From Nitrospira sp. (GTDB lineage: Bacteria; Nitrospirota; Nitrospiria; Nitrospirales; Nitrospiraceae), in contig JAFEBI010000016.1 in the NCBI GenBank assembly GCA_018242725.1, positions 12,237 through 76,236 of the forward strand: a DNA stretch of 64,000 nucleotides, read 5' to 3'. The notes under the pieces are model-generated. The model ran no database searches. It was not told the DNA's origin and saw only the letters and a list, made by a program, of their open reading frames with translations. The translations under genes and the position numbers were made by a program. Of this stretch, positions 1-64,000 are shown piece by piece (positions within the stretch are counted from its first letter, which is position 1; each line of letters begins with the position of its first letter).

Positions 1-1460
1 ATCTCCATCAGATTCCCGGTCGTTCGGTCCATCACCGCCTGGACCAGTCGGGGGCGGTAACTGACACCGTCGTTGGCGACCGTGGCAACTAGGCTCGCCA
101 TCTGCAACGGGGTCACCGTGACATAGCCTTGCCCAATCGCGGCTGAAATGGTTTCGCCCGGCAACCACTGCTCGTTCTTGGCTTTTTGCTTCCAGGCCGT
201 CGACGGCATGATGCCCGATCGCTCCGACGGCAATTCCACCCCGGTTGCTTTCCCAAGTCCGAAGTCCTTACCGAATTCCGCCATCAGATCGATCCCCATT
301 CGTTGCCCGACCGTATAAAAATACACGTCACAGGAATGGACCAACGCGTTGTGGAGATCAACGTACCCATGTCCTCCAGCCTTCCAGTCGTGGTAGAGCC
401 GTTTCCCGAACTGGTAGCCTCCATTACAGAAAACCGTGCTGGACGGTGACATGGTTTTCGTTTCCAACGCGGCAATGGCCATCGGAATCTTGAACGTCGA
501 GCCAGGCGGATACTGCCCTTGTGAGGCACGATTGTTCAGCGGGCGCCCTTCGTCCTGTACGATTTCCACCCACTGTTTCGCCGTGAGTTCTCGCGAGAGG
601 ACATTGGGATCGAAGCCGGGACGACTGGCCATGGCCAGAATATCCCCGCTGTTCGGATCGAGCGCGACAATGGCGCCATGCTCATCACCGAGCAAGTCTT
701 CGGCCACCTTCTGAAGTCGTGCATCAATGGTCAAATACAGATCATTGCCGGCCTGCGGCCGATCGACCACCGTTGCCCTCTTCTCATGACCGAGCGCGTC
801 GACCTCCACATTCTTCTGGCCGGCAACGCCCCGCATATGTCGATCGTAGGACTTTTCCACTCCATACTGCCCCACCACACTCCCTTGATGGAGATCGAGA
901 AATTCCGGCTTCTCCAGTTGCTCTCCGGAAATTTCTCCCACATAGCCCAGGATATGAGCGGCCGTCATACCACCCGGATAATTGCGCTGCGATTCCACCT
1001 GAATCATGACACCGGGCAGATCCAGCCGGTGCGATTCCACCAATGTGGCATCACGCAGCGTCATGCGGTCCTTGATCTTTCGTGGAAGGAGCTTACTGCC
1101 CTTGGCGGTCAGTTTTTTCCGAACAAGGGCGGCGTCAAGACCAAGCAGGTCGGTCAACTGCTTGACCAAAAGCTCTCGATCCTTCACGTCTTCCAATGTG
1201 ACGTAGAGACTAAAGCTCGGTACGTTATTCGCCAGGAGCACCCCATGCCGGTCATAGATCAACCCGCGAGCCGGCTCCAGCAGTACCTGTCTGATCCGAT
1301 TATTTTCAGACAAATCTCGATAATAGGGCCCTTCACGAATCTGCAAGTGCCAGAGCCGAAGCCCGAGCAGCGCCACAACCAGCAGAAGCCCCACACGGAG
1401 AATGACCAGCCGCCGATGAAGATCCCCAAACTCTGTTTCTGAATAATGGACTGTCGCCAC
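1..1460 (-). CDS. mrdA: Penicillin-binding protein 2 (peptidoglycan transpeptidase), C-terminus cut by window edge
   Basis: Transpeptidase that cross-links peptidoglycan during cell elongation, anchored in the inner membrane and acting in the periplasm with MreBCD and RodA. The translation opens VATVHYSETEFGDLHRRL, followed by one membrane segment (RVGLLLVVALLGLRLWHL). Next comes the PBP dimerisation domain (EPARGLIYDRHG), then the transpeptidase motif YPPGSTFK with the active-site Ser. The gene runs off the low-coordinate edge before its end. I chose the GTG at 1460 because it lies 8 nt after the mreD stop and keeps the hydrophilic N-tail typical of PBP2. It is the last visible gene of mreBCD-mrdA; rodA would be expected next, outside the window. 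Confidence 0.93.
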   Translation of the reverse strand, partial: MATVHYSETEFGDLHRRLVILRVGLLLVVALLGLRLWHLQIREGPYYRDLSENNRIRQVLLEPARGLIYDRHGVLLANNVPSFSLYVTLEDVKDRELLVKQLTDLLGLDAALVRKKLTAKGSKLLPRKIKDRMTLRDATLVESHRLDLPGVMIQVESQRNYPGGMTAAHILGYVGEISGEQLEKPEFLDLHQGSVVGQYGVEKSYDRHMRGVAGQKNVEVDALGHEKRATVVDRPQAGNDLYLTIDARLQKVAEDLLGDEHGAIVALDPNSGDILAMASRPGFDPNVLSRELTAKQWVEIVQDEGRPLNNRASQGQYPPGSTFKIPMAIAALETKTMSPSSTVFCNGGYQFGKRLYHDWKAGGHGYVDLHNALVHSCDVYFYTVGQRMGIDLMAEFGKDFGLGKATGVELPSERSGIMPSTAWKQKAKNEQWLPGETISAAIGQGYVTVTPLQMASLVATVANDGVSYRPRLVQAVMDRTTGNLME

Positions 1461-1468
1461 GTCACTGC

Positions 1469-1969
1469 CTACATTCGGGATTCAGACATCAACTGTTCGA
1501 CATTGAACTGACTCCACATCAGCCAGTAGATCGCTCCACCGATGACCGCATCAAGACAGGCTTGCGGCAACACTACATTCCAAACCGCCCACCACAAATC
1601 CTGTTGGGCATTCAGCCTGAGCACAAATGGGGTCACCAGCCCAACCAGACAGGAAACCACCAGCAACCCCACAACGAGTACGAGAGGGCTCAGATACACC
1701 ATCTGTCGTCCCGCAAGACCGGCGGCCAACCCAAGGCTCCCCTTCAGCATGGCCCCGGTGAGCGCGTCCTGCGCGGAAAACAGGCTCAACGCCCATCCGA
1801 TTGCCGCTCCAACCAACAAGCCATCAAGCTCTCCGCTGATCAGGCCGATCAAGCATACCGCCACAACTCCAAGGTCCGGCTTCACGCCCCAGAGGGTGAG
1901 ATGCGGCAACAGCACGGATTGAATCGGGACGATCCCCACAATGATGACCCCGTAAAGCAACGCTTTCAT
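1469..1969 (-). CDS. mreD: Rod shape-determining protein MreD
   Basis: Small integral membrane protein of the elongasome that links MreB/MreC to PBP2. The 166 residues are almost entirely hydrophobic helices with short loops (VIIVGIVPIQSVLLPHL, LGLAAGLAGRQMVYL, LVLVVGLLVVSCLVGL), the normal size and profile of MreD. Its ATG overlaps the mreC stop by 4 nt, so the two are translationally coupled. MreD is poorly conserved in sequence; the call rests on topology plus position between mreC and mrdA. Confidence 0.9.
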   Translation of the reverse strand: MKALLYGVIIVGIVPIQSVLLPHLTLWGVKPDLGVVAVCLIGLISGELDGLLVGAAIGWALSLFSAQDALTGAMLKGSLGLAAGLAGRQMVYLSPLVLVVGLLVVSCLVGLVTPFVLRLNAQQDLWWAVWNVVLPQACLDAVIGGAIYWLMWSQFNVEQLMSESRM

Positions 1970-2838
1970 GGCTTCGGCCTCGGCAGACTCAATCGCTCTT
2001 TTTCTGTCGGCACCAGAGAAGACTGGATGACGAGGACCTCCTCAATCCGGTTGGGATCGACTTCCGGCGTCAACTCCGCAGACTGGAACAGGGCTTCCTC
2101 TTCTTTATCAATTCTCGTGATGGTGCCGATCGCCAGCCCTCGCGGAAACCCTTCAACCAATCCCGATGTGACCACTCGATCACCCGGGCGCGCGCCCGAT
2201 AACAGCGGGATATACTTCAGTCGCGCCTGGCCGTGTGTCGTCCCTTCGACAATTCCCTCGTCTCTGGTGCGCTGGATCAGTCCCGCGATCGCATTATTCG
2301 GGTCCGTCACCAACAACACCACGGCGGTCGACGCCGTCGTTTTCACAATCCGTCCGACCACTCCTGCGGGAGTAATCACCCCCTGATCAGGTTGGACCCC
2401 GTCGGACGCTCCCTTATCCACGATGATCGTCTTGTACCAATTGCCGGTATCGCGACCGATCACTTGGGCCGCGATGAGTGTGGGAAGGGCTTGCTTCTTG
2501 AAATCCAGCAGCGTCGCGAGTCGCTCGGTGGCAGCAGCAGATTCCCGCAGTTGTCCGTTCTGTTCTTTCAGCAGTTCCAACTCTCGTTTCAACTGCCGAT
2601 TCTCTTCTTCCATCCCCTGGAGCGCGACATAGCCGCCCCACACTCCAGCAATCCGATCATGAACCCCGGCAACGACATTCAACGGTCCACTGATGACCCA
2701 TCCGAGCGGACCACCTACGCCTTGAAAGACGCTTTGGAGTTGGCCTGGCAGAAGTAAAAATCCGAGGATCAGGACGACGGCAAGAACGAGGGCTACACGC
2801 CTGGCATTGGACGTCACGCGTAAATTAACCATCCACAT
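1966..2838 (-). CDS. mreC: Rod shape-determining protein MreC
   Basis: Periplasmic scaffold of the elongasome that contacts PBP2. The 290 residues comprise a short cytoplasmic tail, one membrane helix (RVALVLAVVLILGFLLL), a coiled coil around residues 75-105 (GMEEENRQLKRELELLKEQ), and the paired beta-barrel MreC domain (AAQVIGRDTGNWYKTIIVDKG, then GVVGRIVKTT and GDRVVTSGLVEGFPRGL). Length and order match the family. It lies 14 nt after mreB and overlaps mreD. Confidence 0.95.
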   Translation of the reverse strand: MWMVNLRVTSNARRVALVLAVVLILGFLLLPGQLQSVFQGVGGPLGWVISGPLNVVAGVHDRIAGVWGGYVALQGMEEENRQLKRELELLKEQNGQLRESAAATERLATLLDFKKQALPTLIAAQVIGRDTGNWYKTIIVDKGASDGVQPDQGVITPAGVVGRIVKTTASTAVVLLVTDPNNAIAGLIQRTRDEGIVEGTTHGQARLKYIPLLSGARPGDRVVTSGLVEGFPRGLAIGTITRIDKEEEALFQSAELTPEVDPNRIEEVLVIQSSLVPTEKERLSLPRPKP

Positions 2839-2852
2839 GAGGGGATGGGACC

Positions 2853-3929
<1,077 letters not shown>

Positions 3930-3970
3930 TCATTCAGAGTCCGGCTTGCGCGCGTGATCTCATCCAGCAC

Positions 3971-4429
3971 TTAATCCGGAACTGCCAGTTGACCGGCATC
4001 CAGCACATGTGTCCGGGCCACTTCATCGCCGAGGCGACGCCCCTGTTCATTTCCGATAATCAAAAAACTTTCAAATGCGAGAATCGCCAGAGAGGCCAGC
4101 CATCCGATATACGGGATCGCATAGGCGACCTGTGCCCCACCCAGTGGAAGATTCCGAATAATCGACTCTCGAAACCCGACGGTCCCCCGCCCATCCACAC
4201 GCACGGTTTGTAAACCGACCAGCCGTTTGCCGATGCTCTTTCCCCCCGCAAACCCATCGGCGATCAGGATGTACGTCAAACCGGAAAGAAAACCAACCGG
4301 AGGAGCGATTTCGCCGGCAGCGACGACAATGAATAGATCAATCAATTTCGCGATGAAGCGATTCAGCACATGGGCCTTCGGATAAACCCTGGAATCGGAC
4401 GGCGTCGAGCCTGGCCCCTCCCCTCTCAA
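3971..4429 (-). CDS. RDD-family membrane protein
   Basis: Small membrane protein of the RDD family, whose function is generally unknown (some members are proposed transporters). The motif that names the family is near the start (LNRFIAKLIDLFIVV), followed by hydrophobic segments (GFLSGLTYILIADGF, YIGWLASLAILAFESFLII) and the conserved GKSIGKRLVGLQTV. 152 residues is normal. The start is a TTG, supported by AGAAGGAG 6 nt upstream. It is transcribed toward mreB with a gap of about 70 nt and could be its upstream partner. Confidence 0.8.
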   Translation of the reverse strand: MRGEGPGSTPSDSRVYPKAHVLNRFIAKLIDLFIVVAAGEIAPPVGFLSGLTYILIADGFAGGKSIGKRLVGLQTVRVDGRGTVGFRESIIRNLPLGGAQVAYAIPYIGWLASLAILAFESFLIIGNEQGRRLGDEVARTHVLDAGQLAVPD

Positions 4430-4612
4430 GGGATCTCCTTCTAATTAGTGGCAAAGTATAACAAAATTCGCCAACGTGCACAAACTAAAGCGCCATCTTT
4501 TTCTGAATATTTTTTGGCACCGGTCCGGAATGCCTCATGAACACTTCAGGCATGGGACCTCCACATAACTCGTTCCTCAGTAGCTGACGCGCTGCGCCTC
4601 AGGAGCCGGCCC

Positions 4613-4641
4613 TTGCCTTCCGCCCGTCCCATAAGTACACT
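4613..4641 (+). promoter_or_regulatory. Candidate sigma70 promoter for the SurA-N protein gene
   Basis: TTGCCT (4613-4618) and TACACT (4636-4641) are separated by 17 nt, and an AGAGGGG ribosome site sits at 4661-4667 just before the ATG at 4672. The match to consensus is moderate. It lies in the 240-nt gap between two divergent genes, where a promoter is expected; no other structure was seen there. Confidence 0.4.
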
Positions 4642-4671
4642 GTTACCCTCACAAAAGCAAAGAGGGGTTTG

Positions 4672-5373
4672 ATGATTAAGACAATGCGAGATGCGTCTCA
4701 CAACTATCCTTGGCTGTTGAAATCCATCATGGGGATCCTAGCCATTGCCTTCGTCATTACGATGGGCTGGTGGGGATTCGGTGAGCAGTCCGGTGGACCG
4801 GTGGCGAAGGTCGGCGAACAATCGGTCTCACTGGATGAGTTTAAGCGTACCTACGAGAATATGCACCGGATCTATAAAGACAACGTCAAGACCGAGTTCA
4901 AAGACGAGGAGTTCAAGGACTTCGTCATGGGCCAACTCGTCGACAGCCGCGTGTGGATCATCGCCGCCCAAGAGATGGGTGTACGGGTATCCGATGCTGA
5001 TCTCCGTGAGCTCATCATGCAAACCCAGGTGTTTCAGAAAAACGGCGCCTTCGACCCGGATCTCTACAAGCGCATCCTCGCCGCCAATCACCTCACCCCC
5101 GCAGCGTTTGAGTCGATCCAGCATCAGGAAGTCTTGGCGAACAAGGCCCGCATGATCGTCCGAGATTCCGTTGCACTGACGCCTGATGAGATCGCCGAAG
5201 GGCAGTCCCTCATGACCCGACCCGCTGACGGGAACGATCCCGCCAAGATGGCTGAGGCCAAGCAACGGGTACTGGATGACATGCTCCTGCAGAAACAACA
5301 ACGTGCATTGGTTTCATTTCAACAGTCGATGAAGGCGAAGATTCCAATCACCATCCGGCGGGAGTTGCTGTAA
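4672..5373 (+). CDS. Membrane-anchored SurA-N/PpiD-like chaperone domain protein
   Basis: Probably an inner-membrane-anchored periplasmic chaperone-like protein. An N-terminal helix (SIMGILAIAFVITMGWWGFG) is followed by the SurA-N/PpiD N-domain: VAKVGEQSVSLDEFKRTYEN, a helical stretch (LVDSRVWIIAAQEMGVRVSDADLR) and FDPDLYKRILAANHLTP, the part PpiD uses as a chaperone module. At 233 residues it stops before any parvulin PPIase domain, so no isomerase activity is expected. The ATG at 4672 is preferred to the TTG 3 nt upstream because the ribosome site would otherwise be too close. It is a monocistronic plus-strand gene. Confidence 0.75.
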   Translation: MIKTMRDASHNYPWLLKSIMGILAIAFVITMGWWGFGEQSGGPVAKVGEQSVSLDEFKRTYENMHRIYKDNVKTEFKDEEFKDFVMGQLVDSRVWIIAAQEMGVRVSDADLRELIMQTQVFQKNGAFDPDLYKRILAANHLTPAAFESIQHQEVLANKARMIVRDSVALTPDEIAEGQSLMTRPADGNDPAKMAEAKQRVLDDMLLQKQQRALVSFQQSMKAKIPITIRRELL

Positions 5374-5443
5374 CAAGCGGATTCCCGTCAACACAGGATT
5401 TGGAGAGTCAGGGTAGTCGAATAGATGAGGCACCCTCTCTATT

Positions 5444-5674
5444 TTACCGTTCGTGAAGCTCGCCTCGGATCCACTGGTAATTTCCTCGCCTCGACTTTGC
5501 ATGTTGGGACAACCACAAGAGGTTACTGATGGCCTTCTCCTTTGTGACCTTCATTCCGGCATACTCAGCCAGATAGTCCCTCAGAACCGCGCTCACGGAT
5601 GTCCCCTCTTCTCGTGCCTGAATGCGGGCACGCTTCAGCATATCGTCTTTGATTGCAACGATAAATTTAGCCAT
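5444..5674 (-). CDS. Ribbon-helix-helix antitoxin-like protein (VapB type), no toxin partner
   Basis: A 76-residue DNA-binding protein of the type that opens VapBC operons. The N-terminus (FIVAIKDDMLKRARIQAREE, then GTSVSAVLRDYLAEYAG) fits the strand-helix-helix of RHH antitoxins, and the C-terminus ends RGELHER, as many VapB tails do. A toxin gene should follow immediately on the minus strand, but only about 70 nt remain before the oppositely oriented neighbour and no PIN-domain frame is intact. It is therefore an orphan antitoxin or a stand-alone regulator. Confidence 0.65.
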   Translation of the reverse strand: MAKFIVAIKDDMLKRARIQAREEGTSVSAVLRDYLAEYAGMKVTKEKAISNLLWLSQHAKSRRGNYQWIRGELHER

Positions 5675-5760
5675 AACGTCACTTCCTCACTGAGGTACCT
5701 GTTCAAGGGAATCGACTCCGGACCAGAATGGGAACACAAGAATCGAGAAGACGCAAAGGG

Positions 5761-8445
5761 TTAGGGCTCTAAGTCCTGGACGAGACGAAAACCAATGCCG
5801 TCGTCCCGAGTGTCAGCGTCGTACCTGTCCCGGAACGAAGCACGCAAGTACACCGGTTTGAGGTACCAAGAACCGCCACGGAGCACGCGCCGGCCGCAGT
5901 TCCCATTGTTAGCCTCCATCCACGCCGATCCATTTGCTGGAGCTTGTTGATAGGTCTCATGCCAACAATCCTCGACCCATTCCCAGACATTGCCGCTCAA
6001 GTCATGGAGCCTAAAACCGTTCGCCTTTTTGGTGCCAACTTCTGCCGTGCGGTCATTCGAAAACACTGCATACTCCCCCAGCTCTGCTTCGTTGGAGGTG
6101 CCTGCCCAGTCTTCCTGCTTAGCTCCGCTGCGCGCCGCGTATTCCCATTCCGATTCGCTCGGCAGCCGATAGCGCGTTCCCGTTTTTTGGGACAACCAGG
6201 CAGCATAGTCTTTCGCATCTTGCCACGACACGTTGATGACCGGCCGCTTGTTACGCCCCCAGCCCTGATCATGTGGCAAAAGCCTCCTCTCGGCAATGGC
6301 AAACCGGTCATATTCCTCAAAGGTCACTTCGTACTTCCCCATGGCGAATGTCTTGATCGAAACTTCATGCACTGGATCCGCCCGAAGAAACTTCCCACCG
6401 TTTTTACCTTGCCGGAATGTCCCGGCTGGCACAGTCTCCAGGACCGGGGCAATATGGATACTCATGAAGTACGATTTGCCCCGCAGAAGTGCCTGCTCCA
6501 GCGTGAGTCCGGTCGTCCAGAGCCAGGCCCCCGCCCCACTCACAAACAGCATCACCAGCCCAATCGCACCAGCTTGTATCCACTTTGCGCGAGAACTAGC
6601 ATCGAGATAGGCTTTCATCAATGGCGTGGCCGCTGTCATCGAGCGTCGAAAATCCTGATATTCTCGACCGGACGCCAGCCCATCGAACCAGGGCTTGCCA
6701 AGCTCCTCCCACTTCTGCGCTCGGCTCTCCAGCAGCCGTTGATCGATCAATTGTTTCTTATTCACCTCGACATAGGCCTTGAGCGAGGGCCAGACCTCAA
6801 AAAGCTTTTCATGGCTGATGGATACCGTGGCCTCTTCATCCTGGCCTTCCGTGTGCAGCAAGCGCGCATCGACCAACGACTTAATCAGTCCCTTCATCTC
6901 CGGAAACTCTCTCAGCAGCGGTCGGCGACGCGTCGGCACCCCTTCCACACTCACCGTGACCAGCGACCGAAAGAGCGTCGGCAAATGCGCGAGGGTTTTC
7001 TCTCCACTCTTCTCTTGGATGCCGCGCTCGACCTGTTCGGCATGTTGTTTGATGGCCCCAGCTACTCCACCCAGCGTGGCATACACACCCGTCGTCAGTT
7101 CATGATCCTTCCGCTTCTCAAACAACTGATTCAGCAAGAACGCAAGCAGCGGAAGATTCCCTGGCTCAGCCCCTGCGTCATAGACAATCCGTCTCGCCAA
7201 CTCTTCGCTGACTCGCACGCCGGCGCAACCCGCCGGTTTCACGATCAAATCTTCGACCATATAGGGCTCGATCGGTCCCAGCGGATAATGCCCTGCACCG
7301 CCTAACACGGCACGCATGTCCGGGGAGTCATGACAGTGATGGAGATGATCGCTCCGGATGGTGGCGAGGACCCAGAGCCTGTTCTCTTGAGCGGCCCGAT
7401 ACAGCGCCGCGAGAAACTGCTGGGCTTTCGTCTGGTCTTGTGCGGTAAATAGTTCTTCCATTTGGTCGAGAAAGAGCACCAGCGCCCGCCCTTCCAGGCC
7501 ATTTTTGATGATTCGTGTCAGGTGTTCTGATAGGGAGTCCGGTTTCCTATTCAACGCGTCCACAATCTCATCCGGTCTCAGCCCGGCACGGGTCGCGATG
7601 CCTCCAATAGCCACGAGCAGTGAACTCCACGGATCTGTCCGTTGACTCGGCACCATCCGAACACACTCGCACTGAACCCCACCGGATAGCCCACCCTGCT
7701 CGAGTTTCGGCAGAAGCCCGGCGTCGATGAGTGATGATTTCCCGACCCCGGAGTTACCGCTCACGATGATGAATCGTCCCTGCGGTCCCTGCATACGGTC
7801 GAGCACCTCTCGCACTTCCGCCGTGCGGCCAAAGAAGACCGGCGCATACTTTCGGTTGAAGTGCATCAACCCAGGATAGGGTGAGCCCTGTGTCGCACTA
7901 TCCCAGGTGATGGCTGCGACACGTCCCGACCCCTGAGCCTCCGCCGATTCCGGTTGCTTCCTGTCAGCAAGATGCTTGGCGGCAGCCGCCAACACGAGTG
8001 TGCTCAACTCATGTGGCGCAGCAAATTGACTCGCCAGCTTTTCCGTCAAGAGGTGCTGTCGCAATGCCTTGATGCGCTCGCCTTTATCCTCTGCGGTATA
8101 GGCATCGTCAAACACGCGTGGCCACGCTGTCGTGTCGCTGACGGCAAACGTGAGACAGGGCTTCTTCAGCGCTTCGGCGCGACGGTACTCTAGTTCCGTA
8201 ATCGAGAGGCCCTTGGGATTGTCATGCTGTGCCGGAGGGACATACCCGTAACGGAAGGCGAACAGTCCGATATAGATATCGGCGGCTTCCACGTCTTTCA
8301 GACATTTGTCCACAGGCCGCTGGTCCGCCGCGACATAGTCTTCCATCGCGATGACGTGATGGCCGGCTTTTCGCAGCGCCTCATAGACCACACGGCGGTA
8401 GTCTTTCAAATCTTCGTACGTCGATGAAAGATAGAACGTCGCCAT
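5761..8445 (-). CDS. DUF4062 - STAND ATPase - FGE-like (C-type lectin fold) fusion protein
   Basis: Large signalling NTPase of 894 residues from the ATG at 8445. Order: DUF4062 domain (ATFYLSSTYEDLKDYRRVVY, residues about 2-90); STAND P-loop module with Walker A GNSGVGKS (about 230-237) and Walker B ALVLFLDQMEEL (about 321-332); winged-helix and helical region; one membrane helix (about 620-643, AGAIGLVMLFVSGAGAWLW); C-terminal FGE/SUMF1-like domain (about 666-894; PAGTFRQG, RLPSESEWEYAA, GNVWEWVEDCW, RVLRGGSW). The FGE part lacks the paired catalytic Cys of true formylglycine enzymes, so it is probably a sensor or binding domain. By analogy with other STAND proteins I infer a role in defence or regulated cell death. 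An in-frame start 69 nt further upstream is possible but would lie over the candidate promoter. Confidence 0.85.
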   Translation of the reverse strand: MATFYLSSTYEDLKDYRRVVYEALRKAGHHVIAMEDYVAADQRPVDKCLKDVEAADIYIGLFAFRYGYVPPAQHDNPKGLSITELEYRRAEALKKPCLTFAVSDTTAWPRVFDDAYTAEDKGERIKALRQHLLTEKLASQFAAPHELSTLVLAAAAKHLADRKQPESAEAQGSGRVAAITWDSATQGSPYPGLMHFNRKYAPVFFGRTAEVREVLDRMQGPQGRFIIVSGNSGVGKSSLIDAGLLPKLEQGGLSGGVQCECVRMVPSQRTDPWSSLLVAIGGIATRAGLRPDEIVDALNRKPDSLSEHLTRIIKNGLEGRALVLFLDQMEELFTAQDQTKAQQFLAALYRAAQENRLWVLATIRSDHLHHCHDSPDMRAVLGGAGHYPLGPIEPYMVEDLIVKPAGCAGVRVSEELARRIVYDAGAEPGNLPLLAFLLNQLFEKRKDHELTTGVYATLGGVAGAIKQHAEQVERGIQEKSGEKTLAHLPTLFRSLVTVSVEGVPTRRRPLLREFPEMKGLIKSLVDARLLHTEGQDEEATVSISHEKLFEVWPSLKAYVEVNKKQLIDQRLLESRAQKWEELGKPWFDGLASGREYQDFRRSMTAATPLMKAYLDASSRAKWIQAGAIGLVMLFVSGAGAWLWTTGLTLEQALLRGKSYFMSIHIAPVLETVPAGTFRQGKNGGKFLRADPVHEVSIKTFAMGKYEVTFEEYDRFAIAERRLLPHDQGWGRNKRPVINVSWQDAKDYAAWLSQKTGTRYRLPSESEWEYAARSGAKQEDWAGTSNEAELGEYAVFSNDRTAEVGTKKANGFRLHDLSGNVWEWVEDCWHETYQQAPANGSAWMEANNGNCGRRVLRGGSWYLKPVYLRASFRDRYDADTRDDGIGFRLVQDLEP

Positions 8446-8485
8446 GGCGATCCCAAGCCGAACCGTGGTCTCTACGTAGGGGCGC

Positions 8486-8514
8486 ATTCTACTCGCCCGA
8501 AGGACAAAGGCCAA
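8486..8514 (-). promoter_or_regulatory. Candidate promoter of the DUF4062-STAND gene
   Basis: On the minus strand TTGGCC (8509-8514) and TAGAAT (8486-8491) are 17 nt apart. Transcription would start near 8479, about 34 nt before the ATG at 8445. This supports 8445 as the true start, because a start at 8514 would fall inside the promoter. The -35 is weak. Confidence 0.4.
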
Positions 8515-8688
8515 GGCCCGAGTAGCATGGAGGCTTCACGCGTGGCCTGATCAGGATGACGAGTAGACAACAAACGACCTCGGATCAGAAAGACAAGAAG
8601 GCAGGTCTGCTAGCATCCTACCCAGAAGCTCATTCAGACCTCTGTAACCGTCATGAATACGAAATTCATAGATGCGTGAGCCTCCGCT

Positions 8689-8812
8689 GCAGGATACTCA
8701 AAAAGGCTATCCAGCAAGGCCGCAGCGAGTGAAGAGGCGAGGCGTACGCTTCGGTACGTTGAGCCCCTGAGCGACGCGAGAACGCCGCCGGCAGACTTTT
8801 TCAGCATCCTGC
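8689..8812. repeat. Palindromic intergenic repeat with terminal inverted repeats, copy 1
   Basis: A 124-nt element whose ends are imperfect inverted repeats of about 19 nt (GCAGGATACTCAAAAAGGC at the left; the right end reads GCAGGATGCTGAAAAAGTC on the other strand). Near its middle is a small hairpin (CGTAC, CTTCGG-type loop, GTACG). It fills the gap between the STAND gene promoter and queA, and its last base is the first base of the queA stop triplet. A diverged copy lies at 16828-16935. The form suggests a non-autonomous mobile (MITE-like) or REP-type element. The rest of 8515-8688 shows nothing I can name. Confidence 0.7.
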
Positions 8813-9831
8813 TACAGGATCAACATCGCATCGCCATAGCTATAGAAGCGATAGCGCTCGTTGACCGCTCCTTCATAGGCCTTGCGAACCGGCTCTATTC
8901 CGGCGAATGCCGACACCAGCATGAGCAGTGTGGTCTTCGGCAGGTGAAAGTTCGTCATCAGCGCATCAACAACCTTGAACTTAAACCCAGGTGTAATGAA
9001 CAGCCAGCTCTCGCCGGACATGGGGACCATCTCTCCCTTTTCCTTTATGACGGTTTCAAGTGTACGGACAACCGTCGTCCCCACAGCTACCACCCGTCCA
9101 CCGGCTCGCTTCGTTTGGCTGATCATGTTGGTTGTCTCTGAGCTGACATGAAAGACTTCCCCTCCCATCAGATGGTCTTCTATTTTCTCGGTCGTCACCG
9201 GCTTGAACGTACCAGGCCCCACATGCAGCGTGACCGTGGCCACGTTGATTCCAGCTTCTCGCAGTCGTTTAAATAATTCTTCGGTAAAGTGCAGACCGGC
9301 CGTTGGGGCGGCGATCGCACCTCCATGTTTGGCAAAGACGGTCTGATACCATTTCCCATCTTCCTGAGTGGGCGCACGTTTGATATAGGGCGGAAGGGGC
9401 ATCATTCCCCGCTCCTCGAGAAGCCTGGCGACCGGGATCGGACTCTCCACAAGCACCTCGGTCCCTGTTGCATCTCGTTTCACGATTGTTGCGCGGGACT
9501 GTTGATCGAACTCGATAATTTGGCCGACACGAAACGAACCCTTGACCATGATGTCCCATCGCCGATCTCCGAGATCCTTCACAAACAATACTTCGACCGG
9601 CGTTCCTGTCGACTGCTTGATTCCGGGCACCCGAGCGGCCATGACCTTCGTATCGTTCACAACGAGAAGGTCGCCCTGGTTCAGCAATGCAGGGAGATCA
9701 GCGACACGATGGTGCCGACGCTGTTGCGTGGCTCGATGAAGAACCAGCAAGCGCGCCTGGTCGCGAGGACTCACCGGCTGCAACGCGACGAGAGACGGGT
9801 CAAAGGGAAAATCGAACTCGGAGAGTTGCAT
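8812..9831 (-). CDS. queA: S-adenosylmethionine:tRNA ribosyltransferase-isomerase QueA
   Basis: Cytoplasmic enzyme that transfers and isomerises the ribosyl group of SAM to make epoxyqueuosine in tRNAs with GUN anticodons. The 339 residues start MQLSEFDFPFDPSLVALQPV, and the family signatures are present: QGDLLVVNDTKVMAARV, APTAGLHFTEELF, VTLHVGPGTF and TNFHLPKTTLLMLVSAF. The frame extends far upstream, but the ATG at 9831 overlaps the stop of the SpoIID-type gene (TGATG), indicating coupled translation and the true start. The 3' end abuts a palindromic repeat. Confidence 0.97.
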   Translation of the reverse strand: MQLSEFDFPFDPSLVALQPVSPRDQARLLVLHRATQQRRHHRVADLPALLNQGDLLVVNDTKVMAARVPGIKQSTGTPVEVLFVKDLGDRRWDIMVKGSFRVGQIIEFDQQSRATIVKRDATGTEVLVESPIPVARLLEERGMMPLPPYIKRAPTQEDGKWYQTVFAKHGGAIAAPTAGLHFTEELFKRLREAGINVATVTLHVGPGTFKPVTTEKIEDHLMGGEVFHVSSETTNMISQTKRAGGRVVAVGTTVVRTLETVIKEKGEMVPMSGESWLFITPGFKFKVVDALMTNFHLPKTTLLMLVSAFAGIEPVRKAYEGAVNERYRFYSYGDAMLIL

Positions 9832-11069
9832 CAGGATGGAGGAGAAGGAGAAGCCGGAAGAGCAGGCGGGGCTTGCGTCAACGCCGCATCGCGCAATTCC
9901 GTCCCCGGATAATAATAGCTCAGGATGCTCGAAAACGAATAGCCCAACTCTGCCAACTCTTTTGCGCCCCACTGACAGAGCCCGACCGCATGACCCGCTC
10001 CGTAACCGGACAGGACGAGCTCCTGTCCGATCGACTGAACGGTAAATTGTGTACTGGGAACAATCGTATACCCCACCGCTTTGCGGAGGTCCTCGCCCCG
10101 TATCACCAACTCTCCGTTCGAGTGCACAATCTTCAGAGTCGCGACTCGTCCGGCGCGGCTGTACGACTGCGGGGCAACCTCTGAAATCCTTCCGACGGAA
10201 AATCCTTGTTGCCGCAGATTTTTCTCCAGCGTCTCGATCTTCACGGATGCGCTCCACTGATAATAGGGAGACTCGATGTCGAACGGACACTCCACTCCCT
10301 TTAAGTAGGGAAGATCCTTTGACCACACGGTCATCGCGTCTTCCGTCACACCCGCCGCCGTGGACGAAAACGCAGCATAGATCGGCGCGCCTTGGTAAGT
10401 CACCACCATCCCTTTTGTGGATTCCACCGCCGCAGTTACGCGCGCATCGATGCCTTGGCGGCCACGATACACCTGATCCTGAATTCCGGCTACCACATCA
10501 TAGTCTCGAGTGGAATTCAGCATGCGCTGGTAGAGGGCATAGGTCCTGGTGGCGACGGCCTGCACCTTCAGCATCTCCGGATGCCAGGTTGAATTCACTT
10601 CGGCCGGCACGACACCTTTGACGTATTCCTCCAAATCAACACGGTTGACGAGCAGACGGCTTTTCCCTCGCCGAACAAGCTGGACAACCCCGCTGACGCG
10701 GAGGGCGTCATTCTCATCACGAGCCTGCACCGTGGTTCGCTTCCCGTTCCCATTCAGCCGAATCGTGAGGTCGTGATTGCCTGCCCGTAGCGTTAATTGA
10801 TCCGTCACGACCGGTTTTCCATTGAGGATCAGAGCATGGCCTCGCACCTTGATCTTCAGAACTGAGCCATAGGACCAGGCCTGATTCTGTTCGTCGGTCA
10901 CCCACAGCGTTTGATCACTGGATATCTCAAGCTGTTGAACGTCGGAGGCCAACAGCACACGAATCGGCGGCCCCGCCTGAGCTTCGGGCATCACGCCCAA
11001 TCCTAGACAGATTCCCAATCCCGCTGCACCGGCCCAGAGCCGTGCTGCTCTCATCGGCGGAAAAGCCAT
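9831..11069 (-). CDS. SpoIID/LytB domain protein, probably a secreted peptidoglycan lytic transglycosylase
   Basis: A 412-residue exported protein. A signal peptide (ARLWAGAAGLGICLGLGVMPEAQAG) is followed by a beta-rich region and the SpoIID domain: LLVNRVDLEEYVKGVVPAE, WHPEMLKVQAVATRTYAL, VYRGRQG, TAGVTEDAMTVWSKDLPYL and the C-terminal GYGAGHAVGLCQWGAKELA. The conserved Glu of the EYVKGVVPAE stretch matches the catalytic Glu of SpoIID-type enzymes that cleave denuded glycan. Nitrospirota do not sporulate, so a general wall-remodelling role is inferred. It overlaps both neighbours, in an operon with DUF2905 and queA. Confidence 0.88.
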   Translation of the reverse strand: MAFPPMRAARLWAGAAGLGICLGLGVMPEAQAGPPIRVLLASDVQQLEISSDQTLWVTDEQNQAWSYGSVLKIKVRGHALILNGKPVVTDQLTLRAGNHDLTIRLNGNGKRTTVQARDENDALRVSGVVQLVRRGKSRLLVNRVDLEEYVKGVVPAEVNSTWHPEMLKVQAVATRTYALYQRMLNSTRDYDVVAGIQDQVYRGRQGIDARVTAAVESTKGMVVTYQGAPIYAAFSSTAAGVTEDAMTVWSKDLPYLKGVECPFDIESPYYQWSASVKIETLEKNLRQQGFSVGRISEVAPQSYSRAGRVATLKIVHSNGELVIRGEDLRKAVGYTIVPSTQFTVQSIGQELVLSGYGAGHAVGLCQWGAKELAELGYSFSSILSYYYPGTELRDAALTQAPPALPASPSPPS

Positions 11070-11308
11070 CCTAGGAGATAGAATAGCAGACTCAGAATAA
11101 TACTGAAGACAATACTGGTAGCGATGGGGAAATAAAAGCTGAAATTCTCACGCTTGATGGAGATGTCGCCAGGAAGTTTACCGAGCCAACTGATGCTATT
11201 CCCAAGACCGGGAATCCGGTCGAGGGCGACAAGCAGCACCCCCAGCGCAATAATCCCAAGCCCAATTTCAATGAGGAGCTTCCCAAGGGTGGTCCATTCC
11301 GGCATCAA
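11051..11308 (-). CDS. DUF2905 small membrane protein
   Basis: An 85-residue protein with two hydrophobic helices (LIEIGLGIIALGVLLVAL and FYFPIATSIVFSIILSLLFYLL) flanking LGKLPGDISIKRENFSFYF, the DUF2905 signature. Its function is unknown. Family members commonly lie next to queA, ruv or spoIID genes, as here; the 3' end overlaps the SpoIID-type gene by 19 nt. The 140 nt between it and asd hold nothing recognisable. Confidence 0.88.
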   Translation of the reverse strand: MMPEWTTLGKLLIEIGLGIIALGVLLVALDRIPGLGNSISWLGKLPGDISIKRENFSFYFPIATSIVFSIILSLLFYLLGWLFRR

Positions 11309-11451
11309 CGGTCATCCCAACATGAGGACGATCAAACAGGCTTGGTCTCACCCGCCCGCCCATCGCCTGTATGAACAGGCGTTTGCCCAGGCCGTACATC
11401 GAGTCTGTGAGCAAGCAATGGGAGAACAGGGCTGTGGACTGTTTCAGCGCC

Positions 11452-12477
11452 CTACCAACCATTCACCAGACACTCTGCAATCTGAATTGCATTGAGCGCC
11501 GCCCCCTTGCGAAGGTTATCGGATACCACCCAGAGATTGAGGCCGTTGGTGATCGACTCGTCTTCCCGCACGCGGCCGATATACACTTCATCTTTCCCCG
11601 TTGCATCGAGCGGCATGGGATAGAGCTTCTTCGCAGGATCATCATAAACAAGCACACCGGGCATGGCTGCGAGCGCGGCACGCGCCTCATTCACTTTTAA
11701 GGGACGCTCCAACTCGATATTGATCGCTTCGGAATGGCACCGCAGTACCGGCACGCGCACGGTCGTGGCCGTGACCCTGAGATGCGGCGCACCGAGAATC
11801 TTTCGTGTTTCTTTCGCGATCTTGACTTCTTCTGAACAATCGCCTCCCTCGTTGAATGAGCCGATGTGCGGCAAGAGATTGAAGGCGATTTGGTAGGGAT
11901 AGACCTTGGTCGTGATGTCACGAAACGCCAAGAGATCCTTTGTCTGATCCATCAACTCATCCATCGCCGCAGATCCGGTTCCCGATACCGATTGGAATGT
12001 CGTCACCACCACGCGCTTCACCCCGACCGCATCGTGAAGCGGCTTGAGCGCCATGACCAACGGCGTGGTCGTGCAGTTGGGAATAGCCACGATGCCTCGT
12101 GGCATATCGCCTAATGCCGCCGCATTGACCTCCGGAACCACCAGCGGGACCTGTTCATCCATGCGAAATACGGCGCTATCATCGATCACGGCAATACCGG
12201 CGGCGCCCAAGCGCTGCCCATAGTCCTTGCTGATTGCATCCGTCGCCGAGATAAAGGCCAGATCGACGCCATCGAACGACGAGCTTTCAGTTAATTCCTC
12301 CACCGTCCACTCTCTGCCCTGGCACGCCATAATCTCGCCCGCGGATCGCTTGGAGGCAAAGAGCCTCAGGCTGGTCAGCGGGAACTTCCGTTCCTCTAAT
12401 ATGTCTAGTGTTTCCTGGCCGACTGCGCCGGTTGCGCCAAGGATAGCCACTGTATAACCTGGTTTCCTCTTCAGCAT
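11452..12477 (-). CDS. asd: Aspartate-semialdehyde dehydrogenase
   Basis: NADPH-dependent reduction of aspartyl phosphate to the semialdehyde, the branch point to lysine, threonine, methionine and diaminopimelate. Of 341 residues, the N-terminus has the nucleotide fold (VAILGATGAVGQETLDIL), the active-site Cys lies in VAIPNCTTTPLVMALKPLH, and the substrate-binding TTFQSVSGTGSAAMDEL follows, with the catalytic His region RVPVLRCHSEAI. It is cytoplasmic. It follows the NHL-repeat gene by 7 nt and lies downstream of leuB in the same orientation. Confidence 0.97.
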   Translation of the reverse strand: MLKRKPGYTVAILGATGAVGQETLDILEERKFPLTSLRLFASKRSAGEIMACQGREWTVEELTESSSFDGVDLAFISATDAISKDYGQRLGAAGIAVIDDSAVFRMDEQVPLVVPEVNAAALGDMPRGIVAIPNCTTTPLVMALKPLHDAVGVKRVVVTTFQSVSGTGSAAMDELMDQTKDLLAFRDITTKVYPYQIAFNLLPHIGSFNEGGDCSEEVKIAKETRKILGAPHLRVTATTVRVPVLRCHSEAINIELERPLKVNEARAALAAMPGVLVYDDPAKKLYPMPLDATGKDEVYIGRVREDESITNGLNLWVVSDNLRKGAALNAIQIAECLVNGW

Positions 12478-12484
12478 GCCGTTC

Positions 12485-13693
12485 CTACTCCAATGTCAAT
12501 GCGCGAATACGATGATTAAACGTGTCCGCCACCAGCAACGTGCCGTCGCGATCGGCAACGATACCGAATGGATAGCATACACCGGCTTCTCGTGCGAGGC
12601 CGCCATCGCCTGAGTAGCAGGGAATTCCTTGCCCGGCCACACACACTGCCACCCCCGATTCCCCGTCCCATTCTCGGATGAGGTGATTATCAGAGTCAGT
12701 CAGAAAGAGCCTCCCCCGATGATCAATAGCAATTCCGGTCGGTCGCGCGAGACTCGCTGACGATGTACCCACCGCCGACTCATATCGATAGGATCCACCG
12801 TCTCCCGCGATGGTTGAGATCAGCCCTGTTGAGAGATGGAGAGCGCGAACTCGACCATTGAAGGTATCGGCGATGTAGAGCTGGTCGCCCGCGAGCGCCA
12901 AGCCACTCGGGCCTGCTAAGGCCGTATCAATCCCCGGCTTCCCATCCCCATCGTACGTCGCCGCCCCGGTTCCTGCAACGGTCTGAATGACACCGGTTCT
13001 GAGATCGATCATCCGCACACGATGGTTGCTCTGATCCGCAATGTACAGCCGAGCATCGTCCTCACCCAGGACCAAGGCGGCGGGTTCGTTGAGTGCCGCC
13101 TGATCAGCATGGCCGTCGTCCCCCGAGAATCGAGGTTGACCCGTTCCCGCCAGGGTGGTGATACCACCGGTGACTGCATCCACCATGCGCACGCGATGAT
13201 TCATGGTATCGGCGATGTAGAGATTGCCGGCCCAATCAACCACCACAGCAGTCGGGAAGTTGAGCTGCGCACGAACCGCAAGCCCACCATCTCCCCCATA
13301 TCGAGTCGATGCAGCCGCCTGTTGGGTCCAATACCGAACTGTCCCGCTTAAATCAGCCTGCTGGGTGTACGCACCCATTCCTGGTCCACGACCATTCTCG
13401 GCAAAGGGATCCTCGTGCTCAAGACCAGCCGGCGGTTCTGGTTGTGCGACCGAAAGCGTCTGTTCGACGGAGGGCGTACCGGCTACCGTCGAGATCCTAC
13501 CGGTGACGCGGTCTATCTTGCGAATCACGTGATTTTCAGAATCGGCCACATACGCATGGCCGTGCTGATCGAGCGCCAAGCCTTTTGGTTCATTCAACTG
13601 TGCCTGTACCGCAACCCCGCCATCTCCCCCAAGGCCTGGCTCGCCCGTACCGGCGAGCGTTCGAATCCTCCACTTCGTGATCGTTGCAGCCAT
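12485..13693 (-). CDS. NHL-repeat beta-propeller protein
   Basis: 402 residues made of repeated NHL blades of about 55 residues: LNEPKGLALDQHGHAYVADSENHVIRKID, then LNFPTAVVVDWAGNLYIADTMNHRVRMVD, LNEPAALVL...YIADQSNHRVRMID, LAGPSGLAL...YIADTFNGRVRAL, LARPTGIAIDHRGRLFLTDSDNHLI, with linkers of the type ITTLAGTG and FSGDGG. At least six blades give one propeller, so a binding or scaffold role is likely. No signal peptide is visible from the ATG at 13693, chosen because the frame further upstream runs into leuB. The gene lies 16 nt after leuB. No link to leucine synthesis is known to me. Confidence 0.85.
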   Translation of the reverse strand: MAATITKWRIRTLAGTGEPGLGGDGGVAVQAQLNEPKGLALDQHGHAYVADSENHVIRKIDRVTGRISTVAGTPSVEQTLSVAQPEPPAGLEHEDPFAENGRGPGMGAYTQQADLSGTVRYWTQQAAASTRYGGDGGLAVRAQLNFPTAVVVDWAGNLYIADTMNHRVRMVDAVTGGITTLAGTGQPRFSGDDGHADQAALNEPAALVLGEDDARLYIADQSNHRVRMIDLRTGVIQTVAGTGAATYDGDGKPGIDTALAGPSGLALAGDQLYIADTFNGRVRALHLSTGLISTIAGDGGSYRYESAVGTSSASLARPTGIAIDHRGRLFLTDSDNHLIREWDGESGVAVCVAGQGIPCYSGDGGLAREAGVCYPFGIVADRDGTLLVADTFNHRIRALTLE

Positions 13694-13709
13694 GGGTGTA
13701 CGCTGAGAG

Positions 13710-14783
13710 CTACTGGATGTGTTTGGCAATCGTGTCGCCCATCTCGGCCGTCCCCACGATCTTTGCGCCGGAACTTTGAATGTCCTTCGTGCGATAGCCG
13801 AGGTCAAGGGTGTTGACGATGGCTTTCTCGATGGCATCCGCCTCTTTGTCGAGTTGAAACGCGTAGGACAGCATCATCGCAACCGAGGCGATCGTCGCGA
13901 TCGGGTTGGCGATATTCCTCCCCGCGATGTCCGGCGCGCTCCCATGAATGGGCTCATAGAGGCCGACCTTGGCCCCGACACTCGCCGAGGGTAACATCCC
14001 GATTGAGCCGGTCAACATCGCCGCCTCGTCGCTCAGGATATCACCGAACATGTTGTTGCAGAGCAACACGTCAAACTGACGCGGGTTTCGCACCAATTGC
14101 ATGGCGGCATTATCCACATAGATGTGGCTGAGCTCCACATCCGGATAGGACGCATGGACATCGATCACGACCTTCCGCCAAAGTTCTGAGGACTCCAAGA
14201 CGTTCGCTTTGTCGACCGATGTCACCTTCTTGCGCCGCTTTCGCGCCGCCTCAAATGCCACCTTGGCAATCCGCCGCACTTCCTCTGTCGTATAGACTTC
14301 GGTATTGACGCCCCGTTCATCGCCGTTCGGCAACTTTTCAATCCCCTTGGGCTTGCCGAAATAAATGCCCCCGGTGAGTTCGCGGATCACCAGAATATCA
14401 ATCCCCTCGATCACCTCGCGCTTCAACGTCGAGGCATCAATCAGATTTGCATAGACCTTCGCCGGCCTCAGATTGGCATAGAGCCCCAGCGCCTCCCGGA
14501 TACCGAGCAACGCACGTTCAGGCCGTAACGTATAGTCCAAGCCTTCCCATCGAGGTCCGCCCACCGCCCCAAGTAAGACCGCATCGCTCTGCTTCGCCAA
14601 TGCCAGCGTATCGTTCGGCAGCGGTACGCCAACCTTGTCGATCGCCTGTCCGCCGATATCGCCCGGAGCAAATTCGAAGCAATGCCCGTACTTTTCCGCG
14701 ACGACTTTCAGAACCTTCACGGCTTCGGGAACGATTTCGCGTCCGACTCCGTCTCCTGCCAATACCGCAATCTTCGCTTTCAC
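13710..14783 (-). CDS. leuB: 3-isopropylmalate dehydrogenase
   Basis: NAD-dependent oxidative decarboxylation of 3-isopropylmalate in leucine synthesis. 357 residues with family motifs: [17 protein letters not shown], the loop [25 protein letters not shown], substrate Arg and Lys/Asp positions ([30 protein letters not shown]), the metal-binding [12 protein letters not shown] and the NAD loop [20 protein letters not shown]. Cytoplasmic. It is part of the minus-strand run leuA, cupin, leuB; leuC and leuD are not in the window. Confidence 0.97.
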
Positions 14784-14818
14784 TGCATACTCCTTTTCAG
14801 TCCTTGAGGACCGATGAC

Positions 14819-15187
14819 TTATTCCAATATGGTTTCGTCTTCACTCCGCCAGGCGGGATCGACCAGACAAAGAAACTCAATGTCCGTCGTTCCGACATTT
14901 TCCAGGTGCTGTCGCCCTCCCGGCGGAACATAGACCGTCGTGCCCGCTTCAACCGGCGTGACCTGGTCATCAACTGTCAGTCGCCCTGTTCCTGTTATAA
15001 AGTAATAGACTTCGGACGAGGCCAACACATGCCGCTTCGATCGATGTCCGGGGTTTAGCTTCCCGTGGGCGAGACTATACCCAAGGTTGAGCTGGTGCTT
15101 CGTAGGGTGGAATATCTCCCGTAGACGCGTATGGTCGCCGGCTAGAAATTCCGGACGATCCGCCGGTGTCACTTTAAACAAGGGCAC
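14819..15187 (-). CDS. Cupin-domain protein
   Basis: 122-residue single-domain cupin. The two cupin motifs are visible: [25 protein letters not shown] (motif 1, with the His and Glu metal ligands) and [24 protein letters not shown] (motif 2, with His). The sequence resembles sugar-isomerase or dioxygenase-like cupins, but no substrate can be assigned. It is placed between leuA and leuB, so it is probably cotranscribed under the leucine T-box; whether it acts in that pathway is unknown. Confidence 0.82.
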
Positions 15188-15244
15188 GCTCCCTTCCCAC
15201 CTTGAACCTCGTAGGGAAAGGAAACTCTACCGTGGGATTCAGCG

Positions 15245-16792
15245 TCAAATCAAGTTAACCTTCTGCTCCCCCTGCGCTTGCTTTGCGGTCAGATAGGCCA
15301 GCTTATTCAACGCACTCAAATAGGCACGTGCGGACGCCATGATGATGTCCGTATCGGCGCCATGACCGGACACCGTTCGGCCATCCTCTTGCACCCGAAC
15401 GGATACTTCACCTTGGGCATCGGTCCCACCGGTAATCGCCTTTACCACATACATCAGCAACTTGCTCTTTGTCTGAGTAATCGCGGCAATCGTCCGATAG
15501 ACGGCATCCACCGGCCCGTCGCCCGTCCCGGCCTGCGTGACGGCTGTGCCGTCGATTTCCAATTCGACCGTGGCGGTCGGAACGCGATCCGTCCCACTCG
15601 CAACATGAAACGATTTCAGCGTAATGCGATCCGCCATCTTCGCCAATTCTTCAGACACAATCACTTCCAAATCTTCTTCAAAGATCTCTTTCTTTTGGTC
15701 CGCTAATTTCTTGAACCGCTCGAATGCATGGTTCACCTCATCTTCACTGAGCTTGTACCCTAACTCCTCCAAGCGCTGCCGAAAGGCATGGCGTCCCGAC
15801 AGTTTTCCCATCACCATTTGGCTTTCGACCAATCCGATCGACTCCGGGCGCATGATTTCATACGTCGTCTTGTCTTTCAGCAGACCGTCCTGATGAATCC
15901 CGGACGTGTGGGCAAAGGCATTAGCCCCCACGATCGCCTTGTTGGGTTGTACGACCATCCCTGTGATCTTGCTCACCAACCGGCTGGTTTTTGCGATCTC
16001 CTCGGTCCGAACCTGTGTATCGGCCAGGTAGAAATCCGTTCTGGTCCTGAGCCCCATCACGACTTCTTCCAATGAGGTATTCCCCGCACGCTCGCCGATG
16101 CCGTTGATCGTGCACTCCACCTGCCCAGCCCCATTGGCGATCGCCGCCAGGCTATTTGCGACCGCCATCCCAAGATCGTTGTGGCAATGAACCGAGATCA
16201 CCGCCTGTTTGGCATTCGGCACCTTGTCGCAAATTCCTTTAATGAGCGCACCGAACTCTTGCGGGACTGCATAGCCGACCGTATCGGGAATATTGATTGT
16301 GCCAGCTCCCGCAGCGATCACCGCTTCAATCACTTCATACAGATAGGCCGGATCGGAGCGGCTTGCATCCATCGGGGAAAACTCGACGTCATCGACATAG
16401 CCCCTCGCCCGCTGGACCATCTCTACCGCACGTTGTTTGGCTTGCTCGCGTGTCATCCGAAACTGATGTTTCAAATGAATATCAGAGGCAGAAAGAAACG
16501 TATGGATCCGGACCTTCGGTGCTCCTTTCAATGCCTCCCATGCCCGATCGATATCTTCCGGACGGGCTCGTGCTAAGCTGCAAACCGTCGGTCCTTCCAC
16601 CTCCTGCGCGATACGTCGAACCGCTTCATAATCGCCGGGTGAACTATAGGCAAATCCCGCCTCGATAATATCGACACCAAGTCGCGCCAGCTGTTTCGCC
16701 ACCATGACCTTTTCTTCCACGTTCATACTGGCCCCGGGCGATTGCTCGCCATCCCTCAAGGTGGTATCAAAAATTCTGATCATGCGTGTCAT
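15245..16792 (-). CDS. leuA: 2-isopropylmalate synthase
   Basis: Condenses acetyl-CoA and 2-oxoisovalerate, the first committed step of leucine synthesis. 515 residues from the ATG at 16792, preceded by GAGGTG. The catalytic TIM barrel starts [20 protein letters not shown], with the metal-binding [19 protein letters not shown] and the [14 protein letters not shown] region, followed by the linker ([16 protein letters not shown]) and the C-terminal LeuA regulatory domain ([24 protein letters not shown]), which binds leucine for feedback inhibition. Expression is probably controlled by the T-box leader just upstream. An in-frame extension to 16918 would cover part of the repeat and is unlikely. 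Confidence 0.97.
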
Positions 16793-16827
16793 GGTGTCAC
16801 CTCTTTTCGTTCGCGTTGAAATCGGCT

Positions 16828-16935
16828 GGTCAAAATGGCACTCTGCGAGGCCGCAGCAAGCGAGCTGGCAAGGCGTACAGAGTCTCGTACGTCGAGCCGT
16901 TGAGTGCTGCGAGAACAAAGCAGAAGGTCATGTTC
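16828..16935. repeat. Palindromic intergenic repeat, copy 2 (diverged)
   Basis: Diverged homologue of the element at 8689-8812. Shared blocks are AGGCCGCAGC, AGGCGTAC, CGTACGT, GAGCC and GCGAGAAC in the same order and spacing. The outer part pairs as GGCTGGT at the left against ACCAGCC at the right. It lies between the T-box terminator and leuA, so it is transcribed as part of the leuA leader whenever the T-box reads through. Confidence 0.6.
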
Positions 16936-16943
16936 ACCAGCCG

Positions 16944-16989
16944 GAAAATAGAAAAGCCTTCATCCCATTAGACCCAGGGACGAAGGCTT
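16944..16989 (-). terminator. T-box-controlled terminator upstream of leuA
   Basis: On the minus strand AAGCCTTC-GTCCC, a loop of about 10 nt, then GGGAT-GAAGGCTT forms a stem of about 13 pairs, followed by the U-rich TTTTCTATTTT. It starts 9-10 nt after the T-box sequence, the expected place for the competing terminator. Uncharged tRNA-Leu binding would disrupt it. Confidence 0.85.
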
Positions 16990-17275
16990 GAGGCGCTCCG
17001 TGGTACCACCCTGATTTAGCCTGAAGTTCTTCTGACCTTCAGACCCTTCTTTCTGCCTCTTACGGAGGCAAGACGGAATCTCTGACTTCTTGTTCGGAGA
17101 CTCAGCTCAGAGGCGAGTTCGGCGATGTCTAGGCTGGCTTGCACCACCCGCCAGCTCTCTCTTCAGAATGTTGAAACCGGTTCCCAGCCGCATTTCTCTA
17201 TGACTGGAAAACCGCCTTTGGCATTCTGTGTTCTAGATCGTTCGCCTACTACTCCTCGTCCTAGCCATTCACACC
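16944..17275 (-). promoter_or_regulatory. Leucine-specific T-box riboswitch in the leuA leader
   Basis: Leader RNA that senses uncharged tRNA-Leu and controls leuA by transcription attenuation. The 14-nt T-box sequence AGGGTGGTACCACGG lies at 16998-17012, directly before the terminator. Stem I features are present upstream: AGTAG on its 5' side (about 17250), the distal motif AGAGAGCTGGCGGGTGGTGC at 17141-17160, and the specifier loop GAACTCGCC, whose specifier triplet at 17115-17117 is CTC, a leucine codon. The specifier identity fits leuA. The leader start is approximate, and a dedicated promoter was not clear, so it may also be fed by readthrough from ilvB. Confidence 0.88.
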
Positions 17276-17298
17276 CGCTTCGGTTTTCCCATCTGTCA

Positions 17299-18105
17299 CT
17301 ATGGATTCGATTCAACCGGTGACGACTCGACTTTTCCAGCGTTCCGTTTCCCGGAGGCTGGAACGAGCAACCCCGCGATCTTCTCGACCGGTCCCATCAG
17401 GGCATACCCTGCGAACACCACGAATAACATGACGGCCGGCCATGCTGCGACCATCATCAGCGCCAGAATACCCCACACCAGATATGTGATCTGGCGATGC
17501 CCTTTGAACTTCAGATCCTTAAAGCTACGATACTTGATCGTGCTGACCATCAGAAACGACAGCCCCAATGTCATGAGCAAGACCACAATCGAGCGGACAT
17601 CCGTTCCCATCTTCATAATGTAATGATCCAAAACGACCAAGGATGCCACAACGCCCGCAGCGGCAGGAATAGCCAAACCCGTAAAGTACTTGCCGTCTGA
17701 CACGGCTACAGTAGAGTTGAAGCGCGCCAATCGGACGGCTCCCATGGCCACATAGGCAAACATCACGGCCACACCGAACGTACCATGCCCGCTTAACGCC
17801 CAGGAATAGATCAAGATCCCAGGGGCCACACCAAACGACACGACATCAGAAAGCGAATCATACTCCAACCCGAACTGGCTGGTACTGTTGGTCAGCCGAG
17901 CCGATTTTCCATCCAGGACGTCAAAGATCATGGCGACCAACACCGCGATCGCGGCTTCCAGGTAGTTGCCGTTGAAGACCGACAGAATGGCAAACACCCC
18001 GCAAAACAAGTTGCCCGTCGTAAAGAGGTTGGGGATCAGGTGCATCGCCGCCTTCCTCCGCTTTCCTTCCTTTCCAAACGAACTTCTAAAGCTCGCTGTT
18101 TTCAT
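17299..18105 (-). CDS. pssA: CDP-diacylglycerol-serine O-phosphatidyltransferase
   Basis: Inner-membrane enzyme that makes phosphatidylserine from CDP-diacylglycerol and serine. The 268 residues include several membrane segments (LFTTGNLFCGVFAILSVF, AALVAMIFDVL-type helices, ALMMVAAWPAVMLFVVFAGYAL) and the CDP-alcohol phosphotransferase signature, DG-x2-AR-x8-G-x3-D-x3-D (DGKSARLTNSTSQFGLEYD then SLSD). Its ATG overlaps the psd stop by 4 nt, so the two consecutive steps toward phosphatidylethanolamine are coupled. Confidence 0.95.
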   Translation of the reverse strand: MKTASFRSSFGKEGKRRKAAMHLIPNLFTTGNLFCGVFAILSVFNGNYLEAAIAVLVAMIFDVLDGKSARLTNSTSQFGLEYDSLSDVVSFGVAPGILIYSWALSGHGTFGVAVMFAYVAMGAVRLARFNSTVAVSDGKYFTGLAIPAAAGVVASLVVLDHYIMKMGTDVRSIVVLLMTLGLSFLMVSTIKYRSFKDLKFKGHRQITYLVWGILALMMVAAWPAVMLFVVFAGYALMGPVEKIAGLLVPASGKRNAGKVESSPVESNP

Positions 18106-18752
18106 GGCAACTCTCCTAGAATAGTTTCCCCGCCTTTCACCCGCTGCCCGACAGCCACCCGAAGAGTGGTGCCGATGGGGAGAAAAGTATCCATGCGCGA
18201 CCCAAACCGAATCAGCCCATATCGCTCACCTCGAACAGCTCGATCGAGCGGCGAGATCCAGCACACGATGCGCCGAGCGATCAGCCCAGCCACCTGCACA
18301 CACAACACCTTGATCCCTTCGTCGGTCTTGATCATCAATGCATTCTGCTCATTCATGAACGTGGCTTCAGGCTTACTCGCGACCATGAACAAACCCGGCT
18401 GATACTGCACATTTTCGACCGTCCCGTCGCAGGGCAGCCGATTGATATGCACGTCGAAGACATTCAGGAAGATCGTCACCCGGAGGCTCCGTTCCTTTAG
18501 ATACCTCGGCTCAAACTCTTCCTCGACAGCAATCACTTTACCATCGCCGGGCGCGACGATAAAGTTCCCCCCTTGCGGAACCACTCTGGCCGGATTTCTG
18601 AAAAACCAGGCTGAAAACAGCGTCGCAATACCACCGAGGAACGCGACAAAAGGCCAGCCCAACAATCCCGTCAACAGTGTAACGCCAGCTGGAACCGCGA
18701 TGAAGGGAATTCCTTCTTTTGCAAATGGAACACCGACTGCACGATCCGCCAT
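18102..18752 (-). CDS. psd: Phosphatidylserine decarboxylase proenzyme (short form)
   Basis: Pyruvoyl enzyme that decarboxylates phosphatidylserine to phosphatidylethanolamine at the inner membrane. 216 residues, the size of the short archaeal/deltaproteobacterial type rather than the roughly 300 of E. coli. A hydrophobic N-terminal pair (GIPFIAVPAGVTLLTGLLGWPFVAF) precedes the catalytic core (VFDVHINRLPCDGTV). The self-cleavage site is GS in LIRFGSRMDTFLP, where Ser becomes the pyruvoyl group. It lies between ilvC and pssA. Confidence 0.93.
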   Translation of the reverse strand: MADRAVGVPFAKEGIPFIAVPAGVTLLTGLLGWPFVAFLGGIATLFSAWFFRNPARVVPQGGNFIVAPGDGKVIAVEEEFEPRYLKERSLRVTIFLNVFDVHINRLPCDGTVENVQYQPGLFMVASKPEATFMNEQNALMIKTDEGIKVLCVQVAGLIARRIVCWISPLDRAVRGERYGLIRFGSRMDTFLPIGTTLRVAVGQRVKGGETILGELP

Positions 18753-18761
18753 GGAGTCGCC

Positions 18762-19799
<1,038 letters not shown>

Positions 19800-19830
19800 C
19801 TAGAGCGACGTTCTTTCATTACGCAGGCCA

Positions 19831-20349
19831 TCATTCGCGAGCAATTTTTTTCGCCTGGACGGCAGCCTGACGAACAGGCTCCCGCGCAACAGCGACTCGA
19901 CCGGTGCGGACCAACTCTTTGATCCCAAGCGGCTGAAGCAAGTTAATGATCGCTTCAATCTTCTTCGGGTCTCCGGAGACTTCGATCGTATAGGTCGTCG
20001 GCGTCGAATCGATCACGTTCGCGCGAAAGATATCGACGATTCTCAACGCTTCGGCTCGATCCACATCCTTCGTGTGAACCTTAATGATCGCGGTCTCCCG
20101 CGAGACAAACTCCGTTTCGTTCAGGTCGACCACCTTGATCACATCAATCAGCTTGTTCAGTTGCTTCACGATCTGCTCGATGATCCGTTCGTCTCCCGAC
20201 GTCACAATCGTCATCTGGGACATGGAAGGATCCAGCGTCGGAGCCACCGACAGACTCTCAATATTGAATCCTCTCCCGCTGAACAACCCCGCAACTCGGG
20301 ATAAGACTCCAAACTTATTTTCAACAGTTACTGAAATAATATGTTCCAT
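19831..20349 (-). CDS. ilvN: Acetolactate synthase small (regulatory) subunit
   Basis: ACT-domain regulatory subunit that binds valine and activates the catalytic subunit. 172 residues: an N-terminal ACT domain (ISVTVENKFGVLSRVAGLFSGRGFNIESL) and the C-terminal small-subunit domain (ETAIIKVHTKDVDRAEALRIV, YTIEVSGDPKKIEAIINLLQP). Length is that of the ilvH/ilvN family in single-operon organisms. It sits 32 nt downstream of ilvB. Confidence 0.97.
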   Translation of the reverse strand: MEHIISVTVENKFGVLSRVAGLFSGRGFNIESLSVAPTLDPSMSQMTIVTSGDERIIEQIVKQLNKLIDVIKVVDLNETEFVSRETAIIKVHTKDVDRAEALRIVDIFRANVIDSTPTTYTIEVSGDPKKIEAIINLLQPLGIKELVRTGRVAVAREPVRQAAVQAKKIARE

Positions 20350-20381
20350 CTTCCCTAGTTCCGAACAATCAGTACTTGTCG

Positions 20382-22157
20382 TTATGCGGTCAACACCGTG
20401 TCTTTGTCTTCCGGCGTCACTTTGGCACCACCGGATTGTTTCATTTTCAACTCAGGCGGATCCTCCAAGATCATCTCATGATTGCACCCGCCGGCAGGAA
20501 TCATCGGATAGCAGTTCTCATAGGGATACGTCGGCACATCCACAATGACCGGTTTATCCGTTGCCAACGCTTCTTTCAGAATGGCATCGAGATCACCGAC
20601 CTTCTTGACCCGCAACCCCACCGCCCCATAGGCATCTGCCAGCTTGACGAAATCCGGCGTCGTTCCCAGATCGCTTGACGCATATCGCCCGTTGTAAAAC
20701 AGGTCTTGCCACTGCCGGACCATGCCGTGGAACCCGTTGTTCAAGATGATGATCTTCACCGGCAATTTGCTGATCACTGCCGTAGCCATTTCCTGCATGT
20801 TCATCTGAATGCTGCCGTCCCCTGCGATACAGAGCACCAGGCGATCTCGGAAAGCCGCCTGCGCCCCCATGGCGGCCGGAAACCCGAACCCCATGGTGCC
20901 CAGCCCGCCTGAGGTCAACCACCGATTCGGCCTGGCCAGCTTGAAATACTGGGCGGCCCACATTTGGTGCTGACCGACATCGGTGGCGACGATCGGATCT
21001 CGGTCTTTCGTCAACTCATACAACCGCTTGACCACCTGCTGGGGTTTGATCGGGCCATCCTTTTCCTGGTGATACGCCAAGGGATGAGCCTGTTGCCAGG
21101 CTCGGATCTGATCCCACCAGGGTTTCCGGAGGTCTTTCTGTTCGCCGTTGACCGTCGCACGAAGAATCTGATTCAGCTCGCGAAGCACTGTTCGACAATC
21201 GCCGACGATCGGGATATCGACATGAATATTTTTCCGAATCGACGTCGGGTCGATATCGACGTGGATCACCTTCGCGTTGGGGCAGAACTCCGATACTTTC
21301 CCGGTCACTCGGTCGTCAAACCTGGCACCAATCGCGATCACCAGATCGGAATAATGCATGGCCATGTTGGCTTGATAGGTCCCATGCATCCCCAGCATCC
21401 CCAAGGATAGTGGATGCTCACCTGGAAACACGCCAAGCCCCATCAAGGTCATGTCGACCGGAATCTGCGTCATCTCGGCCAACTCAAGCAGCTCTTGCGA
21501 TGCGCCAGAAAACACAACTCCACCACCGACATAGAGAATCGGCTTCTTGGCCTTCATGATGGCTTCTGCAGCCTGCTTGATCTGCCACTTATTCCCTTCT
21601 ACCGTCGGGTTATAGCCACGGATCGAAACCGACTTGGGATAGACGAACTCCGCCACATTCTGAGAGACGTCTTTGGGAATATCCACGAGCACCGGACCTG
21701 GACGACCGGTCGTGGCGATATAAAACGCTTCCTTGATCGTGGCTGCTAAATCGTTCACGTCTTTTACAAGGAAATTATATTTCGTGCAGGGGCGGCTCAG
21801 CCCGATATTGTCTGCCTCCTGAAACGCATCATTCCCGATCAAGTTCGTCGGCACCTGGCCGCTAAAACAGACCACCGGCACCGAGTCCATATAGGCATCG
21901 GCCAACGCCGTGATTACGTTGGTCATCCCAGGGCCGGAGGTTACCAGACAGACGCCCGCTTTTCCTGTCGCCTTGGCATAGCCTTCCGCCATATGTCCCG
22001 CACCCTGCTCATGGCGCGTCAAGATCACTTCAACATCTTTCTGCTGATGGAGCGTATCGAAAATCTTCAACACAACTCCGCCGGGAAGCGCGAACACGGT
22101 TTTCACCCCTTCCCGCTTCAGGCATTCGATGAAGATTTCAGCACCGGTGAGTTTCAT
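20382..22157 (-). CDS. ilvB: Acetolactate synthase large (catalytic) subunit
   Basis: Thiamine-diphosphate enzyme that makes acetolactate or acetohydroxybutyrate from pyruvate and 2-oxobutyrate. 591 residues in the three-domain order: N-terminal PYR domain (VFALPGGVVLKIFD, catalytic Glu in LTRHEQGAGHMAEGYA), central FAD-binding domain (GMLGMHGTYQANMAM, IGARFDDRVTG), C-terminal PP domain with the TPP motif GDGSIQMNMQEMATA to ILNNGFHGMVRQW. Start supported by GGAGGGAGGAG just upstream. First gene of the ilvBNC-psd-pssA run. Confidence 0.98.
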   Translation of the reverse strand: MKLTGAEIFIECLKREGVKTVFALPGGVVLKIFDTLHQQKDVEVILTRHEQGAGHMAEGYAKATGKAGVCLVTSGPGMTNVITALADAYMDSVPVVCFSGQVPTNLIGNDAFQEADNIGLSRPCTKYNFLVKDVNDLAATIKEAFYIATTGRPGPVLVDIPKDVSQNVAEFVYPKSVSIRGYNPTVEGNKWQIKQAAEAIMKAKKPILYVGGGVVFSGASQELLELAEMTQIPVDMTLMGLGVFPGEHPLSLGMLGMHGTYQANMAMHYSDLVIAIGARFDDRVTGKVSEFCPNAKVIHVDIDPTSIRKNIHVDIPIVGDCRTVLRELNQILRATVNGEQKDLRKPWWDQIRAWQQAHPLAYHQEKDGPIKPQQVVKRLYELTKDRDPIVATDVGQHQMWAAQYFKLARPNRWLTSGGLGTMGFGFPAAMGAQAAFRDRLVLCIAGDGSIQMNMQEMATAVISKLPVKIIILNNGFHGMVRQWQDLFYNGRYASSDLGTTPDFVKLADAYGAVGLRVKKVGDLDAILKEALATDKPVIVDVPTYPYENCYPMIPAGGCNHEMILEDPPELKMKQSGGAKVTPEDKDTVLTA

Positions 22158-22285
22158 GACACTCCTCCCTCCGACCGCATGTGCATAAGGCCTCCGATCG
22201 ATCGTGAGACCCTACAACAGCACCCCTCGCGGACGCACGAATCATCGTGCACAAATGTGTTTGAAATCAAGGGGAAAGATTTCTG

Positions 22286-22314
22286 ATCCTAGCATTCCCA
22301 CATATGAGCGTCAA
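22286..22314 (-). promoter_or_regulatory. Candidate sigma70 promoter of the ilvB operon
   Basis: On the minus strand TTGACG (22309-22314) and TAGGAT (22286-22291) are 17 nt apart, which predicts a start near 22279 and a leader of about 120 nt before the ilvB ATG. I looked for a T-box or leader peptide in that leader and saw neither. Confidence 0.65.
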
Positions 22315-22392
22315 TATAGCCCTGTCGGCACCCAGTGGCCGAGCTGCACGAGGTATCGACGGCCCAGAGAGACTCTCGCTGAAGAAAATGCG

Positions 22393-22819
22393 TGGATGGA
22401 AGGCCTATAAGCCGGATTCTGTCCCGCAAAGAAGTTTCCCCCTTTGCATGGATGATCATTTCTCTGGGATCCGAGTTACCCCGAACCTCAAGCGACCTAC
22501 CCGAAGACCTCGACCGGGCCAGTCGGCGTACCGCAGTCCGTAAGGAACACGGCACCTGTCTTCCTATTTGGTCTTGCACCGGGCGACGCTTACCGTGCCG
22601 GTGATGTCACCACCCCCGCGGTGGGCTCTTACCCCACCGTTTCACCCTTACCTGAGCCGCAGCGATCAAATGGGATCCCATCGCATCGGCCATCGGCGGT
22701 TTGTTTTCTGTGGTGCTGGTGTCGGATTGCTCCGCCTGGGAGTTACCCAGCGCCCTGCCCATGGAGTCCGGACTTTCCTCTCGGCGCCGAAGCCCCGAGC
22801 AACCATCCAGCCTTCCACC
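22393..22819 (-). ncRNA. rnpB: RNase P RNA, bacterial class A
   Basis: Catalytic RNA that matures tRNA 5' ends. Read on the minus strand, the conserved core is clear: GAGGAAAGTCCGGACTCCAT near the 5' side, GGTAAGGGTGAAACGGTGGG and GTAAGAGCCCACCGC in the middle, and GACAGAATCCGGCTTATAGG at the 3' side. The ends close as the P1 helix (TGGAAGGC at 22811-22818 with GCCTTCCA at 22397-22404). Length of about 425 nt is slightly above the usual 350-410. The ends are set from P1 and are approximate. Confidence 0.96.
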
Positions 22820-22830
22820 CACGCGAGGCT

Positions 22831-22860
22831 AGTATAAAGAAGACCTATCCGTTGAAACAA
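22831..22860 (-). promoter_or_regulatory. Candidate promoter of rnpB
   Basis: Minus-strand TTGTTT (22855-22860) and TATACT (22831-22836) are separated by 18 nt. The predicted start, near 22823, matches the 5' end of the P1 helix of the RNase P RNA. Confidence 0.6.
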
Positions 22861-22886
22861 GAAACAGAACGACGCCAAATTCACAT

Positions 22887-23759
22887 CTATTGGCCGGATA
22901 AACCCGGGAGCAGAGTCGATGGAACCGGAGTTCTCTTCTGGTAGATGGCCATGGCTTCCGGCATCCATTTCGTCAGCTGTTCGATCCTCGTTTCATGGCC
23001 GGGATGGGTCGATAGAAACTCAGACGGTCCACCGCCGCCCGACAGCTTCTCCATCCGTTCCCAGAGATGCACCGACTCCTGTGGATCATACCCGGCATCG
23101 GCCGCCAGCAGTATGCCGATGTAGTCGGCTTCTGATTCATGTTTCCGGCTGAAGGGAAGCAGAACACCGACCTGCGCCCCGGCACCAAGCGCCCCCATGG
23201 CTGCCTGACCAAGCATAGGATTCTTGCTGCTGATCCCAATCGCTGCTCCGGCAACTTGAAGCGCGACATTGGCCACCTGCCCCTGGCTCATACGCTCTGC
23301 GCCGTGACGTGCGAGCGCGTGGGTGACCTCATGACCCAGTACAGCGGCTAGTCCTGCTTCGGTTTTTGCCACAGGAAAGATCCCCGTATAGACGGCGATC
23401 TTTCCGCCCGGCAACGCAAAGGCATTCATCGTTTTATCGTCCTTAATGACCGTGACTTCCCACTGAAACTGCTGCGCCATCTCCGCGTACTTCGAACGCT
23501 TCGCTGCTTCAATAATGTGCAGAGCAACCCGCTTGACCGGTTCGATCTCGTGAGGGTCTTGCGAGGGCCTCATTTTCGGATCGCTCTTGACCTGGCTATA
23601 CGCTTGAGCCCCCATCTGTATTTCCTGGTCGACCGATGTCATGAGTAACTGCGACCGACCGGTATAGGGGTTCGTCTGGCAGCCGATTACACCGATTCCG
23701 CTTCCAATGAGACAGAACATCACTATGCCGCGCATGAACCATTGAGCCCGCATGTGCAT
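22887..23759 (-). CDS. M48-family zinc metalloprotease, lipoprotein
   Basis: Probable periplasmic or outer-membrane-associated zinc endopeptidase related to BepA/LoiP. 290 residues: signal peptide ending in a lipobox (LIGSGIGVIGC, Cys about 27), NPYTGRSQLLM and QEIQMGAQAYSQV typical of the group, then the metal site HEVTH in VLGHEVTHALARHGAERM. The third ligand lies in HESEADYIGILLAADAGYDP. The end shows LSTHPGHETRIEQLTKWMPEA, conserved in this family. It is monocistronic and lies immediately upstream of rnpB on the same strand. Confidence 0.92.
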   Translation of the reverse strand: MHMRAQWFMRGIVMFCLIGSGIGVIGCQTNPYTGRSQLLMTSVDQEIQMGAQAYSQVKSDPKMRPSQDPHEIEPVKRVALHIIEAAKRSKYAEMAQQFQWEVTVIKDDKTMNAFALPGGKIAVYTGIFPVAKTEAGLAAVLGHEVTHALARHGAERMSQGQVANVALQVAGAAIGISSKNPMLGQAAMGALGAGAQVGVLLPFSRKHESEADYIGILLAADAGYDPQESVHLWERMEKLSGGGGPSEFLSTHPGHETRIEQLTKWMPEAMAIYQKRTPVPSTLLPGLSGQ

Positions 23760-23866
23760 TCCTCCGGAACAATACTCCCGATACCCGCCACTCAGGATTG
23801 ACCGACAGGGATTCGATTGATAGATTACCGCGCCCTAGGCATGATTTCTAGGGGACCGGACAGGCT

Positions 23867-24532
23867 ATGACCACGCAACCTTCACGAAGCGCCATCGAAC
23901 GCATCGGCATTGACGAGTCCGGAAAGGGCGATTACTTCGGTCCGCTCGTCATCGCCGCCGTGTTTGTCGATGCGACGACTCAACGTGAATTGAAACTGAT
24001 GGAGGTCCGTGACAGCAAGAAGATTGCCGACGGCCGAATCTTGGAACTGGCTCCTGACATCAAAACTATCTGCCCTCACAGCGTCATCACCATCGGCCCG
24101 CAGAAGTACAACGAACTCTATGCCAAGATCAGAAACTTGAATCGCTTACTCGCCTGGGGTCATGCCAAAGCCCTGGAAACCTTGCTCGAACAAGGGGTGG
24201 CCTGCGAGCGAGCAATTTCTGATCAGTTCGGCGATGAACGGCTGATTCTCAGAGCACTGCAAGAAAAGGGGCGACGGATTACGCTGGAACAACGACCAAA
24301 AGCCGAATCCGACTTGGCCGTCGCCGCCGCATCAATTTTGGCTCGGGCCGAGTTTCTCATTCGCCTCAAACGGCTTTCCATCGAGGTGGGTACTGCGCTA
24401 CCCAAAGGCGCCTCCCCTACCGTCGAACTCGCTGCGAAGATGATCGTGAAGAAACATGGACAGGAGGGGTTGGGATCGGTGGCAAAACTGCATTTCAAGA
24501 CCACGAAAGCGGTACTGGCAAAGCTATCCTGA
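23867..24532 (+). CDS. rnhC: Ribonuclease HIII-type protein
   Basis: Endonuclease cutting the RNA strand of RNA:DNA hybrids. 221 residues. The N-terminal active-site motif GIDESGKGDYFGPLVIAAV is the RNase HIII version (HII has DEAGRG); other acidic positions lie in VRDSKKIADGRI, ISDQFGDERLI and KAESDLAVAAASILARAEF. Typical HIII proteins have about 300 residues with an N-terminal TBP-like substrate-binding domain; that domain is absent here and the catalytic motif starts at about residue 14. A stand-alone plus-strand gene. Confidence 0.88.
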   Translation: MTTQPSRSAIERIGIDESGKGDYFGPLVIAAVFVDATTQRELKLMEVRDSKKIADGRILELAPDIKTICPHSVITIGPQKYNELYAKIRNLNRLLAWGHAKALETLLEQGVACERAISDQFGDERLILRALQEKGRRITLEQRPKAESDLAVAAASILARAEFLIRLKRLSIEVGTALPKGASPTVELAAKMIVKKHGQEGLGSVAKLHFKTTKAVLAKLS

Positions 24533-24643
24533 ACTTTTCATCTCGAAGGTCTGCATCAAAATCAGAGCCTCTCATCCCGTCATCGTCTTGTGTTCGAGAA
24601 GACACTTTGAGTAAGTTACAGAATTACGAAGAAGAATCGCTCA

Positions 24644-25165
24644 ATGAATATCTTTCACGTAATCTTATTGGCCATTGCGATCCTACAGACCGCCTGTGTT
24701 GGCCACAGAACGTATACCGAGCAAGAACAGCTCACTCTCGCCCAGACGAAAACCATCTGGGTTGACGTGCGTAGCGACTCTCGAACGCTTCCAACCGGGA
24801 CAGCCAGCATCATTGAGAAGGTTGAACGCGAGGTCAAAGACAAGCTCACGCGAGCCGGGTTCACAGTCGTGACTGATCCGTCCACAGCCGATGCCACGCT
24901 GAATCTGGAGTTCGACTTCTCGGATCGAAGACATCGAGACGAGCTCGCAAGCAATTATGAGAGCGCTTATCGACATGATGCCCATTCCATTCACGTCGGT
25001 GTACGTCTAGATCATACACAGGTGGGACACCTGTTGTGGCATGGCGAGTCAGTCTCACCACCCTACGACTTGAACCTCTCTCGCTCCGCGGTCATCAGAT
25101 ACATTGATTCCGATGTCCTGCAAGCACTCTTCAAATCAACCTCCCCGGCAGCGAAAAAAGATTGA
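24644..25165 (+). CDS. Putative lipoprotein, DUF4136-like
   Basis: 173-residue exported protein of unknown function. A signal peptide ends in a lipobox (LLAIAILQTAC, Cys about 18). The body (KTIWVDVRSDSRTLPTG, VEREVKDKLTRAGFTVVTDPSTADATLNLEFDF, LLWHGESVSPPYDLNL) has the alternating pattern of small outer-membrane lipoproteins such as DUF4136. The family assignment is tentative. It precedes the TIR-STAND gene with a 237-nt gap. Confidence 0.6.
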   Translation: MNIFHVILLAIAILQTACVGHRTYTEQEQLTLAQTKTIWVDVRSDSRTLPTGTASIIEKVEREVKDKLTRAGFTVVTDPSTADATLNLEFDFSDRRHRDELASNYESAYRHDAHSIHVGVRLDHTQVGHLLWHGESVSPPYDLNLSRSAVIRYIDSDVLQALFKSTSPAAKKD

Positions 25166-25196
25166 GCCCTGCACCCTGAATTCAATCAGATACAGC

Positions 25197-25332
25197 CGTA
25201 TCGAAATTGATACGCGAGCATTGCTTCTCCCACATCGCTCCTCCTGAATCTAACCCTCCAGTGCGCGAAATCCTGCGTTGCAGGAACGGCAAGCCTGTTG
25301 CATAATCCGCACGTACTGTCACTTAACAGTAC
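25197..25332. promoter_or_regulatory. Two inverted repeats in the leader of the TIR-STAND gene
   Basis: The 237-nt gap before the TIR-STAND gene holds a 7-bp perfect inverted repeat, GTACTGT-N6-ACAGTAC (25313-25332), about 70 nt before the ATG. A second, CGTATC-N6-GATACG, lies at 25197-25214. Neither is followed by a T-run, so operators are more likely than terminators. The inner core of the first resembles the enterobacterial LexA half-sites but with a 6-nt rather than 8-nt spacer. No convincing -35/-10 pair was found. Confidence 0.4.
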
Positions 25333-25402
25333 CTGATTACCACGCCGATCAGTCTGAAGCGGGATTACAAGCCAAGTAAGATTGGCCAAGACCAGAGCAT
25401 TC

Positions 25403-28400
25403 ATGTCCAAGATCTTCATCAGCCATTCAAGTCATGACAATGCCAAAGCCCTGGCGGTGGCTCAATGGCTCGAAGAAACGGGCTGGGGCACAGCGTTTCT
25501 CGATATTGCTCCCAAACAGGGTCTCGCCCCTGGCAAACGCTGGCGGGAGGCACTGACCGCAGCAGCCGGGCGCTGTGAAGCCGTCATCTGTCTTCTCTCG
25601 CCAGCGTGGCTCAACTCGGGAGAATGTCGAGGTGAGTGTTCGTTTGCCTGTTATCTCGGCAAGGCCCTCATTGGTGTAATCATTGACCCTGCCGTTGAGA
25701 TCAAAGACGTGCCGGACGAGCTTCGCTCGTGGCAGATCTGTAATCTGGTCAAAGGAGAAGAGCGCCGTCTCTTCACCGTCCAGCATGATCCCCTCGTCCC
25801 GCCCACTCAGGTGGATTTTCCCCAGGCTGGCCTCATACTCCTTCAACAGGGGCTACAAGCATCAAGTCTCAATCCGTTCGAATTTCCTTGGCCTCCACCC
25901 AATGATCCAGATCGCGTACCATACCGAGGATTGAAAGCGCTGGAGGTCGACGATGCGGCCATTTTCTTCGCGCGTGACGCGGAAATTGTTGCTTGCCTCG
26001 ACCACATAAGAAAGCTGCGGCAGAGTGGCGGGTCCACATTATTAGTCCTCCTTGGCGCTTCAGGGTCAGGAAAGTCTTCCTTTCTGCGCGCGGGACTCTG
26101 GCCGCGATTGCGCCGCAATGATCGTGATTTCCTACCCCTGCCGGTCATTCGCCCTGAACGGGCGGTCTTGCACGGTGAATCAGGGCTCGCGCACAGCTTG
26201 AGTAGAGCCTTTGCAGAATACAACACGAAGAAGAACCTGGCCGAGATCCGAACAGGATTGGCAGATCCTGCCGGATTTCAAAACTTGCTCACCGAACTGC
26301 AGAGAAACGCATTCAAAGGTCTGCCTACTGACTCAAAGCCGCCAACCATCATCCTTCCCCTTGATCAAGGGGAGGAACTCTTCACCGCGGATGGGCGGAC
26401 CGAGGCGGAGATACTCTTTGGCTACCTCGGGCAGAGTCTGGCCCCAGAAATCAAACAAGGTACCGGACCTGAGACAACACGACCACACATCATCGTGATC
26501 ATCGCCATTCGATCAGATTCCTACGAACCGCTCCAGATTCATCCTGCACTCAGACAAGCCACACGCGAGCAGCTCGACTTGTTACCGATCATCCGAGACG
26601 ATTACAAAGAGGTGATCCTCAAACCAGCTGAACGCGCGACAAAAGCAGGGCGAAAATTGACCGTGGATCCAGACTTGGTCAGGGCGCTCCGCGAGGAGGC
26701 AGAAGGGGCCGATGCTCTGCCACTGATCGCCTATACGCTGGAACGGTTGTTTGTTGAACATGGTTCAGACGGTGACCTCCGTCTCGATGAATATCAGACA
26801 TTTGGCGGGGTGAAAAGAGCACTTGACAGCGCCATCACATCAGCCCTTCGCAATCCATCCCATGATCCGAAAATTCCGGACCAACAGGCTGAACAGCACC
26901 GGTGCTTGCGGGCAGCCTTCATCCCCTGGCTGGCACGAATTGATCCAGAGACCGAGACAAGGAAACGTCGTGTCGCCCGGCTGAGGGACATTCCGGAAGA
27001 ATCCCACACACTCATCACACGGCTCATCAATGCCCGGCTGCTCACCAGCAGTAGCGGAATGGTAGATGGAACCCAGGTGACCTTGGTGGAGGTAGCCCAC
27101 GAAGCACTCCTCCGCCAATGGCCGACTCTCAGCAAGTGGTTAGATGAGGATGCGGATCAGTTGAAAACAGCCGAAACAGTGCGGCGAGACGCGGCGGAAT
27201 GGGACAAGAAAGGCTGCGGTGAGGAGTGGCTGGACCTTCGTGGTGACCGGTTGAAAGCAGCCGAAGACCTCAGACAACGACCAGACCTCTGGGCGCTCCT
27301 CACTCAACAGGGGCAAGACTATATTTCCAAATGCCGAGAGAAAGAAGACAGGGGCTGGGCGGAGCGTGAAATGCAGCTAAAAAAAACCGCTAAGATGCAA
27401 AAGAAGATTGTTTGGCTCCTCGCTATCGTCGCCATCGTGCTCTCTGCAGGATTCCTCGCCGTCCTGACTCAGACCAGAGATATTGGACAGAAAATCTCCC
27501 TCGTGTTAGCAACTCAATCGAAGATCGCTGGTGACGAAGGCCGCCATGACAGAGGCCTTCGGTTTGCGGTCCTAGCTGCACACGACACAATGCTCGCACC
27601 CGCATCAAGAGAAGCAGAATCTCAACTTGCCCGCTCAGCCCATGCTTCAACCCTAGTCTCACAATTCACCCACCAAGCCCGCGTCATCTCTGCTACTTTC
27701 AGCCCGGATGGCACAAGGCTTATAACCGAATCTGCTGACAACACCGCTCGTATTTTGGATGCGACCACAGGTAAAGAGCTCGTCCGTTTTCCACATCAAG
27801 GAGCTGTCATCCCGGCAGCCTTCAATGCCGATGGCACGAAGGTTTTTACAACGTCGAAGGATAATACTGTTCGCATCTGGGATGCAGCCACAGGTAAAGA
27901 GCTAGCTCATTTTGCGCATAACGAGCCTGTCAGGTCGGCGGCCGTCACCACCGACGGAACAAAGCTTGTTACCGCTTCTAACGACAATATCGCTCGCATC
28001 TGGGATATCGCCACAGGTAAAGGGCTGACACTCTTTTCTCTTAAACGCTTCACGGGGCAAGCACTTTACACGGATAAAGTCACAACCAGACTTAGTACAC
28101 CTCGGCAGATTCTAGATGCCTATCTAAACATGGACAAAGAACAAACCCATCTTCCACAACTCATATCGGTAGCCTTCAACGGTTACGGGACAAAGATCGT
28201 TACTGCTTCCGAAGACAAGACCGCTCGTGTCTGGGATATCACGACCGGCAAAGAGTCGGTCCGCCTTTCACACCAAGGAGCTGTCACCTCGGCAGCCTTC
28301 AGCACTGATGGGACAAAGATCTTTACCGCTTCCGTAGACAAGACCGTTCGTATCTGGGATATCGTGACCGGCAAAGAGTTGGCTCGCTTCCCACACCAAG

Positions 28401-29911
28401 CAACTGTCATCTCCGTAGGCTTCAACGCCGATGGGACGAAGGTCGTTACTGCTTCCTTAGACAAGACCGTTCGTGTCTGGGATGCGGTCGCGGGCGAAGA
28501 ACTGACTCATCTTCCACACGAAAGCTTGGTCTTTGCTACTACCATTAACTCTGCTGGCACAAGGCTAGTTACCCTATCCTATGATGGAATCTGCCGGATC
28601 TGGGATACCACCACAAGAAACGATCTCGCTCACTTTATTCATATGGATGCCAGAAATTCCGTCACTTTCAGCCCGGATGGGACAAAGATCATTACTGCTT
28701 CCCCAGGTGAGCCTCCCCGTATCAGTCCCGACGGCAGTGGAGTGTTAATGTCTTCTCGCTTTGGCAAGCTCGTACGGATCTGGGATATTGCCACGGGGAA
28801 GGAGCTCACTCGCTTCACTCATCAAGATGCTATCTGGTCTGTCGCGTTCAACCCTGACGGCTCGAAGATCGCCACCGTGTCGAAGGATATGACCGCTCGA
28901 GTCTGGGATGCTGCTTCAGGCAAAGAGCTCGCACGATTCATTCACGAAAATGCCATCAACTCGATTGCCTTCAACGCTAACAGCTCAAAAGCTCTCACGA
29001 CTTCTCTCGACAACACCGCCAGAGTGTGGGACGTCGCTACGAGCAAAGAGGTATCCAGTCTCACACATGATGACCGCATAAAATCAGCCATCTTCAACAC
29101 CGACAGCACCAGGGTCATTACTGTTTCCGATGACAAGACCGTGCGAATCTGGGACACCGCGAGCGGCAAGGAACTAGCCCGCTTTTCCCACGGAGAGCGA
29201 ATCCATGAGGTTGCGTTCAACGCCCACAACACAAAAATGCTCATCGTTTCTGATGACGACACCACTGAATCGATGCCCGATGGCACTATAACGACCCATG
29301 TTTCCAGTTCCAGGACCGCCCGGGCATGGAACCTCACTACAGGCAAGGAACTGGCCTACTTCACGCATGAGGCTCCCATTGATTCTGTTGCCCTCAACGC
29401 CGACGGAACACGGGCCATCACTGCATCAGGGGAAAAAGCCGTTCTCTGGGATACCGACACGGGTAAGGAACTGAACCGTTTATCTACCGGAAGTAGTATT
29501 TCCTCTGTTGCCTTCAGCAATGATGGGAAGAAGGCCGTTACCGCTTCCCTAAGTGTTCAAGTCTGGGATGTTGCCATGGGTACGCGGCTGGCTAGCTTTC
29601 AGGACAAAGGGTTCTTCCACTCGGCCGCCTTCACCGCCGATGGTACCAAAATTATTAGCATATCAAGTAAGGGAACCGCTCGAGTCTGGGATGTCCACTG
29701 GCTAACCCAATACGGTAGGAAGGAGTTGATTGAGCGGGCCTGTCGTGAAAAACTCATCGGTGCGCGCCATCTTACCGACAAAGATATCGAGATCATCCCG
29801 ATCTTGAGCGGGCGTGAAGGCGAAGATATCTGCGATCCACCATCCTGGTTCTCACACCTTTTCAAGAGTTTTGGCTTTGGTTCCAAACCCGTTGGCAACA
29901 GCTCGAGCTAG
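25403..29911 (+). CDS. TIR domain - STAND ATPase - WD40 repeat protein
   Basis: Giant signalling protein of 1,502 residues from the ATG at 25403. Order: N-terminal TIR domain (MSKIFISHSSHDNAKALAVA; the C-x2-E position at about residues 75-78, where the NADase Glu lies in this family); STAND module with Walker A GASGSGKSS (about 218-226) and Walker B TIILPLDQGEEL (about 315-326); winged-helix/helical region; a membrane helix (about 668-690); then about 15 WD blades (about 751-1435) of the type VRIWDIATGKELTRF; and a conserved tail (ELIERACREKL, GREGEDICDPPSWFS). Domain logic suggests a sensor (WD40), switch (ATPase) and toxic effector (TIR, possibly NAD-degrading) as in bacterial antiphage STANDs; no function is proven. 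It is a lone gene between housekeeping neighbours. Confidence 0.88.
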   Translation: MSKIFISHSSHDNAKALAVAQWLEETGWGTAFLDIAPKQGLAPGKRWREALTAAAGRCEAVICLLSPAWLNSGECRGECSFACYLGKALIGVIIDPAVEIKDVPDELRSWQICNLVKGEERRLFTVQHDPLVPPTQVDFPQAGLILLQQGLQASSLNPFEFPWPPPNDPDRVPYRGLKALEVDDAAIFFARDAEIVACLDHIRKLRQSGGSTLLVLLGASGSGKSSFLRAGLWPRLRRNDRDFLPLPVIRPERAVLHGESGLAHSLSRAFAEYNTKKNLAEIRTGLADPAGFQNLLTELQRNAFKGLPTDSKPPTIILPLDQGEELFTADGRTEAEILFGYLGQSLAPEIKQGTGPETTRPHIIVIIAIRSDSYEPLQIHPALRQATREQLDLLPIIRDDYKEVILKPAERATKAGRKLTVDPDLVRALREEAEGADALPLIAYTLERLFVEHGSDGDLRLDEYQTFGGVKRALDSAITSALRNPSHDPKIPDQQAEQHRCLRAAFIPWLARIDPETETRKRRVARLRDIPEESHTLITRLINARLLTSSSGMVDGTQVTLVEVAHEALLRQWPTLSKWLDEDADQLKTAETVRRDAAEWDKKGCGEEWLDLRGDRLKAAEDLRQRPDLWALLTQQGQDYISKCREKEDRGWAEREMQLKKTAKMQKKIVWLLAIVAIVLSAGFLAVLTQTRDIGQKISLVLATQSKIAGDEGRHDRGLRFAVLAAHDTMLAPASREAESQLARSAHASTLVSQFTHQARVISATFSPDGTRLITESADNTARILDATTGKELVRFPHQGAVIPAAFNADGTKVFTTSKDNTVRIWDAATGKELAHFAHNEPVRSAAVTTDGTKLVTASNDNIARIWDIATGKGLTLFSLKRFTGQALYTDKVTTRLSTPRQILDAYLNMDKEQTHLPQLISVAFNGYGTKIVTASEDKTARVWDITTGKESVRLSHQGAVTSAAFSTDGTKIFTASVDKTVRIWDIVTGKELARFPHQATVISVGFNADGTKVVTASLDKTVRVWDAVAGEELTHLPHESLVFATTINSAGTRLVTLSYDGICRIWDTTTRNDLAHFIHMDARNSVTFSPDGTKIITASPGEPPRISPDGSGVLMSSRFGKLVRIWDIATGKELTRFTHQDAIWSVAFNPDGSKIATVSKDMTARVWDAASGKELARFIHENAINSIAFNANSSKALTTSLDNTARVWDVATSKEVSSLTHDDRIKSAIFNTDSTRVITVSDDKTVRIWDTASGKELARFSHGERIHEVAFNAHNTKMLIVSDDDTTESMPDGTITTHVSSSRTARAWNLTTGKELAYFTHEAPIDSVALNADGTRAITASGEKAVLWDTDTGKELNRLSTGSSISSVAFSNDGKKAVTASLSVQVWDVAMGTRLASFQDKGFFHSAAFTADGTKIISISSKGTARVWDVHWLTQYGRKELIERACREKLIGARHLTDKDIEIIPILSGREGEDICDPPSWFSHLFKSFGFGSKPVGNSSS

Positions 29912-29960
29912 GATTTTGATTCAGAAAAGAACACTTCGGAGGTAGGGCAGGGCCTAGCGG

Positions 29961-31802
29961 CTATAGTGTCTTGTCCTGCGACAGGATCAGAACGGTATAC
30001 GGCCCGATACCCACGTTGGCGTGATAGGGCATGGTATCTCGGGAACCCTCAATGGCCGTGGTGTCGTAGCCTAAGTGGTTCCCAAAGTCCGCACTATAGC
30101 CCTGCCAGTCACTATTGAAGCGCACTCGCCATTGTCCCGCTCGCGGCATGCCAATGGTATAGCTGTCATACCTGCGATTCGCAAAGTTCGCGACCACGAC
30201 GACATCATCGCCTGGGCCACCATGTTCCCACCGGTGAAAGGCGATGACTTTGTCTAAGTTATTCTCGTGATGGACGTGGATGTGCTGTCCTCGTAGACCA
30301 CGTGTGTGGTTGAACCAGTTTCGACGGAGTTGAATCAGATCGCGATACAATAACTGAACCCCACTAAACCTCTGCAGTTTGGCCCAGTCGAGTGGGACCC
30401 TGTCCTGAAAATATCCGTCCTCCAAAAACTCCTGCCCCTGGAACATCATCGGGATACCAGGTGCGGTGAATACCATCGCTGCCCCCAGGGTGGATCGCTT
30501 TTGGGAAAACCAACTGTCGGCATGACCGGGCCAGATTTCTTCGGGGACTCGGCTTTTGCCGTTTGCCACTTCGTCATGAGACTCGGTATAGATGACCCGC
30601 TGCATGACATTCCCATTGTACCGATGAACCAGGGCATCACGGACGTCCAGCATATCGCGATCGGCATCATTCACAGCAATAACGGCACGCCGGATCGGAT
30701 GCACAAATCCCGCGTCCCATTGGGTGCTGAAGCCCGCCCCTCCTGAGCCTGTGTCTTTCGTGATCCATTCGTTGTCTTGTAAGTCTTCCGCAATGGTGAT
30801 TTTCCATGGCTGGTTCGCACGGATGTCATTGTTGATCAATTGCAGAAGCCTCCACCCGTCAGGCAAATCGCCTACAGAATCGTTGTTATTTCCGTTCCGG
30901 TTGCGAATATTCACAACGGAATCAAAACGTAGGCCGTCGAGCCGATATTTGTTCAGCCAGAAGAGTGCATTGTCACGGAAGTACTGCCTCACTTCCTTCC
31001 GGCCGTAATCGGGACGCGTATCCCCCCAACTGGTATGCGCGCGGTTATTGTCGTAGATATAGATTCCGCCATTGTGGGTTGCATCGGACCATCCATCGAA
31101 ACGCCACAAGTCGAGATCGCCGGGACCCACATGGTTGTACACCACATCTAATATCACGGCGATGCCATGCGCATGCGCCGCGTTCACGAACCGGTAGAGA
31201 CCCTGCGGTCCACCCAGCGCCGATTCCACAGAAAATGGTTGTGACGGGTTGTACCCCCACGAGTAATCCATCGCATATTCCGCCACCGGCATGATCTCGA
31301 TCGCATTGATCCCCAGATCGCGCAGATATGGCAACTTGGGTAGGATTTCATCGAATGTTCCGGGCCCCTCGCCTGGTGCATCGTTAAAGGTGCCCACATG
31401 CATCTCGTAGATCACCAGTTCATTCCACGGCGGCATCGTGAAGTGGTCGTCCGTCCAGTCAAAGTTGGGGTCATGAATCACCGCATTACCGGACGAGTTC
31501 ACCACCTCGCTCGCGTAAGGATTATTATGCCAGATGAGAGGTTGTGTCGCAGCGCGGATTACAAACTGGTATTCATCGCCGATCTTCGCGCCAGGGATTT
31601 CCACCGACCAGTAGCCGTTCCCTTCGCGGGCAAAAGGATGTGCCGTCTCGCGCCATTGGTTAAACGTTCCCGCCGCAAACACGGCTGAGGCAAACGGCGC
31701 CCAGACTCGGAAGGCAACGCCTCCCGGAATCAGGATGGTTCCCATCCCCGGGTGGGCTGTTGGTGGATCTGATGGGGCTGTGACTGTAGGATTTCGGGCC
31801 AT
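29961..31802 (-). CDS. GH13 alpha-amylase family protein, branching-enzyme-like
   Basis: Alpha-glucan-active enzyme of 613 residues. An N-terminal beta-sandwich (FRVWAPFASAVFAAGTFNQW) of CBM48/branching-enzyme type precedes the GH13 barrel: region I DVVYNH, region II DGLRFDSV with the nucleophile Asp, region III TIAEDL with the acid/base Glu, region IV TESHDE. The C-terminal beta domain ends IGPYTVLILSQ. It resembles short 1,4-alpha-glucan branching enzymes more than secreted amylases, and has no signal peptide, so it is cytoplasmic. It is shorter than classical GlgB (about 640-730). It is convergent with the TIR-STAND gene. Substrate uncertain. Confidence 0.8.
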   Translation of the reverse strand: MARNPTVTAPSDPPTAHPGMGTILIPGGVAFRVWAPFASAVFAAGTFNQWRETAHPFAREGNGYWSVEIPGAKIGDEYQFVIRAATQPLIWHNNPYASEVVNSSGNAVIHDPNFDWTDDHFTMPPWNELVIYEMHVGTFNDAPGEGPGTFDEILPKLPYLRDLGINAIEIMPVAEYAMDYSWGYNPSQPFSVESALGGPQGLYRFVNAAHAHGIAVILDVVYNHVGPGDLDLWRFDGWSDATHNGGIYIYDNNRAHTSWGDTRPDYGRKEVRQYFRDNALFWLNKYRLDGLRFDSVVNIRNRNGNNNDSVGDLPDGWRLLQLINNDIRANQPWKITIAEDLQDNEWITKDTGSGGAGFSTQWDAGFVHPIRRAVIAVNDADRDMLDVRDALVHRYNGNVMQRVIYTESHDEVANGKSRVPEEIWPGHADSWFSQKRSTLGAAMVFTAPGIPMMFQGQEFLEDGYFQDRVPLDWAKLQRFSGVQLLYRDLIQLRRNWFNHTRGLRGQHIHVHHENNLDKVIAFHRWEHGGPGDDVVVVANFANRRYDSYTIGMPRAGQWRVRFNSDWQGYSADFGNHLGYDTTAIEGSRDTMPYHANVGIGPYTVLILSQDKTL

Positions 31803-32032
31803 TGTCTCCTCCCACCATCATGATAAAGGCTGATGCCACAAGGCAACGTCTGTACGTCTGCGAGGTAATCCAAGTCTATAACGTCGGAGATAGAGAACCA
31901 ACCCTGCCCATGTGTGATGTTCCCGCTGTCTTTCTCCCTACGGATCCACCTCCCGCGCCGTTTTTGCATTAGATAGCAGGTCAAACAGATTCTCTAGTGT
32001 ATCCATTCGGTCGCAACAGTTCTGTAGCCAGA

Positions 32033-32135
32033 ACAGTGCTTCGACAGGCTCGACACAAATGGAAAACTTCAATAGTTTCAACGACCATCACGTTCGTCCT
32101 GAGGCTCTCAAAGTATGAACGAAGGATTTTTCAGC
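32033..32135. repeat. Intergenic palindromic repeat region
   Basis: The 31803-32618 stretch is mostly non-coding. Here CAGTGCTTCGACAGGCTCGA and, about 60 nt on, CGTTCGTCCTGAGGCTCTCA with GTATGAACGAAGGATTTTTC form the kind of REP-like inverted motif (GAACG against CGTTC) found between genes in many genomes. The second half overlaps the 3' side of a decayed TIR fragment. The rest of the gap (31803-32030 and 32350-32618) shows nothing I can name. Confidence 0.45.
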
Positions 32136-32153
32136 AGACGGCTGGAAAAGATC

Positions 32154-32332
32154 CTAGGTTCCCCGGTCCAATATTGACGCATTGAGGTACTCCTCGATAC
32201 CCACACCCCTGGTATGACATCAACGTCCATAAACAGCTGGTGACTCCTGAGTTGTTCCAGAAAAGACTCCGTCAGACGCCGTGGCCAGCCCATGTGGGCC
32301 TGTTGAACGTAATCGTGCCTGATGTCGAACAT
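32154..32332 (-). pseudogene. Frameshifted TIR-domain gene fragment
   Basis: From the ATG at 32332, preceded by an excellent AAGGAGGTG 7 nt upstream, the frame reads MFDIRHDYVQQAHMGW, then RRLTESFLEQL and LFMDVDVIPG, matching the TIR-domain pattern YRHDD...AGW..RL...F....VFMDVD.I.PG. At about 32213 the frame breaks: the expected continuation GIEEYLNASILDRG is found in another frame and hits a TAG at 32154-32156. About 60 codons of the N-terminal TIR half survive; the rest is gone. The match is by eye. Confidence 0.5.
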
Positions 32333-32618
32333 CACGGGGCACCTCCTTGGTGTGTGAGAAAAGCAATGAGCGCTGAAGCGTCATTGCAACCCTCCTACCC
32401 AAGAACCTGCAGCAACACCTGTGCCTGGCAAGAGAAGTGCGCGATGTGGCAGTTTTTTCAGGAAAACAAAGGAAAATTGTGTAGTGAGGAGTCGACGAGG
32501 ACCCGTATCGGACTAGATACACATGGATCAGTTTCGATTCAGCAGTCCTCCGGACCGTGCTCGTTAACTATTCCTCTGTGCCAGCCTGGGATTAGGTGAG
32601 CGGTTGGAGATAATCGGC

Positions 32619-33395
32619 TTAGACCGACTCCCCCACCTCCATATCCGCTTTTCTTGCTTCACTGAGGGCCGAAGCGGATTCTTTCGCTGGTTCGCCTTCC
32701 CAGTAAAGAATCCGTCTACAATAGGGGCAGAGGTGAAGATCGTCCGATCGGCGAACCTGGGCGATAAGCTGAGGCGGGATCTGTAAGCGGCACCCCGCAC
32801 ACATACCGTCACGGACGGCAGCCAACGGCTGATCCTTTCTGGTCGCCTTCACTTGGTTGTATCGGTCCAGGAGGCTCTTCTCCACTTTCCCAGCCGCGTC
32901 TCGATAGTCGCTTTCCAGTCGTGCCAGCTCCTTCGACAACTCCTTGTCCTGTGTGTCCAGCCCCTGCTTTTCCTGAGCGAACACGCTGTCCTGCGCCTGT
33001 TTTTTCTCCTGTAGCTCTTTGGCAGCCTTCTGGAGTTCATCGACCTTTTCCATCGCCAGCAAAATCTTTTCCTCGAACTCGCCCCGCTTCTTGTTCGCCA
33101 ATTCAAGCTCGAACAAATGCGCCTGATACTCCTTGTTGGTCTTCAGGCTCGCCGCATGTGATTTCATCTTCTCCGTCTGCGCTTCGTGTACTTCGAGATC
33201 CTTCTCATGCGCGCGTCGTTCTTTGATCGCTGTATCGACTGCGGCTTTCGTATCAGTCACGGCCTGGGACAGTTCTCGAAGCGGAGTTTCGGCCAGATGA
33301 AGACGTTCGGGGATTTTTCTTCGAATCTCCGTGATCTCCATGATCCGGAGATCGAGTTTTTGTAATTCGATGAGTGGGGACAGTTTCTGATTCAC
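32619..33395 (-). CDS. Coiled-coil protein with C4-type zinc ribbon
   Basis: 258 residues: a long coiled coil (about 5-190; KDLEVHEAQTEKMKSHAASL, FEEKILLAMEKVDELQKAAK, KELSKELARLESDYRDAAG) followed by a C-terminal zinc ribbon, CAGC at one end and CPYC at the other (MCAGCRLQIPPQL, LHLCPYCRRILYW). This is the architecture of the widespread C4-type zinc-ribbon proteins (CT398/HP0958-like), some of which act in flagellar or RNA-related processes. The actual role is unknown. It lies after the CAU tRNA gene on the same strand. Confidence 0.85.
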   Translation of the reverse strand: MNQKLSPLIELQKLDLRIMEITEIRRKIPERLHLAETPLRELSQAVTDTKAAVDTAIKERRAHEKDLEVHEAQTEKMKSHAASLKTNKEYQAHLFELELANKKRGEFEEKILLAMEKVDELQKAAKELQEKKQAQDSVFAQEKQGLDTQDKELSKELARLESDYRDAAGKVEKSLLDRYNQVKATRKDQPLAAVRDGMCAGCRLQIPPQLIAQVRRSDDLHLCPYCRRILYWEGEPAKESASALSEARKADMEVGESV

Positions 33396-33448
33396 CGTAT
33401 CCTTTCCATCAGCGCCGAAGCACTGAAGGCGCGAGCAATGTTTCAGAC

Positions 33449-33525
33449 TGGTGGGCCCACTAGGACTTGAACCTAGGACCAGCTGATTATGAGTCAGCCG
33501 CTCTAACCACCTGAGCTATGGGCCC
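33449..33525 (-). tRNA. tRNA with CAU anticodon (Ile2 with lysidine, or elongator Met)
   Basis: 77 nt including an encoded CCA. On the minus strand: 7-bp acceptor GGGCCCA/TGGGCCC, D arm AGCTCAGGTGGTTAGAGC, anticodon stem-loop CTGACTCATAATCAG with CAT, T arm TCCTAGGTTCAAGTCCTAG-type. GACTCATAATC is very like tRNA-Ile2 (CAU), whose C34 is modified to lysidine, but elongator Met cannot be ruled out by eye. Confidence 0.9.
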
Positions 33526-33681
33526 TCTTCGGAAGAGTCAAAAACCAGGATGAGGTCTGATATTGGAAATGGCCTCGACGGTTCTCCTCACACCCTCTTC
33601 TTGACCAGAGCCTCAGCTTGGAGCGGATTCTAGGCCGACCCTCCGAACGGAGTCAAATCAGGCCACCGTGAGTCCTCTCGT

Positions 33682-35496
33682 CTACAAACTTTCGACAAAG
33701 CTCCGCAACTTCTTACTGCGGCTCGGATGTCGCAACTTCCTCAGGGCTTTGGCTTCAATCTGCCGGATGCGCTCACGCGTCACTTCAAAGTCCTGACCGA
33801 CTTCTTCCAAGGTATGGTCGGTTGCTTCCCCGATCCCAAACCGCTTGCGCAAGACCTTTTCCTCGCGTGGTGTCAAGGTTTCGAGTGCGCTGTTGATCTG
33901 CCGTTGCAAGTCGTAGCGAATGGCCGCCTCCAGCGGTGACACGGCCTTCTTATCCTCGATGAAATCTCCGAGGTGGCTGTCTTCTTCTTCTCCTATCGGT
34001 GTTTCGAGAGAAATAGGTTCACGAGCGATTTTGAGAATCTTTCTGACCTTGTCCAACGGCAGATCCATCCGTTCGGCGATTTCTTCCGGCAACGGCTCTC
34101 GTCCCAGTTTTTGCACGAGATGCCGAGATGTGCGGATCAGTTTATTGATCGTTTCAATCATATGCACCGGGATCCGAATCGTGCGCGCTTGGTCAGCGAT
34201 CGCGCGAGTGATCGCCTGCCTGATCCACCACGTGGCGTAGGTACTGAACTTGTACCCGCGCTTATATTCAAATTTGTCCACAGCCTTCATGAGACCGATA
34301 TTGCCTTCTTGAATCAAATCGAGAAATTGAAGGCCACGGTTCGTATACTTCTTCGCGATACTCACGACAAGCCGCAGATTCGCTTCGACCAACTCCGCCT
34401 TTCCGCGCTTGACCTTTTCCTCGGCGACATCGAGATGCTTGACCGCATCCTTGATTTCTTCGGCAGGGACCAGTGCTTCTTCGGCCTCCAACTGGCGGAC
34501 TCGTGCCTTGGCGGCTTGGTAAACCTTACGAATCTCCAGCAAGGCCTCCTCCGACACGCCGGTCTTCCGCTTCACCGCCAGGAAATCCTGGCGGCTACGG
34601 CACATCTTCCTCAACAATTCTGCTCCAGCCTCACCACCAACCCCAATACGCCGCTGGCAACTGACCGCCTCTCGCTCTGCCACTCTAATGTGAACTGCGA
34701 GCTCGCGGACCCGTTGCACCATCCGCTCTTTCAGCACCCCATGGAGGTTGACTGATTCGATCTTGTTCACTACTTGCTGACGGACGGCTTCAAACTGTTT
34801 CTTGAACTTCTTGTGCTTCGCCTGATCGTTGCCGAGATGCTTTCCCTTCTCCGCCAAAGCCTTGAGCGCGAACGACACCTTCCGCACGGAGTTCAAGGCA
34901 TCGAGAGTCTTGACTCGAAGCTCTTCATAGTCGCGTTCAACCGGTTGCTGCTCTTCCTCGAAATCCTCTTCTGTCTCTTGTACCGGAACGATTTCGCGGA
35001 CGTCGATTTTTCCATTCTTCAACTGATCCCTGAGCGCCAAGACGAACTCAATCGTCATCGGCATCCCGTAGATCACGGACGCGATATCAAATTTCCCCTC
35101 TTCAATCCGTTTGGCGATCTCGATTTCACCTTCTCTGCTCAAGAGCGCCACACTGCCCATTTCCTTGAGATAGAGGCGCACAGGATCATCTGTGCGACTC
35201 AACGCCCCCGGCGTCAAATCGATCGCCTTATCGTTGTCGTCATCAGAATCCGACTCCACCTCCTCACTTTCTTCCCCCCCCTCACCATCGCCTCGTTTCG
35301 AAACCCGTTCCCCCTCCGTCGCTTCGACGATCTCGATGTCCATCTCACCGAACATCGCCATGATGCTACCAAACTGATCGGATGAGACCACTTCAGCCGG
35401 CAAGGTGCTGTTGAGCTCGTCATATGTCAGGAAGCCTTTTTCCTTCCCGATTGAGATCAGCTTCTTCACCTCGCCCAATAACTCTTGTTTCGACAT
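33682..35496 (-). CDS. rpoD: RNA polymerase primary sigma factor RpoD (sigma70)
   Basis: Main promoter-recognition subunit of RNA polymerase. 604 residues with the canonical regions: 1.1 ([20 protein letters not shown]), an acidic stretch around residues 75-95, 1.2 ([20 protein letters not shown]), a non-conserved insert, 2.1-2.4 ([38 protein letters not shown]), 3 ([18 protein letters not shown]) and 4.2 with the helix-turn-helix ([20 protein letters not shown]). The gene follows dnaG by 2 nt, the classic dnaG-rpoD part of the macromolecular synthesis operon without rpsU. Confidence 0.98.
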
Positions 35497-35498
35497 GA

Positions 35499-37355
35499 CT
35501 ACTCCTTCACCAAGGTCACCACGCCGGCGCTCAGCGTGCCGGCTTTCCGCATCCGCGCTTCATTAATCTGCACGTTCAAGCTGCCCACTTCGTCCGCTCG
35601 GCCTTCACGTTCAGCCGTTTTGAGTCGCTCAATAAGGTCCCGCAACGCGTGCTCCGTCCGCTTACGATCGAGCGTATCCAAGCAAGCCTGGATATGGGCC
35701 GGAATATCGTCGAAATAATCCTCACGCATGGACAACTCCGTCGCCAACCCACCACACTCCGGATCTTCCGTCGCTTCATCCAAGACCGCTCTGAGGCTGA
35801 TGCGTCCCTCGCTATCCACATGCGTGAGGGCAATCGAAACCAGCTTGCGTCCGGAAGCCAGGGTAAACGATCCTGGTTTCAGGCGGCGCACATCAGCAGA
35901 GGCCAGTTTCCCTTGCAGCAAGAGGAGGAGAAGATCCCTCTCTTCAGGCAATCCTTTAAACTGCGTCGCCAGAGAAATCCCCTGTAGAAGTTGCACGCGA
36001 GGTTGAACAACGCCGGATTTCGGCTGAACCGACAGCGCCGGGTACCGCTCGATCAGCCGAACCTCGCTGATCCTCAGCCGTTCAGCGACGACTCTCATCC
36101 GCTCCTGCCGCTCAATCGGATGCTCACTCTTCTGCAGAATTCGTAGGACCTCATCGACACTTCGAATACGGCTCTCAAGCGAACCAGGATCCGCTTGATC
36201 GATCGTGTAGTTCAACGCATAGTCCAACAAGCTTGGCGCTTCCGCTTCTAACTGAGCGAATGCATCGGCGCCAGCTTTCCGGATAAACGTATCCGGATCC
36301 TCTCCCGCAGGGAGGGTGACAACCTTGACACTCAAACCACTGTTGACAAAAAGATCCAACCCGCGTAATGCCGCGCGGACTCCGGCTGCGTCCGGGTCAA
36401 AGAGTAAGACGACTCGCTCGGCAAATCGCCGCAGAGCCTGTACATGCTCAGCGGTCAAGGCCGTCCCCAAGGTCGCCACGGTGTGGGTCAGTCCAGCCTG
36501 GTGGAGCGCGATGGCATCGAAATAGCCCTCGACAACGATTACCGTCTTGGTCTGAACAATGGCTTCGCGCGCATGCTCGAAGGCAAACAGCGTCTGCCCC
36601 TTTTTAAACAGTGGGGTATCCGGAGAATTCAGATATTTTGGCAGACCGTCGCCCAGCACGCGACCGCCGAATCCCACCACACGCTTACGCAAGTCGGTGA
36701 TGGTGAACATGAGCCGCCCATGAAACTTGTCATAATACCCGTTGCCGTGTGCTCGTGGAGTGATGAGCCCGGCCGTCACACTGTCGCCGGCTGAGAACCC
36801 TTTTCGAGCGAGGAACTTACAGAGCCCTTCCCAATCCGAGGAGGACGCACCGAGCCGAAACGTCTCCACGGTTGTTTGTTGGATTCCCCGCCTATCGAGA
36901 TACTCACGAGCCGTTGCTCCAAGCTGTGGATCACGAAGGTTCGATTGGAACCACGTCAGCGCAGCCTGGTTCATTTCTTCGATGCGATGCGCTTGTCCGC
37001 GTTGACCTCGTTCCGCAGGTGACTCTTCAACGGCAATGCCCACCTTCTCCCCGAGCTCACGCAGCACTTCTGGAAAGGTGGCCCCAGTCATTTTGCTCAG
37101 AAAGGCAAACACATCGCCCCCGGCCTTGCAGCCGAAACAGTAAAACATTTGTTTGGAGGAACTGACCGAAAATGACGGGCTCTTTTCCTGATGAAACGGG
37201 CAGAGCCCCACCAGATTCTGACCGGCACGCCTTAAGGAGACATGCTGGCCCACGACATCCGCGATATCCACGCGGTCTCGTATTCGATTCTTGATCTCAT
37301 CGGAAATCAGGCCTCGGCCCACGAGAGTCTCCACTCCTACATTCCCGTCGCGCAC
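35499..37355 (-). CDS. dnaG: DNA primase DnaG
   Basis: Makes RNA primers at the replication fork. 618 residues: N-terminal zinc-binding domain ([14 protein letters not shown] ... [16 protein letters not shown]), the RNA polymerase core, a TOPRIM fold ([29 protein letters not shown]) and a C-terminal helical helicase-interaction region. Start at the MRDGNVG codon is uncertain by a few residues. It is upstream of and nearly contiguous with rpoD. Confidence 0.97.
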
Positions 37356-37444
37356 GACCTGACGAGTTGGTTACTAAGTAATCGAAATTGTTGACCGGTC
37401 AGATTAACAGACGAGTCGAAATTCTGTCAATTCGTCGTCTTCTC

Positions 37445-37789
37445 TCAGCCTGGAGGCCAGCCCATCTGTCGCCCACCCATGACATGAAAGTGAAGGTGGA
37501 ACACAGTTTGCCCCCCCTCTCGTCCGGTATTGGCCACAAGGCGAAACCCTGAACCAGCCAGTCCTTTGTCGCTCGCGACCTTCCGACAAGTCAGTAGCAA
37601 CCTCGCCAACAAGGTCTGATCTGCCTCGCCCAAATCTTGGACTGAACCGACATGTCGTTTCGGTATCACCAACGTATGGACAGGCGCTTGGGGATGAATA
37701 TCGTCGAACGCCAGCGTGTCTTCGTCTTCATGAACCAACTTTGCGGGAATCTTCTTCTCCACAATCTTACAAAATAGACACTCGCTCAT
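37445..37789 (-). CDS. hinT: HIT-family nucleotide hydrolase (HinT type)
   Basis: Purine nucleoside phosphoramidase family. 114 residues from MSECLFCKIVEKKIPAK. An N-terminal zinc-type Cys pair (CLFC) and LAFDDIHPQAPVHTLVIPKRH lead to the histidine triad HLHFHV preceded by GREGGQTVFHLH, which contains the active-site His. Slightly upstream starts in the same frame are possible; the one chosen matches the family N-terminus. It lies between hisIE and dnaG and may be transcribed with either. Confidence 0.93.
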   Translation of the reverse strand: MSECLFCKIVEKKIPAKLVHEDEDTLAFDDIHPQAPVHTLVIPKRHVGSVQDLGEADQTLLARLLLTCRKVASDKGLAGSGFRLVANTGREGGQTVFHLHFHVMGGRQMGWPPG

Positions 37790-37819
37790 GTCGCCCTCAC
37801 AGACCATGCCATTCTACTT

Positions 37820-38482
37820 CTACGGACGCAGACCAGATTTCCCGGACCTCCGCCCCAGTTCTTCGTAAATGTCCTGCAAAGACAGGCCATGGTACCCCAG
37901 AACCATGAGTGTGTGAAAAAAAAGGTCAGCCACTTCGTATACAATTTCCTCTTTTTTGCCACCTTTCGACGCCAACAGCACCTCACCGGCCTCCTCTGCG
38001 ACTTTTTTCAAAATCTTGTCATGCCCCCCCTCGAATAGCTTCGCCGTATAGGATCCGGTCTGTGGGTTCGCGCGGCGGGCGAGAATCGTCCTCAACACCG
38101 ATTCCAGTATTCCCCCCGCTGCATCCTGCGTTTTCTCTCCTGTAACCAGGCCTTGTTCGTCCAGCTGTGAAAAGAAGCAGGCCCGTTCGCCTGTATGACA
38201 AGTCGGCCCGATTGGTTGTGCCTTGACTAAGACGGTATCCTGATCGCAATCGACGAACAGAGCTTTGACATGCAGTTTATGGCCAGAGGTTTCGCCTTTT
38301 TCCCAGAGTTTATTTCTGGACCGGCTCCAAAAGTGTACGGTTCTGGTTGCAACCGTCTTCGCCAACGCCTCCTGATTCATATACCCGAGCATCAACACTG
38401 TCCCGTCGAGCCAATCCTGAACCACGGCGGGAAGCAAGCCTTGTTGATCGAACTTAAATTGGTCAACCATTGCCTGGCTCAT
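37820..38482 (-). CDS. hisI: Bifunctional phosphoribosyl-AMP cyclohydrolase / phosphoribosyl-ATP pyrophosphatase HisIE
   Basis: Steps 2 and 3 of histidine synthesis in one protein. 220 residues from the ATG at 38482. HisI half: GTVLMLGYMNQEALAKT, TVHFWSRSRNKLWEKGETSGH, VDCDQDTVLV and zinc-ligand CHTGERACFF. HisE half: ILESVLRTILARRANPQTGSYT, LKKVAEEAGEVLLASK and VYEVADLFFHTLMVL with the metal-binding acidic residues. It starts 4 nt after the hisF stop. Confidence 0.97.
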   Translation of the reverse strand: MSQAMVDQFKFDQQGLLPAVVQDWLDGTVLMLGYMNQEALAKTVATRTVHFWSRSRNKLWEKGETSGHKLHVKALFVDCDQDTVLVKAQPIGPTCHTGERACFFSQLDEQGLVTGEKTQDAAGGILESVLRTILARRANPQTGSYTAKLFEGGHDKILKKVAEEAGEVLLASKGGKKEEIVYEVADLFFHTLMVLGYHGLSLQDIYEELGRRSGKSGLRP

Positions 38483-38486
38483 CGAT

Positions 38487-39269
38487 TCACGCCACCTGCG
38501 CCATGTTGTCCGACATACGGATCGGAACACCTCGCTCTTTCAAGTAGGTCTTCGCTTGGGAGATCGTATAGGTCCGAAAATGAAAAATGGAGGCAGCCAG
38601 GACGGCGTCCGCTTTCCCCTCCACGAATCCATCGTACAAATGCTCCAACGTTCCCACTCCACCCGATGCGATCACAGGAATCGACACCGCCCCGGACACC
38701 GTCGCCGTCAAGCCCAAATCATATCCGGTTTGACGACCATCCTGATCCATGCTGGTCAGTAAAATTTCACCGGCACCATACTGTTCCATTCGTCTCGCCC
38801 ACTCAACCACATCCAGCCCGGTCGGTTTTCGGCCTCCATGGGTGAAGATTTCCCATCGATTCTGCGCGACGGATTTCGCATCGATCGCGACGACGATGCA
38901 CTGCGTCCCAAATCGCTGCGCAGCTTCTCGAACGAACTCAGGCCGCTGAACCGCAGCAGTATTGATGCTGACCTTATCCGCTCCCGCATTCAATAAGGCT
39001 CGGATATCCTCGATCGTCCGCACACCGCCGCCGACCGTCACCGGCATAAAGACACAGGCTGCGGTCCGCTCAACGACATCAAGAATCGTCTTCCGGTTCT
39101 CATGGGAAGCGGTAATATCGAGGAAGCAGAGTTCGTCCGCCCCTTCGCGATCATATCCCACCGCAACTTCGACTGGATCACCTGCATCGCGAAGATTCAT
39201 AAAACTCACACCCTTGACCACGCGACCCTCTTTGACGTCAAGACAGGGGATGATGCGTTTGGTCAACAT
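38487..39269 (-). CDS. hisF: Imidazole glycerol phosphate synthase cyclase subunit HisF
   Basis: Cyclase half of the heterodimer with HisH; makes imidazole glycerol phosphate and AICAR. 260 residues from the ATG at 39269, which gives the family start [20 protein letters not shown]. Catalytic Asp residues lie in PCLDV and [15 protein letters not shown]; the phosphate sites are [10 protein letters not shown] and [12 protein letters not shown]. The frame continues upstream but lacks homology there. Confidence 0.98.
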
Positions 39270-39290
39270 TGAGCCCCCTGAAGCGTGAGA

Positions 39291-39345
39291 CGTGAAAGGT
39301 AAAACGATTCTATTCCCAAAATCGTCCCAAGGCTTACCCTTTACC
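39291..39345. repeat. Imperfect hairpin between hisA and hisF
   Basis: GTGAAAGGTAA and ACGATT on the left pair with AATCGT and TTACCCTTTAC on the right, giving an interrupted stem. The right arm covers the end of hisA. The GTGAGACGTGAAAGG side is similar in wording to the repeat at 63903-63998, so it may be a short member of the same family or an mRNA-stabilising structure. Confidence 0.4.
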
Positions 39346-40059
39346 GAGGGACGCGACGGCAGATTGATAGTCGATTTTACCGTCATATAATGCTTTGCCC
39401 ACGATGGCCCCTTCAATCTTCGACCCAAGCGAGCGCACAGCCAGAAGATCTTCGGTCCGGCTGATCCCGCCTGATGCGATCACGGGGAACGCGGAGGACG
39501 CAGCAACTTCTTTCAACGCCAGGAGATTCGGCCCGTTTAACATGCCGTCCCGCGCAATATCCGTATAGATAACCGCCCCAATCGCAAGTTTGCTGACTTC
39601 GTTCAACAGATCGATCGCCTTCGTCTCAGATACTGCCGTCCAGCCTTTTACCGCAACCTTGCCGTCGCGCGCATCGAGGCCGAGCACGACTTGTCGGGGA
39701 AACTCGGTGCAGGCCTGCTCAAGAAATGCTCGATCCATAAGCGCGGCTGTTCCCAAGACCACACGAGACACGCCGGCATTCAGATACCGTCGGACGGTTT
39801 CAATCGTCCTAATTCCACCACCGACTTGAACATCGACCGTGACCGCCTTGTGAATCGCCTCGATCTGGGGCAAATTTTTAGGCTCACCCCCAACCGCACC
39901 ATTCAAATCGACGATATGAATAAGCCCGGCCCCGCACCCTTGCCATTTGCGGGCGACCCCAACCACATCCTCCGAATAGACCGTCTCAGCCGCCATATCG
40001 CCTTGACGCAATCGCACACACCGCCCATCTTTGAGGTCAATTGCAGGAATGACTAACAC
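39334..40059 (-). CDS. hisA: Phosphoribosylformimino-5-aminoimidazole carboxamide ribotide isomerase HisA
   Basis: Fourth step of histidine synthesis, a TIM-barrel isomerase. 241 residues: [20 protein letters not shown] with the catalytic Asp, the phosphate sites [18 protein letters not shown] and [14 protein letters not shown], and the second catalytic Asp in [19 protein letters not shown] start at 40059 is supported by GAGGAGAGG upstream. It lies 1 nt after the lipoprotein gene. Confidence 0.98.
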
Positions 40060-40060
40060 G

Positions 40061-40810
40061 TTAGTGTTCCTCTCCTCTACCGAATGGAAATTCTTTCAGC
40101 ACCTCATCAACACCGTACTCTGCCAACTCCGCCGCCGTCACAAAGGACCACCGCCGCAAAAAGCCTAAGAGATCTTCCGTCATCGGCCGTTGCCGTTCAT
40201 AATACCCACCAGCCCAAAGCACTTGCCCATCGACAGCGATGACCTTCACCTGAAACCCGACGGTCGCCGGCGGATCGGCACCGAGCCGACTACCCACACG
40301 CTCTTGATACATCGACACAAGACCAATCAATGCCGCATCCGCCTTGAGTCGCTGCGCGACGGCGGCGGCGGCCTTTTCTGACGCCAGTTTGGGAAAGTCT
40401 GCATCCGCTGATGAGGCTCGCACGACATCACCGGGGGATACCACCTGAAGCCCTTTCCAATTCCGGAGATGCCTCCAGAAGAACTCCGTCACCTGCTCTG
40501 CCGCATATCCCGGCACAAGCATGGTTGTGGGGCTAAGCGGCTGTCTCTCCAACGGAACTCCCATGGAGATATCGGATCGGAGAATACTTTCCGGAGCTGG
40601 AATAAAGAGGTCATCCTGCCCTGATGACTGGGGAGTTGCGATCGATACAAACGGCATCAGTGCCATAGTACGAATCTGGTATCGAGACAATTCGGGCGCT
40701 GATTTGGTTGCAACTTTCGACCCACTGCAGCCCATCGCCATCCCCATGAATCCCGTCACAATAACCGCCAAAACCATGCGGAACAGCGAAGATCTCCCTC
40801 TCACTTCCAT
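40061..40810 (-). CDS. Putative lipoprotein of unknown function inside the his operon
   Basis: 249 residues. Signal peptide with lipobox (LAVIVTGFMGMAMGC, Cys about 28). The body has IRTMALMPFVSIATP, a helix-rich stretch (AEQVTEFFWRHLRNWKGLQVV) and QRLKADAALIGLVSMYQERVG followed by VDGQVLWAGGYYERQRP. This is the pattern of small outer-membrane-associated lipoproteins that resemble the TolB N-domain or GNA1162/LpoB. No function can be assigned. Its ATG overlaps the end of hisH by 10 nt and it ends 1 nt before hisA, so it is translationally coupled to histidine genes. Confidence 0.65.
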   Translation of the reverse strand: MEVRGRSSLFRMVLAVIVTGFMGMAMGCSGSKVATKSAPELSRYQIRTMALMPFVSIATPQSSGQDDLFIPAPESILRSDISMGVPLERQPLSPTTMLVPGYAAEQVTEFFWRHLRNWKGLQVVSPGDVVRASSADADFPKLASEKAAAAVAQRLKADAALIGLVSMYQERVGSRLGADPPATVGFQVKVIAVDGQVLWAGGYYERQRPMTEDLLGFLRRWSFVTAAELAEYGVDEVLKEFPFGRGEEH

Positions 40811-41409
40811 CTCCCAAAATTCTGGAGCAATTGCAACCCGACTGCCTGGCTCTTCTCAGGATGAAACTGACAGGCAACCACATTGTCTTTCCAGATACTG
40901 GAGGTAAAGGAAATGCCATAGTTCGTCCTAGTGGCAGTGATCTGGTGATCGGCCGGATCCACGAAAAAGGAATGGACAAAATACCAGTTTGCCCCGTCGG
41001 CGATGCCATTGAAGACAGGACAGGGGCTTTGGATCGCAACCTGATTCCATCCCATATGAGGCACCTTCAGCCGTTGCTCCCTGGGAAACGCTCGCACCCT
41101 CCCCGGAAACAGATCGAGGCCTGCATGCTTGCCGAATTCCTCACTCTCCGAAAACAGTAATTGAAATCCCAAGCAGATTCCCAAGAATGGTTTTCCAGAC
41201 TGGACCGCTGCCTTGATGGGTTCCACCAGTTCGTATTGCACCAGATTCGCCATGCAATCGCCAAACGCTCCAACGCCGGGCAACACAACATGACTCGCAC
41301 GATGAATAAGGTTTACATCACGGGTGATGATCGCCTGATAGCCCACAGCCTCAAAGGCTTTGGAGACACTCCGCAGATTTCCCATTCCATAATCAATAAT
41401 GGCAATCAT
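40801..41409 (-). CDS. hisH: Imidazole glycerol phosphate synthase glutaminase subunit HisH
   Basis: Class I glutamine amidotransferase that supplies ammonia to HisF. 202 residues from MIAIIDYGMGNLRSV. The nucleophile elbow is FLGICLGFQLLF (Cys), and the His-Glu pair is in VACQFHPEKSQAVG. The start at 41409 matches the family N-terminus. In this window hisH is separated from hisB by about 2.7 kb holding a dead transposase and an acyltransferase gene. Confidence 0.97.
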   Translation of the reverse strand: MIAIIDYGMGNLRSVSKAFEAVGYQAIITRDVNLIHRASHVVLPGVGAFGDCMANLVQYELVEPIKAAVQSGKPFLGICLGFQLLFSESEEFGKHAGLDLFPGRVRAFPREQRLKVPHMGWNQVAIQSPCPVFNGIADGANWYFVHSFFVDPADHQITATRTNYGISFTSSIWKDNVVACQFHPEKSQAVGLQLLQNFGRWK

Positions 41410-41539
41410 AGTTCTTCCAAATATGAGAAAGAGCCGTAACAATACCGCAACTGAGAGGATCCTGCCACTGGGATTCGCTCATCCCGGATTCCGCTGTAGA
41501 GATACAATTCCGGTGAGGCCCTGGTCCTTTGATGTGAGG

Positions 41540-42282
41540 GTCGCGTCCATTTGCGTGACCATTTCCGCGGCAAAGGGCACACAGGTGACGACGACGTGGT
41601 ACGTGTAGCCCGGACAGTCGATCAACCGACGCCCCCGCGCCTCGGGATGTTCGGCCGGCGTCTGACATCGACACACACCGGCGGGACTGCCCTCGTCAGG
41701 CCGGCAAGGTGGCCCATAAGAGCCGCCGCCGCTCACTCACCCAGGCCACCAACGGATGATGGGAGGGCTAGCCGTATTTGATCGGATTGTGCCTCTTCGG
41801 ACTCCCGGCCTGCTCGCTATACCGACAGAAGACCGTCGAGTCCAAATCCAGCGTATGCCCCAGTAGAATCGGCCACATCCCTCCCAATAACATCCGCATC
41901 CGGCCTCCGACACCTCGGTCGTCAGTCGATCCGTGAAGCTCGAGAAGAACTGTCGCAGTGTATCGGGGGAGGGAACCCGAGGCAGGCCGAGCCGCTGTGG
42001 CAACAACGGATCACGGCGATAGCGGGTCATGTGCTCGAAGCATTCGGCACCCAAAGCGAGCCCATATCACCAAGCCAGCAGCATGTCCACGGCAGGAATC
42101 TGACTGTTGGAAATCTTGGCAAAGAGGATCAACAGTGAGACGAGTGCCGTACGCCGCCCGATCAGTTCGAAGTACAGCCGGAGCAGAAGATATCTCGCCC
42201 GCACGGTGTCGGCGGTCGGTGAACGCGAAGCGGATCTTCGGGTAAAGCGGTGATGCTGGAGCTGGGCGATCACGCATGCCAA
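41540..42282 (-). pseudogene. Decayed IS1380-type transposase
   Basis: Pieces of an IS1380-family transposase in order on the minus strand, spread over several frames: PAVDMLLAW, a TGA at about 42067, GLALGAECFEHMTRYRRDPL, GLPRVPSPDTLRQFF, then after a frameshift LDLDSTVFCRYSEQ and HNPIKYG, a TAG at 41768-41770 where Arg is expected, PSHHPLVAWV, and a distant C-terminal piece PGYTYHVVVTCVPF. The middle carrying the later catalytic positions is missing, and no terminal inverted repeats were found. 42299-42569 shows nothing else. Confidence 0.72.
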
Positions 42283-42569
42283 CCTCCTGTGTCGACACGC
42301 GAAATTGGCTGTCGATTCTAGCTCAATTCAGATCAACTGCAAAATTCGGGTTAATCACGACGGGCATTAACAGGTTGCTGAGCTGGCTCGATGCAGCCCC
42401 GAACAATCATAGAAGAAAATTCTCTCTACTTGATCGCACCGGACACAAGTCCACTCACCACACATCTAACCCGTATATCCAGTACTGATGCCAGGCTAAC
42501 GTAAACGAGGAAAGGCAAGAAACGTGAGAAGAACCTTATGCAGCTTGGGTAGGCAACTGTCTTCCAGTG

Positions 42570-43787
42570 TCATTCTGATGTGCGCTTATCAATCGGTTTC
42601 TGATCCTGTCTGGCGATTTGACCGAGTCTCCACGCAGGCCTCTCCACTAGAAATTTGAGAATCGGCACCCTAGTTAGCGCAAGTACGAATACTACTGTCG
42701 CACCGTATACCATCATGCCTAACAATAGCCCCCACAATGGGACCTTGTCGGACAATTTCCACACGAATGGAGTAATGCTATACAGCACAAAGACATGTGC
42801 AACATAGATTCCCAAGGTCAACTGCCCAAGGAACGGGAAGGGAGTTGACCGTCCCAGTTGAGGCTTCGTGAGAGCCAGCTGAAATATCCCGAGACTGAAG
42901 AGTATCCCTCCCAAAAAGGCATGTCCCTTAATAGCCTGCATCGAGCTATGGAGCATCATGTTCATTACTGTGCCTTCCATTACTGCGACGGCATAGCCAA
43001 CTAAAATCAAACTCCATGCCATGGTCGTTGAAAACGACTCTCGTCGTTCCGCAAGCCATCCACCCATGGCAACAAGAGGAATGGCGATGATCCATTGCCC
43101 AAGAGGGATAGGAGCATTGAGCAAATTTCTCGATGTACTTTCCTCCGCAAGAATCAATACATAGATGCCTGCGGCAAAGAGCGCCAGGTGTCTTTGTAAC
43201 TTACCTATAGCCACCAATGTCAGGATAGCCAAACTAAATATAAGCGCAGGAAGAAACCAGAGATGCCAAACTGGGCGAGCCCCTTCGATGAAAATCCAGA
43301 GATGCCGAGACTCCAGCAACTGAATATTCTTCAGAGCCTCGGCATAAAACGGCTGCCATAAACCCTGATGAAGAACCTCGGCTGGCCAATCAGGTGGCGT
43401 CACGGTGTAAATACACAGCCAAATAAGAAGTATCCATGCTAGGGGAGACGCATACCGATGGAACTGAGCCGCAGGATTTCCCTGTGTCAAAACCGATCGC
43501 TGGAAGAAATAGCCGGCCGTAATGAAGAAATATGGTACCCCCATCCACCAGACGAGATAGCCATTGAGGACGACGAAGAAATTACCATCGGCGAACTGCG
43601 AGAGACTTGACAGAAAGTGAGTATGCCAGAGAATCACCGAGAAGATGGCCAATACTCGGAAACTCTCGATACTGGGGATACGTGTCGAAATTTGTTCGCT
43701 TGTATGGGTTGGCGCAACGAGAGACCAGAGTGTGGCTCGCCAATCTTTCACCGGGAACAAATCCGTGACGCTACGCAAGCCTTCCAT
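42570..43787 (-). CDS. Membrane acyltransferase 3 family protein (OafA/YrhL-like)
   Basis: Integral membrane O-acyltransferase, probably modifying a cell-surface glycan. About 405 residues with some ten hydrophobic segments. The hallmark N-terminal stretch is IPSIESFRVLAIFSVILWHTHFL with the conserved Arg and His, followed by GVPYFFITAGYFFQRS. The central RPVWHLWFLPALIFSLAIL and the C-terminal GQLTLGIYVAHVFVLY also fit. The frame opens at a GTG at 43904, but that extra leader does not resemble the family; the ATG at 43787 is preferred, though uncertain. The gene separates hisB from hisH. Confidence 0.8.
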   Translation of the reverse strand: MEGLRSVTDLFPVKDWRATLWSLVAPTHTSEQISTRIPSIESFRVLAIFSVILWHTHFLSSLSQFADGNFFVVLNGYLVWWMGVPYFFITAGYFFQRSVLTQGNPAAQFHRYASPLAWILLIWLCIYTVTPPDWPAEVLHQGLWQPFYAEALKNIQLLESRHLWIFIEGARPVWHLWFLPALIFSLAILTLVAIGKLQRHLALFAAGIYVLILAEESTSRNLLNAPIPLGQWIIAIPLVAMGGWLAERRESFSTTMAWSLILVGYAVAVMEGTVMNMMLHSSMQAIKGHAFLGGILFSLGIFQLALTKPQLGRSTPFPFLGQLTLGIYVAHVFVLYSITPFVWKLSDKVPLWGLLLGMMVYGATVVFVLALTRVPILKFLVERPAWRLGQIARQDQKPIDKRTSE

Positions 43788-43946
43788 CTGAGCTCGTCCC
43801 TTACTTGACGGTAAGGAAATATATCTCCTTCCACCTCGTACTAGTATCCCACTAAAGGTTGGAACTGCCCACCAGGCAATCCCTGAATGATCGACCTGCG
43901 ACACCTGATGAAGTAAGAAATCAAAACTTGTAGATTCTCTGGACGA

Positions 43947-43972
43947 GAAAGTCTCCGGCTACGGAGACTTTC
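43947..43972. terminator. Perfect 11-bp hairpin downstream of hisB
   Basis: GAAAGTCTCCG-GCTA-CGGAGACTTTC. On the minus strand the stem is followed by only a short T-rich run, so it is either a weak terminator ending the hisGDB transcript or a structural element before the acyltransferase gene. The remainder of 43788-44156 holds nothing recognisable. Confidence 0.45.
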
Positions 43973-44156
43973 AAACTGGGCAGGAAAATTGAAAACGCAA
44001 GTGACACAACAGAAAATCTTACGGCATCCCGGACGAGGGATTTATGAGAATGAGGATGGAAGACTCAGCCCGGGAAGGCTGCTACGCTGTGGCCACACCG
44101 ACTCTCATCACAACAGGAACTCTTGACCCAGGATTGAGACAAAACCCCTGGCACTA

Positions 44157-44765
44157 TCATAATGTACCCTTTGTCGAGAGGACATTCCCGGCCAACCGCT
44201 CTTCCGGCATTGTCGCCTGATCCAGCGCCTTGGCGAGCGCCTTGAAGATGGCTTCCATAATGTGGTGCGGATTGCGTCCATAGAGCAGATTCACATGTAG
44301 ATTGAGCCCCCCATGGGTGACAAAGGCCTGAAAAAAGTCTTCAAAGAGGCCGAGATCGAATGCTTTGATCTTCCGATCTGGTAACACCACATTATAGACA
44401 AGAAACGGTCGGCCGCTGAGATCAATGGTCACTTGCGCCAAGGTTTCATCAAGCGGCGCCGAAGCAAATCCAAATCGTTTGATTCCCGCTTTTTCCCCCA
44501 GAGCCTGGTGCAACGCCTTCCCCATAACGATCCCAACGTCCTCAACCGTATGGTGTTCGTCTATATCGAGGTCGCCCTTCGCCTGCACCGTGAGATCGAA
44601 GAAACCATGCTTGGCAAGAAGCTCTAGCATGTGGTCAAAGAAGCGTATGCCGGTGTCGATGGTCCCCTGTCCATTCCCATCCAAGGTCCACTCGACACGA
44701 ATGTCGGTTTCCTTGGTCGCACGATGGACACTCGCCTGTCGAGGTGCTGATCCGTTCTTCTTCAT
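44157..44765 (-). CDS. hisB: Imidazoleglycerol-phosphate dehydratase HisB
   Basis: Mn-dependent dehydratase, step 6 of histidine synthesis. 202 residues, monofunctional (no phosphatase domain). The two duplicated metal-binding halves are visible: FFDHMLELLAKHGFFDL and DIDEHHTVEDVGIVMGKAL, then FFQAFVTHGGLNLHV and GRNPHHIMEAIFKALAKAL. Its ATG overlaps hisD's stop by 4 nt. Last gene of hisG-hisD-hisB before the interrupted region. Confidence 0.98.
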   Translation of the reverse strand: MKKNGSAPRQASVHRATKETDIRVEWTLDGNGQGTIDTGIRFFDHMLELLAKHGFFDLTVQAKGDLDIDEHHTVEDVGIVMGKALHQALGEKAGIKRFGFASAPLDETLAQVTIDLSGRPFLVYNVVLPDRKIKAFDLGLFEDFFQAFVTHGGLNLHVNLLYGRNPHHIMEAIFKALAKALDQATMPEERLAGNVLSTKGTL

Positions 44766-46045
44766 AAAAACCTGCTCTGAGCCGATTTTGCGTGGGCATC
44801 AAACCCTTCGATCTGAGCAAGTCGAATCAAAGGATCTTTGACTTTGGCTAATGCCTGCTTCGTGTAATGCACGATGTTACTGACCTTCACATAGTCATTG
44901 ACGGACAGTGGGGAAAAGAACCGGGCTGTTCCCCCGGTCGGTAACACATGGTTCGGCCCAGCAATATAGTCGGCAACCGACGGCGGCGTGTACCGCCCCA
45001 AAAACAAGGCACCGGCATGACGAATCTGCTCCAAATAATCGAACGGATTGTCGACGGAAAGCGTGAGGTGTTCCGCCGCAATTTCATTGGCCACCGCAAT
45101 CGCCTCACCCAGCGTAGGGACAACGAAGGCGACCGCGTGCTGTGCAATCGCCTTTGAGGCAATCTTCTGCCTCTGAAGCCCTTTTAATTGAGACTCGATC
45201 AATTTCGAAACGTCTTTTGCCAATCGCTCCGATGTGGTCACTAGAAACACCTGCGCCTCTTCGTCATGCTCCGCTTCACAGAGCAAATCGGCAGCGACAT
45301 GCGCTGGCTTCGCCTCGTCATCAGCCACAACCAGGAGCTCGCTGGGACCTGCCACCATGTCGATTCCTACGGTGCCGTAGAGCAACCGCTTGGCCGTCGC
45401 CACATAAATATTCCCCGGTCCAACGATCTTGTCGACCTTCGCGATGGTTTTTGTTCCGTACGCAAGCGCGGCGATGGCCTGAACGCCCCCCACGCGATAA
45501 ATCTCCGTCACCCCGGCGATATCAGCCGCAACCAGCAGGTAGGGATTAATCCCCTCCTTCTGCGGTGGCGTAACCATCACAATGCGCGGGACGCCAGCCA
45601 CTTTGGCTGGGATCGCACACATCAGAACAGAAGACGGGTAGACAGCTTTCCCACCAGGCACATAGACCCCAACTGCATCGACCGGCCCAATGACCTGCCC
45701 TAGAGTCGCATCCCCGTCCTGATACATCCAGGTTTTCGTCCGTTGCCGCTCATGAAACGCGGTCACCCGCTCAGCGGCCAGACGCAGTGCATCACCTTCC
45801 TCTTTTCTGATATGGAAATAGGCGTTTTTGACCTCCTCCGGTGTGACCCGTACCATTTCAGGCTTGAGTATCACCTTGTCAAATTGCGCCGTATAGCGAA
45901 AGACCGCCTTATCGCCACCTCGCTCAACGGTTTGCAGAATGGTGCGTACGGTTTTTTCAACGGCGGCCCCTGTGGTCCGCCCTCGCAGCGCAGCCCTTTT
46001 CAAGGCTGGAAGAAAGTTTCGATCAGCTTGGGTAACAATTTTCAT
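44762..46045 (-). CDS. hisD: Histidinol dehydrogenase HisD
   Basis: NAD-dependent four-electron oxidation of histidinol to histidine, zinc enzyme. 427 residues. Conserved stretches: VGVYVPGGKAVYPSSVLM, VDKIVGPGNIYVATAKRLL, GIDMVAGPSELLVVADDEA with adjacent DLLCEAEHDEEAQ, and the C-terminal AEHLTLSVDNP followed by GPNHVLPTGGTARFFSPLS. It overlaps hisG by 4 nt and hisB by 4 nt. Confidence 0.98.
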   Translation of the reverse strand: MKIVTQADRNFLPALKRAALRGRTTGAAVEKTVRTILQTVERGGDKAVFRYTAQFDKVILKPEMVRVTPEEVKNAYFHIRKEEGDALRLAAERVTAFHERQRTKTWMYQDGDATLGQVIGPVDAVGVYVPGGKAVYPSSVLMCAIPAKVAGVPRIVMVTPPQKEGINPYLLVAADIAGVTEIYRVGGVQAIAALAYGTKTIAKVDKIVGPGNIYVATAKRLLYGTVGIDMVAGPSELLVVADDEAKPAHVAADLLCEAEHDEEAQVFLVTTSERLAKDVSKLIESQLKGLQRQKIASKAIAQHAVAFVVPTLGEAIAVANEIAAEHLTLSVDNPFDYLEQIRHAGALFLGRYTPPSVADYIAGPNHVLPTGGTARFFSPLSVNDYVKVSNIVHYTKQALAKVKDPLIRLAQIEGFDAHAKSAQSRFL

Positions 46046-46740
46046 GAACGAACCATCTTTTTCTTGTGCGCCTGGGTCGTCGCCGGACGACCGTTGCCGT
46101 ATGACGGTTGCTCACTCGGGACCACGGCACGGAGTCTCCGAATCAACGTCATCAACGGCTCCTGTTTCAGGCGCAGACTTGCCCGATTGACGATAAAACG
46201 AGCGGTCGATCTGGCTATTACTTCAACTTCCACCAAATCATGGGCCTTGAGGGTGCTGCCCGTCTCGACCAAATCAACGATTCGATCGGCCAACCCGACG
46301 ACCGGCGCGAGCTCGATCGAGCCATAGAGCTTGATGATCTCAACAGGAACCCCCCGCGCATTAAAATAGCGTTCACTAATCCGGGGGTATTTTGTTGCAA
46401 TCCGAACTTTTGGCGATAACCGAGAACCAGCTCCTTCCCCTTGGAGGGCCGCGACGGCGATTCTACACGCTCCAAACCCTAAATCCAATGGTTCGTATAC
46501 GTCACTTTCCTGTTCCATCAATACGTCTTTCCCGACAATGCCGGCGTCCGCCCCACCGTACTCCACATAGGTCGGCACGTCGCTCGGACGAACAATGAGA
46601 AAGGTCATATCATGCTCCGGACTGACGAAGATCAGCCGCCGGCTCTCCGCAGAGAGCCCGGCAATTGCATAGCCAGCTCGTCGAAAGAGGTCCAGCGCAG
46701 ACTCGATAAGCTTTCCTTTTGACAGCGCAATCGTCAACAT
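46042..46740 (-). CDS. hisG: ATP phosphoribosyltransferase HisG
   Basis: First, feedback-regulated step of histidine synthesis. 232 residues, the short HisG form (HisGS) that lacks the C-terminal regulatory domain. Motifs: LTIALSKGKLIESALDLFRRAG, the PRPP-type YVEYGGADAGIVGKDVL and VDLVETGSTLKAHDLVEVE. Short HisG normally needs HisZ as a regulatory partner, and none is in this window. It starts 9 nt after murA. Confidence 0.96.
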   Translation of the reverse strand: MLTIALSKGKLIESALDLFRRAGYAIAGLSAESRRLIFVSPEHDMTFLIVRPSDVPTYVEYGGADAGIVGKDVLMEQESDVYEPLDLGFGACRIAVAALQGEGAGSRLSPKVRIATKYPRISERYFNARGVPVEIIKLYGSIELAPVVGLADRIVDLVETGSTLKAHDLVEVEVIARSTARFIVNRASLRLKQEPLMTLIRRLRAVVPSEQPSYGNGRPATTQAHKKKMVRS

Positions 46741-46749
46741 CGACCACCT

Positions 46750-48018
46750 CTAGTGCATCTTTGTCGTCATCGGTCGGCGCTGGATGTCCGCGCCTAGGGC
46801 TCGCAGCTTCTCTTCAAGCCGTTCATATCCACGATCGAGATGATAGACACGTTGAACCTGCGTCAGCCCCTCAGCGGCTAATCCTGCCACAATGAGCCCG
46901 GCGCTGGCACGTAGATCGGATGCCATCACCGGTGCCCCGGTCAGTGTCTTGCGCCCGGTCACCACAAGTCGATTCCCTTCCACTCGAATATCTGCACCCA
47001 TCCGACGCAGCTCCTCTACATGCATAAATCGACTCTCAAACACGGTCTCCGTGATAACACTTGTCCCTTCCGCAAGACTCATCAGCGCCACCATCTGCGC
47101 TTGCATATCAGTCGGAAACCCGGGGAATGGCAAGGTCTTTATATCGGTCCCTCTTAGGATGCCCGGCATAGCCAGACGCACCATGTCCTTTTTTTCCTCC
47201 ACATCAGCTCCTGCTTCCCGCAACTTCATCAGGACCGCCTCAATATGACCGGGGTGGCAATGCGTCACCGTGACCTCTCCGCGTGTCATGGCTCCTGCGG
47301 CCAAGTACGTCCCTGCTTCGATACGATCTGGGATGACGTCGTGATCGCCACCATGAAGTTGCGGTACTCCTTCTATCGTAATCACATCGGTGCCCGCCCC
47401 ATGAATCCGTGCGCCGCGCTTGACGAGGAATTGAGCCAGATCCACGATTTCCGGTTCTTTCGCCGCATTCTCAAGCATCGTCACCCCAGCAGCCAGCGCC
47501 GCCGCCATCATGAGGTTTTCGGTTCCAGTCACCGTTGGGGTATCGCAATAAATGCGCGCGCCTCTCAGACGCTTGGCTTTGGCCGTGATATAGCCGTGCT
47601 CAATGGAAATCTCAGCCCCTAACTTTGCCAATCCAGCCAAGTGCAGGTTCACTGGCCTGGAGCCGATCGCGCAGCCGCCGGGAAGAGAAACCTTTGCCTC
47701 GCCACATCGTGCCACCAACGGCCCTAATACCAGAACCGAGGCTCGCATGGTCTTGACGAGATCGTACGGTGCTTCCGTTGATGCGATCAGATCCGATTGA
47801 ATCACCGCTCGGTTGCCCTCATGTGAAACCTTTGCCCCAAGGATCCCTAGAAGCTTCCCCATCGTCAGCACATCAACGACCCTGGGCAGGTTGGTGATGA
47901 CACATTCTCCACCGCTGAGAATGGTCGAGGCCAAGATGGGGAGTGCGGAATTCTTCGCCCCGCTGATACGGACTTCACCGGAAAGCCGGTTACCCCCGTT
48001 GATAAGAATCTCATCCAT
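46750..48018 (-). CDS. murA: UDP-N-acetylglucosamine 1-carboxyvinyltransferase MurA
   Basis: First committed step of peptidoglycan synthesis, transferring enolpyruvate to UDP-GlcNAc; target of fosfomycin. 422 residues from MDEILINGGNRLSGEVRISG. Key features: GAKNSALPILASTIL, KTMRASVLVLGPLVAR, and the loop LPGGCAIGSRPVNLH with Cys at the PEP-reactive position. Start at 48018 overlaps the prmC stop by 8 nt; the frame extends slightly upstream without homology. Confidence 0.98.
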   Translation of the reverse strand: MDEILINGGNRLSGEVRISGAKNSALPILASTILSGGECVITNLPRVVDVLTMGKLLGILGAKVSHEGNRAVIQSDLIASTEAPYDLVKTMRASVLVLGPLVARCGEAKVSLPGGCAIGSRPVNLHLAGLAKLGAEISIEHGYITAKAKRLRGARIYCDTPTVTGTENLMMAAALAAGVTMLENAAKEPEIVDLAQFLVKRGARIHGAGTDVITIEGVPQLHGGDHDVIPDRIEAGTYLAAGAMTRGEVTVTHCHPGHIEAVLMKLREAGADVEEKKDMVRLAMPGILRGTDIKTLPFPGFPTDMQAQMVALMSLAEGTSVITETVFESRFMHVEELRRMGADIRVEGNRLVVTGRKTLTGAPVMASDLRASAGLIVAGLAAEGLTQVQRVYHLDRGYERLEEKLRALGADIQRRPMTTKMH

Positions 48019-48904
48019 GACTCGGCGCCTCACACGCACGCCGCGCGATGAGCACGCGTTCAATCCCCGCTTCGTCCTCGACGGTTTGAAGCCCGGTGTA
48101 CCCCGTCGCGTCTTCTACCACCCGTCGCACAAGTGGTGCTTGGTTCTGACCAAGTTCCATCACCAGCAACCCGCCGGGAGCAAGGAATTCCTTAGAGTCA
48201 TGGATCAGCCGTTCATGAAACTCGATCCCTTGCACCCCTGCCAGCAAAGCGCGTCGCGGCTCATACTCCCGCACCTCCGGCTGCAAACCTGCCCAGTCCG
48301 CTTCGGCAATATACGGAGGATTGGAGAGGATGGCATCCACGGTTCCTGCACCAACGCATCCCGTCAATGGAGAGAGAAGATCCCCCTCCAACCAGATAAT
48401 CTTGTCGCTGACTCCGTGGCGGTCCGCGTTCTCCTTTGCAATCTTCAACGCATCGTGCGAGCAGTCCAGCGCAAAAAATCGCATGCCGTTGAGGATGGTC
48501 GCCAGCGTCACAGCCACACAACCGGAACCTGTTCCGACATCCACCAGCACGGCACCCTCCGCAAATCTTCCCTCCCTCAGCGTTTCTTGAATAAGAAGCT
48601 CTGTTTCCGGACGAGGGATCAACACTGCCGGAGTCACAGAGAAGTCGAGTCCACAAAACTCTTGCGAACCCAAGATATACTGAAGCGGCTCTCGCGACTC
48701 CCGTCTGCGCACCACCGACATCACACGTGCGAGTTGCTCCGTCGTCACCGGCTGTTCTGCTCGACTGGCCAGCTCATGGTGCTTCATCTCTAAGGCATAG
48801 GCCAGCAGCCACCGCACTTCCTGTGCTGCGTTTGCAACCCCTGCGCCTTCCAATATCTGCCTTGCGCTCGTGAGTAGCCGACCAACAACCTGTAGGTCCG
48901 ACAT
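48011..48904 (-). CDS. prmC: Release factor glutamine methyltransferase PrmC
   Basis: SAM-dependent methylation of the Gln in the GGQ motif of RF1/RF2. 297 residues: helical N-terminal domain (EVRWLLAYALEMKHHELA), then the Rossmann methyltransferase core with VLVDVGTGSGCVAVTLA and the signature NPPY in AILSNPPYIAEADWAGL. Directly downstream of prfA (18 nt), its substrate, as commonly found. Confidence 0.97.
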   Translation of the reverse strand: MSDLQVVGRLLTSARQILEGAGVANAAQEVRWLLAYALEMKHHELASRAEQPVTTEQLARVMSVVRRRESREPLQYILGSQEFCGLDFSVTPAVLIPRPETELLIQETLREGRFAEGAVLVDVGTGSGCVAVTLATILNGMRFFALDCSHDALKIAKENADRHGVSDKIIWLEGDLLSPLTGCVGAGTVDAILSNPPYIAEADWAGLQPEVREYEPRRALLAGVQGIEFHERLIHDSKEFLAPGGLLVMELGQNQAPLVRRVVEDATGYTGLQTVEDEAGIERVLIARRACEAPSHG

Positions 48905-48922
48905 TGCAGAACTCGTCGCTCC

Positions 48923-50002
48923 TCAAACCTTTGCGGTTTCGGCTTGCTGTTGTTGCGCTTTCAAAGCCTGGACAATGTCCTCGAGATCACCTTCCATCAC
49001 CAATTCCAGCTTGTGAAGCGTCAAACCAACTCGATGATCCGTCACCCGATTCTGTGGGAAATTGTAGGTTCGGATCTTCTCACTCCGTTCCCCACTTCCC
49101 ACCTGTGATTTCCTGCTCTGTGCGATCTCCGCCTCTTGCTTCTCCCGCTCAGCTTCGACAATTCTCGCGCGCAAGGTCCGCATGGCCTTCGTCCGATTTT
49201 TGAGCTGCGATCGTTCATCTTGGCACGTGACCACCACACCAGTCGGCAGATGGGTAATCCGAACAGCAGAGTAGGTGGTATTCACACTCTGTCCACCAGC
49301 CCCGGATGAGCAAAATGTGTCGATCCTCAAGTCTTTCGAATCAATCTGCACATCGACTTCGTCAACCTCCGGCATGACGGCAACTGTGACCGTGGACGTA
49401 TGAATACGACCACTTGCTTCAGTCACAGGTACCCGCTGCACTCGATGAACACCGGCCTCATATTTGAACTGGCCGTACGCCCCTTTTCCCTCAATCAATG
49501 CGACGATATTTTTATACCCGCCGATACCTGTCTCAGACGCCTCAACCGTATCGACTTTCAATCCTTTTTTTTCCGCAAATTTGCTGTACAGACGAAATAG
49601 CTCACCGGCAAAAAGCGCCGCCTCATCCCCACCCGTTCCAGCCCGAATCTCAAGCACCAAACTCTTCTCATCCCGTGGATCTTTCGGAATCAAGTACTCC
49701 CTGACCTGCCCTTCAATTTCCCCCTGCCGCCGTTCGAGCTCCACCCGCTCCTCAAACGCCATTTTTTGCAACTCACTCCCTGCCGATGGATCACTAAGGA
49801 TCTGCAAGGCATCGTCGAGCTGTCTGGCATTTTCATGATAGACATCAAAGAGAGTCACAACCGGTTCGAGTTCCGTCCGCTCCTTGCTCAACTTACGTAA
49901 AAGCGTTGGTTGGCTGACGACGGACGGATCCATGAGCTGATCAGTCAGCTCGTGAAATCGTGAGGCGAAACTCTCCCACTTCTTGAGTAGTACGACTTCC
50001 AT
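48923..50002 (-). CDS. prfA: Peptide chain release factor 1
   Basis: Recognises UAA and UAG and triggers release. 359 residues from MEVVLLKKWESFASRFHELTD. The stop-codon reading motif region RVPVTEASGRIHTSTVTVAV fits RF1 (the P-x-T type), and the catalytic GGQ lies in CSSGAGGQSVNTTYSAVRI. The start is set at 50002 because the frame further upstream runs into the rpmE terminator. Confidence 0.98.
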   Translation of the reverse strand: MEVVLLKKWESFASRFHELTDQLMDPSVVSQPTLLRKLSKERTELEPVVTLFDVYHENARQLDDALQILSDPSAGSELQKMAFEERVELERRQGEIEGQVREYLIPKDPRDEKSLVLEIRAGTGGDEAALFAGELFRLYSKFAEKKGLKVDTVEASETGIGGYKNIVALIEGKGAYGQFKYEAGVHRVQRVPVTEASGRIHTSTVTVAVMPEVDEVDVQIDSKDLRIDTFCSSGAGGQSVNTTYSAVRITHLPTGVVVTCQDERSQLKNRTKAMRTLRARIVEAEREKQEAEIAQSRKSQVGSGERSEKIRTYNFPQNRVTDHRVGLTLHKLELVMEGDLEDIVQALKAQQQQAETAKV

Positions 50003-50028
50003 TGTCCAGCCTATTCCCCATTGGCCAC

Positions 50029-50070
50029 AAAAAAAGGACCCTGCTTCAGACACGAAGCAGGGTCCTTTTT
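50029..50070 (-). terminator. Strong rho-independent terminator after rpmE
   Basis: AAAAAGGACCCTGCTTC (50031-50047) pairs with GAAGCAGGGTCCTTTTT (50054-50070) around a 6-nt loop. On the minus strand the stem is followed by a T8 run, so it ends the rpmE/rho transcript just before prfA. The A-run on the other side makes it bidirectional in form. Confidence 0.9.
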
Positions 50071-50086
50071 ACAACCACGTGGTGCG

Positions 50087-50293
50087 CTACTTGCCCTTCT
50101 TCGCGTACTTCTTCTTGAACCGCTCAACCCGCCCTTCCGTATCGACGATCTTCTGTGTTCCGGTGAAGAACGGATGACAATTGGAGCAAATATCGACGCT
50201 GAGATCACCGATCGTCGTACGGGTCTTGAACGAATTCCCGCACGCGCAATGAATGGTCGCCTCTCGATAGACTGGATGAATTCCCTTCTGCAT
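50087..50293 (-). CDS. rpmE: 50S ribosomal protein L31 (zinc-binding form)
   Basis: Large-subunit ribosomal protein. 68 residues from [20 protein letters not shown]. The Cys set (CAC near residue 16-18 and CSNCHPF near 37-40) marks the zinc-containing C+ type. The basic tail ends [11 protein letters not shown]. The ATG at 50293 is the family start; an upstream in-frame start adds residues not seen in L31. Confidence 0.97.
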
Positions 50294-50386
50294 GACCTGC
50301 GACTCCTTACCGAAAGAATTGCTAATTAAACCATGGGCCAAGATGTCACACTTTATCTGAAGACCGCATCAGATACAAGCGCATCC

Positions 50387-51658
50387 TTAACGATTCATGG
50401 ACTGCAGAAACTCCTGGTTATTTTTTGTTCCGCCGATTTTATCCATGAGAAATTCCATCGCTTCCATCGTCCCCAATGGGCTCAGAACCTTGCGCAGAAT
50501 CCACATCTTGTTCAGTCTATCTTTGTCTACCAACAACTCTTCTTTCCTCGTCCCAGACTGACTGATATCAATCGCTGGGAAGAGTCGCTTGTCGGCCAGA
50601 CGACGATCCAGATGCACTTCCATATTGCCGGTCCCTTTGAATTCCTCAAAAATGACGTCGTCCATGCGGCTACCCGTATCAACCAATGCCGTCGCCATGA
50701 TCGTCAAACTACCGCCATTCTCAATATTTCGAGCCGCGCCAAAGAAACGTTTCGGCCGCTGCAACGCATTGGAATCCAACCCTCCAGAGAGCACCTTACC
50801 GCTGGGAGGCGCGATGGTATTGTAGGCCCGAGCAAGCCTCGTAATGCTATCCAGCAAGATCACGACGTCTTTCTTGTGTTCGACCAGACGCTTGGCTTTC
50901 TCTAGCACCATTTCGGCAACCTGAGCATGCCGTTGCGCGGGTTCATCAAAGGTGGAGCTGATGACCTCAGCCTTGACCTGACGCTGCCAATCAGTCACCT
51001 CTTCCGGCCGTTCATCAATCAAGAGCACGATCAGCGTTACTTCCTTGTGGTTTTTGAGGATCGCGCGAGCAATGGCCTGCAACAACATCGTCTTCCCTGT
51101 ACGAGGCGCTGCCACGATCAAACCGCGCTGGCCTTTGCCGATCGGAGTCGTCAAATCCATCACACGAGTGCAGTATTCTTCCCGGTCAAACTCCAGATTG
51201 ATCCGTTCCTCTGGGTACAATGGGGTCAGGTTGTCAAATAGGATCTTATCCCGTGCAACCTCAGGATCTTCGTAGTTGACCTTTTCCACCTTGAGTAACG
51301 CAAAGTACCGTTCACTCTCCTTAGGGGGACGGATTTGACCCGAGACGATATCACCGGTACGAAGATTAAACCGCCGAATCTGCGACGGAGAGATGTAAAT
51401 GTCGTCAGGCCCTGGGAGATAATTAGAGTCGGGCGCCCGAAGAAAGCCGAACCCGTCAGGTAATGTTTCTAATACACCCTCTCCAAAGACCACCCCATTT
51501 TTTTCAGTTTGAGCCTGAAGAATCGCAAAAATGAGCTCCTGTTTCCGTAAGTTAGCAGCTCCTTCAATTTTCAGCTCTCTCGCCACATCATTCAAATCGG
51601 CGATGGATTTCTGCTTTAGTTCGGCAAGATGCATTACTTCCCCCCTGGCTACTGACAT
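50387..51658 (-). CDS. rho: Transcription termination factor Rho
   Basis: Hexameric RNA-dependent ATPase helicase that ends transcription. 423 residues. Rho N-domain ([20 protein letters not shown]), RNA-binding cold-shock-like domain ([19 protein letters not shown]), Walker A in [17 protein letters not shown], the Q/R loops ([24 protein letters not shown]) and Walker [17 protein letters not shown]. Two starts compete: ATG at 51658 with GAGAGGAG upstream, and ATG at 51634 behind AGGGGGGAAG. Confidence 0.98.
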
Positions 51659-52125
51659 ACGACTCCTCTCGAGCCTTGGCTCGGTTATCGTTTAGATGGA
51701 AGAATTCGCGTAACCTGACTTGGCCATGCAAACGTGTTTTTATCTTGGTGATCTACTTTGGATCTTGAGTCTGTTTTGGGTGGAAAAACTTGGGGAAGTC
51801 GGCTTACTACTCGTGATGGAAGAATGCCGTCCTTATTGTTATTCTCATACAATACAACTCAGTCAGTATCATTATGATTATCCACCTGAACTCAACCGCA
51901 CCGAGTGATGCTTAGGATTTAAATCGAGACAGGTTCCTGAATTGAATTATCCGATGGAGAGAGCCAGCCCAACCACTATACTAGTGCAATGATACCTAGG
52001 CCCCTTCTACTTGTCAACTGGCATCCGGAATTTTTCGCCAGATACGCACGTCTTAACAAAAGAGGCATTCGCACCAGGTTGTTCACAAGATCAGAAGTAT
52101 GCTACACAGAAAATACGGCTACCTT
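51659..52125. other. Long intergenic region between rho and the DUF2203 gene
   Basis: About 465 nt between divergent genes, lower in GC than its surroundings. No reading frame with homology or convincing ribosome site, no RNA motif I recognise. A TATACT at about 51976 could be the -10 for the plus-strand genes but has no matching -35. Confidence 0.4.
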
Positions 52126-52548
52126 ATGGCACATGGAGAAAACGAGATCACTCCGGAACGGGTCTTCTCCCTCTCAGAGGCGAATCACCTGATTCCTCAA
52201 CTCCAGAGACACCTCTCGACCGTTCAAGAAGGGAAAGAAGTGCTCGTAAGAACCCGAGCGGAAGTGAGTAGGGCTTCTGCCAACGCTGTTTTCGGAGGTG
52301 GCACAGCGATGGGAAGACCTTATGTAAAAAGCCTTTTGGACATCAGCACTCATCTCCAAGCCATCCACGAACTGGGCGTCGTTGTAAAGGACATTGACCT
52401 GGGGCTCTGCGACTTCCCACACATCCGGGATGGCCGAGTCGTCTATCTGTGCTGGAAACTTGGTGAAAAAGAAATCCGCTGGTGGCACGAAGTCACCAAC
52501 GGCTACAAAGATCGTTGTCCTATCGAAGAAGAACCGTCCGAAATCTGA
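52126..52548 (+). CDS. DUF2203 family protein
   Basis: About 140 residues of unknown function. The family start pattern FSLSEANHLIPQLQRHLS is clear, followed by a helical stretch and the conserved LGVVVKDIDLGLCDFPHIRDGRVVYLCWKLGEKEIRWWHE-type end (seen in pieces DLGLCDFPHIRDGR and VYLCWKLGE). Soluble. An alternative ATG lies 27 nt upstream. Possibly cotranscribed with the YciI-like gene, which starts 26 nt after its stop. Confidence 0.78.
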   Translation: MAHGENEITPERVFSLSEANHLIPQLQRHLSTVQEGKEVLVRTRAEVSRASANAVFGGGTAMGRPYVKSLLDISTHLQAIHELGVVVKDIDLGLCDFPHIRDGRVVYLCWKLGEKEIRWWHEVTNGYKDRCPIEEEPSEI

Positions 52549-52574
52549 CTTTCTTTCTACCTCGTCTGATCACT

Positions 52575-52853
52575 ATGAAGTTTGTCATCATTGGGCATGA
52601 TGGACCGGATGGAGAAACAAAGAGAAAAATGCATCGCGCGGCCCATCTCGTCAACCTTGAAAGACTTGATAAACAAGGGAGGGTGATCCTCGCCGGTCCT
52701 CTGACCGACAAGACGGGAAGCTTGCTCGTCTTAGAATTTGACTCAAGAGAGGACGCAGAGGAATTTGCACGCCAGGATCCCTATACCGTTCACGGAGTCT
52801 TCGCAAGTCTTGAAATTCATCCCTTTACGCAGGTTTTCCCCACCCCTCGCTAA
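52575..52853 (+). CDS. YciI-like protein
   Basis: 92-residue ferredoxin-like-fold protein of the YCII family, whose members are dimeric and have unclear enzymatic roles. Signature: MKFVIIGHDGPDGETKRKMHRAAHL with the conserved His-Asp area, then GRVILAGPLTDKTGSLLVLEF and the C-terminal ARQDPYTVHGVFASLEIHPF. The ATG at 52575 matches the family start. It follows the DUF2203 gene. Confidence 0.85.
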   Translation: MKFVIIGHDGPDGETKRKMHRAAHLVNLERLDKQGRVILAGPLTDKTGSLLVLEFDSREDAEEFARQDPYTVHGVFASLEIHPFTQVFPTPR

Positions 52854-52949
52854 CCGATTCCTGCAGTATATGCACCAAAAATTGAACGTCGGCCTTCCCC
52901 TTTTGGGTGCATTGTCTGGCTGCACCGTCGAGCTGTATAGTTCCCTATC

Positions 52950-54221
52950 ATGCTCTTTCAAGGGATACTAACTGTACCCTTTCTCATCACCATCTCTTTA
53001 CTGGCATGGTCTCATCCAGTAGCTGCCTTGGAGACGACTGTCGTAGCTGAAGGACATTATGTGATGGGAGATAGCGACACTCTTACTGCAGCAGAGAAGC
53101 ATGTACTCCAACGGGCCCAACGTAAGGCAATAGAAGAAGCTGGGATGTACATCGAATCGGCTTTCCTAGACTGGGAAAAAACCGAGGCAGGCACGAGCCT
53201 CCAGATAAGCTCGTGGGAGATTCGAACCATTGCTGGAGCGATCACAAAAACTGAAATCCTTGAGTCTCGGCGCACCTTCGTAAACGACCGTCCTAACTTG
53301 TACGTCCGGATCCGCGCAATCGTCGATTTAGATAGCCTGAAGGCAGCGATTAGAAAATGGCACTCGGAACAGCGACTCGCGAAACACTATCGTCGCCTTC
53401 AAAAAGAGAATGCCTCCCTCAAGACCCAACTCGAAACCCTCAGAACCTCACCATCGGGGGTACGAACCCTCATAATCGAACCGCTCGGCCATAACACTAG
53501 ACCGCAGGCACAAGCTCGAACTTTGATCGAGAAAGCGATGCCACTTCAAGACCTCCCACTAAAACTCGAGTTGACCTCGCGAGCAGCTGTGCTAGACCCT
53601 AAATTTATCGATCCACTTATTCTTCGCGGTCAGACCTACCTGAATCTCGCATCCGTTGCCTATTCGAACAAGCGAAGGCTAAGCGAATATTCAGAGTATA
53701 TCGACAATGCCCGAATGGATTTTGACCGTGCACTCCTTATCGACCCACACAACATCTGGGCCCTTCTTGGGAAAGGTGATGTCTATACTTGGCTGAATCG
53801 CCCTCAGGAAGCTGTATTGGCGTTCGAGCAAGCACTGGAATTGGCCAATTTTTTTGATGTCGCACGGCTCCGGCTAATCACTTTGTATACTGCCGAAGCC
53901 AAAAAACTAGTGGCTCTTGGACAATGGACCCCCGCTCTTTCTGTCTTACAAAAAGGCCTCTCCCCCCACCTGCACGAAAGCTGGATTCCCTATCAAAAAG
54001 AATCGTATTATCTCAGAAGCACAATCTATCAGCAGCTGAAGCAGCCAATCCTAGCAATTGAGGACCTCAGTACTATTCTACGAGTTGACCCGTCAGATGA
54101 ACGCGCCCTACAGGCAAGGGCCCAACTCTACCAAGATGCGATGCTAGAGAATGCTGCTAAAAACGACCTCTTACAAGCCTGCAAACTCGGATCAGTAACG
54201 GCCTGTAATCAACTTCCATAG
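52950..54221 (+). CDS. Exported protein with TPR repeats
   Basis: 423 residues. Signal peptide (LTVPFLITISLLAWSHPVAA), an N-terminal domain like the LPP20/FlgT-type envelope domain (VLQRAQRKAIEEAGMYIES, YVRIRAIVDLDSLKAAI), a short coiled coil (YRRLQKENASLKTQLETL), then TPR-like helices (ARMDFDRALLIDPHNIWALLGKGDVYTWLNRPQEAV...FEQALELANFF in pieces, and AIEDLSTILRVDPSDERALQ). Probably a periplasmic scaffold. No specific function. The 319 nt after it hold the oxidoreductase promoter. Confidence 0.6.
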   Translation: MLFQGILTVPFLITISLLAWSHPVAALETTVVAEGHYVMGDSDTLTAAEKHVLQRAQRKAIEEAGMYIESAFLDWEKTEAGTSLQISSWEIRTIAGAITKTEILESRRTFVNDRPNLYVRIRAIVDLDSLKAAIRKWHSEQRLAKHYRRLQKENASLKTQLETLRTSPSGVRTLIIEPLGHNTRPQAQARTLIEKAMPLQDLPLKLELTSRAAVLDPKFIDPLILRGQTYLNLASVAYSNKRRLSEYSEYIDNARMDFDRALLIDPHNIWALLGKGDVYTWLNRPQEAVLAFEQALELANFFDVARLRLITLYTAEAKKLVALGQWTPALSVLQKGLSPHLHESWIPYQKESYYLRSTIYQQLKQPILAIEDLSTILRVDPSDERALQARAQLYQDAMLENAAKNDLLQACKLGSVTACNQLP

Positions 54222-54292
54222 GCAATATTCTTGAAGCAGATCATTCTTCATTCACAAGAGCACAACCCCTTAGTGCTCTCGCTGAACCTTCG

Positions 54293-54322
54293 TTGACAAT
54301 CCAAACGATCGACACCTATAAT
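54293..54322 (+). promoter_or_regulatory. Near-consensus sigma70 promoter for the 2-oxoacid:ferredoxin oxidoreductase operon
   Basis: TTGACA (54293-54298) and TATAAT (54317-54322) are both perfect consensus hexamers with an 18-nt spacer. Transcription should start near 54329, leaving about 210 nt of leader before the first gene. The leader can fold (for example AAGCTCCTTC against GGAAAGAGCTT), but matches no riboswitch class I know. Confidence 0.8.
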
Positions 54323-54540
54323 GAATTGCCCTCGCTAATATATTGTGCCCTCCAGCTTTATGACTAAGGGGCAAAGGACCTAAGTTGTCTAACCCACTAG
54401 TGCACCAAAAGCTCCTTCGCGTGGGGCTTCTGTGGTCTTGCAGAGGGTGAGGAAAGAGCTTAAAGTACTCAAGCGAACCACGTGCTTAAAAAATATATTT
54501 CTTTCATAAACCTTTATTTTCATTCGGAGTGTAGGTTGCG

Positions 54541-55176
54541 ATGAGTGACTATCGTGTGCTCCCAGGACCCGAACACTTTCTTCCCCCGGCTGCAGCAAGT
54601 ATGGGAATTCGCTTGCCCAATCCAGGAGAAGCTCATATCAATGGTGTTATCACTTCAGAAGATAAAGCCTATGAGGAGGCTGCCCGTCAATTTTTGATGG
54701 CCAAGGTTCCAACTATCTTCCCTGGACCACTTGTTCTCTGGGCATGGAATGAGAAGGCCGCTAAGAAGGCCACGGCTGTTCGTCATCTCTTCAACACCCT
54801 AAAGGAATGCGTCCAGTCTGGGCAAAAACCGATGCTGATTCCTATGCCCGACTATCGCCCCAAATATCCCAAGATCAATCCCGAAGTTGAGATCAACCCG
54901 AATCACCCGAATTTGACAATCTGGCATAATAAAATTGATTGCTGCATGTTTATCGGCGTCCATTGTCACCAAGCCAATCTATCGCTGAAGATCATTCGCG
55001 GAGGCACCTCCTGCTATACCATTGCCATGTGTGCTCAGGCGGGTCATGAAGATGCAATGCTCTCATTCCGCGATGCCTCAGTCGAGAAGCTCATGAAATT
55101 AGCCGATACTATAAAGCGATTAAAAGGGACCGTTCAACCACGGCTGACATCAGCCAAGAATGGGGTTTCAAGTTAA
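54541..55176 (+). CDS. 2-oxoacid:ferredoxin oxidoreductase accessory (epsilon-type) subunit
   Basis: 211 residues; first gene of the oxidoreductase operon. It is of the group annotated as carbon monoxide dehydrogenase beta-subunit-like and is the extra subunit of five-subunit enzymes in Hydrogenobacter-type systems. Conserved parts: VPTIFPGPLVLWAWNEKAAK, IWHNKIDCCMFIGVHCHQAN and IIRGGTSCYTIAMCAQAGHEDAML, with five Cys in that segment, which could bind a metal or cluster. Its specific role is not established from sequence. Confidence 0.75.
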   Translation: MSDYRVLPGPEHFLPPAAASMGIRLPNPGEAHINGVITSEDKAYEEAARQFLMAKVPTIFPGPLVLWAWNEKAAKKATAVRHLFNTLKECVQSGQKPMLIPMPDYRPKYPKINPEVEINPNHPNLTIWHNKIDCCMFIGVHCHQANLSLKIIRGGTSCYTIAMCAQAGHEDAMLSFRDASVEKLMKLADTIKRLKGTVQPRLTSAKNGVSS

Positions 55177-55215
55177 CTGCTTGCCCCTAGAACGTATGCT
55201 AAGGAGGCTGAACTT

Positions 55216-56427
55216 ATGGCAGATACACACTCAATAATTGGGACCAAGAATAAAAAAGGCCAGACCTATACAGATACCTGGAAAATGATGAACGAGGCGC
55301 CACGGACGCCTTCCTTCTACACGGGCAGCGAAGTCATCAAAGAAGCCATCCGCCGTGCAAGCTGCGACGTCATGATCGCCTACCCAATCACGCCACAAAG
55401 CGAAGCCGCCGCATTAATCGGCGAATTGTTCGCTGAAGGCTATATAGGGGACTACTTTCGTGGAGAGAGCGAATTTGCCGTGATGTCGCAATGTGCAGGA
55501 GCTTCATTCGGTGGAGCCCGCGTGTTTACGACAACAGCAGGACCTGGCACCATGCGCGCCATGGAAAACTTTCCGATGTGGGCCGGTGCCCGGTTGCCGA
55601 TTCAAATGATTGTGACGTGTCGAGGGATCAACTCACCACTGTCAATTCAGCCGGATACACTTGAAATAGCGTATCTGCTGAATACTGGCATGCTGGTGTG
55701 GCATGCGGAGACTGCTCAAGACTTTTTCGATTGGATTCTGAAGGGGTACATCGTGTCTGAAGAGCCTGATGTCCACCTACCACTCGCGCTATGTTGTGAC
55801 GGATTTTTTGTTACACATACAAAGGACGTGGTGAACCTCACACCAGCCGATATGTGCCTTCCACCTTATGACCCTTATCGATCGCCTGTGCCATGTATGG
55901 ATATGGAATGTCCTCCCGTGCGCATGATGCGTGATCCGTTCGTGATGAAGAGCAACTACATCAGCTACGCGACACATGCCAGCTGGCAGCAGGAGATTTG
56001 GGCTGCTGTTGAACGTTCGCGTAAGCACACAATACATTGGTTGAATGGCCTGGTCGATACGGAGAATACTGATGCGGATATCGTGATTGTGGCTTCAGGG
56101 ACAGCTGTTTCACAGGGTCGTGAGGCCATCCGCATGCTGGAAGACGAAGGTGTGCGATGCGGCCTCGTGAAAGTGAAGGCCCTACGCCCGTGGCCGGAAG
56201 AAGAAATTCGCGAAGCCACTAAGAACGCCAAACACATCTTTGTGCCGGAGTTCAATGTGACCGGATGGCTGGCCAAAGAAATCCGCGCTACAGTTCCAAA
56301 CTCCCAGCGTGTCCATGCTGGCCCGCATGTCTGCGGAGGAATGACCATGCCACCAGAAATTATCGTATCGGAAATCAAGACCGCCCTAGGGATGAAAACC
56401 TTCTCCATGGCTGGTCGTGGGAGCTGA
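55216..56427 (+). CDS. porA: 2-oxoacid:ferredoxin oxidoreductase alpha subunit
   Basis: Carries the PYR-like thiamine-binding and C-terminal domains of the enzyme that couples 2-oxoacid decarboxylation (or reductive carboxylation in the reverse TCA cycle) to ferredoxin. 403 residues. Landmarks: MIAYPITPQSEAAALIGEL, GESEFAVMSQCAGASFGGA, TTTAGPGTMRAMENFPMW and the C-terminal CGLVKVKALRPWPEEEI. AAGGAGG precedes the start. Whether the substrate is pyruvate or 2-oxoglutarate cannot be told from sequence by eye, so the symbol is provisional. Confidence 0.9.
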   Translation: MADTHSIIGTKNKKGQTYTDTWKMMNEAPRTPSFYTGSEVIKEAIRRASCDVMIAYPITPQSEAAALIGELFAEGYIGDYFRGESEFAVMSQCAGASFGGARVFTTTAGPGTMRAMENFPMWAGARLPIQMIVTCRGINSPLSIQPDTLEIAYLLNTGMLVWHAETAQDFFDWILKGYIVSEEPDVHLPLALCCDGFFVTHTKDVVNLTPADMCLPPYDPYRSPVPCMDMECPPVRMMRDPFVMKSNYISYATHASWQQEIWAAVERSRKHTIHWLNGLVDTENTDADIVIVASGTAVSQGREAIRMLEDEGVRCGLVKVKALRPWPEEEIREATKNAKHIFVPEFNVTGWLAKEIRATVPNSQRVHAGPHVCGGMTMPPEIIVSEIKTALGMKTFSMAGRGS

Positions 56428-56480
56428 GATCCTTGGACTTCGAACCTGTGCGCCCTAACAAGCGATACTGAGGAGGATAT

Positions 56481-57389
56481 ATGAGCAAAGAGCGTATACA
56501 AATTTCCGAAGCCCTCTACGACATCATGCCGTCGGACTATCAAGACCTCGTGAAGAGTGCGACCTACGGCAAAGAAGATCGTGGCTGGAAAGATATCGGA
56601 ACTTCAAAGGAACTGATTGAACAACACTCGCTTTGTGCTGGCTGTCCGGAATCAATGGCCTTCCGGTACATTTTAGCTTCGCTGCCGAACCCAGAAGATA
56701 CAGTAATGGTCGGGTCAACCGGTTGTACCAGCTTGGTCTTCCCGATGGTTGCCGTCCATAACATCCATTCGTTGTTCGGTAATCAGAATGCAATCGCATC
56801 CGGTCTGAAGCGCGCGCTCAGTGTTCGATTCCCTGGCAGAGTGAAGGATGTCGTCGTTCTTGCTGGTGACGGAGCCACGGTCGACATCGGCTTGGATATG
56901 ACCTTACAGGCCTGGTTCAGGCAGGAAAAGTTCACCACCATCTGCTTCGACAACGAACTCTACGCCAACACTGGTGGCCAGGAAAGTGGACTCATGCAAA
57001 AGGGATTCGTCGCAAAGATGGCGCCGGTTGGTAAGTTATTCGATAAGGTGCGGCTGCCCGAGATCGCCCGCGAGTCCGGCTGCCATTACGTCGTCAATTG
57101 CACGGTCAGCAAGCCATCGCTCGTAGAAAAAGTCATCCGAAATGCAGTGCATGTCGCGCGAGAAATCGGCCCGACCTATCTCCAGCTGTATACGCCATGC
57201 ATTCTTGAAATTGGCAAGAACAGCATGGAAGGATTGCAGGAAATGCGCGATTCAGAAAAACCAACTGAACGGTTTGCGTACAAGGAATACATCAGCGAAC
57301 CAGCTAAACAATTGCTTGCAGAATTGGCAGCGAAGGACAAAGAGCGGAAGGCAGCCGCCAAGCAGTTGGCAGGACAAGCATCCGCATAG
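56481..57389 (+). CDS. porB: 2-oxoacid:ferredoxin oxidoreductase beta subunit
   Basis: Holds the pyrophosphate-binding half of the thiamine site. 302 residues: SLCAGCPESMAFRYILASL (Cys pair), VGSTGCTSLVF, the TPP motif VLAGDGATVDIGLDMTLQA ending at CFDNELYANTGGQESGLM. GAGGAGG precedes the ATG. Downstream helices end with a Lys/Ala-rich tail. Coupled with alpha, gamma and delta as one operon. Confidence 0.93.
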   Translation: MSKERIQISEALYDIMPSDYQDLVKSATYGKEDRGWKDIGTSKELIEQHSLCAGCPESMAFRYILASLPNPEDTVMVGSTGCTSLVFPMVAVHNIHSLFGNQNAIASGLKRALSVRFPGRVKDVVVLAGDGATVDIGLDMTLQAWFRQEKFTTICFDNELYANTGGQESGLMQKGFVAKMAPVGKLFDKVRLPEIARESGCHYVVNCTVSKPSLVEKVIRNAVHVAREIGPTYLQLYTPCILEIGKNSMEGLQEMRDSEKPTERFAYKEYISEPAKQLLAELAAKDKERKAAAKQLAGQASA

Positions 57390-57407
57390 TTTAGACCGGA
57401 GGCAGAC

Positions 57408-58115
57408 ATGATTAAGAGACGATTGAATATCCGGATGTCAGGCTTGGGGGGACAGGGTGCGGTTACCGCAGCACATGTCTTGGCCATGGCTGCCAACCGA
57501 GACGGTAAATTCTCCATCTCCAACCCGTTTTTTGGCGCCGAGAAGCGCATGGCGCCGGCAGAGAGCTATTGTCGCATTGGCATTGAGAGAATCTATGATC
57601 GTGGCGAGTTGGTGTTTCCGGATGTCATTCAGGTTTTTCATCCTCAAGTGATCACCATGGGGAAAAGTTACACCATGCCGTTCTATTCAGGTGTAAAAGA
57701 AGGCGGAGTCGTCATCATCAATTCCGCTCAGCCGTTACTGTCCAATGAGGATGTGGATCGGCTCAAGGACTTGAATGTCGCCGTGTTTTACATCGCTGGT
57801 ACCGAGTTGGCCATCGAGGTGGCTGGTACTGAGCTGTCGACGAATATGGCGATGATCGGTTCCGTCTCAGGTATTACGAAATGTGTCTCAATGGAGGCCC
57901 TCGATGGTGCACTCCAAGAGCGATTTGGAAAGAAATTTGTGGCCTCCGGAGGAACCGCATCCTTGGACGAAGCCATCAAGAAAAAATTTGCCAAGAAGGA
58001 AATGCTATTAGCCAAGAACTTGGCCACTGTCAAAGCAGCCTATGAAGTCGCGAGTCAATGGGCTGAGAAGAACAAGATCGAGTTGCGTGTCGGCGATCCG
58101 GCCGTCGCAGCATAA
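57408..58115 (+). CDS. porG: 2-oxoacid:ferredoxin oxidoreductase gamma subunit
   Basis: Gamma-domain subunit that binds CoA in this enzyme family. 235 residues: MSGLGGQGAVTAAHVLAMAA, FGAEKRMAPAESYCRIG and the second half ELSTNMAMIGSVSGITKCV with KKEMLLAKNLATVKAAYEV at the end. GGAGG precedes the start. It follows beta by 18 nt. Confidence 0.92.
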   Translation: MIKRRLNIRMSGLGGQGAVTAAHVLAMAANRDGKFSISNPFFGAEKRMAPAESYCRIGIERIYDRGELVFPDVIQVFHPQVITMGKSYTMPFYSGVKEGGVVIINSAQPLLSNEDVDRLKDLNVAVFYIAGTELAIEVAGTELSTNMAMIGSVSGITKCVSMEALDGALQERFGKKFVASGGTASLDEAIKKKFAKKEMLLAKNLATVKAAYEVASQWAEKNKIELRVGDPAVAA

Positions 58116-58133
58116 GAGAAGGAATCACATTGC

Positions 58134-58412
58134 ATGTATAACGTCGCGCAAGTCATCGATGAAAAGTGCACGGCCAAAAAGGGTTGCCGGCTGTGTATCA
58201 TGTACTGCCCTGAGGCGAACTGTCTGGACTTAAACTCCAACAAGATGGTGGCGGAAGTCGTCATCGACCGTTGCAAGGGATGCGAACTCTGCGTTATCGT
58301 GTGTGATGCCGCCAAGCACTTCGCCATCACCATGCAGGCCGTCAGTGCTACAGGCCAACTGATGACCAAAAAAGGTGAATCTGCAGCCTTAGGACAAGCC
58401 TACCAGGGCTGA
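58134..58412 (+). CDS. porD: 2-oxoacid:ferredoxin oxidoreductase delta (ferredoxin-like) subunit
   Basis: 92 residues with two Fe4S4 motifs that pass electrons from the thiamine centre: C-x5-C-x2-C-x3-CP in EKCTAKKGCRLCIMYCPEANC, and CKGCELCVIVC. The order epsilon, alpha, beta, gamma, delta in one direction, closed by a terminator, marks a complete five-gene enzyme. Confidence 0.92.
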   Translation: MYNVAQVIDEKCTAKKGCRLCIMYCPEANCLDLNSNKMVAEVVIDRCKGCELCVIVCDAAKHFAITMQAVSATGQLMTKKGESAALGQAYQG

Positions 58413-58431
58413 ACGATATCGGGCTGAATTC

Positions 58432-58466
58432 AAAAACCCCATAGCGCTCCGCTATGGGGTTTTTTG
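58432..58466 (+). terminator. Rho-independent terminator of the oxidoreductase operon
   Basis: AACCCCATAGCG-CTC-CGCTATGGGGTT followed by TTTTTTG. A stem of about 12 bp with a T-run directly after it, 20 nt past the delta subunit stop. Confidence 0.93.
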
Positions 58467-58489
58467 TTGGTAGCTTGTAAGGTAACCAT

Positions 58490-58759
58490 ATGGAACATGA
58501 AGATAACGTAATCAACGAACTCCTGAGAGAGATTGCCGGACTGATTAATGAGTACCCTCGGGCCATTGAGCGTCGAGCAGCAGTACTGGATGCCACCGGT
58601 AAAGATCCCGATCTTGTCGATAAGCTGATCAAGGCAGCTGACACAATGCGAGACAGTGGAAATCTCTACCTCACCTGGGCGAAACATTACGCGGCATTGG
58701 CAGAGGGCAATACGGATGCCTCCTCAGATGAAGATGAGACCGAGGACTTTGACGTTTAA
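58490..58759 (+). CDS. Small acidic helical protein of unknown function
   Basis: 89 residues, predicted all-helical (DNVINELLREIAGLINEYPR, DKLIKAADTMRDSGNLYLTW, AKHYAALAEG) ending in a strongly acidic tail (DASSDEDETEDFDV). No family recognised. It follows the oxidoreductase terminator and precedes tRNA-Asn. Start ATG at 58490 is plausible but its ribosome site is weak. Confidence 0.55.
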   Translation: MEHEDNVINELLREIAGLINEYPRAIERRAAVLDATGKDPDLVDKLIKAADTMRDSGNLYLTWAKHYAALAEGNTDASSDEDETEDFDV

Positions 58760-58822
58760 AAATTCTCCCTATTCCGCAAAAATTTTTGTTAAAATACGCC
58801 CCGCATTGGATGACACTTCTGT

Positions 58823-58898
58823 TCCCCGGTAGCTCAGTTGGTAGAGCAGCCGGCTGTTAACCGGCTGGTCGCAGGTTCGAGTCCTGCCCGGGGAGCCA
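58823..58898 (+). tRNA. tRNA-Asn (GUU)
   Basis: 76 nt including an encoded CCA. Acceptor TCCCCGG/CCGGGGA, D arm AGCTCAGTTGGTAGAGC, anticodon stem-loop CCGGCTGTTAACCGG with GTT, T arm GCAGGTTCGAGTCCTGC. All arms pair. Confidence 0.97.
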
Positions 58899-58998
58899 AC
58901 GCTTCCCTTATCATCGTAAACTGCGAGGCAAGTTATGCCCCGCACTCTTCAAAATACAGCAGACCTTTTCACTCTTTCTACACCTGCCTTGGAGTCAA

Positions 58999-59625
58999 TC
59001 AAGTGGGTATACCTCGCTCAGCGACACCACTCTTCAAAACAATCTCGCATATATGATCCAGTCGCTCGATATGCTCATAAGCAGCCCAGGGATCCATGGC
59101 AACAGCGCAGACCCCGTGATTGGCCTGTCCCACAATGTCGAACGCGAGCGTCCCATCTTTCCTCACTCCCAAACACTCGCTCGTTGCATCAGCCAACTCA
59201 CGAGACAACGCCGGTAAGGCAGGAACGGTAGACCCTACCCGTGTATAGCGTGAAATCTCAGGAAACTCTTTACTGATGCCTTGCAAGTCGATTCCAGCAT
59301 AGATCGCAGCCACCACGTGCGTTGCATGGACATGCACCACGGTTCGCGTACGCTTCGAATCCCGCTGAAGATTCCAGTGCATCCAGAGTTCACCGGATGG
59401 CTTCTGTTGATCGTTGATTTTTGGGACGCGTAAACCAGTCTCAGGATCAGTCACAATCTCTAACCGAACGACATGCTCCGGATGTACGATCGTCTTGCGC
59501 CAACCGGATGGAGTGATGTACAAATACCGGCTTTCCCGTTTTTTCATACTGATGTTGCCGTCTCTAGTCGTAATCCACCCTCTCTCATAGCATCGCCTCA
59601 TGACATCCCCGATAGCCGTCAGCAT
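58999..59625 (-). CDS. Class II aldolase/adducin family protein
   Basis: 208 residues from the ATG at 59625 (GGAGGG upstream). The family's zinc-dependent aldolase site is present: DGNISMKK at the phosphate-binding region, KPSGELWMH with the catalytic Glu, VVHVHATHVVA with two His ligands and GQANHGVCAVA with the third. The fold resembles L-fuculose-phosphate aldolase and methylthioribulose-1-phosphate dehydratase; which substrate is used cannot be told. Monocistronic, divergent from the YheT-type gene. Confidence 0.85.
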   Translation of the reverse strand: MLTAIGDVMRRCYERGWITTRDGNISMKKRESRYLYITPSGWRKTIVHPEHVVRLEIVTDPETGLRVPKINDQQKPSGELWMHWNLQRDSKRTRTVVHVHATHVVAAIYAGIDLQGISKEFPEISRYTRVGSTVPALPALSRELADATSECLGVRKDGTLAFDIVGQANHGVCAVAMDPWAAYEHIERLDHICEIVLKSGVAERGIPT

Positions 59626-59750
59626 AATCCCTCCGTTAGAATGGTGACCCGATCTCTCTATATCTTGCTTTTGGACACGCAAACGGGGTGACGCTACGGC
59701 TGCTCATAGCTCATCCCCTTCAAAAAAAGCCTACTATACGTGATACCATA

Positions 59751-60779
59751 ATGAATCCCGCAATGATTAATCTTGCCGTGTCCTTTCAACCTCCACTTTT
59801 TCTCAGAAACGCTCATCTCATGACCTTGCTACCCCGCTACGTGCCGAGAGAGATATCGCTGGCAGACTTACCTCGGGAAGCGCGATTCTTTTCCGTTGAA
59901 CCACAGTCACAGCTTCAAGGATTCTGTCACTGGCGGGACGATCGCAAAGCCTGTCCCACCGTCGTGCTGGTCCATGGCTTGGAGGGCTCCAGCGAATCGC
60001 GATACATGCGAGGGATCGCCGCGAAAGCTTTCCACTCAGGGCTCAACGTCATCCGCCTAAACCAACGGACCTGTGGTGGAACAGAACACCTTTCTCCAAC
60101 GCTCTACAACAGTGGACTCAGTAGTGATTACCGAGCCATCGTTAATGAACTCGTTGATCACGACGGCCTCGATCAAATCTGGCTAGTTGGCTATTCTATG
60201 GGCGGAAACCTTGTGCTCAAAGCCGCTGGTGAGCTTGGGCGGACTGAACCAGCGCTGGCTGGAGTGGCTGCCGTTTGCCCTAACATTAATCCCACCGTGT
60301 GCGCCCGTGCCCTTGAAGAACCGCGCAACTGGATATATCACCGCCACTTCGTCACAAAACTGAAGGAACGCTTACGCCGAAAGGCCTCCCTGTTCCCAGG
60401 GAAATGGGATCTCTCCATGCTTGACCAAGTCAGCACCATCAGCGAATTTGATGATCGTTATACCGCCAGAGACGGTGGCTACCGGGACGGCGCCGACTAT
60501 TACGACCGAGCTGGCTCGCGACACGTGCTCGATAGGATTGCGGTACCGACTCTGATCATCACGGCACAAGACGATCCCTTTATTCCCTACTCAATGTTTA
60601 CTGTGCCGTTGATTCAACAACACCCGAACATCCAATTGGTTGCTCCACACTATGGGGGACATTGTGGCTTCTATCAAGGCTGGCGAGAAAACGAAGATCC
60701 CTACTGGGCAGAAAATCGAATCGTAGACTTCTTACATAGAACCAGCACACCGAGAGCCTACTCACCTGGAAAGATCTAA
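59751..60779 (+). CDS. Alpha/beta hydrolase of the YheT type
   Basis: 342 residues. An N-terminal FQPPLFLRNAHLMTLLPRY typical of the YheT group leads to the hydrolase core: oxyanion region VLVHGLEGSSESRYMRG, nucleophile elbow GYSMGGNLVL, acid in ITAQDDPFIPYSMF and the catalytic His in YGGHCGFYQGW. Likely an esterase or lipase-like enzyme in the cytoplasm. The ATG at 59751 is preferred to one further upstream in the same frame because the added residues do not resemble the family. Confidence 0.85.
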   Translation: MNPAMINLAVSFQPPLFLRNAHLMTLLPRYVPREISLADLPREARFFSVEPQSQLQGFCHWRDDRKACPTVVLVHGLEGSSESRYMRGIAAKAFHSGLNVIRLNQRTCGGTEHLSPTLYNSGLSSDYRAIVNELVDHDGLDQIWLVGYSMGGNLVLKAAGELGRTEPALAGVAAVCPNINPTVCARALEEPRNWIYHRHFVTKLKERLRRKASLFPGKWDLSMLDQVSTISEFDDRYTARDGGYRDGADYYDRAGSRHVLDRIAVPTLIITAQDDPFIPYSMFTVPLIQQHPNIQLVAPHYGGHCGFYQGWRENEDPYWAENRIVDFLHRTSTPRAYSPGKI

Positions 60780-60814
60780 GCCAAGGTTGGCAACGAACAT
60801 TGCACGAAGGTAGT

Positions 60815-62302
60815 TCATACGATGACGGGTTCGAGGTGCGTCAGCACCTCGTCACGGTATGTCCGAAACGGGTCCGGCATTGGAAATGGGGCACGGCCCC
60901 GAACTTGGAAAATTGACCAATTGATCACATAGGCAGGAAATAGTCCGTCAGGCTGCGCATCTTGATCTGCGCTGGGAGGCGACCACCCACCCAAGAGATG
61001 CCTGACCAGTGCACTGCGCCCATAGGCACGTGTATTCTTGGGGGCCTCCTCCATTGCAATCTGAATCAGCGCATCGGTCGTCATGCGAGGAACTCGCCCC
61101 TCCTCTACAAGCCCATAATAGAGTCCTTTCGCATGATTCAGGTTGTGATACTCCAAATCCAAACTCTTGAGCAGTGGATCGTTCCAGTCTACTCGTTCTG
61201 CTTCCCTGAAACACTCCAGCAGCCAAAGCTTTGACGCCCAATCCACACGGCCAACCAGCGTCTGATAATCCCCACGAAGATCGTTGAGGACCGACGCCCA
61301 TTGAACAAGGACCCAATCAGTTTCTTCATCCTGTCCCTTACAATGCCGCAGGGCACAATCAAGAAACTGTTCCTGAATATCAATCGCCGACATGGTTCGT
61401 TGAGACTGCAGCCGAATGACCCAGTTCCGCTCTTGGTCCTGGGAAATTTCTTGTAGCGCCTCCACCGGTTCATCAATGTCCAAACCCTGAGGGGCATGCC
61501 CCTCCTCAATCAGTTGCAGGACTAAGCCGGTCACACCAAGCTTCAACGCCGTCGCGTGTTCAGTCATATTGGAATCGCCCAACAGCAAATGGATCCGCCG
61601 ATATTCATTGGGATCCGCCAACGGCTCATCCCTCGTATTCACAATCGCCCGATTGTGCTGCACCCACTCGAAGAAATCATTGACGATGAAGTCGCTCCGC
61701 TGAGAAATTTGAAACGGCAGGTTCGAGTCACCTCGGGCACCGACGGCCGCACGAGGAACAATCAATCGATCCATTTGAATCCAGGCATCCTGTGGACCAG
61801 CGGCACCGATACGTCCCGATCCGGTAAAGATCTGCCTGGTCACCAGAAACGTCACCAACGGCGCCAATCCACGCCTCGAAAACGGAAATCGACGAGAGAC
61901 AAGATAGTTTTCATGTGAGCCAAAGGTCGCATCCGTCTCATGATCGATGTTGTTCTTGATCAGCGATACGCGATCTGAAAACCCGAGCTCTTCGATCGCC
62001 TGCTGCAACAAGCGATCTCCCGCACGATCAGACACCACCACATCCGTGAGAGAGTGACATTCGGGCGAGGCGTACTCTAAATGCCCCATATCCAGGTAGA
62101 TCCGCCCACCGTTCGTGAGAAATCCCCCATTCCCAGGCGGCTCATCATGGCCGCGATGGTGGAGATCAAGCACTCCTCGGCGCTGGACATGGAACAGATG
62201 ATTTCTGATTTGATGGGCAAACCAAGTCGGAGAATGGTCAGGCCGGTCCTCATGGATCAAGAGCCCGTACTCGGTCTCCAAACCAAAAATTCGATGCAAC
62301 AT
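60815..62302 (-). CDS. pafA: Pup-protein ligase PafA
   Basis: Glutamine-synthetase-fold ligase that attaches Pup to lysines of proteins destined for the proteasome. 495 residues. Motifs: MLHRIFGLETEYGLLI, LTNGGRIYLDMGHLEYASPE, IKNNIDHETDATFGSHENYL, NTRDEPLADPNEYRRIH and GDSNMTEHATALKLG. The short gap between the first beta strand and LTNGGR, without the long Dop loop, and the C-terminal MPDPFRTYRDEV favour PafA over Dop. It lies 4 nt after prcA. Confidence 0.85.
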   Translation of the reverse strand: MLHRIFGLETEYGLLIHEDRPDHSPTWFAHQIRNHLFHVQRRGVLDLHHRGHDEPPGNGGFLTNGGRIYLDMGHLEYASPECHSLTDVVVSDRAGDRLLQQAIEELGFSDRVSLIKNNIDHETDATFGSHENYLVSRRFPFSRRGLAPLVTFLVTRQIFTGSGRIGAAGPQDAWIQMDRLIVPRAAVGARGDSNLPFQISQRSDFIVNDFFEWVQHNRAIVNTRDEPLADPNEYRRIHLLLGDSNMTEHATALKLGVTGLVLQLIEEGHAPQGLDIDEPVEALQEISQDQERNWVIRLQSQRTMSAIDIQEQFLDCALRHCKGQDEETDWVLVQWASVLNDLRGDYQTLVGRVDWASKLWLLECFREAERVDWNDPLLKSLDLEYHNLNHAKGLYYGLVEEGRVPRMTTDALIQIAMEEAPKNTRAYGRSALVRHLLGGWSPPSADQDAQPDGLFPAYVINWSIFQVRGRAPFPMPDPFRTYRDEVLTHLEPVIV

Positions 62303-62306
62303 ACGT

Positions 62307-63116
62307 TTACGTAAGTGCAGAACTCAAGTCACTGGGAAGCAATGCTTTCAACTCGACCGATCCAAGCGTTCGGTATTTAGAGGTTCCTGACACCTGACGA
62401 TCGAGCAGCGCACATTCGATCGCTTTTCCCTCCATCCGTTGGCGCACATGGGTCAAGAGTGCCTGAGAGTCCGCTACCAACTGATCAGAACTCTCCTTCG
62501 CACCCTCATGATTTTCCCTGGTTTCATGTGCTTGCCGCTGCGCTCGATCCCCGACCGCCCAGGTGCGAATCACGACATCCACAGCCTCTTTCAAAGACAC
62601 ACAATCCTGCCGTCGAAGATACTCCATCATCCGTTGCTCAACCGACGACGTTGCCGCAAGTACGGCGTACTGGCTCTTCTCTTCGAACACTCCGTCGTAG
62701 TTGATTGTGAGGAAGCCGTCTTTCCCAGCCTTCTGGCCCAACTCAGCCAGCATGATCTTCACGATGGACGGAGCCTTAAATACCTCCTCAAACGCCTGCT
62801 TGACGACCGGTGCGATGCCGTACTTGACGAGACGACTCCCCGTGACATCGGCCGCAGAACGGTTGAACCCTTCGACATGAGCCATCTCCAACAGCATGAA
62901 CCGCAGCTTCTCAAGATCGGCCGGGTGACCCATTCCCCCGAACGCAAGACGGTCATAGATTTCATAGAGCTTTGGGGTGCCCTTGCTCATCGTCATCAGT
63001 AGAATCCCCTGATCGCATACCACACCGACCACCGGGCTCCCCTGCGCAAACTGCTCATCAAGATACTGACGGCGATTCCCGACTGCTTCGACCCACCGAT
63101 AGGGTTCTTCGTACAT
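62307..63116 (-). CDS. prcA: 20S proteasome alpha subunit PrcA
   Basis: Forms the outer gating rings of the bacterial proteasome. 269 residues with the alpha-type N-terminal start (YRWVEAVGNRRQYLDE), the core VVGVVCDQGILLMTMSKG and LRFMLLEMAHVEGF, and a helical/flexible C-terminal tail. It has no active-site Thr. It follows prcB by 12 nt, the normal prcB-prcA order. Confidence 0.92.
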   Translation of the reverse strand: MYEEPYRWVEAVGNRRQYLDEQFAQGSPVVGVVCDQGILLMTMSKGTPKLYEIYDRLAFGGMGHPADLEKLRFMLLEMAHVEGFNRSAADVTGSRLVKYGIAPVVKQAFEEVFKAPSIVKIMLAELGQKAGKDGFLTINYDGVFEEKSQYAVLAATSSVEQRMMEYLRRQDCVSLKEAVDVVIRTWAVGDRAQRQAHETRENHEGAKESSDQLVADSQALLTHVRQRMEGKAIECALLDRQVSGTSKYRTLGSVELKALLPSDLSSALT

Positions 63117-63128
63117 AACGTGACGACC

Positions 63129-63896
63129 TTACACGCCTTTTGATACCTTTGACTCAAACAAGGATCGGAGAGATGGATCTTCCATTACCGTCACACCCGC
63201 GGCTGTGATCAATTTCACAATCGGATACAGCCCAGCCTCTCGATTAACCCCACCGGTCGCACTATCAAATTCAGCAGCACATGTTAACAGTCGCAGTGCC
63301 TGAACGGTCGCCTGCTCTTGGGACATCGTACCCAGAGGCTGCTCGCCCCAGGTATTCACGTAATGAAGGATGCCTCGAACGGTTGGCGAACCAGAGCCAG
63401 ACACAGCATACTCCACTCCCTCAAACTCCGCACCAAGGATATCGTAGAAATAAATCTTTGCGACCTCTTGCTCAGCATCGTAGCCGGCAAAGATCGGGAC
63501 GACAGCCCCAGTCCCTGCCAAGGCGGCCGCAACATTTTCCTTCAGCAACTTGGCCAACGCTCGGAGCTTACCCTCAAAGCTCAGCTCCTGAAGTTGCGTC
63601 CGCCGATAGTACTTAAAGGAATGTTCGAGAATGCGCGCCATCTCATACGCAGTCGCGGGCACCCCCGCGATCGCCATGACGCTGTGTCGATCGATCTCCA
63701 AAACCTTGTCGGTTCGGTCATACATCACCATGTTGCCGGCCGTCGCTCGACGATCTCCAGCCACCAGCACCCCATCGCGATATTTGAAGGCAAGAATCGT
63801 CGTGGCGGTAGTCAGGGATTGTCCCACTCCGGAGTGCCCCGGCGTTCCCAACACGTAACCCTGTTCCTTCAGGAGCTGGTAAAAATCACCCTGCAT
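63129..63896 (-). CDS. prcB: 20S proteasome beta subunit PrcB
   Basis: Catalytic beta-ring subunit, an N-terminal Thr protease made as a proprotein. 255 residues from MQGDFYQLLKEQGYVLG. Alignment by eye with the mycobacterial subunit (GTTIVALKY) puts the mature N-terminal Thr at residue 32 in TATTILAFKYRDGVLVAGDRR, with a propeptide of about 31 residues. The residue before it is Ala rather than the usual Gly. The chosen ATG (63896) gives a plausible propeptide. mpa, dop and pup should lie beyond 64000. Confidence 0.93.
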   Translation of the reverse strand: MQGDFYQLLKEQGYVLGTPGHSGVGQSLTTATTILAFKYRDGVLVAGDRRATAGNMVMYDRTDKVLEIDRHSVMAIAGVPATAYEMARILEHSFKYYRRTQLQELSFEGKLRALAKLLKENVAAALAGTGAVVPIFAGYDAEQEVAKIYFYDILGAEFEGVEYAVSGSGSPTVRGILHYVNTWGEQPLGTMSQEQATVQALRLLTCAAEFDSATGGVNREAGLYPIVKLITAAGVTVMEDPSLRSLFESKVSKGV

Positions 63897-63902
63897 TCTC
63901 AA

Positions 63903-63998
63903 CCTCGTTAAACGTGAAACGGAAAGGTGAAACGTGTCTGGCCGATATTCGACGAACGATCCTCTACCGTTCACGTCTCACTTTTTAGGGTTCACGAT
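63903..63998. repeat. Imperfect inverted repeat upstream of prcB
   Basis: CGTGAAACGGAAAGGTGAAACGTG on the left corresponds to CGTGAACCCTAAAAAGTGAGACGTG on the opposite strand at the right end, giving arms of about 24 nt around a loop of roughly 40 nt. It resembles in wording the hairpin at 39291-39345. It lies in the leader before prcB. Confidence 0.45.
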
Positions 63999-64000
63999 CA

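What the first reader, a model, noticed from the sequence alone, without database searches (positions are those of the whole stretch)
5761..8445. DUF4062-STAND ATPase-FGE fusion: candidate uncharacterised defence gene
The sequence shows a DUF4062 N-terminus, an intact P-loop with Walker B, a membrane helix between switch and C-terminus, and an FGE-like C-terminal domain. STAND NTPases with an effector N-terminus and a variable sensor C-terminus are known antiphage or cell-death switches. DUF4062 as effector and an FGE/C-type-lectin fold as sensor would be an unusual pair. It stands alone among housekeeping genes.
Basis: partly seen in the sequence, partly recalled or inferred. Interest (0 to 1): 0.65.

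Follow-up and report, generated by a model that had tools for sequence, protein, structure and literature searches.

The report
Immune switch with retroelement-written sensor
A Nitrospira gene joins a predicted NAD-destroying suicide domain, a molecular switch and a binding domain whose contact surface was written by a mutation-making retroelement now missing from this genome assembly, which makes it a likely antiphage alarm with a frozen, antibody-like sensor.

Summary
Window 5761-8445(-) encodes one 894-aa protein: DUF4062, nSTAND1 ATPase, a hydrophobic helix and an FGE-like domain. In two other Nitrospira genomes, an orthologue (74%) and a second relative (62%) are the target genes of complete diversity-generating retroelements (DGRs: Avd, RT and template repeat). 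The last ~105 bases of the window gene carry the DGR signature. Against a related template, codon positions 1-2 are changed at 15/29 adenines but 1/41 other bases; the rest of the gene shows no such bias. A second, unlinked DUF4062-STAND-FGE gene in the same genome shares this block, and all 14 differences fall at template adenines. No DGR RT, Avd or template is found in this assembly, so the sensor appears to be an orphan, frozen target. The gene sits in the queA-surA junction, which is empty in most relatives. Elsewhere the junction holds TIR-STAND-FGE genes, VapBC-type pairs and DGR relics. DUF4062 was reported in 2026 as a TIR-like NADase (Swarozyc), and its catalytic Glu is kept here (E86). 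Best reading: an abortive-infection STAND receptor armed with a NADase. Antiphage function is inferred, not shown.

The parts
5761..8445 (-). CDS, 894 aa: DUF4062 - nSTAND1 - hydrophobic helix - FGE/CLec
7960..8445 (-). N-terminal DUF4062 (TIR-like) effector domain, residues 1-162
   Evidence: Pfam; profile match to KpSwz 10wc (E 1.6e-15) and TEP1 11gz; predicted fold TIR/NDT-like, pLDDT 85
8188..8190 (-). codon of E86, predicted catalytic Glu (SITELE86Y)
   Evidence: aligned with KpSwz E97 and TEP1 E1008 positions (PMC13174449); invariant in A1
6694..7881 (-). nSTAND1 NTPase, residues 189-584
7732..7758 (-). Walker A GNSGVGKSS, residues 230-238
   Evidence: sequence
7450..7479 (-). Walker B VLFLDQMEEL, residues 323-332
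   Evidence: sequence
6508..6582 (-). hydrophobic (possible transmembrane) helix, residues 622-646
   Evidence: helix 608-645 in model
5779..6435 (-). FGE-sulfatase/C-type-lectin-like domain, residues 671-889; FGE catalytic cysteines absent
5776..5880 (-). DGR variable region (105 nt core); block shared with the unlinked paralogue G000:C10 is 5773-5892
5444..5674 (-). RHH antitoxin-like ORF (76 aa), partner PIN toxin missing here but present at the same junction in relatives; accessory, not shown to act with the STAND gene
8687..8812 (-). imperfect inverted-repeat (MITE/REP-like) element at the queA side of the insertion
8812..9816 (-). queA, left border of the junction
4669..5373 (+). SurA-N family gene, right border of the junction

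Best explanation
The gene is a STAND immune-type receptor. Its FGE/C-type-lectin end is the sensor, and that sensor's ligand-contact strip (residues ~857-890) was written by a diversity-generating retroelement through adenine-specific mutagenesis (shown by sequence). Ligand binding would release the nSTAND1 ATPase to oligomerise (inferred from the family). Oligomerisation would bring the N-terminal TIR-like DUF4062 domains together and switch on NAD+ hydrolysis, killing or stalling the infected cell (inferred from Swarozyc and TIR-STAND systems). In this genome the DGR machinery (RT, Avd, template) is absent from the assembly, so the receptor is best read as a frozen descendant of a once self-diversifying receptor, kept in a queA-surA hotspot where effector and sensor modules are exchanged.
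For: Architecture. DUF4062: profile match to KpSwz and TEP1, TIR/NDT fold, catalytic Glu kept. DGR: an orthologue (74%) in G058:C100 and a relative (62%) in N. defluvii MAG L187 are followed by Avd (NCBIfam DivGenRetAVD E 7e-29), DGR-type RT and a template repeat. In four cassettes template adenines are changed at 16-20 of ~30 and other bases at 0-1 of ~71. The window VR against the G058 template: codon positions 1-2, 15/29 A versus 1/41 non-A; control outside the VR: 0.19 versus 0.15. Unlinked own paralogue: 14/14 VR differences at template-A sites, p 3e-9. DGR relics at the queA-surA junction in relatives. Patchy insertion. Modules swapped: G005 has DUF4062 92-97% identical but the sensor about 28%. 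TIR-STAND-FGE sits at the same junction in G055.
Against: No experiment on any STAND-FGE protein is known to me. NADase activity and phage defence of this protein are untested. Human NWD1, NWD2 and NPHP3 have DUF4062 but showed no NADase activity in PMC13174449. No PADLOC model matches, and no known defence gene is adjacent in the window. The template used for the adenine test comes from another species. RT, Avd and template could lie in the ~4% of the genome not assembled. The FGE half of the full-chain model has low confidence.
Confidence: 0.72

Rival explanations
1. The DGR acts in trans and is still active: RT, Avd and template lie in an unassembled part of this genome, so the receptor is still being diversified rather than frozen.
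For: Two unlinked own genes share the VR block with no non-adenine difference, so the writing was recent; assembly completeness is 96%; trans-acting DGRs are reported (PMC10907252).
Against: No RT close to the DGR type, no bAvd and no template in 34 contigs of 4.0 Mb. The close relatives G005 and G075, both about 99% complete, also carry orphan targets without such an RT.
Confidence: 0.2
2. A non-immune regulator: a STAND switch controlling cell death, development or kin recognition, with the FGE domain reading self or neighbour ligands rather than phage.
For: PMC10907252 itself proposes kin recognition as an alternative; the hydrophobic helix could place the sensor outside the membrane.
Against: Location in a variable junction with TIR-STAND-FGE genes and toxin-antitoxin pairs, patchy inheritance, and an antiphage role shown for another DUF4062 protein (PMC13174449).
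Confidence: 0.17
3. A genuine formylglycine-generating or related FGE-fold enzyme fused to a STAND protein.
For: Best sequence matches of the domain include PvdO and FGE.
Against: The catalytic cysteine pair of FGE is absent (domain Cys only at 827 and 850), and the active-site stretch is the variable region.
Confidence: 0.02
4. A decayed or neutral relic: the receptor lost its diversifier and no longer works.
For: Orphan status here; a degraded copy with in-frame stops at the same junction in G075; both cassette-linked DUF4062 targets carry a 1-nt frameshift in the VR.
Against: In this genome the frame, Walker motifs, E86 and FGE core are all intact. Against the G058 orthologue third codon positions differ about three times as often as positions 1-2 (46% versus 16%), which indicates purifying selection.
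Confidence: 0.09

Closest known systems
DGR-diversified STAND conflict systems (Thiohalocapsa PB-PSB1 DGR 6 and clade 5D; PMC10907252)
   Same: nSTAND1 or NACHT core with a C-terminal FGE/CLec domain holding the variable region; some carry TIR effectors; trans or incomplete loci occur
   Different: Here the effector is DUF4062, the host is Nitrospira, and the DGR machinery is not found in the genome (orphan)
Swarozyc (KpSwz, DUF4062 antiphage NADase; PMC13174449, PDB 10wc)
   Same: N-terminal DUF4062 TIR-like domain with the catalytic Glu conserved
   Different: Swarozyc has an HTH/winged auxiliary portal-binding domain and no STAND ATPase or FGE sensor
TEP1 / NWD1 (DUF4062-NACHT-WD40, eukaryotes)
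   Same: DUF4062 placed before a STAND/NACHT ATPase and a C-terminal sensor
   Different: WD40 propellers in place of a DGR-type FGE/CLec domain; TEP1 works in the vault, and only TEP1 was active as NADase
TvpA (Treponema DGR variable protein, PDB 2y3c)
   Same: FGE-like C-type lectin fold with the variable region at the same place
   Different: No STAND or effector domain
Avs antiviral STAND proteins
   Same: Effector-STAND-sensor plan
   Different: Known Avs proteins use TPR-type sensors and nuclease or other effectors; no PADLOC model matches here

Membership tests
DUF4062 TIR-like NADase | DUF4062 domain by curated profile | tested here: met
   PF13271 79.6 bits, cut-off 24.7
DUF4062 TIR-like NADase | TIR/NDT-like fold and homology to solved DUF4062 proteins | tested here: met
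   Foldseek top hits RPS4/RRS1, SARM1 and bacterial TIRs and NDTs; VIA-align Z 11-13 to DNPH1 and TIRs; KpSwz E 1.6e-15, TEP1 E 8e-8
DUF4062 TIR-like NADase | catalytic glutamate | tested here: met
   E86 aligns with the KpSwz E97 position (Ala in the E97A chain) and TEP1 TEME; numbering inferred from the alignment
DUF4062 TIR-like NADase | NAD+ hydrolysis | not testable with these tools
   needs protein
Swarozyc sensu stricto | HTH/winged portal-binding auxiliary domain directly after DUF4062 | tested here: not met
   nSTAND1 and FGE follow instead
nSTAND1 STAND NTPase | profile match with intact Walker A and B | tested here: met
   PF20703 295 bits; motifs; fold like ORC/Cdc6, archaeal STAND-type ATPases and CED-4
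DGR variable protein | C-type-lectin/FGE fold with the variable region at the C-terminus | tested here: met
   PF03781; TvpA match
DGR variable protein | substitutions concentrated at template adenines | tested here: met
   15/29 A versus 1/41 non-A at codon positions 1-2 against the G058 template; 14/14 against the own paralogue; control negative
DGR variable protein | RT, Avd and template repeat in the same genome | tested here: not met
   none in 34 contigs at 96% completeness; present with the orthologue in G058 and L187
Formylglycine-generating enzyme | catalytic cysteine pair in the C-terminal strand region | tested here: not met
   no Cys after residue 850
Known PADLOC defence system | profile match | tested here: not met
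   0 families
Antiphage defence | reduced phage plating | not testable with these tools
   needs plaque assay

The most novel reading that the evidence does not exclude
Nitrospira keep a modular anticipatory immune system. DGRs write the ligand face of FGE sensors on STAND receptors armed with either DUF4062 or TIR NADase domains. Useful receptors are then frozen by loss of the DGR, and effector, switch and sensor modules are swapped at the queA-surA hotspot, much as an adaptive repertoire turns into inherited innate receptors.
Probability: 0.4. Interest if true: 0.8.

Novelty: new variant of a known kind. Interest (0 to 1): 0.63.

Why it matters
It ties a newly described NADase family (DUF4062) to retroelement-made sensor diversity. 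In the held library no paper that mentions DUF4062 deals with DGRs. A frozen receptor with a fixed variable region and a predicted, easily assayed output (NAD+ loss) is a practical way to find the first ligand of a DGR-written STAND sensor, a question left open since these systems were predicted. It also offers natural before-and-after pairs: cassette-linked and orphan receptors in one genus, and receptors sharing an effector but differing in sensor.

Tried and rejected
(1) PADLOC scan of the protein: nothing. (2) The single RVT_1 hit in the own genome looked like a possible DGR RT but is a group II intron type, 29% identical to the DGR RT. (3) A template repeat in the own genome: a search at E up to 10 found only variable regions. 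(4) queA 3' partial duplications in G006, G027 and G075 suggested an integrase-type attachment site; no integrase or duplicate was found at the window copy, so a site-specific element is not claimed. (5) FGE enzyme function rejected because the catalytic cysteines are missing. (6) My first mapping of the catalytic Glu to E84 was dropped: E84 is Gln in paralogues, whereas E86 is invariant and lines up with the residue mutated in the KpSwz E97A chain. (7) The full-chain AlphaFold model has pTM 0.44 and is used for domain layout only.

Full report
OBSERVATION. The minus-strand ORF 8445-5761 is intact and 894 aa long. Pfam finds DUF4062 (5-90, E 2e-22), nSTAND1 (189-584, E 1.5e-87) and FGE-sulfatase (671-889, E 2.7e-49). 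Walker A (230-238) and Walker B (323-331) are intact, and a hydrophobic helix lies at about 622-646. PADLOC has no model for it.

EFFECTOR. A profile of DUF4062 domains from this family matches the solved KpSwz DUF4062 protein (10wc, E 1.6e-15 over 2-159) and human TEP1 (11gz, E 8e-8). A predicted model (pLDDT 85) is closest in PDB to plant, human and bacterial TIR domains and nucleoside deoxyribosyltransferases. PMC13174449 (May 2026 preprint) shows that DUF4062 proteins are TIR-like NADases, names the antiphage system Swarozyc, and finds abortive infection dependent on E97. The equivalent residue here is E86, invariant in ten relatives; the solved KpSwz chain appears to carry Ala at that place, as expected for the E97A protein used in that paper. 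That numbering is my inference.

SENSOR. The FGE domain lacks the catalytic cysteine pair of formylglycine-generating enzymes and matches the Treponema DGR variable protein TvpA (2y3c) at the variable strip. In 79 Nitrospira genomes, the best full-length relative (74%, G058) stops matching at residue 861. That contig (L038, whole 8.9 kb) holds, in order: the DUF4062-nSTAND1-FGE gene; a bAvd protein (PF22296 E 3.5e-19; NCBIfam DivGenRetAVD E 7e-29); a reverse transcriptase; and an Asn-codon-rich copy of the FGE end, i.e. a template repeat. A second such cassette with a DUF4062-STAND-FGE target is in a Nitrospira defluvii MAG (L187, JACQHN010000540.1). Two more carry TIR-nSTAND1-FGE targets (L051 = G058:C47; L226 = G012:C140). 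Template versus variable region in these four: 16-20 of 29-31 adenines changed, 0-1 of 71-72 other bases changed. These are DGRs.

THE WINDOW COPY. Against the G058 template, its last 105 bases differ at codon positions 1-2 in 15/29 adenines but only 1/41 other bases. Over the remaining 852 codons the same comparison gives 0.19 versus 0.15 (no significant bias), and 0.19 versus 0.17 in the FGE part before the variable region. A second DUF4062-nSTAND1-FGE gene in the same genome (G000:C10, about 30% identical in the FGE domain) shares a sharply bounded block with it (window 5773-5892). The 105-base core has 14 differences, all 14 at template-adenine positions (p = 3e-9). Both genes were therefore written from one template, recently enough to show no drift at other sites. 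Yet the assembly (4.0 Mb, 34 contigs, 96% complete) has no DGR-type RT (only a group II intron RT, 29%), no bAvd and no template repeat. The receptor is an orphan target: frozen, unless the machinery lies in unassembled sequence.

LOCUS. In most Nitrospira genomes examined queA and the SurA-type gene are about 50 bp apart. In a minority the junction carries cargo: DUF4062-STAND-FGE (this genome, G005, and a degraded copy in G075), TIR-nSTAND1-FGE (G055), STAND-FGE (G056), RHH+PIN toxin-antitoxin pairs (G021, G025, G056, G075), DUF6036 nucleotidyltransferase genes, and partial copies of the queA 3' end. Pieces of the DGR cassette remain there in relatives: the Avd side in G075 and G055, and the template 3' flank in G007, G028, G035 and G056. 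In G056 the template and its flank are fused directly to the FGE gene, as deletion by VR-template recombination would leave them. The junction was thus an old DGR site that has decayed. Modules are exchanged: between this genome and G005 the DUF4062 domain is 92-97% identical over residues 1-120, STAND about 45-60%, and FGE about 28% outside the variable region.

RELATIVES. The full architecture is found outside Nitrospira in Thiorhodococcus drewsii AZ1 (L189) and Nitrosomonas (L202, L207), confirmed by Pfam for L189 and L207.

MECHANISM. Shown: domains, conserved active-site and Walker residues, a DGR-written sensor strip, absence of the machinery from the assembly, hotspot location, module exchange. 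Inferred: ligand binding by the variable strip, ATP-dependent oligomerisation, DUF4062 clustering, NAD+ loss, abortive infection. Where the sensor faces (cytoplasm or periplasm) is open; the hydrophobic helix is borderline (mean hydropathy 1.68) and has counterparts in G058, L187 and several TIR relatives.

KNOWN OR NEW. DGR-diversified FGE/CLec sensors on STAND proteins, some with TIR effectors, are described (PMC10907252; foundations in PMC7159879), and DUF4062 as antiphage NADase in PMC13174449. Among the nine held papers that mention DUF4062, none is a DGR paper. This is therefore a new variant that joins two known kinds, not a new category.

Noticed in passing
window 5444-5674 (-): Orphan RHH antitoxin-like ORF; a VapC-type PIN partner follows it at the same junction in G075, G021, G025 and (truncated) G056 but is missing here.
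   Followed up: partly
window 8687-8812: Imperfect inverted-repeat (MITE/REP-like) element next to queA; copies 81-90% identical at other Nitrospira loci, including the same site in G056.
   Followed up: partly
L045:1-6657 (own genome C30): MoxR-like AAA ATPase, vWA protein, a DUF4062 protein and an RtcR-like sigma54/TIR/DUF4062 fusion in a row: looks like a ternary conflict system with two DUF4062 parts.
   Followed up: partly
L047:6248-17831 (own genome C2 end): Conflict-island-like run: TIR-nSTAND1-FGE, a TPR-S/MAP3K_TRAF-binding protein, a WD40 protein with a possible TIR-like N-terminus, and a DUF4062 protein.
   Followed up: partly
L046:5805-8522 (own genome C3): TIR_2-nSTAND1-FGE protein, fourth member of the receptor family in this genome.
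   Followed up: partly
L038 about 1890; L187 about 4420: Both cassette-linked DUF4062 receptors carry a 1-nt deletion at the first template adenine after TGG, shifting the frame of the sensor's end; the same place twice is unexplained.
   Followed up: no
L087, L088, L098 (G075, G027, G006): Partial duplications of the queA 3' end downstream of queA, with DUF6036-like nucleotidyltransferase genes between: possible traces of repeated insertion at queA.
   Followed up: partly
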